Assembly (NCBI GenBank): GCA_947564735.1
Contig: CANOEC010000042.1
Coordinates: 1-34,519 of the forward strand
DNA length: 34,519 nt
Source of the DNA: an uncultured Lachnospiraceae bacterium
Lineage (GTDB): Bacteria; Bacillota; Clostridia; Lachnospirales; Lachnospiraceae
Reading direction: 5' to 3'
Part shown: piece after piece, positions 1 through 34,519 of the stretch
Numbering within the stretch: the first letter of the stretch is position 1
Layout of the letters: every line of letters begins with the position of its first letter
Notes under the pieces: model-generated
Seen by the model: the letters and a program-made list of their open reading frames with translations, nothing else
The model's database searches: none
What the model was told of the DNA's origin: nothing
Position numbers and translations under genes: made by a program

Positions 1-38
1 CAGAGTCTTTTTGAAAAAACGTGAATATTCATTTTTAA

Positions 39-1568
39 TTAATTCTTAGCGTTTACTTCGTCAAATGTCTTGACAAGATCGTCCGCAGGAGCGGATGTGA
101 TAAGCGACACGATGACATTGACAAGCAGAGCGACAATAAAAGCGGGAAGAAGTTCGTAAATAGCGAATACGCCGCCTAATGTGGCAATGCCGTATTTCCA
201 GACAAAGACCATAATACCACCGGTAATCATGCCGGCAAGGGCACCCTGCTTATTGGAGCGTTTCCAGAATAAGGCAAGCAAAACAACCGGACCGAATGCG
301 GCGCCGAAGCCTGCCCATGCAAAAGATACGATGGTGAAGATGGAGCTGTCTGGGTTCTGCGCAATAAATACGGCAATCAGAGAAATGATGATAACCGTGA
401 TTCTTGCGATGCGCAAAGAAGTTTTGGTATCCAGCTTCTTTTTACCAAAGTCCTGTACCAGATTCTGGGAGATGCTTGAAGCAGCAGCAAGAAGCTGTGA
501 GTCCGCAGTTGACATGGTAGCAGCTAAGATACCAGCCAAAATAACACCTGCTATTAATGCGGGAACAACGCCGTGTGAACTGAGTGCGGAAGCAATCTGG
601 ATGATGACTGTTTCTGAATTATTTCCTTCCAGCATAGGTATGATGCCGGCTTGGGACATACTGACACCGAGAATGCCGATAAAGACTGCGATTGCCATAG
701 AGATGACAACCCATACGGAAGCGATTCTGCGGGATAATTTCAATTTATTTTCATCTTCAATCGCCATAAAGCGAAGCAGGATGTGCGGCATACCAAAATA
801 GCCCAGTCCCCATGCGAGCATGGAGGCAATCATAAGGGGCGTATAAGGCTTAGAGGATGCGGTTTCCGCAACATAGGTCTGCACCATGCTCAGATAGCCG
901 GGAAGCTCTTTCGCATTTGCAATGACAGTACCGAAGCCGCCGGTTGCCACGGCGCCGAAAACAACAACGATAACAAGTGCTATTGTCATGGTGATGCTTT
1001 GGATCAAGTCTGTGGTGCTCACGGCTAGAAATCCGCCAAGCGTACAGTACAATACGATGACGGCAGCGCTTAAGAGCATTGCCAGCATATAATTCATGCC
1101 GAACAGTGTGCTGAACAATTTGCCGCAGGCGGCGAATCCGGAGGCGGTATAAGGTACAAAAAAGATTACGATAACCACAGCGGCGATGCAGGTAAGAATA
1201 TGCTTATCATCACCATATCGCTTGGCAAAAAATTCGGGAATCGTGATGGCGCCTATCTTGTTTGAATAGCGTCTGATGCGCTTTGAAACAAGCAGCCAGT
1301 TAAAATATGTACCAATTGCCAGACCAATCGCGGTCCATCCGACATCTGCGATACCGGAAATATAGGCAAGACCGGGCAGTCCCATCAACAGGTAACTGCT
1401 CATATCGGATGCCTCCGCACTCATAGCGGTAACAAAGGGACCGAGCTTGCGCCCGCCGAGATAAAACTCATCTGCCTGCGTGTTTTTTTTGGAAAAAGAA
1501 ATACCAATATAAATCATTCCGCACAGGTAGACGACAATTGAAATAATAATGCAAATTTGCGATGTCAT
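39..1568 (-). CDS. putP: Sodium/proline symporter (SSS family)
   Basis: This is a 509-residue member of the sodium:solute symporter family, most like PutP, which imports proline with Na+ across the cytoplasmic membrane. The protein is almost entirely hydrophobic helices, consistent with about 13 membrane segments. The N-terminal signature ASDMSSYLLMGLPG places Asp55 and Ser57 at the positions known for Na+ binding in E. coli PutP. The start at 1568 is chosen because AGGAG lies just upstream and the hydrophobic first helix begins at once; an upstream in-frame ATG at 1640 would add 24 basic residues and would leave no room for the promoter seen at 1612-1640. It is transcribed alone, divergent from the methyltransferase gene. 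Substrate specificity within the family (proline against related solutes) is inferred from similarity only. Confidence 0.92.
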   Translation of the reverse strand: MTSQICIIISIVVYLCGMIYIGISFSKKNTQADEFYLGGRKLGPFVTAMSAEASDMSSYLLMGLPGLAYISGIADVGWTAIGLAIGTYFNWLLVSKRIRRYSNKIGAITIPEFFAKRYGDDKHILTCIAAVVIVIFFVPYTASGFAACGKLFSTLFGMNYMLAMLLSAAVIVLYCTLGGFLAVSTTDLIQSITMTIALVIVVVFGAVATGGFGTVIANAKELPGYLSMVQTYVAETASSKPYTPLMIASMLAWGLGYFGMPHILLRFMAIEDENKLKLSRRIASVWVVISMAIAVFIGILGVSMSQAGIIPMLEGNNSETVIIQIASALSSHGVVPALIAGVILAGILAATMSTADSQLLAAASSISQNLVQDFGKKKLDTKTSLRIARITVIIISLIAVFIAQNPDSSIFTIVSFAWAGFGAAFGPVVLLALFWKRSNKQGALAGMITGGIMVFVWKYGIATLGGVFAIYELLPAFIVALLVNVIVSLITSAPADDLVKTFDEVNAKN

Positions 1569-1611
1569 AATTTTTCTCCTCATTTCTCTTTTCGTTCTGT
1601 ACAACATTAGT

Positions 1612-1640
1612 ATTATATATGGTATGCAGGCGGTATGCAA
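1612..1640 (-). promoter_or_regulatory. Predicted sigma-A promoter for putP
   Basis: On the minus strand TTGCAT (1640-1635) and a perfect TATAAT (1617-1612) are separated by 17 bases, about 45 bases before the putP start. The -35 box is weak. Confidence 0.5.
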
Positions 1641-1811
1641 GAAAAGTTTTTATAGTCGAGGAGCGATTTCGGATTTGTGTTGTATGCAGAGTTAGGATTC
1701 GGACAGAGTTTGTACAGACGGCAGTGGGAGATTGGTCGAGGTGGCGCGGTGATGATAACGGGGATACAATCGGACGATACATGAAGGACGATGGGGCAGG
1801 CAATAAGGAAA

Positions 1812-1840
1812 TTGACAGACGGACGATGAATCGGTAGTAT
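1812..1840 (+). promoter_or_regulatory. Predicted sigma-A promoter for the methyltransferase-GH13 unit
   Basis: A perfect TTGACA (1812-1817) is followed after 17 bases by TAGTAT (1835-1840). The predicted transcript would begin near 1847, which supports the ATG at 1872 over the upstream in-frame ATG at 1839. The rest of the 303-base gap between putP and this gene (1641-1811) shows no gene or clear structure. Confidence 0.55.
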
Positions 1841-1871
1841 GGTATATATTAGGAAAAAGACAGGAGAAAAG

Positions 1872-3347
1872 ATGGATACGAATGTGAAACTTCCGCAGGC
1901 TTTTCTTGACAGGATGGCGGGACTGTTAGGGACAGAGTATGACAGCTTTCTGGCTAGCTATCATGCAGAGAGACATTACGGTCTGCGCAACAATCCGCTC
2001 AAGTCTTCCGAGGAGCAGTTTACAGAGAAAATGCCCTTTGATTTAGAACCGGTCAGTTGGGCGAGAGAGGGGTATTATTACCATGCTTCAAAACAGCCGG
2101 GCAGACATATTCTGCATGAGGCGGGCGCTTACTATATTCAGGAGCCTTCGGCGATGGCTGTCGTTGAGATTCTCGACCCGAAGCCGGGTGAGCGTATTCT
2201 GGATCTGTGTGCCGCGCCGGGCGGAAAGAGCACGCAGATTGCGGGCAGAATGAACGGCGAGGGATTGCTTGTGTCTAATGAAATCATTGCAGGCAGGGCA
2301 AAAATTCTTTCCCAGAACATTGAGCGTATGGGTGTGCGAAACTGTGTGGTATGTAATGAGACACCGGAACGCATGGCGGCTTTCTTTCCGGCATTTTTTG
2401 ACAGAATCGTAGTAGATGCGCCGTGTTCGGGGGAAGGAATGTTCCGTAAAGATGAAACGGCAGTGGCGGAATGGAGCGAGGAGCATGTGGAAATGTGCGC
2501 CCAAAGACAGTATGGAATATTGATGGAAGCGGCAAAGATGTTAAAGTGCGGCGGTGTGCTCGTTTATTCTACCTGTACCTTTGCGCCGGAGGAGAATGAA
2601 GGTGTTATCAGCAGGTTTCTGAAAGAACATGAGGATTTTGTCATTGAGCAGGTTCCCCATGACGAAGCATTTCTTGCAGGAAGAGCGGAATGGACTGAGG
2701 AACCGGCGCAGGGTCTTTCGTATACGATGCGTCTTATGCCCCATCGACTGAAGGGAGAGGGGCATTATATCGCACGGCTGTGCAGGCGGGGGATGGAGAA
2801 GATACCGGCAGAGACGCATACGAGGGAAGAGGTGTATACGCAGAAAGAGACGCATACGCAGGAGCGTGTGAAAAATGTGCGGCACAAACATGGTGCCGGG
2901 GGCGGGAAAGATAACCCGGAAAACAGGGCGGACGGTATCTGCAGCTTTCTGACGAAAGAAATCGGGCTTCCAGAAGATTGGATTCAAAAACAGCATGGCA
3001 GAATCGAGAGGTTTGGTGAGCAGATTTATCTGGTACCGGAACAGATGCTCCCGATGCAGGGCATGAAAGTGATTCGTCCCGGGCTCCATCTGGGGACGGA
3101 TAAGAAGAACAGAATTGAGCCGGCACATGCGCTTGCACTTTCACTTGGCATAGAAGAGGGCACAAGGACGGTGGAATTGACAGAGCAGGAGGCTGAACGG
3201 TACCTTTGTGGGGAGAGTCTGCCGTACGATGCGGCGAAGGGATGGATACGATTGACGTATCTGGGCTATCCGCTCGGCTTTGGTAAGGCATCGAACGGAC
3301 AGTTAAAGAACCATTATCCCAAGGGGCTGCGGATAACAAGGAGGTAG
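1872..3347 (+). CDS. NOL1/NOP2/sun (RsmB/RsmF-type) rRNA cytosine-C5 methyltransferase
   Basis: This 491-residue protein is predicted to transfer a methyl group from S-adenosylmethionine to C5 of a cytosine in rRNA. The SAM-binding motif LDLCAAPGGKS is at about 110-120. The two family cysteines are present: Cys185 in DAPCSGEGM and the catalytic-type Cys235 in YSTCTFAPEEN. A C-terminal RsmF-like/PUA-like domain (about 355-491) follows a hydrophilic linker (about 311-353) with the repeated word ETHT. The start is set by AGGAG five bases upstream. The stop lies 4 bases before the GH13 start, so the two are probably co-transcribed. The target nucleotide cannot be read from sequence; RsmF-like is favoured by the long C-terminal extension. 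Confidence 0.9.
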   Translation: MDTNVKLPQAFLDRMAGLLGTEYDSFLASYHAERHYGLRNNPLKSSEEQFTEKMPFDLEPVSWAREGYYYHASKQPGRHILHEAGAYYIQEPSAMAVVEILDPKPGERILDLCAAPGGKSTQIAGRMNGEGLLVSNEIIAGRAKILSQNIERMGVRNCVVCNETPERMAAFFPAFFDRIVVDAPCSGEGMFRKDETAVAEWSEEHVEMCAQRQYGILMEAAKMLKCGGVLVYSTCTFAPEENEGVISRFLKEHEDFVIEQVPHDEAFLAGRAEWTEEPAQGLSYTMRLMPHRLKGEGHYIARLCRRGMEKIPAETHTREEVYTQKETHTQERVKNVRHKHGAGGGKDNPENRADGICSFLTKEIGLPEDWIQKQHGRIERFGEQIYLVPEQMLPMQGMKVIRPGLHLGTDKKNRIEPAHALALSLGIEEGTRTVELTEQEAERYLCGESLPYDAAKGWIRLTYLGYPLGFGKASNGQLKNHYPKGLRITRR

Positions 3348-3351
3348 GAAG

Positions 3352-4899
3352 ATGACAGAATGGTTACAAACAGCGGTGTTTTATGAGATTTACCCGCAAT
3401 CGTTTAAAGATTCTGACGGAGACGGAATCGGCGATTTGCAGGGCATTGTGGAGAAACTGGATTATATTAAGGGGCTGGGGTGTAACGCCATCTGGATGAA
3501 CCCGTGCTTTGATTCACCCTTTAAGGACGCTGGATATGACGTGCGGGATTACAAAAAGGTTGCGCCGCGCTATGGGACGACGGAGGATATGAGAAGGCTT
3601 TTTGATGAAGTGCATAGGAGAAAGATGCATATTCTCTTAGACTTGGTGCCGGGTCATACGTCCGAGGAACATCCGTGGTTTCAAGAGAGCGGAATGGACG
3701 GTGTAAATGCATATTCGGATCGCTATATCTGGACGGATAACTGGTTTCAGAGGGCAGAAGGTCTTGCTTATATAGCGGGGGAGCGGGAGCGCAACGGCGC
3801 CTATATCATTAATTTCTTTAAGTGCCAGCCGGCGCTGAATTACGGCTTTTTACATCCACAGGAGGACTGGCAGAAGCCCATGGATCATCCGGCATGTCTT
3901 GCAACCAGAGAGGCAATGATAGATATCATGTGTTATTGGCTGGAAATGGGATGTGACGGTTTCCGTGTGGATATGGCGGATTCTCTCGTGAAGAATGACG
4001 ATGAGGTAAAAAGCGGCACTTGTCTGGTATGGAAAGATATGCTGGGCAGAGTAAGGGAACGTTATCCGCAGGCTGCGTTTGTGTCCGAGTGGAACATGCC
4101 GGAATCGGCGATTTGCAGGGCGGGTTTTCAGATGGACTTTTTCCTTGACTGGTCCGGAAACGGATACAACCTGTTGATGCGTGACTATGACGATAAGGGA
4201 CGGGATAACAGCTTTTTTAGGAAAGACAGCACGAGAAACATACAGGATTTCTTAAAAGAATACCTTCCTAAGTATGAGGCGGTCAAAGAGAAAGGAATGT
4301 ATTGTCTGATTACGGGCAATCATGATATGATTCGTGCCGCATATCATCTGGACGAAAAGGAATTGAAACTTGCCTATGCGTTTCTTCTGACATTGCCCGG
4401 CGCACCTTTCATTTACTACGGGGATGAAATTGGTATGCGCTATCAGAAACTTCCTTGTAAGGAAGGCGGTTATACAAGGACGGGGTCAAGAACGCCGATG
4501 CAGTGGGATAACAGCAAGAATCATGGATTTTCTAAGGCGGATGCGTCACAGTTGTATCTGCCGACGGACAGCGCTTTGGATGCGCCCACCGTGGAGGAAC
4601 AACAGAAGCGTGAAGATTCTCTTTATCATACAGTCAGAGAAATACTGGAAATCAGAGGGAAACAGGAAGCGTTTGCAAGACATGATAATCTCGAAATTTT
4701 GTCTGTGGAAGAGAACAGAAGAAGTTTTGTATACAGACGCGGCAATCTGATAATGCTCTGCAATCCGTCGGGGCAGGCGGAAACGTTGGAACTGAGGCTG
4801 ACGGAAAGTGCTGTTATATGGCTCATGGGGGCTGTGGAAACAGACGCAGACAGATGTACGATAGGAGCACAATCTTTTGCGATATACAGGGTAGTATAA
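3352..4899 (+). CDS. GH13 alpha-amylase family glycosidase (alpha-glucosidase/oligo-1,6-glucosidase-like)
   Basis: This is a 515-residue cytosolic enzyme (no signal peptide) of glycoside hydrolase family 13, predicted to hydrolyse or transfer alpha-linked glucose from short oligosaccharides. The calcium-type loop DSDGDGIGD is at 20-28. The four conserved regions are visible: DLVPGH (97-102), GFRVDMAD with nucleophile Asp207, SEWN with acid/base Glu246, and GNHD with Asp325. Region I reads PGH where many relatives have NH, so specificity is uncertain; trehalose- or sucrose-handling relatives share this overall layout. A C-terminal beta-domain (about 440-515) completes it. The ribosome binding site AAGGAGG overlaps the end of the preceding methyltransferase gene, implying tight coupling between two functionally unrelated genes. 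Confidence 0.88.
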   Translation: MTEWLQTAVFYEIYPQSFKDSDGDGIGDLQGIVEKLDYIKGLGCNAIWMNPCFDSPFKDAGYDVRDYKKVAPRYGTTEDMRRLFDEVHRRKMHILLDLVPGHTSEEHPWFQESGMDGVNAYSDRYIWTDNWFQRAEGLAYIAGERERNGAYIINFFKCQPALNYGFLHPQEDWQKPMDHPACLATREAMIDIMCYWLEMGCDGFRVDMADSLVKNDDEVKSGTCLVWKDMLGRVRERYPQAAFVSEWNMPESAICRAGFQMDFFLDWSGNGYNLLMRDYDDKGRDNSFFRKDSTRNIQDFLKEYLPKYEAVKEKGMYCLITGNHDMIRAAYHLDEKELKLAYAFLLTLPGAPFIYYGDEIGMRYQKLPCKEGGYTRTGSRTPMQWDNSKNHGFSKADASQLYLPTDSALDAPTVEEQQKREDSLYHTVREILEIRGKQEAFARHDNLEILSVEENRRSFVYRRGNLIMLCNPSGQAETLELRLTESAVIWLMGAVETDADRCTIGAQSFAIYRVV

Positions 4900-4902
4900 T
4901 AA

Positions 4903-4925
4903 GCTGCAAACGGGCTGTTTGCGGC
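4903..4925 (+). terminator. Weak hairpin after the GH13 gene
   Basis: GCTGCAAAC and GTTTGCGGC pair over nine positions (one G-U) around a five-base loop, starting three bases after the GH13 stop. No T-tract follows, so termination here is doubtful; it may only stabilise the 3' end. Confidence 0.3.
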
Positions 4926-4970
4926 AGATTGATGCCGGTTGATGGCAGGAAATTTGCCGTAATTAGCCCC

Positions 4971-4999
4971 TTGTAAAATAATCCCGGCTGGAATATACT
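4971..4999 (+). promoter_or_regulatory. Predicted sigma-A promoter for the MBOAT-SGNH-rluF-ligA unit
   Basis: TTGTAA (4971-4976) and TATACT (4994-4999) are 17 bases apart. A start near 5006 fits the ATG at 5058 and excludes the in-frame ATG at 5004. Confidence 0.55.
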
Positions 5000-5057
5000 A
5001 GATATGGGGTCTGCTTTTTCGACAAAATACCCTAATTTGTGCTTGGGAGCGCTATCT

Positions 5058-6479
5058 ATGTTATTTTCCAGTGTGGGATTTTTGTTCCGGTTTCTACCGG
5101 TTTTTATGCTGATATATTTACTGGTTCCCGCCAAGTACCGCAACTTTGTACTGCTGGTGGGGAGTCTTATTTTCTATGGGGTGGGGGAACCTTATTTTGT
5201 TCTTCTGCTTATTTTTTCAATGCTTATCAATTATGGTCTTAGCAGGTATATGTTCTGGGAACCGCGTTCTCCGCAGCAGAACCGCGCAGAAAAGAGGGCA
5301 AGGCGTAAAAAAGTGGCGCTTGTGTCATCGCTTGTCATTGATTTCGGGTTATTATTCGTATTTAAATATTGGGATTTTGCGGCTGAAAATATCAACAGTC
5401 TTGCCGGTCACAAGCTACTGCCGGTGCTTTTGCTGACCCTTCCGCTGGGAATCAGCTTTTACACATTTCAGATGGTTTCTTATCAGGTGGACTGTTACCG
5501 TGGAACGCAGAAAGAACCGGCGGATTTGATTTCTTTTGCGTCTTATGTGAGTATGTTCCCGCAGTTAATAGCAGGTCCGATCGTACGTTACGATGAAGTT
5601 GCTGACCGAATGAGGAGCCGGAAAATCAGAATACGCAATATCGAAAACGGTTTGAAGCTTTTTACGGTAGGACTGGGGCTTAAGGTACTGCTGGCGAACC
5701 AGATTGGCACTTTATGGAATACGATTATGACGGCAGGCGCCGGGAATCTGCATGCGTCAGTGGCGTGGCTTGGCGCAATTGCCTATTCGTTTCAGATATA
5801 TTTTGATTTCTGGGGATATTCCGTTATGGCAATGGGGCTGGGAAAAATGCTGGGATTTCGGATACCGCGAAATTTCGACAATCCCTATACATCGCGGTCC
5901 ATCTCGGAATTCTGGCGCAGGTGGCATATTACGCTGGGAAGATGGTTTCGTGAGTATGTCTATTTTCCGTTAGGAGGCAGCCGTAAGGGAAGGCTGCGGA
6001 CTATCGGTAACCTCTTTGTTGTGTGGACATTTACCGGTTTGTGGCATGGTGCAGACTGGAATTTTCTGTTGTGGGGGCTGACCTTTTTCCTGCTTCTTAC
6101 GATAGAAAAAAATACATATGGAAGAAAATTGGAGAGCACAAGGGTTATCGGGCATCTCTATACACTGCTTTTGATTCCGATTACATGGGTTATTTTTGCA
6201 ATTACGGATATCAGACAGCTGGTTTTGTACCTCGGAAATATGTTTGGCGTCCATACATCGACGGTAATGGTGGGTGGACAGCAGCTCATGCGGTATCTGC
6301 AGGAATATTGGGTGTTATTAATTGCGTGCATTCTGTTTGCGACACCGTTTCCGGGGAAACTGTATCATAAATACCGTGACAGATGGTTCGCGGTCATTCT
6401 CTGTCTGGTCATTTTCTGGTTTTCGGTGCATGAGATTATGGTGGGAGCAAATAACCCGTTTTTGTATTTTAGATTTTAG
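5058..6479 (+). CDS. MBOAT family membrane O-acyltransferase (AlgI/DltB-like)
   Basis: This 473-residue polytopic membrane protein belongs to the membrane-bound O-acyltransferase family, whose members move an acyl group (usually acetyl) from a cytosolic donor across the membrane for transfer to an exported polymer. The family core SISEFWRRWHITLGRW with His290 is at 281-296 and the active-site histidine motif GLWHGADWNF with His330 is at 327-336. At least ten hydrophobic segments are visible and the length matches AlgI relatives. GGGAG upstream and the predicted promoter at 4971 favour this start. The next gene, 20 bases on, is an SGNH-type extracytoplasmic protein, the typical partner that completes acetyl transfer outside. 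The acceptor (a surface polysaccharide, peptidoglycan-linked polymer or other) is unknown. Confidence 0.9.
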   Translation: MLFSSVGFLFRFLPVFMLIYLLVPAKYRNFVLLVGSLIFYGVGEPYFVLLLIFSMLINYGLSRYMFWEPRSPQQNRAEKRARRKKVALVSSLVIDFGLLFVFKYWDFAAENINSLAGHKLLPVLLLTLPLGISFYTFQMVSYQVDCYRGTQKEPADLISFASYVSMFPQLIAGPIVRYDEVADRMRSRKIRIRNIENGLKLFTVGLGLKVLLANQIGTLWNTIMTAGAGNLHASVAWLGAIAYSFQIYFDFWGYSVMAMGLGKMLGFRIPRNFDNPYTSRSISEFWRRWHITLGRWFREYVYFPLGGSRKGRLRTIGNLFVVWTFTGLWHGADWNFLLWGLTFFLLLTIEKNTYGRKLESTRVIGHLYTLLLIPITWVIFAITDIRQLVLYLGNMFGVHTSTVMVGGQQLMRYLQEYWVLLIACILFATPFPGKLYHKYRDRWFAVILCLVIFWFSVHEIMVGANNPFLYFRF

Positions 6480-6499
6480 ACGGAATAGGATTGATATAT

Positions 6500-7819
6500 A
6501 TGAGTAAGAAGAAATCAACGGATGTAAAAAAAAGAAAACAGCAGGGAGCACAGCCGAACAAACGTCAAGGAAAGCCAGTACAGCAACCGGAAAAACGTCA
6601 AGAGAAGCATTCGCAGAAACAGCTAGAGAAGAGGCTTGACAAACAACAGGGGAAACAGCCACAGAAAAAGCGGCAGAGGAACCAGACGGTAAAGTATCAG
6701 GACAAACAGCAGGGGATAAGGAAATGGCGGGAAATCTTTTATAACTGTCCATACCTTCTTGCCGTAGCGTGTACTTCGCTTGCGGTGATGATTTATTCGG
6801 ATGAGATTGGAATCAGAGCCATCGCGAGGGAGGCGGAAGCAGCCGCCGCACAGGTGATGGGGGGTGGGGTGACCACGCAGGGTCCATCTGTGGAGACGAT
6901 GGCACAGCAGCCGGCGATGGAGGCGACAGATTTGGAAACACTGGACGGAAATGAAGGAGAGAATGTGGAAAATGCAGGAGAATGCAAGGAGGATAAAAAC
7001 GAAATAGAAGAAAACAATGATTTCTTAAATGATTATGAAATAGAAGAAACAGCAGAAGAAATGGACAAAGTAATTAAAGGAGTTACGAAATTTGAGACTT
7101 ATGAGCCACAGGAAACAGATTCGCGCTATTATTCTGATGCAGGAAAAATTGCATTGACGACAGAGTATCCCTACAGCATGGAAAACGATAGTTATTTTAA
7201 TGATGCCGCTTTTCTGGGAGACTCCAGAACGTTAGGTATCTCGGATTATGCCGGACTGGATGCCGCCGATTTTTATTGTGACAGCGGCATGACGATTTTT
7301 AAACTTTTGGAAGCGGATGGGGTTACTTATCAGAAGACGGGTGAGAAGGTAGATTTATCACAAGTGTTACAGCAGAAGAATTATGGAAAGATTTATATCA
7401 TGCTGGGAATGAATGAGCTTGGGTACGGAAATACGCAGATGTATTTTGAAAAATACCGGGAAGTCGTGAAACAGATTAAGGAATGGCAGCCGGAGGCGCT
7501 TATTTTTATTATGGCGAATCTGCATGTCAGCCGGGAGAAGAATAATGCGGAAACAGAGTTCAATAATATCAATATCAACGACAAGAATGCGGCTTCGGCA
7601 CGGCTGGCAAACGGCACGGATATTTTTTATCTGGATGCCAACCCGTTGTTTACCGATGCAGAGGGCTTTCTGAATGCGGAGCTTACGTTTGACGGTGTAC
7701 ATCTGTATGCCCAGCACTATGATGTATGGCGGCAGTTTTTACTGGAACATGCCGTTGAGCCGAAGATAGAGACAGCAGAAGAGGCGGAGGGTGAGCATGG
7801 AGAAAATCCGTTTAAATAA
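6500..7819 (+). CDS. Membrane-anchored SGNH/GDSL-like protein, partner of the MBOAT
   Basis: This 439-residue protein has a cytosolic, extremely Lys/Gln-rich N-terminus (1-75), one membrane anchor (about 81-100), an Ala-rich then acidic spacer (about 110-200) and an extracytoplasmic SGNH-like domain (about 225-420). Within it I see the GDS block (240-242, nucleophile Ser242), the GMNE block with Asn305, and DGVH (398-401) supplying Asp and His. Such proteins act with MBOAT partners to O-acetylate exported glycans or to remove acetyl groups. The ATG at 6500 with AGGA upstream is preferred over the in-frame TTG at 6491. Its last 23 bases overlap the next gene. Transfer activity rather than esterase activity is inferred from the neighbour. 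Confidence 0.8.
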   Translation: MSKKKSTDVKKRKQQGAQPNKRQGKPVQQPEKRQEKHSQKQLEKRLDKQQGKQPQKKRQRNQTVKYQDKQQGIRKWREIFYNCPYLLAVACTSLAVMIYSDEIGIRAIAREAEAAAAQVMGGGVTTQGPSVETMAQQPAMEATDLETLDGNEGENVENAGECKEDKNEIEENNDFLNDYEIEETAEEMDKVIKGVTKFETYEPQETDSRYYSDAGKIALTTEYPYSMENDSYFNDAAFLGDSRTLGISDYAGLDAADFYCDSGMTIFKLLEADGVTYQKTGEKVDLSQVLQQKNYGKIYIMLGMNELGYGNTQMYFEKYREVVKQIKEWQPEALIFIMANLHVSREKNNAETEFNNININDKNAASARLANGTDIFYLDANPLFTDAEGFLNAELTFDGVHLYAQHYDVWRQFLLEHAVEPKIETAEEAEGEHGENPFK

Positions 7820-8528
7820 ATATCTGGCGTCCTGCGGAATCTGTTCCAGACGGGATGCGGATAAGCTGATTGAGCAGGGCGTTGTCACGGTGGACGATAA
7901 AAAAGCCGAGCCGGGTATCAAGGTGACCGGTCAGGAGAAAATCTGCGTTCGGGGGAAAAAAGTTGCAGGGCGTGATAAAAAGGTGGTACTTGCGTATTAT
8001 AAACCAAGAGGTATTGTCTGTACGGAACGGGATGTACATGCAAAGAAAATTGTGACGGAAGAAATCCATTATCCGGTGCGCGTTACTTATGCGGGAAGGC
8101 TGGATAAGGATTCGGAAGGACTGCTTTTGATGACCAATGACGGTGCGCTGATTGAAGCAATGATGCGCGGTATGAACCGTCATGAGAAGGAATATATCGT
8201 TAAAGTCACAAAAGAATGGGACGAAGAGGCGCTGGTGCATATGCGGCAGGGGGTATATCTTGAAGAACTGGGTGTGACGACCCGTCCGTGTACGGTTGAG
8301 AAAATCGGACCCAAAACGATACGGATGGTGTTGACGCAGGGGCTAAACAGACAAATCCGCCGTATGTGCAAGACGCAGGAGTACGAAGTATTTTCTCTTA
8401 AAAGAACACGTGTTATGAATATAACGCTTGGAGATTTGAACCCTGGAGAATACCGGGAACTGACAGATGAGGAAAGTGCGCGCCTGTATAGGGAATGCGG
8501 ATTCGACGATAGGGCATGGAAAGAATAA
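7797..8528 (+). CDS. rluF: RNA pseudouridine synthase, RsuA/RluF family
   Basis: This 243-residue protein is predicted to isomerise a specific uridine of 23S rRNA (or tRNA) to pseudouridine. It has an N-terminal S4 RNA-binding domain (about 3-45, IRLNKYLASCGICSRRDAD) and a catalytic domain with AGRLDKDSEGLL, where Asp103 is the catalytic aspartate. The C-terminal signature GLNRQIRRMC is typical of the RluF branch. GGAGG six bases before the ATG at 7797 selects this start over the GTG at 7791. The gene starts inside the SGNH gene (23-base overlap) and ends three bases before ligA, so it is part of the same transcript. The RluF assignment within the family is tentative; RluB/RsuA-type targets cannot be excluded. 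Confidence 0.85.
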   Translation: MEKIRLNKYLASCGICSRRDADKLIEQGVVTVDDKKAEPGIKVTGQEKICVRGKKVAGRDKKVVLAYYKPRGIVCTERDVHAKKIVTEEIHYPVRVTYAGRLDKDSEGLLLMTNDGALIEAMMRGMNRHEKEYIVKVTKEWDEEALVHMRQGVYLEELGVTTRPCTVEKIGPKTIRMVLTQGLNRQIRRMCKTQEYEVFSLKRTRVMNITLGDLNPGEYRELTDEESARLYRECGFDDRAWKE

Positions 8529-8531
8529 GAA

Positions 8532-10508
8532 ATGGCAGGTATCTTTGAGATGGATGAAGGCACAATGAATCGGATGAAAGAATTGGTGTTGCTCTTAAAT
8601 CAGGCTTCCAAGGCGTATTATGCACAGGACACGGAGATCATGAGCAATTTTGAGTATGACCGCCTATATGATGAACTGACGCAGTTAGAAGAAAAAACGG
8701 GTGTTATTATTGCGAACAGCCCTACGCTGCATGTCGGGTATGAGGCGGTGGAGGAGCTTCCAAAAGAAAGGCATGACCAGCCCATGCTCTCACTGGCAAA
8801 GACGAAAAGCAGAGAGGAGCTTCGTGACTGGTTAAACGGCAGGGAAGCGCTGTTGTCGTGGAAACTGGATGGTCTCACCATCGTTCTGACATATGCAGGG
8901 GGCAGACTGGTGAAAGCAGTCACCAGAGGAAACGGGGAGGTGGGAGAGGTAGTCACGAACAATGCCAGAGTATTTCGCAATGTTCCGTTGTCGATTCCTT
9001 TTCAGGGGGAGTTGATTCTGCGGGGCGAGGCGGTGATTACCTACAGTGAATTTGAGAAGATTAACAGCCGGATTGAAGAGGCGGAGGCGAAGTACAAGAA
9101 TCCGAGGAACCTTTGCAGCGGTTCCGTAAGACAGCTTAACAATGAAATTACGGCGACACGTAATGTTCATTTCTACGCCTTCTGCCTCGTCAAAGCGGAT
9201 GGCGCAGTGTTCCATAATTCCCGGGCGGAGCAGTTTGCGTTCCTTGAAAAGCAGGGGTTTGACGTGGTGGAAAGCAGACTGGTGAACCCGGATACCATTT
9301 TGGAGGAAATTGCTTATTTTGAGAATAAGATAGCTGTCTATGATGTCCCGTCTGACGGGCTTGTACTGACTTACGAGGATATTTCATACGGACAGTCACT
9401 GGGAAGAACCGCCAAGTTCCCACGGGATTCCATTGCATTTAAATGGGCGGATGAGCTGCGGGAGACGACGCTTCGTGAGATAGAATGGAGCGCCAGCCGG
9501 ACGGGGTTAATCAATCCGGTAGCAATTTTCGAGCCGGTGGAGCTGGAGGGTACAACGGTAAGCCGTGCGTCGGTCCATAATATTAGCATCGTCAGAGGTT
9601 TGCAGCTTGGAATCGGCGACCGCATCACGGTCTACAAGGCGAATATGATTATTCCGCAGATCGCTGAGAATCTGACGAAGAGCGGCAATTTGGAAATACC
9701 GCAGACTTGTCCGGTGTGCGGTCAGCCGACGCAGATCAGACAGGTGAATGATGTGCAGTCCCTTTACTGTAGTAATCCGGACTGCGATGCCAAGAAAATC
9801 AAGGCGTTTACTTTGTTTGTAAGCAGAGACGCCCTCAACGTGGACGGGTTGTCGGAATCCACATTAGAGAAGTTTCTTGCCAGAGGATTTCTGCATGAGT
9901 TTGCGGATATTTTCCGTCTTGACAGGTATGAGCAGGAAATTACGCAGATGGACGGGTTTGGTGAAAAGTCCTATGGCAATCTGATGGAAAGTATCGAGAA
10001 AGCCAGAAATACCACGCTTCCGCGGGTTATTTACGGATTGGGGATCGAGAATGTAGGAGTAGCGAATGCCAAGCTTTTGTGCAGATATTTTCAGTTTTCA
10101 TTGGATAAACTGCGGGAGGCGACAACGGAAGAACTGAGTGATATTGATGGGGTTGGCGAAGTGATTGCCGCTGGTATATGCGAATATTTTCATGATGCAA
10201 AGCAGATGGCGCAGTTAGACCGACTGTTGGAAGAGGTGCATATTGAGCAGGAGACGCTTGCGGAAGGCGCACAGACGCTTGCCGGTATGAGCTTCGTCAT
10301 TACGGGAAGTCTGACCCGTTATGAGAATCGGAATGCGTTGAAAGAAGAGATAGAGGCAAAGGGGGGCAAGGTGACGGGCAGTGTCACAGGCAAGACGACA
10401 TGTCTGATTAACAATGATACCACGTCGCAGTCCTCCAAGAACAAAAAGGCAAAGGAACTGGGAATCCGTATTATTTCGGAAGAGGAGTTTCTGAACGAGT
10501 ATTTGTAA
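8532..10508 (+). CDS. ligA: NAD+-dependent DNA ligase, divergent active-site residues
   Basis: This 658-residue protein has the full LigA layout: NMN-binding domain Ia (about 12-70), adenylation domain with nucleophile Lys111 in KLDGL, OB domain (about 315-390), a Cys4 zinc finger (Cys393, 396, 413, 418), helix-hairpin-helix repeats (about 425-575) and a C-terminal BRCT domain (from about 582). It seals nicks in replication and repair. Conserved positions retained include Tyr42, Asp43, Glu166, Asp275 and Lys304. Others differ from the usual family residues: Asn39, Ser109, Asn134 and Thr280 (see findings). The Shine-Dalgarno sequence is weak; ATGs at 8550 and 8565 are alternative starts, and 8565 has GAAGG close by. 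It is last in the MBOAT transcript. Confidence 0.93.
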   Translation: MAGIFEMDEGTMNRMKELVLLLNQASKAYYAQDTEIMSNFEYDRLYDELTQLEEKTGVIIANSPTLHVGYEAVEELPKERHDQPMLSLAKTKSREELRDWLNGREALLSWKLDGLTIVLTYAGGRLVKAVTRGNGEVGEVVTNNARVFRNVPLSIPFQGELILRGEAVITYSEFEKINSRIEEAEAKYKNPRNLCSGSVRQLNNEITATRNVHFYAFCLVKADGAVFHNSRAEQFAFLEKQGFDVVESRLVNPDTILEEIAYFENKIAVYDVPSDGLVLTYEDISYGQSLGRTAKFPRDSIAFKWADELRETTLREIEWSASRTGLINPVAIFEPVELEGTTVSRASVHNISIVRGLQLGIGDRITVYKANMIIPQIAENLTKSGNLEIPQTCPVCGQPTQIRQVNDVQSLYCSNPDCDAKKIKAFTLFVSRDALNVDGLSESTLEKFLARGFLHEFADIFRLDRYEQEITQMDGFGEKSYGNLMESIEKARNTTLPRVIYGLGIENVGVANAKLLCRYFQFSLDKLREATTEELSDIDGVGEVIAAGICEYFHDAKQMAQLDRLLEEVHIEQETLAEGAQTLAGMSFVITGSLTRYENRNALKEEIEAKGGKVTGSVTGKTTCLINNDTTSQSSKNKKAKELGIRIISEEEFLNEYL

Positions 10509-10519
10509 AAAATAAAACA

Positions 10520-10557
10520 GGGGTACGTTGTAAAGAGGCATTTCTACGACGTACCCC
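10520..10557. terminator. Hairpin terminator between convergent ligA and metA
   Basis: A 13-pair stem (10520-10532 with 10545-10557, one G-U) has a 12-base loop. On the minus strand it is followed by a T-rich run (complement of 10507-10519), so it is a good intrinsic terminator for metA; for ligA the following sequence is not T-rich, so termination in that direction would be weaker. Confidence 0.75.
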
Positions 10558-10620
10558 ACAAATGTTTCTCGAAGCTGTATTTTGGTGAAAACTTCCACAA
10601 AAACAGACACATAACATTTG

Positions 10621-11538
10621 TTACTTAATTGTCCTGATATCATAGGGCGTCGTCTGGTACACATAGAAATTGAGCCAGTTAGAGTAAAGGAGCTGACCCG
10701 TAGAACGCCAGTTGACGATGGGGGCATTTTTCGGATTATCGTCTGGGAAATAATTAGCAGGGATGGAGGGATTCAACCCTTTGTCTAAATCCCTGAAGTA
10801 TTCCAATGCCAAGGTATCCGAATCGTATTCGGGATGGCAGGTGATAAAGAAGTGCCGGCTGTCAGTGGTTTTTACGATGGTGACACCAGCTTCCACGGAG
10901 ATTGCCATCAGTTCCAGTTCCGGTACAGAGGCGATTTTTTCCGCGGTGATTCCCATTGCACGGGACTGCGGTGCATAGAAAATATCGTCAAAGCCACGGA
11001 ACAGAGGTGAGTTTTTTTTCACAATTTTGTGGGCATAGACGCCGGATAGTTTTTTATCCATGTCGTAGCGCTCCAAGCCGTACAGATAGTAGAGTCCGGC
11101 GTATGCGCCCCAGCATAAATGGAGAGTGCAGTGCACATGAGCCTTGCCCCATTCCATAATGGTACACAGTTCCTTCCAGTAGGTGACGTCCTCAAATTTG
11201 ACATAATCCAAGGGGGCGCCGGTAATAATCATACCGTCATATTTGCGATCCTTTACTTGGTCGAAGGTCGTATAAAAAGATTCCAGATGATTGGAATCTG
11301 TATGTTGTGGTGTGTAGCTTGCAGTCTGTAGAAACTCCACGTTAACTTGAAGCGGTGTGTTGGACAGCTTGCGTAAAAGTTGTGTCTCCGTCACAATCTT
11401 TGTAGGCATCAGGTTGAGGATGAGTACATTGAGCGGTCGGATATCCTGATGGATTGCGCGAAACTCCGTCATCACAAAAATATTTTCATTTTCCAGAATG
11501 CTGGTTGCCGGTAATGAATCAGCTATTTTGATAGGCAT
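10621..11538 (-). CDS. metA: Homoserine O-acyltransferase (MetA)
   Basis: This 305-residue cytosolic enzyme activates homoserine by O-acylation, the first committed step of methionine synthesis. Numbering matches E. coli MetA: acyl-accepting Cys142 (in HLCWGAYAG), and His235 and Glu237 of the catalytic relay. Residue 111, which in characterised enzymes selects acyl donor (Glu with acetyl-CoA, Gly with succinyl-CoA), is Asp here (GAPLD), so donor preference is open, although the acidic residue and the Gram-positive setting favour acetyl-CoA. The start at 11538 has AGAGGAGC upstream; 20 further residues to an in-frame start at 11598 lack such a site. I see no SAM-responsive leader upstream. Confidence 0.93.
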   Translation of the reverse strand: MPIKIADSLPATSILENENIFVMTEFRAIHQDIRPLNVLILNLMPTKIVTETQLLRKLSNTPLQVNVEFLQTASYTPQHTDSNHLESFYTTFDQVKDRKYDGMIITGAPLDYVKFEDVTYWKELCTIMEWGKAHVHCTLHLCWGAYAGLYYLYGLERYDMDKKLSGVYAHKIVKKNSPLFRGFDDIFYAPQSRAMGITAEKIASVPELELMAISVEAGVTIVKTTDSRHFFITCHPEYDSDTLALEYFRDLDKGLNPSIPANYFPDDNPKNAPIVNWRSTGQLLYSNWLNFYVYQTTPYDIRTIK

Positions 11539-11639
11539 AATTGCTCCTCTACTTTCCCGCGCCGGATTTATCGTAACAAAAAGTGACGCGTTGACCAATT
11601 AAGATATAGATTAACATAAAAAAAGCCGGCTTGCAACAA

Positions 11640-11668
11640 TTGCACATTTATGCAAAATAAGTTATAAT
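11640..11668 (+). promoter_or_regulatory. Predicted promoter for the small-gene pair
   Basis: A perfect TATAAT (11663-11668) lies 17 bases after a weak TTGCAC (11640-11645), about 44 bases before the start at 11712. Confidence 0.45.
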
Positions 11669-11711
11669 ATATGCATTGAGCATTAACGATAGGAAAGAGG
11701 GGGTTCATGGT

Positions 11712-12002
11712 ATGGAAACGGCATATCAGAAAGTGAAAGTACATAATGAACTGGAATGGTGTCAGGTAACTGACATTGCGACAAAAGAGAAGATTGAGAA
11801 GATTCTTCTGAAGAATCGCGTTTCTTATTTCGTGAAATGGGAGAAGCCGAAGCTTTTTTCAAGTGAGAAGTTCGGTACATGTATATTTTGTGTGAATCAG
11901 CTGCAGAAAGAAATTGCCGACGAGGCGATTCAGACTTTGGCGGAAGAGGTTCAGGGAAAGATTAAATTCGTAAACCGCAAAGTCGAGAAGACATTTTATT
12001 AG
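11712..12002 (+). CDS. Small conserved-looking protein of unknown function
   Basis: This 96-residue soluble protein is not one I recognise. It has alternating strand- and helix-like segments (YFVKWEKPKLF, then FCVNQLQKEIADEAIQTLAEEV) and two cysteines close together (CIFC). A strong AGAGGGGG site eight bases before ATG 11712 decides the start; a TTG at 11676 in frame would lie on top of the promoter. It has its own predicted promoter and precedes the 57-residue Cys-rich gene by 26 bases, with one terminator after both, so the two are probably a bicistronic unit. The strand-helix layout loosely recalls small signalling-like DUF2007 domains, but this is not enough for an assignment. Confidence 0.75.
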   Translation: METAYQKVKVHNELEWCQVTDIATKEKIEKILLKNRVSYFVKWEKPKLFSSEKFGTCIFCVNQLQKEIADEAIQTLAEEVQGKIKFVNRKVEKTFY

Positions 12003-12028
12003 AAGCGGACAGAATATGAGGCATAATC

Positions 12029-12202
12029 ATGACGAATTGTGATACTTGCAGTAATTATCAATATGATGATGATTACGAGTGTTATGTATGCATGGTAGAT
12101 ATGGACGAGGATGATACGGGGCGCTTTTTAAGCGGCGGCAATTTTAACTGTCCGTTTTACCAGTTAGATAATGAATATTTAATCGTAAGAAAGCAGATGT
12201 AG
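12029..12202 (+). CDS. Small Cys-rich protein, DUF6472-like
   Basis: This 57-residue protein begins MTNCDTCSNY and has CxxC at 4-7, a second CxxC (CYVC), one further Cys near FNCPFY, and a strongly acidic middle (DDDYE, DMDEDD). The cysteine spacing suggests a small metal-binding fold. From memory it resembles the DUF6472 family of short proteins in Lachnospiraceae; no function is known to me. It is 26 bases after the 96-residue gene. Its stop codon (12200-12202) forms the top of the terminator stem, so a ribosome reaching the stop would cover the hairpin. Start confidence is moderate because the Shine-Dalgarno sequence (GAGG at about 12018) is short. Confidence 0.75.
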   Translation: MTNCDTCSNYQYDDDYECYVCMVDMDEDDTGRFLSGGNFNCPFYQLDNEYLIVRKQM

Positions 12203-12223
12203 GAATTCTACATCTGCTTTTTC
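12192..12223 (+). terminator. Intrinsic terminator overlapping the stop codon of the DUF6472-like gene
   Basis: AGCAGATGTAG (12192-12202) and CTACATCTGCT (12208-12218) form an 11-pair perfect stem with a five-base loop, followed by TTTTTC. The left arm contains the stop codon. Confidence 0.9.
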
Positions 12224-12297
12224 ATTGTATAAGAAATTTCGGCAAATCTGGAAGAATCGAAGATTCTTCCGAACAAAATGCCGAAGGCATTTTGTTC
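12219..12297. repeat. Double GAA-loop hairpin repeat, copy 1
   Basis: A leader (CATTGTATAAGAAATTTCG, 12223-12241) is followed by two back-to-back perfect hairpins: a 9-pair stem (12250-12258 with 12262-12270) and a 12-pair stem (12271-12282 with 12286-12297), each capped by a GAA triloop. Closely similar copies lie at 19207-19280 and 19281-19354. It begins at the T-tract of the terminator at 12192 and ends two bases before the stop codon of the large minus-strand gene, so it separates convergent genes. Confidence 0.85.
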
Positions 12298-12299
12298 TA

Positions 12300-15200
12300 T
12301 TAATTACCATATTCCTGTGCCAGTTTTTTCTGCGCGGTGGACAGCATCAGCTTAATCCGGTTGAGCTGGTTGACCTCGCTGGCGCCCGGATCATAGTCGA
12401 TTGCCACAATATTTGAGGATGGGAACCGTCTGCGCAGTTCCTTGATAACGCCTTTTCCCACCACGTGATTGGGCAGACAGCCGAAAGGCTGGGTGCAGAC
12501 GATGTTGCTGACGCCGCTGTGAATCAGTTCCACCATCTCGCCGGTCAGAAACCATCCTTCACCAGTCTGATTACCGATGTTGACGATAGGTTTTGCATAG
12601 TCTACGATGGTATAGATGCTTACCGGAGGCGTAAAATGGCGGCTTTTTGTAAATTCCTTGGCGGCAGCGCTGCGCATCTCTTCGAGCGCCCATATGGCGG
12701 CTCTGGAAAACAGGGATGCCTTGCGGGATGTACCCAGATAATCCGCTTTATATATTTGGTTGTAGAAGCAGTAGAGCATAAAATCCAGTAAATCCGGCAC
12801 AACCGCTTCGGCGCCTTCGGATTCTAACAGTTCTACCAGATGATTATTGGCTGCCGGGGCAAATTTAACAAGAATCTCGCCTACAATGCCAACTCTCGGT
12901 TTACGCAGCTCTTCGTGAATGGGAACAGCGTCAAATTCCCGTATCATCTGTACGCACATTTTACGGAAGGTGAAATAGTTCATATGTTTTCGCGATACAA
13001 ATTCGCGGCATTTTTGGGTCCACTGTGCATGAAGTGCGTTTACGGAACCGGACTCTGCTTCATAAGGGCGCATGCGGTAGACGCATCGCATAAGAACATC
13101 CCCGAAAAATGCGCTGTATGCAGCGCGCATGAGAAGCTCCAGATTCAAATGGAATCCGGGATTGCTCTCGATTCCGGCGAGGTTCAGCGAGATAACAGGA
13201 ATCTGCTGCATACCGGCTTTTTCAAGGGCACGCCGGATGAATCCCACATAGTTTGTGGCGCGGCAGCCGCCGCCGGTTTGTGTCATAATGATTGCCACTT
13301 TGTTTAGGTCATATTTGCCGGAAAGCAGGGCGTCCATAATCTGGCCAACCACCATTAAGGATGGATAACATGCGTCATTATTTACGTATTTCAATCCCAC
13401 ATCCACAGCATGTTTGTTATCGTTGCCAAGCACTTCAAAATGGTAGCCGCATGCCTCAAATCCTGCCTGCATAATCTCGAAGTGAATCGGAGACATCTGC
13501 GGACAGAGAATGGTGTACTCCTTGCGCATCTCTTCCGTGAATGCCACTTTGTTGATGGCGCTGGAACGGATAGTACGTTGCGCTTTTTTTTGCTCCCGCA
13601 CTTTAATGGCGGAAAGCAGGGAGCGAATTCTTATGCGGGCAGCGCCTAAATTGTTTACTTCATCAATTTTCAAGCAGGTATATATTTTGTCGGAGCCGGA
13701 GAGGATATCGTTTACCTGATCGGTAGTCACGGCATCCAATCCGCATCCAAACGAGTTTAGCTGGATTAAATCCAAATCTTCTCTTGTTTTCACATAGCTT
13801 GCGGCTGCGTACAGCCTTGAGTGATACATCCACTGGTCGGAGACAATCAGCGGGCGTTCCGGCTCGGCAAGGTGGGAGACAGAGTCCTCTGTCAGTACCG
13901 CAATATTGTAGGAATTAATCAGTTCCGGAATGCCATGGTTGATTTCCGGGTCAATATGATAGGGTCTGCCGGCAAGAACGATTCCGCGTATCTTCTTTTC
14001 TTCCATGAAACGAAGAACTTCTTCGCCTTTATCGCGCATATCCTGACGTGCCGCCGCCTGTTCTTCCCATGCAGCCGAAACGGCGTCTATGACTTCTGTT
14101 ACAGGCAAATCGGAAAATTCTTTCGTAAGGGCGGAGGTAACCGTCTGCAGGCTGCTGAATGCCATAAACGGATTACGGAATGCAACTTCGCCTCTGCCGA
14201 TTTCTTCCACATTATTTTTTATATTTTCCGAGTAGGAGGTGACGATAGGGCAGTTGTAGTGATTGTTCGCTTCATGGAACTCATCCCGCTCATAAAATAA
14301 CGCAGGATAAAAGATAAAATCAACTTTTTGGTTAATCAGCCATGCAACATGCCCGTGTGCAAGCTTTGCCGGATAACATGCCGATTCACTTGGGATTGAC
14401 TCAATTCCAAGCTCATAGATTTTACGGTTGGAGCTGGGAGAGAGTACAACACGATATCCGAGTCTGGTAAAGAATGTAAACCAGAACGGATAATTTTCGT
14501 ACATATTCAGGACTCTCGGAATGCCTACCGTGCCACGCGGTGCCTGCACGGCGGATAACGGTTCATAGGAAAAGAGCCTTTTGAGTTTATAATCATAGAG
14601 ATTGGGAATGCCATTCTCATTTTTTGTTTTGCCCAGTCCGCGTTCACAGCGGTTTCCGGAAATATACTGACGACCGCCTGTGAATTTGTTAATGGTAAGG
14701 CGGCAGTTATTTGTACAGCCTTTACACTTTGCCATGCTTGTCTCGAATTGCAGATTGGTAATCTGGTCAATGGTCAGCATGGATGTCTGATAACCTTCCT
14801 CGTAGTGCTCTCTGGCGATCAGCGCCGCGCCGAAAGCGCCCATGATACCGGCGATATCCGGGCGGACGGCGTGACAGCCGGCGATTTTCTCGAAACTGCG
14901 CAGTACGGCGTCATTGTAGAAGGTACCGCCTTGAACGACGATATGGCGTCCGAGTTCCGAGGCATCGGATACTTTGATAACTTTGAATAACGCGTTTTTG
15001 ATTACGGAGTAGGCAAGTCCGGCGGAAATGTCGGAGACGGAAGCGCCTTCCTTCTGTGCCTGTTTCACTTTGGAATTCATAAATACGGTACAGCGGGTGC
15101 CAAGATCAATCGGATGTTTGGCGAAAAGAGCGGCTTTGGCAAACTCCTCCACACTATAGTTCAGTGATTTGGCAAACGTCTCAATGAATGAACCGCAGCC

Positions 15201-16544
15201 GGAAGAACAGGCTTCGTTGAGTTGTACGCTGTCCACTGTCTGGTTTTTAATTTTAATACATTTCATGTCCTGACCGCCGATGTCCAGAATACAGTCTACT
15301 TCCGGATTAAAGAAGGCCGCCGCATTGTAATGCGCCACGGTCTCCACCTCGCCGTCGTCTAAGAGAAAAGCGGCTTTCATCAATGCCTCACCATAGCCGG
15401 TGGAGCAGGAACGGACAATCCTTGCAGTTTTCGGAAGAAGGGAGTGGATTTCCTTCAAAGAGCGGATAGCCGTTTTTAGCGGACTGCCGTCATTACTGCT
15501 GTAAAACGAATAAAGAAGGGAACCGTCCTCCCCTACGAGGGCGACCTTGGTCGTGGTGGAACCGGCATCGATTCCCAAAAAGCATCTGCCCTGATAGGAA
15601 GATAAATCAGCCGTTGTTACATGATGCGCGTTATGCATGGTGCAAAAATCGCTATATTCTTCTTCGGAGGCAAACAGAGGTTCCATACGCTCAACCTCAA
15701 ACTCCATTTTGATATCGGAGTTGAGTTTGCCGACCATTTCTTCCATTGTAAAATAAGTCTCTTTTTTCGCATTCAGCGCGGAGCCGATTGCCGCGAAAAG
15801 ATGAGAGTTATCGGCGTCGATGATATGTTCGTCGTCCAGCTTTAGCGTGCGGATAAAGGACTGTTTCAGTTCAGACAGAAAATGCAGTGGTCCGCCTAGA
15901 AAGGCGACATGCCCTCTGATCGGCTTGCCGCAGGCGAGTCCGCTGATGGTCTGGTTGACTACCGCCTGAAAAATGGAGGCGGATAAATCTTCTTTGGTAG
16001 CGCCTTCATTGATAAGCGGCTGGATATCGGATTTGGCGAATACGCCACATCTTGCCGCAATCGTGTATAGTGAGTGATAATTTTTGGCATACTCATTAAG
16101 CCCTGCAGCGTCAGTCTGCAGCAGGGAAGCCATCTGGTCGATAAACGAGCCGGTACCGCCGGCGCAGATACCGTTCATGCGCTGCTCCACGTTGCCGCCT
16201 TCAAAATAGATGATTTTTGCATCTTCACCGCCTAGTTCAATCGCAACATCAGTAGCCGGCGCAAGGGTCTGCAAGGAAGTAGATACAGCAATGACTTCCT
16301 GCACAAAGGGAACCTGCAGGTGGTTTGCGAGCGTCAGTCCCCCAGAGCCGGTAATCATCGGGTGCACGGTCAGATTGCCGAGCCTGTCATATGCCTTGTG
16401 TAATAAGTCGGAAAGGGTTTCTCTTATGTTAGCAAAGTGCCTTTGATAGTCGGAAAAGAGTATTTGCTGCTTATCATCCAAAACAGCGATTTTGACGGTA
16501 GTGGAACCTATATCAATACCGAGGGTATACTGTATATTACTCAT
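12300..16544 (-). CDS. Giant 2-hydroxyacyl-CoA dehydratase activator/reductase-like fusion protein
   Basis: This 1414-residue protein fuses parts that are separate in 2-hydroxyacyl-CoA dehydratase systems. Residues 5-260 and 322-580 are two BadF/BcrA/HgdC-type ATPase domains, each with a phosphate loop ([20 protein letters not shown]) and cluster-type cysteines (Cys127 and Cys166; Cys446/450 and Cys485). A Cys4 motif follows (Cys607, 610, 614, 633), then a DUF2229 domain (about 672-890), then a dehydratase-subunit-like region (about 1008-1385; Cys1014, 1059, 1094, 1350, 1356). Family knowledge suggests ATP-driven low-potential electron transfer through iron-sulfur clusters, likely oxygen-sensitive. 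The substrate is unknown and no CoA-transferase or dehydratase genes lie nearby. ATG 16544 is preferred; AAGGAG is 13 bases upstream, rather far, and a GTG at 16556 is too close to it. Confidence 0.88.
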
Positions 16545-16598
16545 TTCGGATATCACGCTCCTTATTTTATATATTAATAGGAAATTCTAAACCATGTC

Positions 16599-16627
16599 AT
16601 TATACGACACGATTTTGCAAAAAGCAA
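16599..16627 (-). promoter_or_regulatory. Predicted promoter for the activator-like gene
   Basis: On the minus strand TTGCTT (16627-16622) and perfect TATAAT (16604-16599) are 17 bases apart, giving a 5' leader of roughly 45-50 bases. Confidence 0.5.
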
Positions 16628-16711
16628 TCGGCTAATTGTTGGTAATGTGTTAAGATTTTAAAATGTATTTATTAAATTTTTATGACATATGTATTTTTAA
16701 AAGCGGCGGCG

Positions 16712-16740
16712 TTTACTTTTAAAAAAAGGAATGTTAAAAT
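16712..16740 (+). promoter_or_regulatory. Predicted promoter for the rhomboid-like/sigma-like unit
   Basis: TTTACT (16712-16717) and TAAAAT (16735-16740), 17 bases apart, with TG one base before the -10 box (extended -10). It diverges from the promoter of the large minus-strand gene about 85 bases away. Confidence 0.5.
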
Positions 16741-16791
16741 GTATTCAGTTTTGTATTTGAAAATACGTTGAGAAAGGATATGGTTATTAAA

Positions 16792-17661
16792 ATGAGTCCA
16801 TTTGAACGTAAATTTGGAAAATATGCGATTAAGAATCTGTCTTTTGTGCTGGTTCTCTGCTATGCCGTGGGTTATCTGCTGCAGATGCTTAATCCGATGC
16901 TGCTTGTTTATCTGATGCTTGACCCCTATGAAATTTTGCACGGACAGGTCTGGAGACTGGTTACATGGATTATGATTCCGCCTTCTGGCGGCAATATTTT
17001 CTTTACGCTGCTGATGCTGTATTTCTATTGTTCCATCGGTACGACGTTAGAGAGGACATGGGGAACGTACAGATATAACGTTTATCTGTTTCAAGGAATG
17101 ATTTTTACTGTTTTAGGCAGCTTCCTGCTGTTGGGATATCATTATCTTTTCCACGGAGACAGCATTGAGGCATTGGGAGCATTTAATTATTTTTATGCCT
17201 TCAACGGGACGTGGATGGCGTTCAGCACATATTATATCAATATGTCTATCTTCCTTGCCTTTGCCGCGACGTTTCCGGATGTACAAGTGCTTCTCATGTT
17301 TATCATTCCCATCAAGGTCAAGTGGCTTGGTATTATTTATGGCGTCATGCTTGTATTTGAATTTTTGCAGTATGGAGTAGACGGCAAGTTTGCCATTGCG
17401 GCGTCGCTGCTCAATTTCGTCGTATTTTTCTTAACGTCGCGCAATATGATGCATCTGAATCCCAAACAGATTCACAGACGACAGGAGTTTAAGCGGGATG
17501 TGCGCAGGAACACCGGCGTTACAAAGCACAAATGTGCAATTTGCGGCAGAACGGAAGTGGACAGCCCGAATCTGCAGTTCAGATTCTGTTCTAAGTGCGA
17601 TGGGAATTATGAATATTGTGAGGAGCATTTATATACGCATACGCATATCAAGAGGACATGA
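16792..17661 (+). CDS. Rhomboid-like membrane protein with Cys-rich C-terminal tail, probable pseudoprotease
   Basis: This 289-residue protein has about six hydrophobic helices (first at 14-32) with a rhomboid-type layout: WRLVTW at 54-59 after a short amphipathic stretch and GTTLERTWG at 83-91, which is where rhomboids place their L1/TM2 signature. I find no GxSG serine motif in the expected fourth helix (NGTWMAFSTYYINMS) and no matching catalytic His, so proteolysis is unlikely and a derlin-like or scaffold role is more plausible. The cytosolic tail (220-289) is basic and ends in a zinc-ribbon-like set: Cys248, 251, 266, 269, 276 and His279. ATG 16792 and ATG 16780 are both possible starts (AAAGGA is 13 or 1 bases away). 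It is first in a run with the sigma-like gene. Confidence 0.75.
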   Translation: MSPFERKFGKYAIKNLSFVLVLCYAVGYLLQMLNPMLLVYLMLDPYEILHGQVWRLVTWIMIPPSGGNIFFTLLMLYFYCSIGTTLERTWGTYRYNVYLFQGMIFTVLGSFLLLGYHYLFHGDSIEALGAFNYFYAFNGTWMAFSTYYINMSIFLAFAATFPDVQVLLMFIIPIKVKWLGIIYGVMLVFEFLQYGVDGKFAIAASLLNFVVFFLTSRNMMHLNPKQIHRRQEFKRDVRRNTGVTKHKCAICGRTEVDSPNLQFRFCSKCDGNYEYCEEHLYTHTHIKRT

Positions 17662-17664
17662 AGA

Positions 17665-17755
17665 GGACATGAAGCTGCACTAAAACTGTAAAAGACACAG
17701 TTTAAGAGCAGCTAAGTCATGTCCGGAAGAATGTTGCTTGCGCGTCCATTCTTCC
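17665..17755 (+). other. Extended two-hairpin RNA structure between the rhomboid-like and sigma-like genes
   Basis: Three nested arms pair: GGACATGA (17665-17672) with TCATGTCC (17717-17724), AGCTGC (17673-17678) with GCAGCT (17708-17713), and AAACTGT (17683-17689) with ACAGTTT (17697-17703). A second hairpin, GGAAGAATG (17725-17733) with CATTCTTCC (17747-17755), abuts it. There is no T-tract, so this is not a standard terminator. An 11-base direct repeat (AAGAGGACATG) overlaps the upstream stop codon. Confidence 0.6.
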
Positions 17756-17794
17756 TAAGGAGCATAAAAAATAAAAATAATAGGGAACATATAT

Positions 17795-18535
17795 ATGAAT
17801 CGGGAAATTTTATTTGGAAAGACGCTGGAACAGGTGAAGAAGACTGCGAAGGAGCAGGGAAACTGTATTTCCAAAGAGCAGGTAGAGGCGGCGTTTTCGG
17901 AGCTTTCTCTGGGTGAGGAACAGCTTAATCTGGTCTATGAATATCTGCGCCGGCACAAAATCGGAATCGGGGAGCCGGTAGATTTGGATGAATATCTGGC
18001 GGACGAGGAGAAGGATTATCTGGACAACTATCTGACACAGCTCCATGGGCTGCCGGAGGTGTCTGAGGGAGAGCGGGAAGCAATCACGTTATCCGCCATG
18101 GCAGGGGATACGGATGCACAGGGCAGACTGACGGAGATTTATCTGCCAGAGGTTGCCGAGATTGCGAAGTTGTATGCCGGGCAGGGAGTTTATCTGGAAG
18201 ATTTGATCGGTGAGGGCAATGTGGCGCTGGCAATGGGGGTCACCATGCTTGGGGCGTTGGAGCGCGCATCCGAGGCGCAGGGAATGCTTGGCAGGATGAT
18301 GATGGATGCCATGGAAGAATATATTGCAGAAAATGCAAATGAGTCGAAGAAGGACAGGAGAATTGTCGAGAAAGTCAATAAGGTGGCGGATGCTGCCAGA
18401 GAATTGGCAGAGGAGCTTCACAGAAAAGTGACGGTGGAGGAATTGATGGAGGAATCCGGTTTTAGCCAAAAAGCGATAGAGGATGCCGTCCGTATGAGCG
18501 GCGGCAGGATAGAGGATCTGGAGGGAAAGGCTTAG
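17795..18535 (+). CDS. Sigma-70-like protein lacking DNA-recognition regions 2.3/2.4 and 4
   Basis: This 246-residue protein looks like the front half of a primary sigma factor. Residues about 12-58 resemble region 1.1, 72-112 region 1.2, and 113-150 regions 2.1-2.2 (LPEVAEIAKLYAGQGVYLED, then LIGEGNVALAMGV), the part that contacts the beta-prime coiled coil of RNA polymerase. The aromatic region 2.3/2.4 that melts and reads the -10 box is replaced by an Ala/Met/Glu-rich helix (157-180) with no tryptophan. A region-3-like helix-turn-helix (about 194-237) follows, and region 4 is absent. Inference: it may bind core polymerase without directing normal promoter recognition. The start has only a weak GGGAA site. 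It lies 133 bases after the rhomboid-like gene with no obvious promoter between. Confidence 0.75.
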   Translation: MNREILFGKTLEQVKKTAKEQGNCISKEQVEAAFSELSLGEEQLNLVYEYLRRHKIGIGEPVDLDEYLADEEKDYLDNYLTQLHGLPEVSEGEREAITLSAMAGDTDAQGRLTEIYLPEVAEIAKLYAGQGVYLEDLIGEGNVALAMGVTMLGALERASEAQGMLGRMMMDAMEEYIAENANESKKDRRIVEKVNKVADAARELAEELHRKVTVEELMEESGFSQKAIEDAVRMSGGRIEDLEGKA

Positions 18536-18544
18536 GGGATAACA

Positions 18545-18967
18545 GTGGATTATCAGGATAATGATTTTAAATATTTTATGCAGGATACGAGTTACGCCTA
18601 TCTTGGCGCGAGATACAGCTATGCGGAAATCATGGAACAGGAGATGGTTTCTTTTAAATACAAATGTATTGTGGAACATTATATTTTAAAAGATACCGAT
18701 CCGGAGACAACGCTGGAAAGTCAGTTGTATTATATGACTCCGGATCAGTTTTCGTATAGGACATATACGAAGCTTAAGGCAAAAGTGAAAGTCAGCATGA
18801 TGGTCCAGAAGAAAACCATGTTTGGCAGACAGAAGGTTGTTTATGCGAATAAAGTGCTGAAGCTGGAAGAACTGGTACAGATGAATCTTGCAAAAAAGAA
18901 ACAGTGCGGAATGATTATACAGGAACTGATATTGTCGAAACTGGCGATTATGGCGTTTAACGTATGA
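18545..18967 (+). CDS. Unknown protein linked to the sigma-like gene
   Basis: This 140-residue soluble protein is not one I recognise. It is rich in Tyr, Met and Lys, with an N-terminal acidic/aromatic part (MDYQDNDFKYFMQDTSYAYL) and a basic C-terminal half (about 76-120) carrying the word KAKVKVSMMVQKK. It starts with GTG, six bases after GGGG, nine bases beyond the sigma-like stop, so the two genes are almost certainly co-transcribed. No signal peptide or membrane helix is evident. Being tied to a sigma-like protein suggests a role with it (partner, modulator or shared regulon), but that is inference from position only. Confidence 0.7.
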   Translation: MDYQDNDFKYFMQDTSYAYLGARYSYAEIMEQEMVSFKYKCIVEHYILKDTDPETTLESQLYYMTPDQFSYRTYTKLKAKVKVSMMVQKKTMFGRQKVVYANKVLKLEELVQMNLAKKKQCGMIIQELILSKLAIMAFNV

Positions 18968-19109
18968 TTTGGCAGAGAGATGTTGAAAAGCGCGATAAAT
19001 AACAGTAGATAATCTGAAAATCGACTTGCCTATCGCACAATTATCTGTTAAACTGACATTGTCAGACAGCAACAGTGGCAAACTGACAGTAAATAAATTA
19101 CTTTTTAAG

Positions 19110-19138
19110 AAATATATTTTATTTATTAAAATATATTT
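19110..19138. other. AT-only perfect inverted repeat
   Basis: Two 12-base arms (19110-19121 and 19127-19138) made only of A and T pair perfectly around TTTAT. This could be a cruciform, a protein-binding site or part of an RNA; it is too weak thermodynamically to be a strong terminator. Confidence 0.6.
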
Positions 19139-19162
19139 AATGTAAAATTCCCTTTTTACATG

Positions 19163-19205
19163 GAGCGGGCAAAGAGTAGTCGACGACTCTTTGCCCGTTC
19201 TTTTT
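19163..19205 (+). terminator. Strong intrinsic terminator
   Basis: A 15-pair GC-rich stem (19163-19177 with 19186-19200, one G-U) with an 8-base loop containing GTCGAC, followed by TTTTT. It terminates the rhomboid-like/sigma-like/unknown transcript or a separate short RNA. Confidence 0.88.
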
Positions 19206-19206
19206 A

Positions 19207-19354
19207 TGGCATAGGAAGATGCGCCAAAGAGTGGAAGAACCGAAGGTTCTTCCGAACAAAATGCCGAAGGCATTTTGTTCTGATGTAGGAAATTGCGACA
19301 AAGCGTGGAAGAACCGAAGGTTCTTCCGAACATAATGCCGAAGGCATTTTGTTC
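19207..19354. repeat. Double GAA-loop hairpin repeat, copies 2 and 3 in tandem
   Basis: Two units of 74 bases lie head to tail. Copy 2 has stems 19233-19241 with 19245-19253 and 19254-19265 with 19269-19280. Copy 3 has stems 19307-19315 with 19319-19327 and 19328-19339 with 19343-19354, the last with one T-T mismatch. All four loops are GAA. Each unit starts with a leader containing TAGGAA. Copy 2 begins at the T-tract of the terminator at 19163, and copy 3 ends one base before the -35 box of the next promoter. Confidence 0.88.
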
Positions 19355-19355
19355 T

Positions 19356-19384
19356 TTGCTAAGTTTCAAGAACCGTGGTATACT
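19356..19384 (+). promoter_or_regulatory. Predicted promoter for the M16C peptidase gene
   Basis: TTGCTA (19356-19361) and TATACT (19379-19384) are 17 bases apart. The -35 box directly abuts the last hairpin of the repeat. Confidence 0.6.
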
Positions 19385-19429
19385 ATATGCTAAATTGGTA
19401 AATGAGCAGGAAAGGAGTATGTACGGTCA

Positions 19430-22351
19430 ATGCAGATAGAACAATTACGTGCTTACACATTATTGGAGAAGAGAGAAATTAAGGAACTGAATTCCATCAG
19501 TTATTTGTTAAAGCATAATAAAACGGGGGCGAGAGTTGCGCTTTTGTCGAATGACGATGATAACAAAGTGTTCTATATCGGGTTTCGGACACCGCCAAAG
19601 GACAGCACGGGAGTGGCGCATATTGTGGAACATACCGTACTGTGCGGCTCGGATAAATATCCCGTCAAGGATCCGTTTATTGAACTGGCAAAGGGGTCGC
19701 TCAATACATTTCTGAATGCGATGACTTATCCGGATAAGACGGTATATCCTGTTGCAAGCTGCAATGACAAGGATTTTCAGAATCTGATGGACGTTTATCT
19801 GGATGCGGTCTTTCATCCAAATATTTACCATGAGGAGAAAATTTTTAAGCAGGAAGGCTGGCATTATGAGATGGAAAATGCCGGGGATGCGCTTACAATC
19901 AATGGCGTTGTTTACAGCGAAATGAAGGGAGCTTATTCTTCTCCGGATGATGTACTGTGGAGAGAGATTATGAATTCTCTCTATCCGCATACCGCTTATT
20001 CCGTAGAATCCGGCGGTGATCCGGATGTGATTCCGTCTCTTACTTATGAAGAGTTTCTTGCGTTCCATCAGAAATATTATCATCCGTCCAACAGTTATAT
20101 TTATCTGTACGGGGATATGGATATGGCAGAGAAATTACAGTATATTGATGAGGAGTATCTGTCTAAGTATGATGCGCTTGCAGTAGATTCGATGCTGGCG
20201 ACGGAGCCTGCGTTTGAGGAGACCCTGACGGTGGAGCGTGAGTACCCGATTATGGAGAGTGAATCGGAGCAGGATAATACCTATCTGGCATACAACATTT
20301 CGCTGGGCGTACAGCCGGACAGAAAGTTCTGTTATGCATTTTCGACGCTTGTGGACGTGCTATGTATGGTGCCGGGGGCACCGGTCAAGCAGGCGCTTCT
20401 GGACGCCGGAATCGGTACGGATTTGAACTGCGCCTATGATACCGGCGTGAAACAGCCTTATTTTTCCATAGTGGCGAAAAATGCCAACGCAGAACAAAAA
20501 GATGAGTTTGTCCGCATTGTGGAAGAAACTTTGGAGAAATTGTCGAAAGAGGGATTGGATAAGAAGGCAATCAAGGCAAATTTAAATAACAGTGAGTTTA
20601 AGTATAGAGAGGCGGATTTCGGCTCTTATCCGAAGGGACTCATGTATGGTCTGCAAATGCTGGAAACATGGCTGTATGACGATACGAAACCTTTTACCAA
20701 CGTGGAACTGCTGGAAACTTATCGGGAGTTGAAGCAGGCGGTGGACACTGCATATTATGAGGAGCTAATCCGTGATTATCTGGTGCACAATACACATAAA
20801 AGCGTGGTGGTGGTGAAACCGGTCAAGGGACTTACCGGCAGGAAGGAAAAACAGCTGGCAGAGAAACTGGCAGAAAAGAAGTCTGCTATGGGCAGTGAGG
20901 AAATCGAGCGGATTGTAAGGGAGACGGAGGAATTAAAGCAATATCAGGAGGAGCCAAGCAGCAAAGAGGCTTTGGAGAGGATTCCGCTTCTGTCCAGAGC
21001 CGATATGAAAAAAGAGGCGGCGCCTTACTATAATGAAGAGAAAAAAGTAGATGATACGGTACTGCTGTATCATGATATTTTTACGAACGGCATCGGCTAT
21101 CTGCGCCTGATGTTTGATTTAAGGCAGGTTCCTGAAGAGCTATTTCCTTATGTGGGAATCCTGAAGACGATTCTCGGACTGGTGAGCACCGAAAATTACA
21201 GTTACAGCGAGCTGTATAACGAGATTAATATGCAGACAGGAGGTATTGCGCCGGCAGTCAACACGTATACGGATGCGAGAGATTTGTCGAAATATACGGC
21301 GACCCTTGACTTAAAGGTTAAAGTACTGTATGAGAATCTTTCGCAGGCATTTGAACTGGCGCAGGAAATATTGACCCGTTCCGACTATACCGACGAAAAG
21401 CGCCTCTATGAACTGGTTGCCGAGGCGCGTTCCTGCAAGCAGGCGGATATGATGTCTGCGGGTCATACATTGGCGGCGGGAAGAGCATTGTCCTATCTGT
21501 CGAAGCCTGCCGTGGTGCTGGAGCATATGAACGGGATTCCTTTTTATCAGTTTTTGGAAGACTTGGAGAAGAATTTTGATGACAGGAAAGAGGGGCTGAT
21601 TCAGAATCTGCAGAGCGTTGTCCGTTATATTTTCCGCCCGGAGAACCTTCTGGTGGATTACACGGCGCAAAAAGAAGGCTTAAGCGGAATGGAAACGTTG
21701 ATACGGAAGCTGAAGGACAGTCTGTACACGGAACCGGTTGCAAAAGCAGGATATGACCCTTCTCCCGTAAAGAAAAACGAGGGCTTTATGACTTCGGCAC
21801 AGATACAGTATGTGTGCCGTGCTGGAAATTTTGAGGCAAAGGGACTGCCGTATAACGGCGCGCTCAAAGTGCTGCGCGTCATGATGGGATATGATTATCT
21901 CTGGACGCAGGTGCGCGTGAAGGGCGGCGCATACGGGTGCATGTGCAGTTTTGGCAGGTCTGGCGAGAGTTATTTCGTTTCCTATAGGGATCCGAATCTT
22001 AAGAATACAATTGACGTCTACGAGAATGCGGCGGATTATATCGAGCATTTTGAGGCGGACGAGAGAACCATGACCCAGTATATTATCGGTGCGATAAGCG
22101 AGATGGATATGCCGATGACGCCCGCCATGAAGGGAACCTATTCGCTCACCGGTTATATGACGCACTATCCCATTGAGAAGGTGCAGAAGAACAGGGATGA
22201 ACTGCTTGCGGCGGACGCGGATACGATACGCGGACTTGCCAGATATATCCGGGCTTTTATGGATGCGGATTGTCTGTGCGTGGTGGGAAATGAGGAAAAC
22301 ATCAAGGCAAACAGTGAATTGTTCGGTAAAACAGAGTATCTTTTTCATTAA
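19430..22351 (+). CDS. M16C zinc metallopeptidase (presequence protease/PreP-like)
   Basis: This 973-residue protein belongs to the pitrilysin/insulinase superfamily, subfamily M16C. The inverted zinc motif HIVEH supplies His64, catalytic Glu67 and His68, and Glu164 in VYSEMKGAYSS is the third zinc ligand. Length and the four-domain clam-shell plan (two halves joined by a hinge near 480-540, rich in Glu and Lys) match PreP, which degrades short unstructured peptides inside a closed chamber. There is no signal peptide, so it should act in the cytosol, perhaps clearing peptides left by other proteases. It has its own promoter and AAAGGAG, although 12 bases from the ATG. The GGAYG motif near 830 of the C-terminal half is also family-typical. 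Confidence 0.93.
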   Translation: MQIEQLRAYTLLEKREIKELNSISYLLKHNKTGARVALLSNDDDNKVFYIGFRTPPKDSTGVAHIVEHTVLCGSDKYPVKDPFIELAKGSLNTFLNAMTYPDKTVYPVASCNDKDFQNLMDVYLDAVFHPNIYHEEKIFKQEGWHYEMENAGDALTINGVVYSEMKGAYSSPDDVLWREIMNSLYPHTAYSVESGGDPDVIPSLTYEEFLAFHQKYYHPSNSYIYLYGDMDMAEKLQYIDEEYLSKYDALAVDSMLATEPAFEETLTVEREYPIMESESEQDNTYLAYNISLGVQPDRKFCYAFSTLVDVLCMVPGAPVKQALLDAGIGTDLNCAYDTGVKQPYFSIVAKNANAEQKDEFVRIVEETLEKLSKEGLDKKAIKANLNNSEFKYREADFGSYPKGLMYGLQMLETWLYDDTKPFTNVELLETYRELKQAVDTAYYEELIRDYLVHNTHKSVVVVKPVKGLTGRKEKQLAEKLAEKKSAMGSEEIERIVRETEELKQYQEEPSSKEALERIPLLSRADMKKEAAPYYNEEKKVDDTVLLYHDIFTNGIGYLRLMFDLRQVPEELFPYVGILKTILGLVSTENYSYSELYNEINMQTGGIAPAVNTYTDARDLSKYTATLDLKVKVLYENLSQAFELAQEILTRSDYTDEKRLYELVAEARSCKQADMMSAGHTLAAGRALSYLSKPAVVLEHMNGIPFYQFLEDLEKNFDDRKEGLIQNLQSVVRYIFRPENLLVDYTAQKEGLSGMETLIRKLKDSLYTEPVAKAGYDPSPVKKNEGFMTSAQIQYVCRAGNFEAKGLPYNGALKVLRVMMGYDYLWTQVRVKGGAYGCMCSFGRSGESYFVSYRDPNLKNTIDVYENAADYIEHFEADERTMTQYIIGAISEMDMPMTPAMKGTYSLTGYMTHYPIEKVQKNRDELLAADADTIRGLARYIRAFMDADCLCVVGNEENIKANSELFGKTEYLFH

Positions 22352-22448
22352 ATCGGAGAATTGGGCAGACAGCGATAAATTTAAAAAATACGGGCAACTT
22401 TTTATCATTATGAAAGGTATTCTAAGTAGAAGCAGTTGTGCTGCTGTT

Positions 22449-22476
22449 TTGCGGCATATATGAAAGCAATGATAAT
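22449..22476 (+). promoter_or_regulatory. Possible promoter for the DUF4349 gene
   Basis: TTGCGG (22449-22454) and GATAAT (22471-22476), 16 bases apart, about 40 bases before the start. Weak -35 box. Confidence 0.35.
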
Positions 22477-22515
22477 GCAATGAAACAGCAGCGGTTTCAT
22501 AATGGAGGAGACGAT

Positions 22516-23643
22516 ATGAAAAAGGGACAATTTATCAGAACAATATTCATGACAGGTGTGGCAGTGTCATTGCTTACCGGCTGTGGCGGCTCGACAAGCC
22601 AATCTGAGTCAGCGGTGATGGAGTCTGCTTATGATTCTGCGGGCTATGACGGAGGCGGCTATGCCTTAACTAATGCTGCGGCTGGCGAAGTGATGGAAGA
22701 GGAGTATGCGTATGATGATGCTGCGGTGGAAGAGGCAACAGAAGTCCAGACGCAGGAAGTTCCGGATGCTCTGGCTGGCAGAAAGCTGATTAAGAATGTG
22801 AACTTAAGTGTGGAGACGGAGCAGTTTGATGTGCTCATGCCGAATCTTGAAAAACAGGTGACCGTACTCGGCGGCTACATAGAAGATATGTCCAGCTACA
22901 ATCGGAACGACCATTATTCTTCCGATTATGTGGGCACTAAATACCTGCGTTATGCCAGCATGACGGTGCGCATTCCGAAGGAGAATTTAGATGCTTTTTT
23001 GAATGAAGTGGGCGAGCAGTCTAATATTGTGAGCCGCTCTGAGAATGTGACGGATGTCACACTGCAATATGTTGACTTAGAGAGCCATAAGAAGGCGCTT
23101 ACCACGGAGCAGGACAGACTGATTGAGCTTTTGGAGCAGGCAGAGACGGTGGAAGATATCATTACGATTGAAGGCAGACTCTCGGAAGTACGTTACCAGC
23201 TTGAGAGCATGGAATCCCAGCTTCGCACTTATGACAATAAGATTGATTACAGTACCGTGTATCTGAATATTGATGAGGTGGAGCGTTATACGCCAACGGA
23301 AGAAGTGACAACGGGTGAGCGTATCCGCAACGGATTTGCAGATAGTCTGAAAGGAGTCGGACGCGGCATCAGCAATTTCGCAATCTGGTTTGTGGTGAAC
23401 TTACCGTATCTGGTAGTCTGGGCTGTCATTATTGTCATTATCATATTGGTGGTAAGGGCTGTTATCAAAAAGATAGAAAAAAACAATGCGAAAAAGGCGG
23501 CTAAACGAATGAAGGTCAGTCCCTATCAAATGCAAGGTCCTTATCAGACGACAAATCCTTATCCGGTACAGAATGCTGATTCCGTACTGAATCCTTATCA
23601 GACGCCGGATATTGACAAAAAAACGGAACCCGATAAAGAATAA
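22516..23643 (+). CDS. DUF4349 lipoprotein with C-terminal membrane helix
   Basis: This 375-residue protein starts with a lipoprotein signal peptide (lipobox LLTGC, Cys23). A low-complexity Tyr/Ala/Asp/Glu segment (about 24-85) leads into a DUF4349 domain (about 88-285) that contains a coiled coil (about 185-240). One long hydrophobic helix (about 290-322) follows, then a basic stretch and a Pro/Tyr/Gln-rich tail with repeated PYQ words. DUF4349 proteins are envelope proteins of unknown role. With both a lipid anchor and a membrane helix, the DUF4349 domain would sit outside and the tail in the cytosol. GGAGGAG five bases before the ATG fixes the start; an in-frame upstream start at 22438 would bury the signal peptide. 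Confidence 0.88.
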   Translation: MKKGQFIRTIFMTGVAVSLLTGCGGSTSQSESAVMESAYDSAGYDGGGYALTNAAAGEVMEEEYAYDDAAVEEATEVQTQEVPDALAGRKLIKNVNLSVETEQFDVLMPNLEKQVTVLGGYIEDMSSYNRNDHYSSDYVGTKYLRYASMTVRIPKENLDAFLNEVGEQSNIVSRSENVTDVTLQYVDLESHKKALTTEQDRLIELLEQAETVEDIITIEGRLSEVRYQLESMESQLRTYDNKIDYSTVYLNIDEVERYTPTEEVTTGERIRNGFADSLKGVGRGISNFAIWFVVNLPYLVVWAVIIVIIILVVRAVIKKIEKNNAKKAAKRMKVSPYQMQGPYQTTNPYPVQNADSVLNPYQTPDIDKKTEPDKE

Positions 23644-23661
23644 TATTACGAAAGGATACCC

Positions 23662-24579
23662 ATGGAAAATAAAGCAGAGAACAAACAATTTAAGTCTGGT
23701 TTTGCTACGCTCATCGGCAGACCAAATGTGGGAAAATCCACATTGATGAATGCACTGATTGGACAAAAAATTGCCATCACGTCTAACAGACCACAGACGA
23801 CCAGAAACAAGATTCAGACCGTATATACCTGCGAGGAAGGGCAGATTGTGTTTCTGGATACGCCGGGCATCCATAAAGCAAAGAACAAACTGGGAACTTA
23901 TATGGTAAATGTGGCGGAGCGCACACTATCGGAAGTCGATGTGATTTTGTGGCTGGTGGAGCCGACAGATTACATCGGCGCGGGTGAGCAGCATATTATT
24001 GAACAGTTGAAGAAGACAAATACACCGGTCATACTTGTCATCAATAAGATTGATAAGGTAAAGAAAGAACTGATACTTACTTTTATTGACGCGTATCAAA
24101 GGCAGCTTGATTTTGCAGAGATCGTACCGGTCTCTGCGCTTAAGAAGGACGGACTTGACATACTGGTTGAGTGTATTTTGAAGTATCTGCCTTATGGGGA
24201 ACCTTTCTATGATGAGGATACGGTAACAGACCAGCCGATGCGGCAGATTGTGGCGGAGTTAATCAGAGAGAAAGCGCTTAAATGTCTTGAGGAGGAGGTC
24301 CCTCATGGCATTGCTGTTACGATTGAGCAGATGAAGTTTAAGAAACACATCGTCGATATTGAGGCAACCATTGTCTGTGAACGGGATTCACACAAAGGAA
24401 TCATTATCGGCAAGCAGGGGAGTATGCTTAAAAAAATCGGTTCCATGGCGCGACCGGACATTGAGGAACTGGTGGAACGACAGGTGAATTTAAAGCTTTG
24501 GGTAAAGGTTAAAAAAGATTGGAGAGACAGTGATTATCTGCTGAAAAATTTCGGGTATAATCCGAAAGAAACGGAATAG
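23662..24579 (+). CDS. era: GTPase Era
   Basis: This 305-residue GTPase assists 16S rRNA maturation and 30S subunit assembly. The G domain has G1 GRPNVGKST (19-27), G2 around PQTTRN, G3 DTPG and G4 NKID, followed by the Era-specific C-terminal KH domain with GIIIGKQGSMLKKIG that binds the 3' end of 16S rRNA. Length and motif order match Era exactly. AAAGGA lies upstream of ATG 23662. It follows the DUF4349 gene by 18 bases and is followed by a small ORF and recO, an order common in Firmicutes. Confidence 0.97.
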   Translation: MENKAENKQFKSGFATLIGRPNVGKSTLMNALIGQKIAITSNRPQTTRNKIQTVYTCEEGQIVFLDTPGIHKAKNKLGTYMVNVAERTLSEVDVILWLVEPTDYIGAGEQHIIEQLKKTNTPVILVINKIDKVKKELILTFIDAYQRQLDFAEIVPVSALKKDGLDILVECILKYLPYGEPFYDEDTVTDQPMRQIVAELIREKALKCLEEEVPHGIAVTIEQMKFKKHIVDIEATIVCERDSHKGIIIGKQGSMLKKIGSMARPDIEELVERQVNLKLWVKVKKDWRDSDYLLKNFGYNPKETE

Positions 24580-24638
24580 AAAAAGGCAAATCTGCGAACC
24601 CTAAACACTAGTTGATGAGAGAGGATCAGGGGCGTAAG

Positions 24639-24824
24639 ATGAATGAGATAAATTACTGGGAAAGATTTATGAATACCGGAAAAATCGATGATTTTCTGGC
24701 ATATAGAAACGCAGAGGAAGAGGCACAGACATACGGAACAATGGACTGTGAAGGACAAAAAAAGTCGGGAGAGCATTCTCATGCAGGAGTATATACAGAT
24801 TACGGGAATGGTTTTGAAGGCTGA
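24639..24824 (+). CDS. Small protein between era and recO
   Basis: This 61-residue ORF starts MNEINYWERFMNTGKIDDFL, a WERF..TGKIDDFLAY pattern I recall from short conserved ORFs next to recO in Clostridia (the position is that of yqzL in Bacillus, which is shorter). AGGGG lies six bases before ATG 24639. Its last 44 bases overlap the start of recO in another frame, suggesting translational coupling. The first half looks constrained; the second half (Gly/His/Ser-rich) is shared with the recO leader and may not be under protein-level selection. Function unknown. Confidence 0.65.
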   Translation: MNEINYWERFMNTGKIDDFLAYRNAEEEAQTYGTMDCEGQKKSGEHSHAGVYTDYGNGFEG

Positions 24825-25428
24825 ACCAATTGGTGAATATGATAAAAGGATTGTAATGTTAACGAAAGAGAGGGGAAAAATCTCGGCATTTGCCAGAGGC
24901 GCCCGCAAGCAGGGAAGCAGACTGCTTGCGGCGACAAATCCCTTCTCTTTTGGAGAGTTTAAGATATTTGCCGGCAGAAACTCATACAGTGTTATGGAGG
25001 CGGCAATCACAAATTATTTTGAGGGGCTGCGGGAGGATTTTGAAGGCGCCTATTACGGCATGTATTTTTTGGAACTGACGGATTATTATACGAGAGAGAA
25101 CAACGATGAGAAAGAAATGCTGAAGCTTTTGTATCAGTCGTTACGTGCCTTGATGCATCAAGGTCTGCCGAACCGTCTGGTACGCTACATATTTGAGATG
25201 AAGGCAATGGTTTTAAACGGAGAATTTCCGGGTGTGCCGGCGGCAGGGGAGTGGGATTTGTCCACGGAATATGCGGTTTCTTATATTACGAATTCCAGCG
25301 TCGAAAAACTTTATACGTTTACCGTGACGCCCGAAGTATTGGACCAGCTGAAAACGATTGCGGACGATTATCGCGTGCGATATCTGGATAGAACGTTTAA
25401 AAGTCTTGAAATTGTGGATAATCTCTAA
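24781..25428 (+). CDS. recO: DNA repair protein RecO
   Basis: This 215-residue protein matches RecO, which loads RecA on SSB-coated DNA in the RecFOR pathway. The N-terminal OB fold begins at once (ITGMVLKAEPIGEYDKRIVM) with the basic patch ARGARKQGSR, and a helical domain follows. Compared with many Bacillota RecO proteins (about 240-255 residues with a Cys4 zinc site in the C-terminal part), this one is shorter and contains no cysteine at all. The start at 24781 uses GGGAG nine bases upstream and matches the family; extending to 24688 would add 31 residues that are out-of-frame readings of the small ORF. Confidence 0.93.
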   Translation: MQEYIQITGMVLKAEPIGEYDKRIVMLTKERGKISAFARGARKQGSRLLAATNPFSFGEFKIFAGRNSYSVMEAAITNYFEGLREDFEGAYYGMYFLELTDYYTRENNDEKEMLKLLYQSLRALMHQGLPNRLVRYIFEMKAMVLNGEFPGVPAAGEWDLSTEYAVSYITNSSVEKLYTFTVTPEVLDQLKTIADDYRVRYLDRTFKSLEIVDNL

Positions 25429-25481
25429 TATAATGTAATGCAGTATGTTGACAGTTCGGATTTGACCAGAGGGGTAAGCTT

Positions 25482-26117
25482 ATGCGAAAAACAAAGATAA
25501 TTCCGCTTGTGCTGGTAATGGTTTGTGCACTTACCGGATGCGGACAGGAGAAAACACCAGATGTCAGTTCTGTCTCAATCGGTAAAGACGGGGTGATTGC
25601 ACACCAGATAGTCGGCGGTTATGAACAGAATTATGATATGGAGGAGCTGCAAAAGCTGGCGTCGGACAGAGTGGAGGAATATTGTGCCCAGAAGGGTCCC
25701 GGCAGTGTGACGCTTGAGTCTGTCGATAAGTCGGACGATAAGGTTTTGATTAAGCTTCAGTATGCATCGGGGCAGGATTATAACGAGTTTAATCACAGGG
25801 AGTTCTTTATCGGAACGGTAGAACAGGCAAATGAAAACGGCTATCAGCTCGAGAATGTTGCGTTTGTTTCGCCGGATGGCAAGCCGACGGAAGTAGGCTA
25901 CATGGAAGAGCAGGATAAGAAACAGATTGTGATTATAGAAACCAAGCCGACGGAAGAAATGGTGGTTAATATTTACGGGAAGATACTCTATATCAATCAG
26001 AGCGCTACCAGCCATCAGGACGTATCGATTGCAGGCAAAAAGGGGGTTCGCATTACGCATCCGGCGACGGAAGACGATTCGGATGAGAGTGTTTTATCTT
26101 ATATTGTATTTGAGTAA
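25482..26117 (+). CDS. Lipoprotein of unknown function
   Basis: This 211-residue protein has a clear lipoprotein signal peptide ([20 protein letters not shown], lipidated Cys20). The mature part is a mixed alpha/beta acidic domain with no other cysteine motif. I do not recognise the family. AGAGGGG upstream supports the start. It sits between recO and glyS in the same direction, with 53 bases before it and 34 after it, and it probably belongs to the same transcript. It should be held on the outer face of the membrane. Confidence 0.85.
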
Positions 26118-26151
26118 TGAAAAGATGTATGGAATCAGAATGGAGGAAATT

Positions 26152-27540
26152 ATGGAAAAGACAATGGAAAAAATCGTAGCTTTATCGAAAGCAAGGGGAT
26201 TTGTATACCCCGGTTCCGAGATTTACGGAGGACTGGCAAATACATGGGATTTCGGTAATCTGGGTGTGGAGCTTAAGAATAATATTAAGAAGGCATGGTG
26301 GCAGAAGTTTGTCATGGAAAGCCCTTACAATGTGGGCGTGGACTGTGCCATTTTAATGAATCCCCAGACATGGGTGGCAAGCGGGCATCTGGGAAGCTTT
26401 TCAGATCCGCTTATGGATTGTAAAGAATGCCATGAGAGATTTCGTGCGGACAAGATCATAGAGGATTATGTAGCGGAGCAGGGCATGACGCTTGACAGCT
26501 CCGTGGACGGCTGGAGCCAGCAGCAGATGAAGGATTTTATTGAGGAACATAACATTCCCTGCCCGACCTGCGGCAAACATAACTTTACGGATATCAGACA
26601 GTTTAATTTGATGTTTAAGACGTTCCAAGGCGTTACGGAGGATGCCAAGAACACCGTATATCTGCGTCCCGAGACGGCGCAGGGTATCTTCGTTAACTTT
26701 AAGAATGTACAGAGGACTTCGCGCAAGAAGATTCCTTTCGGTATCTGTCAGGTAGGCAAGTCTTTCAGAAACGAGATTACGCCCGGCAACTTTATTTTCC
26801 GTGTCAGAGAGTTTGAACAGATGGAGATGGAATTCTTCTGTGAGCCGGATACGGATTTGGAATGGTTTGCATATTGGAAACAGTATTGTATTGATTTCTT
26901 GAAGAGTCTTGGTATGAAAGAAGAAGAGATGCGTGTGCGTGACCATGATCCGGAAGAGCTTTCTTTCTACTCCAAGGCAACCACGGACATCGAGTTCCTC
27001 TTCCCCTTCGGCTGGGGCGAGCTGTGGGGCATTGCAGACAGAACCAATTATGACCTGACCCAGCATCAGAATACGTCCGGTGAGGATATGTCTTACTTTG
27101 ACGATACGAAGAACGAGAAATACATTCCTTATGTAATCGAGCCGTCGCTGGGCGTTGAGAGGTTGTTCCTTGCCGTATTATGCGGCGCCTATGATGAGGA
27201 GGAAATCGGTGAGGGCGACGTGCGTACCGTGCTGCATTTCCATCCGGCGTTAGCGCCGGTGAAGATTGGCGTGCTGCCGCTGTCCAAGAAGTTAAATGAA
27301 GGCGCGGAGAAGATTTTTGCACAGCTCTCCAAAAAATATAACTGCGAATTTGATGATAGAGGAAACATTGGCAAAAGATACCGCAGACAGGATGAAATTG
27401 GGACACCGTTCTGTGTTACATATGATTTTGAATCCGAGACAGACGGCTGCGTGACCGTGAGATTCCGTGATTCGATGGAGCAGGAACGTATTGCGATTGC
27501 CGATTTGGATGCCTATTTTGCAGATAAGTTTACGTTTTAA
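26152..27540 (+). CDS. glyS: Glycyl-tRNA synthetase, homodimeric (alpha2) type
   Basis: This 462-residue class II synthetase charges tRNA-Gly in the cytosol. It is the single-chain alpha2 type (also called GlyQS), not the alpha2beta2 type made of GlyQ and GlyS. Visible signatures are the N-terminal [16 protein letters not shown], motif 2 with [19 protein letters not shown], motif 3 with [10 protein letters not shown], and a C-terminal anticodon-binding domain (about 360-462). Two Cys pairs (CKECH and CPTCGKH) in the insertion near 88-145 look like a zinc site. GGAGG five bases before 26152 selects this ATG over upstream in-frame ATGs. I see no T-box leader; the upstream gap is only 34 bases. 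Confidence 0.96.
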
Positions 27541-27582
27541 TGTGACGTTAAGATAGAAATGAGAAAGGATAGAGAAGCTACA

Positions 27583-30222
27583 ATGAAACCATATGGTGTA
27601 AATGATTTACGAAGAATGTTCCTCGAATTTTTTGAGAGCAAAGAACATTTGAAGATGAAGAGTTTTTCGCTGGTGCCGCATAACGACAACAGCTTGTTGT
27701 TAATCAATTCCGGAATGGCGCCGTTGAAACCTTATTTTACGGGGCAGGAAATTCCGCCGAGAAGGCGTGTCACGACCTGTCAGAAATGTATCCGTACGGG
27801 AGATTTGGAGAATGTGGGTAAGACGGCAAGACACGGTACTTTTTTTGAAATGCTGGGAAATTTTTCCTTTGGCGATTACTTCAAGCATGAAGCCATTGCG
27901 TGGAGCTGGGAGTTTCTCACGCAGGTAGTTGGTCTGGATGCGGACAGACTTTATCCTTCTATTTATGAGAACGATGAGGAAGCGTTTGAGATTTGGAATA
28001 AAGAAATCGGCATTGCGCCGGAACGGATTTTCCGGTTCGGCAAGGAAGACAATTTCTGGGAGCACGGTTCGGGTCCCTGCGGTCCCTGTTCCGAGATTTA
28101 TTATGACCGCGGCGAGAAGTACGGCTGCGGAAAACCGGGCTGTACGGTAGGCTGTGACTGCGACCGTTATATGGAAATCTGGAACAATGTGTTCACGCAG
28201 TTTGACAACGACGGCAAAGGCAACTATACGGAGCTTGTACAGAAGAATATTGATACCGGTATGGGACTTGAGAGACTGGCGTCTGTGGTGCAGGACGTGG
28301 ATTCCATTTTTGATGTTGACACTGTGTTTGCGCTTAGGACAAGAGTATGCGAGATTGCCGGTGTAGAATACAAGAAGGACTACGACACGGATGTGTCTAT
28401 CCGTATTATTACGGATCATATCCGTTCGGCTACATTTATGATTTCGGATGGTATCATGCCTTCCAACGAGGGCAGAGGGTACGTGCTTCGGCGTATTATC
28501 CGCCGTGCAGCGCGTCAGGGCAGGAAATTGGGCATTCAAGGTGTATTTTTGTCCAATCTTGCCGGTACGGTGATTGAGGGCTCCAAAGATGGGTATCCGG
28601 AGCTGGAAGAGAAGAAAGAGTTTATCTTCAATGTGCTGACGCAGGAGGAAAATAAGTTTAATAAAACCATCGACCAAGGTCTTGCAATCTTAAGCGAGAT
28701 GTCCGAGGCGGCAGCGTCCAAGGGCGGGAAAGAGTTAGGCGGTGCCGATGCGTTCAAATTATATGACACCTACGGATTCCCCTTGGATTTGACGAAGGAG
28801 ATTCTGGAAGAAAAAGGATTTACGGTGGACGAGGAGGGCTTTAGGGTATGTATGCAAAAGCAGAAAGAGAAAGCTCGCAAGGCGCGTAAAGTCACGAACT
28901 ATATGGGTGCGGACGTGACGGTATATGAGTCCATTGACCCTTCTGTCACCACGGAATTTGTCGGATACGATCATCTGACTTATGATTCTAAGGTGACTGT
29001 GCTTACCACGGAGACTGAGCTTGTAGAGGCGTTGACGGATGGTGAAGTCGGTACGATGATTGTGGAAAAGACTCCTTTTTATGCGACGATGGGCGGTCAG
29101 GAAGGCGATATCGGTGTGATTACCACGCCGGACGGCGAGTTTAAGGTCGAGAATACTGTCAAGCTCTTAGGTGGCAAGGTGGGACATATCGGCAAAGTGA
29201 CAAAGGGAATGTTCAAGGTGGGAGATGACATAACCCTGTCGGTGGATACTGCAAGAAGAAGCAATACCTGTAAGAATCACAGCGCGACCCACTTGCTGCA
29301 AAAAGCGCTGCGCGAGGTGCTCGGCAATCATGTGGAGCAGGCGGGTTCCTATCAGGACGGTGAACGGACGCGTTTTGATTTCTCCCATTCATCGGCGATG
29401 AGCGCGGACGAGTTAAAGCGCGTGGAGCAGATTGTGAATGAGCAGATTGCGGAGAATCTGGCTGTCGAAACAAAGGTAATGACGATAGAAGAAGCGAAGA
29501 AGTCCGGTGCGATGGCGCTTTTCGGAGAGAAGTACGGGGAGACTGTCAGAGTCGTACAGATGGGGGAGTTCTCGAAGGAACTGTGCGGCGGTACACACGT
29601 AAAATCCACCGGCATGATAGGCTCCTTTAAGATTCTGTCAGAATCCGGCGTGGCTGCTGGTGTACGCCGAATCGAGGCGGTGACGGGCAGCAACGTGACG
29701 GCGTATTATCAGAGACTGGAGGAACAGCTTATAGAGGCGGCGAGGGCGCTTAAGACTTCCCCCTCGAATCTGGTAGAGCGGTGTGAACATCTTATGGCGG
29801 AGATGAAGGCGCTGCAGAGCGAAAACGAGTCTTTGAAGAGTAAGGCTGCAAAGGATGCGCTGGGCGACGTGACAGATCAGGTACAGGAAGTAAAAGGCGT
29901 AAAGCTGCTTGCTTCTAAAGTGTCCGGCGTCGATATGAACGGACTGCGCGAACTGGGCGACCAGTTGAAGGAGAAACTGGGCGAAGGCGTGATTGTCCTC
30001 ATTTCTGAGAATGAGGGCAAGGTGAACATGGTTGCCATGGTAACAGATGGCGCGATGGGACAGGGCGCCCATGCGGGCAATCTGATTAAAGGAATCGCCG
30101 CACTTGTAGGCGGCGGTGGTGGCGGACGTCCGAATATGGCACAGGCAGGCGGCAAGAATCCGGCAGGTATCGATGCTGCGATTGCAGAGTGTGCAAAAGT
30201 GCTGGAAGGACAGATAAAGTAG
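27583..30222 (+). CDS. alaS: Alanyl-tRNA synthetase
   Basis: This 879-residue class II enzyme charges tRNA-Ala and removes mischarged Ser and Gly. It has the N-terminal catalytic domain (RHGTFFEMLGNFSFGDYFK), a short Cys-rich insertion (CGKPGCTVGCDC) near 190-205, the editing domain with HSATH and the CGGTH zinc/editing motif, and the C-Ala domain with a glycine-rich stretch (GGGGGGRPNMAQAGG) at the end. Length matches the family. ATG 27583 aligns with family starts (MKPYGVNDLRRMF); an ATG at 27559 would add eight residues and also has AAAGGA nearby only downstream. It follows glyS by 42 bases. I see no T-box. Confidence 0.97.
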   Translation: MKPYGVNDLRRMFLEFFESKEHLKMKSFSLVPHNDNSLLLINSGMAPLKPYFTGQEIPPRRRVTTCQKCIRTGDLENVGKTARHGTFFEMLGNFSFGDYFKHEAIAWSWEFLTQVVGLDADRLYPSIYENDEEAFEIWNKEIGIAPERIFRFGKEDNFWEHGSGPCGPCSEIYYDRGEKYGCGKPGCTVGCDCDRYMEIWNNVFTQFDNDGKGNYTELVQKNIDTGMGLERLASVVQDVDSIFDVDTVFALRTRVCEIAGVEYKKDYDTDVSIRIITDHIRSATFMISDGIMPSNEGRGYVLRRIIRRAARQGRKLGIQGVFLSNLAGTVIEGSKDGYPELEEKKEFIFNVLTQEENKFNKTIDQGLAILSEMSEAAASKGGKELGGADAFKLYDTYGFPLDLTKEILEEKGFTVDEEGFRVCMQKQKEKARKARKVTNYMGADVTVYESIDPSVTTEFVGYDHLTYDSKVTVLTTETELVEALTDGEVGTMIVEKTPFYATMGGQEGDIGVITTPDGEFKVENTVKLLGGKVGHIGKVTKGMFKVGDDITLSVDTARRSNTCKNHSATHLLQKALREVLGNHVEQAGSYQDGERTRFDFSHSSAMSADELKRVEQIVNEQIAENLAVETKVMTIEEAKKSGAMALFGEKYGETVRVVQMGEFSKELCGGTHVKSTGMIGSFKILSESGVAAGVRRIEAVTGSNVTAYYQRLEEQLIEAARALKTSPSNLVERCEHLMAEMKALQSENESLKSKAAKDALGDVTDQVQEVKGVKLLASKVSGVDMNGLRELGDQLKEKLGEGVIVLISENEGKVNMVAMVTDGAMGQGAHAGNLIKGIAALVGGGGGGRPNMAQAGGKNPAGIDAAIAECAKVLEGQIK

Positions 30223-30272
30223 TAAGAAACTGTTTTTTTGAAAGAAATATGGTATATTTATCAAAATAGTAG

Positions 30273-30300
30273 TTGACTCATAACCAGAATGTGGTATAAT
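30273..30300 (+). promoter_or_regulatory. Strong predicted promoter for rpsU
   Basis: TTGACT (30273-30278), 16 bases, then perfect TATAAT (30295-30300) with TGG before it (extended -10). The transcript would carry a leader of nearly 90 bases before the S21 start, with a small ACACG/CGTGT hairpin near 30317-30329. It lets rpsU be expressed apart from alaS. Confidence 0.75.
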
Positions 30301-30394
30301 TTGTATTGTGTGTAGGGACACGGAGCGTGTAAACGCGTAAATAACCCAATCAGTCGAAATGCTTGTTAGGGACTGAAGGGAGGTCAGGTGCGGA

Positions 30395-30571
30395 ATGTCA
30401 AACGTAATCGTAAAAGAAAACGAAACTTTGGATAGCGCATTGCGTCGTTTCAAGAGAAGCTGTGCGAAGGCAGGAATCCAGCAGGAGATTCGTAAGAGAG
30501 AGCATTACGAGAAGCCTAGCGTAAGACGTAAGAAGAAGTCCGAAGCAGCAAGAAAACGTAAATACAATTAA
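30395..30571 (+). CDS. rpsU: 30S ribosomal protein S21
   Basis: This 58-residue, very basic protein ([20 protein letters not shown], ending [14 protein letters not shown]) is a textbook bS21, which binds the 30S platform near the anti-Shine-Dalgarno region and helps initiation. GGGAGG lies 11 bases upstream, slightly far. It has its own strong promoter and a terminator 13 bases after its stop, so it is monocistronic. Confidence 0.97.
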
Positions 30572-30583
30572 GTAAAGTACGAG

Positions 30584-30615
30584 ACAGACTCAAAAGTAAT
30601 TTTGAGTCTGTTTTT
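30584..30615 (+). terminator. Intrinsic terminator of rpsU
   Basis: CAGACTCAAAA (30585-30595) and TTTTGAGTCTG (30600-30610) form an 11-pair stem (12 with the flanking A-T) with loop GTAA, followed by TTTTT. Confidence 0.92.
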
Positions 30616-30634
30616 CATTGTATAGGAAATTCCG
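30611..30634. repeat. Leader remnant of the double-hairpin repeat
   Basis: The 24 bases after the rpsU terminator stem match the leader of repeat copy 1 (12219 onward) with only two transitions, in the same position relative to the T-tract. The hairpin pair does not follow; homology fades after about 30634. Confidence 0.55.
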
Positions 30635-30710
30635 TAATTGCTTCGGTATATCTGTTGTCCCACTACAATATGTATAGTACATAAGAGAAGATACGAAGGT
30701 AGGAGAGACA

Positions 30711-31898
30711 GTGTTGCGAAGGATAGGAAAGCGTATTGTAGTATGGTTCATCTTGGGATGCCTCATCATGAATACCGGATTTGTTTGTCTGTCAATGCAG
30801 GTATGGGCGGCTCCGGATGTCGCCGCGCCATCTTATGTTGTAATGGAAGCGTCCACCGGACAGGTAATCTGTGAGCAGGATGCGGATACCAGAAGAAGTC
30901 CGGCGAGCATCACAAAAATTATGACCTTACTGATTATTTTTGAACACATAAAGAGTGGAAGGATTCATATGGAGGACCAAGTTACGACCAGCGCATATGC
31001 AAAATCCATGGGCGGTTCACAGGTTTTTCTGGAGGAAGGCGAGACACAGACTTTAGAGACAATGATTAAATGTATCGCCGTTGCATCGGGAAATGACGCC
31101 AGCGTAGCTGTAGCGGAATACATAGCGGGCAGTGAGAGTGAATTTGTGAAGCTGATGAATGAGAAGGCGGAAGCGCTTGGAATGCAGAATACGCATTTTG
31201 AAGACTGCTGCGGATTGACGGATTCGGATAATCATTACTCATCGGCGAAGGACGTGGCGATCATGTCAAGAGAGCTGATTACGAAATACCCGGAAGTTTT
31301 TAACTTTACGAAAATATGGATGGAAGATATTGAGCACCGGACGCCGACGAGTACGTCAACATTTACCTTGTCCAGTACCAATAAACTTCTGAAACAGTAC
31401 GAGTGGACTACCGGACTCAAAACAGGATCTACTTCAAAGGCGCTCTATTGTCTGTCGGCAACGGCGGACAGGGACGGAATGGAATTGATAGCGGTGGTGA
31501 TGGCTGCGCCGGATCCGAAGACCCGTTTTCAGGATGCTATCACACTGCTCAATTACGGATACAGTGTGAGCCAGATGTATCGGGATGACAACAAAGATGC
31601 GCTTCCGGAACAGAAGGTGGAGGGCGGAATCGAGGATATTTTATATCTGACCTATGAGGGACCCTTTGAATATCTGGATACTGCTGGCAGCAATCTGAGT
31701 GAAATCCAGAAGGAAATCAGCCTGCCGGGAAGTGTTAAGGCGCCTGTGGCGGAAGGAGACGCGATAGGAGAGGCAGTCTATAAACTTGACGGCAAGCGGA
31801 TTGGCAGCGTATCCATACTGGCGGCAAAGGGCGTAGACAAAGCAGAGTACAAAGACTACTGGAAAAAGGTATGGATATTATATCTGATGAAGCGCTAG
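30711..31898 (+). CDS. dacF: D-alanyl-D-alanine carboxypeptidase (DacF/PBP5 type, S11)
   Basis: This 395-residue exported enzyme trims the terminal D-Ala from peptidoglycan stem peptides. A signal peptide (about 1-33, ending SMQVWA) precedes the penicillin-binding domain with SITK (active Ser66, Lys69), SGN (126-128) and KTG (237-239). A C-terminal beta domain (about 285-375) and a short hydrophobic/basic end (WKKVWILYLMKR) may help membrane binding. The start is GTG at 30711 with AGGAG five bases upstream. It follows the rpsU terminator by about 95 bases; no clear promoter is visible. The DacF label reflects the Gram-positive sporulation-type branch and is tentative. Confidence 0.92.
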   Translation: MLRRIGKRIVVWFILGCLIMNTGFVCLSMQVWAAPDVAAPSYVVMEASTGQVICEQDADTRRSPASITKIMTLLIIFEHIKSGRIHMEDQVTTSAYAKSMGGSQVFLEEGETQTLETMIKCIAVASGNDASVAVAEYIAGSESEFVKLMNEKAEALGMQNTHFEDCCGLTDSDNHYSSAKDVAIMSRELITKYPEVFNFTKIWMEDIEHRTPTSTSTFTLSSTNKLLKQYEWTTGLKTGSTSKALYCLSATADRDGMELIAVVMAAPDPKTRFQDAITLLNYGYSVSQMYRDDNKDALPEQKVEGGIEDILYLTYEGPFEYLDTAGSNLSEIQKEISLPGSVKAPVAEGDAIGEAVYKLDGKRIGSVSILAAKGVDKAEYKDYWKKVWILYLMKR

Positions 31899-31948
31899 GT
31901 ACATGACAGGGAAACGGGATGGAAGAAGACGGTTGGGAGAGGCCGGGT

Positions 31949-31978
31949 GCCATATGGCGGTGAACGCCGCCGTATGGC
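31949..31978 (+). other. GC-rich hairpin between dacF and the phosphoesterase gene
   Basis: GCCATATGGCGG (31949-31960) and CCGCCGTATGGC (31967-31978) pair over 12 positions (one G-U) with loop TGAACG. No T-tract follows, so it is probably not an efficient terminator. Confidence 0.45.
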
Positions 31979-32074
31979 AGCATGGAAGAACAGATGTTCA
32001 CAGATTGCGGGAAAGGGCTGTTATATGATATACTTTAAAAGCTGTCCGCATGTGGCGGCATATGGAGAAAATAT

Positions 32075-32941
32075 ATGATAGAAGTTATTTTGATATGCAT
32101 GGGCATTGCGGTTATCGTATGCCTGATAGTGTCCGCGTGGGACTGCAGCCGGTTTGTTACGGTAGAATATGAAGTGTCGTCGGACAAAATTGTAAAACCC
32201 TGTAAGCTTGTGCTTCTGGCTGATTTGCATAATAAGTCGTACGGTAAGAATCATGAGAAACTGCTGCAGGCGATTGACGCAATTTCGCCAGATGCGGTAC
32301 TGACGGCGGGGGATATGCTGACGACCTCCCACAGTTCTGCTGCTTATCAGCCAGCGTTATCTCTTATGAGACAGCTTGCGGCGCGTTATCCAATATACTA
32401 TGGCATGGGAAACCATGAGCAGTTTCTGAAATTATATCCGGAGCAGTATGGGACGGCATACGATGACTACACGGCAGGACTCGCGGATGCGGGCATAAGT
32501 CCGCTGATAAACGAGAATACTTATCTGCCGGAATACCGTATAGCTATCTGCGGTTCCCAGATTGATAAATGCTATTATAAAAAATTTAAAAAGCATCCGA
32601 TGGAGAAAGAATATTTACAGAAGATATTAGGGCAGCCGAGAGAGGGTGTCTACCAGATTCTGATTGCCCACAATCCGCAGTATTTTGAGGAGTATGCAGA
32701 ATGGGGAGCGGATTTGGTTGTGTCCGGACATGTTCACGGCGGCATCATGAGGCTGCCTGTTCTTGGCGGCGTCCTGTCGCCCAATATGACGCTTTTTCCG
32801 AAATATGACGGAGGGATGTTCCGGAAGGGAAAGGCAGTGATGATTCTAAGCAGAGGACTGAGTACGCACACGATTCCCGTCAGGGTGTTTAATCCGGGAG
32901 AACTGGTGGTTATCAATATCTTACCCAAAAAGTGTGAGTGA
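32075..32941 (+). CDS. Membrane-anchored metallophosphoesterase (calcineurin-like)
   Basis: This 288-residue protein starts with a hydrophobic helix (about 3-22), probably a signal anchor, followed by a calcineurin-like phosphoesterase domain (about 43-285). The metal-binding blocks are DLHN (50-53), AGDM, GNHE and GHVHGG in the usual order. Relatives of the YkuE/YaeI type act on phosphodiester or lipid substrates at the membrane; the substrate here is unknown. GGAGA lies upstream of the ATG. It follows dacF by 176 bases and precedes scpA. Confidence 0.88.
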   Translation: MIEVILICMGIAVIVCLIVSAWDCSRFVTVEYEVSSDKIVKPCKLVLLADLHNKSYGKNHEKLLQAIDAISPDAVLTAGDMLTTSHSSAAYQPALSLMRQLAARYPIYYGMGNHEQFLKLYPEQYGTAYDDYTAGLADAGISPLINENTYLPEYRIAICGSQIDKCYYKKFKKHPMEKEYLQKILGQPREGVYQILIAHNPQYFEEYAEWGADLVVSGHVHGGIMRLPVLGGVLSPNMTLFPKYDGGMFRKGKAVMILSRGLSTHTIPVRVFNPGELVVINILPKKCE

Positions 32942-33006
32942 GGGCAGGGCATGATGAAATACAGGACAAATGGCGAAGAGGCAATGACGGAAAGGACAAG
33001 CTTATT

Positions 33007-33792
33007 ATGGCGATTCCTGTGAAATTGGAGGTGTTTGAGGGACCCTTGGATCTACTCCTGCACCTGATTGATAAGAATAAAGTGGATATTTATGATATTC
33101 CGATTGTGGAGATTACGGAGCAGTATCTGGACTATATCAAACAGATGGAAACGGAAGATATGAACGTCGTGAGTGAATTTCTCGTCATGGCGGCTACCCT
33201 GATTGATATCAAGTGCAAAATGCTTCTTCCCAAAGAAGTAAATGAGGAAGGAGAGGAAGAAGACCCGAGAGCCGAGTTGGTTGAAAAACTGTTGGAATAC
33301 AAGATGTGCAAATATATGTCCTATGAGCTGCGGGACCGCATGGTGGATGCAGAGAGAAATCTTTATAAAAAACCGACACTCCCGAAAGAGGTGGCGGATT
33401 ACAGACAGCCCGTAGATTATGAAGAATTGATTGGAGACATGACCCTGCAGAAGCTGCATGAGATATTTAAGCAGATTATGAAACGGCAGGAGGACAAAAT
33501 CGACCCGGTCAGAAGCACGTTCGGCAATATCGAGAAAGACGAAATTGATATGGACTTAAAGACGACCTTTGTGGAGGCATATGTGCGGAGCCATAAGACC
33601 TTCAGCTTCCGGAGACTGCTGGAGAAGCAGAACAGCAAAATGGAAGTGATCGTGACGTTTCTGGTTATTCTGGAAATGATTAAAACCGGCAGAATCGGCA
33701 TAGAGCAGGAGGATACCTTTTCGGATATCATTATCACGACGAAGGACGTAAGCGACAACACGCCGATGCAGCTTACATCGGTGGCGGAATAG
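33007..33792 (+). CDS. scpA: Segregation and condensation protein A
   Basis: This 261-residue kleisin bridges the two heads of the SMC dimer in the bacterial condensin complex. The start MAIPVKLEVFEGPLDLLLHL is the family hallmark, and the C-terminal winged-helix end (SFRRLLEKQ, then VTFLVILEMIKTGRI) binds the SMC head. The middle is acidic. ATG 33007 is chosen by that alignment; the Shine-Dalgarno sequence (AAAGGA) is rather distant. An in-frame GTG at 32938 overlapping the previous gene would add 23 unlikely residues. It is followed by scpB after 10 bases. Confidence 0.95.
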   Translation: MAIPVKLEVFEGPLDLLLHLIDKNKVDIYDIPIVEITEQYLDYIKQMETEDMNVVSEFLVMAATLIDIKCKMLLPKEVNEEGEEEDPRAELVEKLLEYKMCKYMSYELRDRMVDAERNLYKKPTLPKEVADYRQPVDYEELIGDMTLQKLHEIFKQIMKRQEDKIDPVRSTFGNIEKDEIDMDLKTTFVEAYVRSHKTFSFRRLLEKQNSKMEVIVTFLVILEMIKTGRIGIEQEDTFSDIIITTKDVSDNTPMQLTSVAE

Positions 33793-33802
33793 AGGAAACA
33801 AC

Positions 33803-34372
33803 ATGGAAAGAGTAAAAGCAAAAGCGGTGCTTGAGGCAATATTATTTACAATGGGAGATTCAGTCAGCATCGACAGTCTGGCAGCGGTGATAGAGGAAGA
33901 CAAAAAAAATACCAGAGAGATTCTGGATGAGATGGCGCAGGAATACGAAGCGCAGGAAAGAGGCATTGCGCTGACGACTTTAGACGATGCGGTACAGATG
34001 TGTACGAAGGGGGAACTGTATGAATATCTGATTAAGATAGCCAAGGCGCCGAAGAAATTTGTGCTGACGGACACACTGTTAGAAACACTTTCAATCATTG
34101 CCTATAAGCAGCCGGTGACGCGGTTGGAGATTGAGAAAGTCAGAGGGGTAAGCTGTGACCATGCGGTCAATAAACTGCTGGAATATGATTTGATTATGGA
34201 GGTTGGCAGACTGGATGCGCCGGGACGTCCGCTTCTGTTTGGAACGACGGAGCAGTTCTTAAGGAGCTTTGGCGTGAAATCGCTGGAAGATTTACCGGAA
34301 TTGAACGCGGTGCAGATCGAGGAATTTAAGCAGCAGGCGGAGACGGAAGTGCAGTTGCAACTGGATATTTGA
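33803..34372 (+). CDS. scpB: Segregation and condensation protein B
   Basis: This 189-residue protein has two winged-helix domains and binds the kleisin ScpA to regulate SMC condensin. The signature LSIIAYKQPVTRLEIEKVRGV (from about 95) and GRLDAPGRPLLFGTT are typical of ScpB. AGAGGA is upstream of ATG 33803. Translation is likely coupled to scpA. The last residues after about 170 (QIEEFKQQAE) form a charged helix. Confidence 0.95.
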   Translation: MERVKAKAVLEAILFTMGDSVSIDSLAAVIEEDKKNTREILDEMAQEYEAQERGIALTTLDDAVQMCTKGELYEYLIKIAKAPKKFVLTDTLLETLSIIAYKQPVTRLEIEKVRGVSCDHAVNKLLEYDLIMEVGRLDAPGRPLLFGTTEQFLRSFGVKSLEDLPELNAVQIEEFKQQAETEVQLQLDI

Positions 34373-34401
34373 GGAACGCCGGGTACGGCGGAGGGTAAAA
34401 T

Positions 34402-34482
34402 ATGTTGTCTGTAAAAACCAATACGTCGGCATGGTGTGCCGACAGGCAGTTTGGCATCATTTCCAAAAAAGTCTGCAAATAA
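34402..34482 (+). CDS. Possible 26-residue peptide after scpB
   Basis: A short ORF with GGAGGG six bases before its ATG encodes a basic peptide with two cysteines (MLSVKTNTSAWCADRQFG, ending ISKKVCK). Its coding sequence includes a 7-pair hairpin (34425-34431 with 34437-34443). It could be a real small protein, a leader peptide for a gene beyond the window, or chance. Confidence 0.3.
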   Translation: MLSVKTNTSAWCADRQFGIISKKVCK

Positions 34483-34519
34483 AAGTCAAGCAGAAATTGA
34501 AGAACTTTGAAAATTTTAT

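What the first reader, a model, noticed from the sequence alone, without database searches (positions are those of the whole stretch)
17795..18967. Primary-sigma-derived protein without promoter-recognition regions, co-transcribed with an unknown protein
The 246-residue protein keeps regions resembling sigma 1.1, 1.2, 2.1-2.2 and part of 3, but the aromatic 2.3/2.4 region is replaced by an Ala/Met/Glu helix and region 4 is missing. Region 2.2 is the main contact to RNA polymerase core. A protein that can dock on core but not read promoters could be a polymerase decoy, a sigma competitor or an anti-silencing factor. The 140-residue unknown gene begins nine bases later and may be its partner.
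Basis: partly seen in the sequence, partly recalled or inferred. Interest (0 to 1): 0.7.

Follow-up and report, generated by a model that had tools for sequence, protein, structure and literature searches.

The report
DNA-blind sigma-factor relative in Lachnospiraceae
Many gut Lachnospiraceae carry a conserved protein descended from the main sigma factor that seems to have kept most of the part that grips RNA polymerase but lost the parts that read promoter DNA, which suggests an undescribed way of controlling the polymerase.

Summary
Window 17795-18535 encodes a 246-residue protein homologous to primary sigma factors (regions 1.1, 1.2, 2.1-2.2, 3.0-3.1), with 2.3/2.4 replaced and 3.2-4 absent. 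It is not a broken rpoD copy: relatives form one clade apart from SigA (SH-aLRT 96), occur in 33 of 45 genomes of the window's family, and the window copy is under purifying selection (dN/dS 0.05-0.12). Among 188 class genomes outside that family no match rises above SigA level. Across 79 members, residues of sigma 2.2 that meet the beta' clamp helices are mostly kept (D403 78, E407 75, N409 78; Q406 only 40), DNA-contact residues are gone (W433 1, W434 0, Q437 3, T440 1, R441 2), and mean 2.3-2.4 charge flips from +3.5 to -4.8. AlphaFold2 gives a confident sigma-2 domain joined to region 3 by one 51-residue helix. The 140-residue neighbour is a shortened relative, without the FAD motifs, of the FAD subunit of molybdenum hydroxylases. 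It was found only beside this gene (16 of 16 genomes), but 31 of 47 genomes with high-scoring members show none. Best reading: a core-docking, DNA-blind sigma derivative that competes with or modulates SigA; docking and outcome are inferred, not shown.

The parts
17782..17786 (+). Shine-Dalgarno-like AGGGA, 8 nt before the ATG
   Evidence: read
17795..18535 (+). sigma-like protein, 246 aa, region 1.1-1.2-2-3.0/3.1, no region 3.2/4
17795..18004 (+). residues 1-70: region 1.1-like
   Evidence: Pfam Sigma70_r1_1 E 9.2e-3 here; 38 of 47 rows of A1, best 8.3e-8
18005..18109 (+). residues 71-105: region 1.2-like (boundaries set by me)
   Evidence: alignment to own SigA
18110..18238 (+). residues 106-148: regions 2.1-2.2, motif EDLIGEGN; 128-148 is the most conserved stretch (mean entropy 0.64 bits against 1.19-1.53 for the other five)
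18239..18340 (+). residues 149-182: Ala/Met/Glu helix in place of regions 2.3-2.4 (no WW, no Q437/T440/R441 equivalents)
18341..18502 (+). residues 183-236: region 3.0-3.1, joined to the previous helix without the RTIRIP loop of SigA
18534..18539 (+). Shine-Dalgarno-like AGGGGA overlapping the stop codon of the sigma-like gene
   Evidence: read
18545..18967 (+). 140-aa protein related to the second half of a FAD_binding_5 domain (molybdenum hydroxylase FAD subunit), without its FAD motifs
19162..19205 (+). terminator-like stem of 16 pairs, then a T run
   Evidence: -27.3 kcal/mol
16768..17661 (+). rhomboid-like membrane protein, conserved upstream neighbour (78 of 80 loci)
   Evidence: (Pfam Rhomboid E 0.53, not significant)
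19430..22351 (+). M16C/PreP peptidase, conserved downstream neighbour (71 of 80 loci)

Best explanation
A SigA paralogue that has become a DNA-blind RNA-polymerase-binding factor. Shown: common descent with primary sigma factors, shared loss of 2.3, 2.4, 3.2 and 4, conservation of most of the 2.2 beta'-contact residues, charge reversal on the former DNA face, purifying selection. Inferred: its sigma-2 domain docks on the beta' clamp helices of core, so that it keeps core from SigA or holds RNA polymerase in a non-initiating state, with the acidic 2.3-2.4 helix and the long rigid helix excluding or mimicking promoter DNA. Also inferred: the 140-residue protein is a clade-specific accessory, by ancestry a flavin domain that has lost its flavin site, which probably sets the activity or stability of the sigma-like protein.
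Against: Of the four named beta' contacts Q406 is Gly in the window copy and in 35 of 79 members (Gln in 40); L402 is kept in 0 of 79 (Glu in 45) and position 413 varies. PMC8321222 says that mutating such residues only weakens binding (passages), so the motif is no proof, and it could be kept for folding. The longer superpositions are poor (rmsd 10-11.5 A over about 160 residues), so the region-3 part cannot sit as in SigA. Some members lack region 1.1 (L135, L220, L231, L234). The sigma-like protein shows no extra co-evolution with the neighbour (partial r -0.095, p 0.97); it does with the M16 peptidase (0.466, p 0.001) and the BcrAD protein (0.213, p 0.003).
Confidence: 0.52

Rival explanations
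1. A sigma mimic that works like PhyR: it binds an anti-sigma or another sigma-binding protein, not RNA polymerase, and so frees a sigma factor.
For: Sigma-like surface without DNA reading; mimicry of this kind is known for PhyR, NepR and EcfG (PMC8999054, passages).
Against: PhyR mimics an ECF sigma. The retained residues include the beta'-contact ones. I did not search for an anti-SigA gene.
Confidence: 0.15
2. An exapted helical scaffold with no RNA polymerase role; region 2.2 is kept for folding.
For: Fast divergence (end branches to 1.83), varied genomic contexts outside the syntenic clade, Q406 and L402 changed. Near-invariant columns also lie outside 2.2 (F7, A18, L51, Y79, L117, V120, E216).
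Against: In A1 the only invariant columns are G141 and N142, with D136, L137, E140 and L145 nearly so: this is the contact helix in SigA, while the DNA face has changed.
Confidence: 0.2
3. Half of a split sigma factor like B. subtilis SigO-RsoA, region 4 being supplied by another protein.
For: Sigma regions can lie on separate proteins (SigO-RsoA, table passage in PMC10141391).
Against: Melting and -10 residues are also lost. The neighbour is not sigma-like: hhalign against the sigma-like profile 0.3%, against FAD subunits 90.7%.
Confidence: 0.06
4. A truncated or decaying rpoD copy.
For: It lacks the C-terminal part. One relative, in G075, has an in-frame stop well inside the gene. The TAA of the G055 match lies at its end, and L113 (G194) showed no stop when re-read.
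Against: dN/dS 0.05-0.12; one clade; no region 3.2-4 in 79 of 79 distinct members; conserved synteny.
Confidence: 0.02

Closest known systems
Primary sigma factor SigA/RpoD (group 1 sigma-70)
   Same: Region 1.1, 1.2, 2.1-2.2, 3.0-3.1; beta'-contact residues D403, E407, N409
   Different: No 2.3/2.4 aromatic or -10 residues, acidic instead of basic there, no RTIRIP loop, no 3.2 or region 4; a separate clade
SigO-RsoA two-subunit sigma (B. subtilis)
   Same: A sigma region-2 protein without region 4 (RsoA, recalled)
   Different: The pair is listed as 22.54 and 9.00 in the table of PMC10141391 (passage) and acts at promoters (recalled); here the DNA-reading part of region 2 is lost and the neighbour is not a region-4 protein
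PhyR sigma mimic
   Same: Sigma-like fold used without promoter reading
   Different: ECF-like domain fused to a receiver domain (recalled); here primary-sigma-like, with region 1.1 and no receiver match
FAD-binding subunit of molybdenum hydroxylases (Pfam FAD_binding_5), for the 140-aa protein
   Different: First subdomain with AGGT-D missing; at the TIGGN place 19 of 23 rows have [TS]-x-E-[STN] and none has GG; the window copy has no Pfam hit
MzaA of the MZA defence system
   Same: Weak shared sigma-2 stretch (NCBIfam E 4.2e-7; PADLOC E 0.0039)
   Different: Profiles of 726 and 683 positions, best stretches only 53 and 42 residues; other MZA genes were not sought

Membership tests
sigma-70 family, primary (group 1) sigma factor | Homology in regions 1.1, 1.2, 2.1-2.2, 3 | tested here: met
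   r1.1 and r2 are below Pfam's cut-off for the window copy alone
sigma-70 family, primary (group 1) sigma factor | Region 2.3 aromatic melting residues and 2.4 -10 residues | tested here: not met
   W433 1, W434 0, Q437 3, T440 1, R441 2 of 79
sigma-70 family, primary (group 1) sigma factor | Region 4 (-35 recognition, flap contact) | tested here: not met
   region 3.2-4 profile 0 of 107 rows (79 distinct members), 20 of 20 SigA-type; Sigma70_r4 matched 3 of 47 weakly (best 0.0024)
sigma-70 family, primary (group 1) sigma factor | Binds core RNA polymerase | not testable with these tools
   contact residues mostly kept, binding not measured
RsoA-like split sigma half | Functional region 2 plus a region-4 partner protein | tested here: not met
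   2.3/2.4 lost; the linked neighbour is not sigma-like; an unlinked partner was not sought
PhyR-type sigma mimic | Receiver domain | tested here: not met
   no receiver domain among the Pfam matches
FAD_binding_5 (140-aa protein) | Shared fold and profile | tested here: met
   no direct Pfam hit
FAD_binding_5 (140-aa protein) | AGGT-D and TIGGN FAD-binding motifs (motifs recalled) | tested here: not met
   the match starts at template residue 72, past AGGT-D; no GG at the TIGGN place in 23 of 23 rows

The most novel reading that the evidence does not exclude
A family-wide class of RNA-polymerase-bound factor: a SigA paralogue turned into a DNA-blind anti-sigma or clamp-binding factor that acts against or after initiation, coupled in one lineage to a flavin domain that lost its flavin.
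Probability: 0.38. Interest if true: 0.85.

Novelty: new variant of a known kind. Interest (0 to 1): 0.7.

Why it matters
Anti-sigma factors are usually unrelated to sigma (general knowledge). A sigma descendant kept through much of a dominant gut family, with most of the core-contact motif intact and the DNA face reversed, would be a direct, testable case of a paralogue turned antagonist and a new handle on transcription control in Lachnospiraceae.

Tried and rejected
Truncation or pseudogene: rejected. Phage origin: of 122 viral relatives 80 were kept; in 80 of 80 the best frame scores no better with the new profile than with the SigA profile. Defence gene: only MzaA matches. Neighbour as a region-4 or anti-sigma protein: no Pfam or PHROGs family and one chance-level NCBIfam match on its own, four PDB matches at E 0.5-1; the fold search gave the FAD-subunit answer. 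Recent duplication of a local FAD subunit: no PF00941 match in the own genome or in 12 genus relatives; 2 of 8 same-order genomes have one. Mirror-tree test for partnership (52 of 80 loci that held all five genes): no support. The first attempt at the own SigA took the wrong frame of locus L005 (DnaG-like, my label); redone. Literature: ten searches listed no paper that I recognised as describing this family; listings only, apart from passages of five papers; the library holds open-licence papers.

Full report
The observation. A 16-pair terminator-like stem follows the second gene at 19162-19201 (folded); the scan shows none between the genes, though the number of such sites in the region (3) is near the shuffled mean (2.2). 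The 246-aa protein is sigma-derived. It aligns to the own genome's SigA through region 3.1 with about the same length in 2.3/2.4.

How widespread. The window's genome belongs to a family coded f1; I take it for Lachnospiraceae because most record titles of the nearest loci say so (a few say Bacillus, Clostridium, Ruminococcus or just bacterium). In the genus sample 58 of 61 genomes have the protein (own copy 100%, the rest 62-84% identity), and the same 58 have the second gene, beside it on the same contig in 58 of 58 by reading the coordinates; G010, G022 and G057 lack both. With the single sequence at E<=1e-18, 81 of 250 family genomes match. With a 47-row profile (A1), 47 of 150 family genomes have a match above 190 bits, more than any SigA-sized one listed (best 180.0); two of the 47 (G169, G156) lie in frames of 358 and 374 and were not read; the list was cut, so other members are missed. 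In a set of 45 family genomes (44 genera, at least 95% complete) 33 have a sigma-like gene; of these the G075 copy holds an internal stop and the G097 copy is split between two contigs. The other 12 show no such match in the list, which was cut at about E 2e-11; of them only the G115 candidate was read in full, and it is SigA-like. In 196 class genomes (188 outside the family) no match outside the family was better than 6.7e-47, the level of SigA itself (own SigA 6.2e-48), and every listed one lay in a frame of 351 aa or more (list also cut).

One family, under constraint. A tree of 45 members (44 drawn at random plus the window), 20 SigA-type proteins and one SigF/G-like sigma puts the members on one side of a branch (SH-aLRT 96; quick method, long branches). 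A profile of members outscores a SigA profile on 107 of 107 rows (79 distinct sequences) and the reverse holds for 20 of 20 SigA-type proteins; these sets built the profiles or overlap with them, so this is a consistency check. dN/dS of the window copy against eight relatives is 0.05-0.12, with dS 1.1-1.9 and so near saturation; the neighbour gives 0.04-0.11.

What is kept and lost. On 79 members and 20 SigA-type proteins, with E. coli numbering carried over from the own SigA (numbering recalled), D403 is kept in 78, E407 in 75, N409 in 78, G408 in 72, L384 in 74, V387 in 69; Q406 in 40 (Gly in 35, the window copy among them); L402 in none. PMC8321222 (passages) names positions 403, 406, 407 and 409 as the residues of 2.2 that meet the beta' coiled coil and says mutants there only weaken binding. 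W433 is kept in 1, W434 in 0, Q437 in 3, T440 in 1, R441 in 2, P453 in 0. Mean net charge of 418-447 is -4.8 against +3.5, aromatics 1.4 against 6.9. In the 47-row alignment the only invariant columns are G141 and N142, both in 2.2; eleven are nearly invariant, four of them in 2.2. The own beta' subunit carries the clamp-helix sequence I know from other bacteria. A few members are shorter and lack region 1.1 (L135, L220, L231, L234).

Structure. AlphaFold2 on A1: pLDDT 94.4, pTM 0.76, with one helix 158-208 running through what is 2.3, 2.4, the RTIRIP loop and 3.0 in SigA. Foldseek and VIA-align find sigma factors; sigma-2 alone fits at 2.1-2.5 A (5h6x_B, 7xya_F), the longer alignments at 10-11.5 A, so the region-3 part is placed differently.

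Context. The pair sits in a stable chromosomal order in 80 loci: BcrAD-type activase (70), rhomboid-like protein (78), the second gene (79), M16C peptidase (71), DUF4349 protein (57), Era-like GTPase (57), RecO (34) (names of the last three from Pfam matches of the window genes, Era being my label); the loci end within 6 kb on either side, which explains some absences. Divergent members mostly lie elsewhere beside varied genes.

How it may work. The simplest reading is docking on the clamp helices without promoter reading: a competitor of SigA or a non-initiating RNA-polymerase partner. Docking, competition and the role of the neighbour are inference. Ten searches of the open-licence library listed no description that I recognised.

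Noticed in passing
window 19201-19348: Two tandem 74-nt palindromic repeats (86% alike); the core GGAAGAACCGAAGGTTCTTCC occurs 37 times in the genome (0 in the backwards control), several times in pairs about 75 bases apart: a dispersed REP-like element.
   Followed up: partly
window 12300-16556 (-): 1418-aa CoA-enzyme-activase-like protein (BcrAD_BadFG, DUF2229), conserved beside the operon in 70 of 80 loci.
   Followed up: no
window 16768-17661: Rhomboid-like membrane protein below Pfam's threshold, with a cysteine-rich C-terminal tail; conserved upstream of the pair.
   Followed up: no
window 19430-22351: The M16C peptidase shows the strongest partial distance correlation with the sigma-like protein (0.466, p 0.001, 52 loci); unexplained.
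   Followed up: no
   Followed up: no
L216: A 356-aa sigma-like member with a long acidic C-terminal tail.
   Followed up: no
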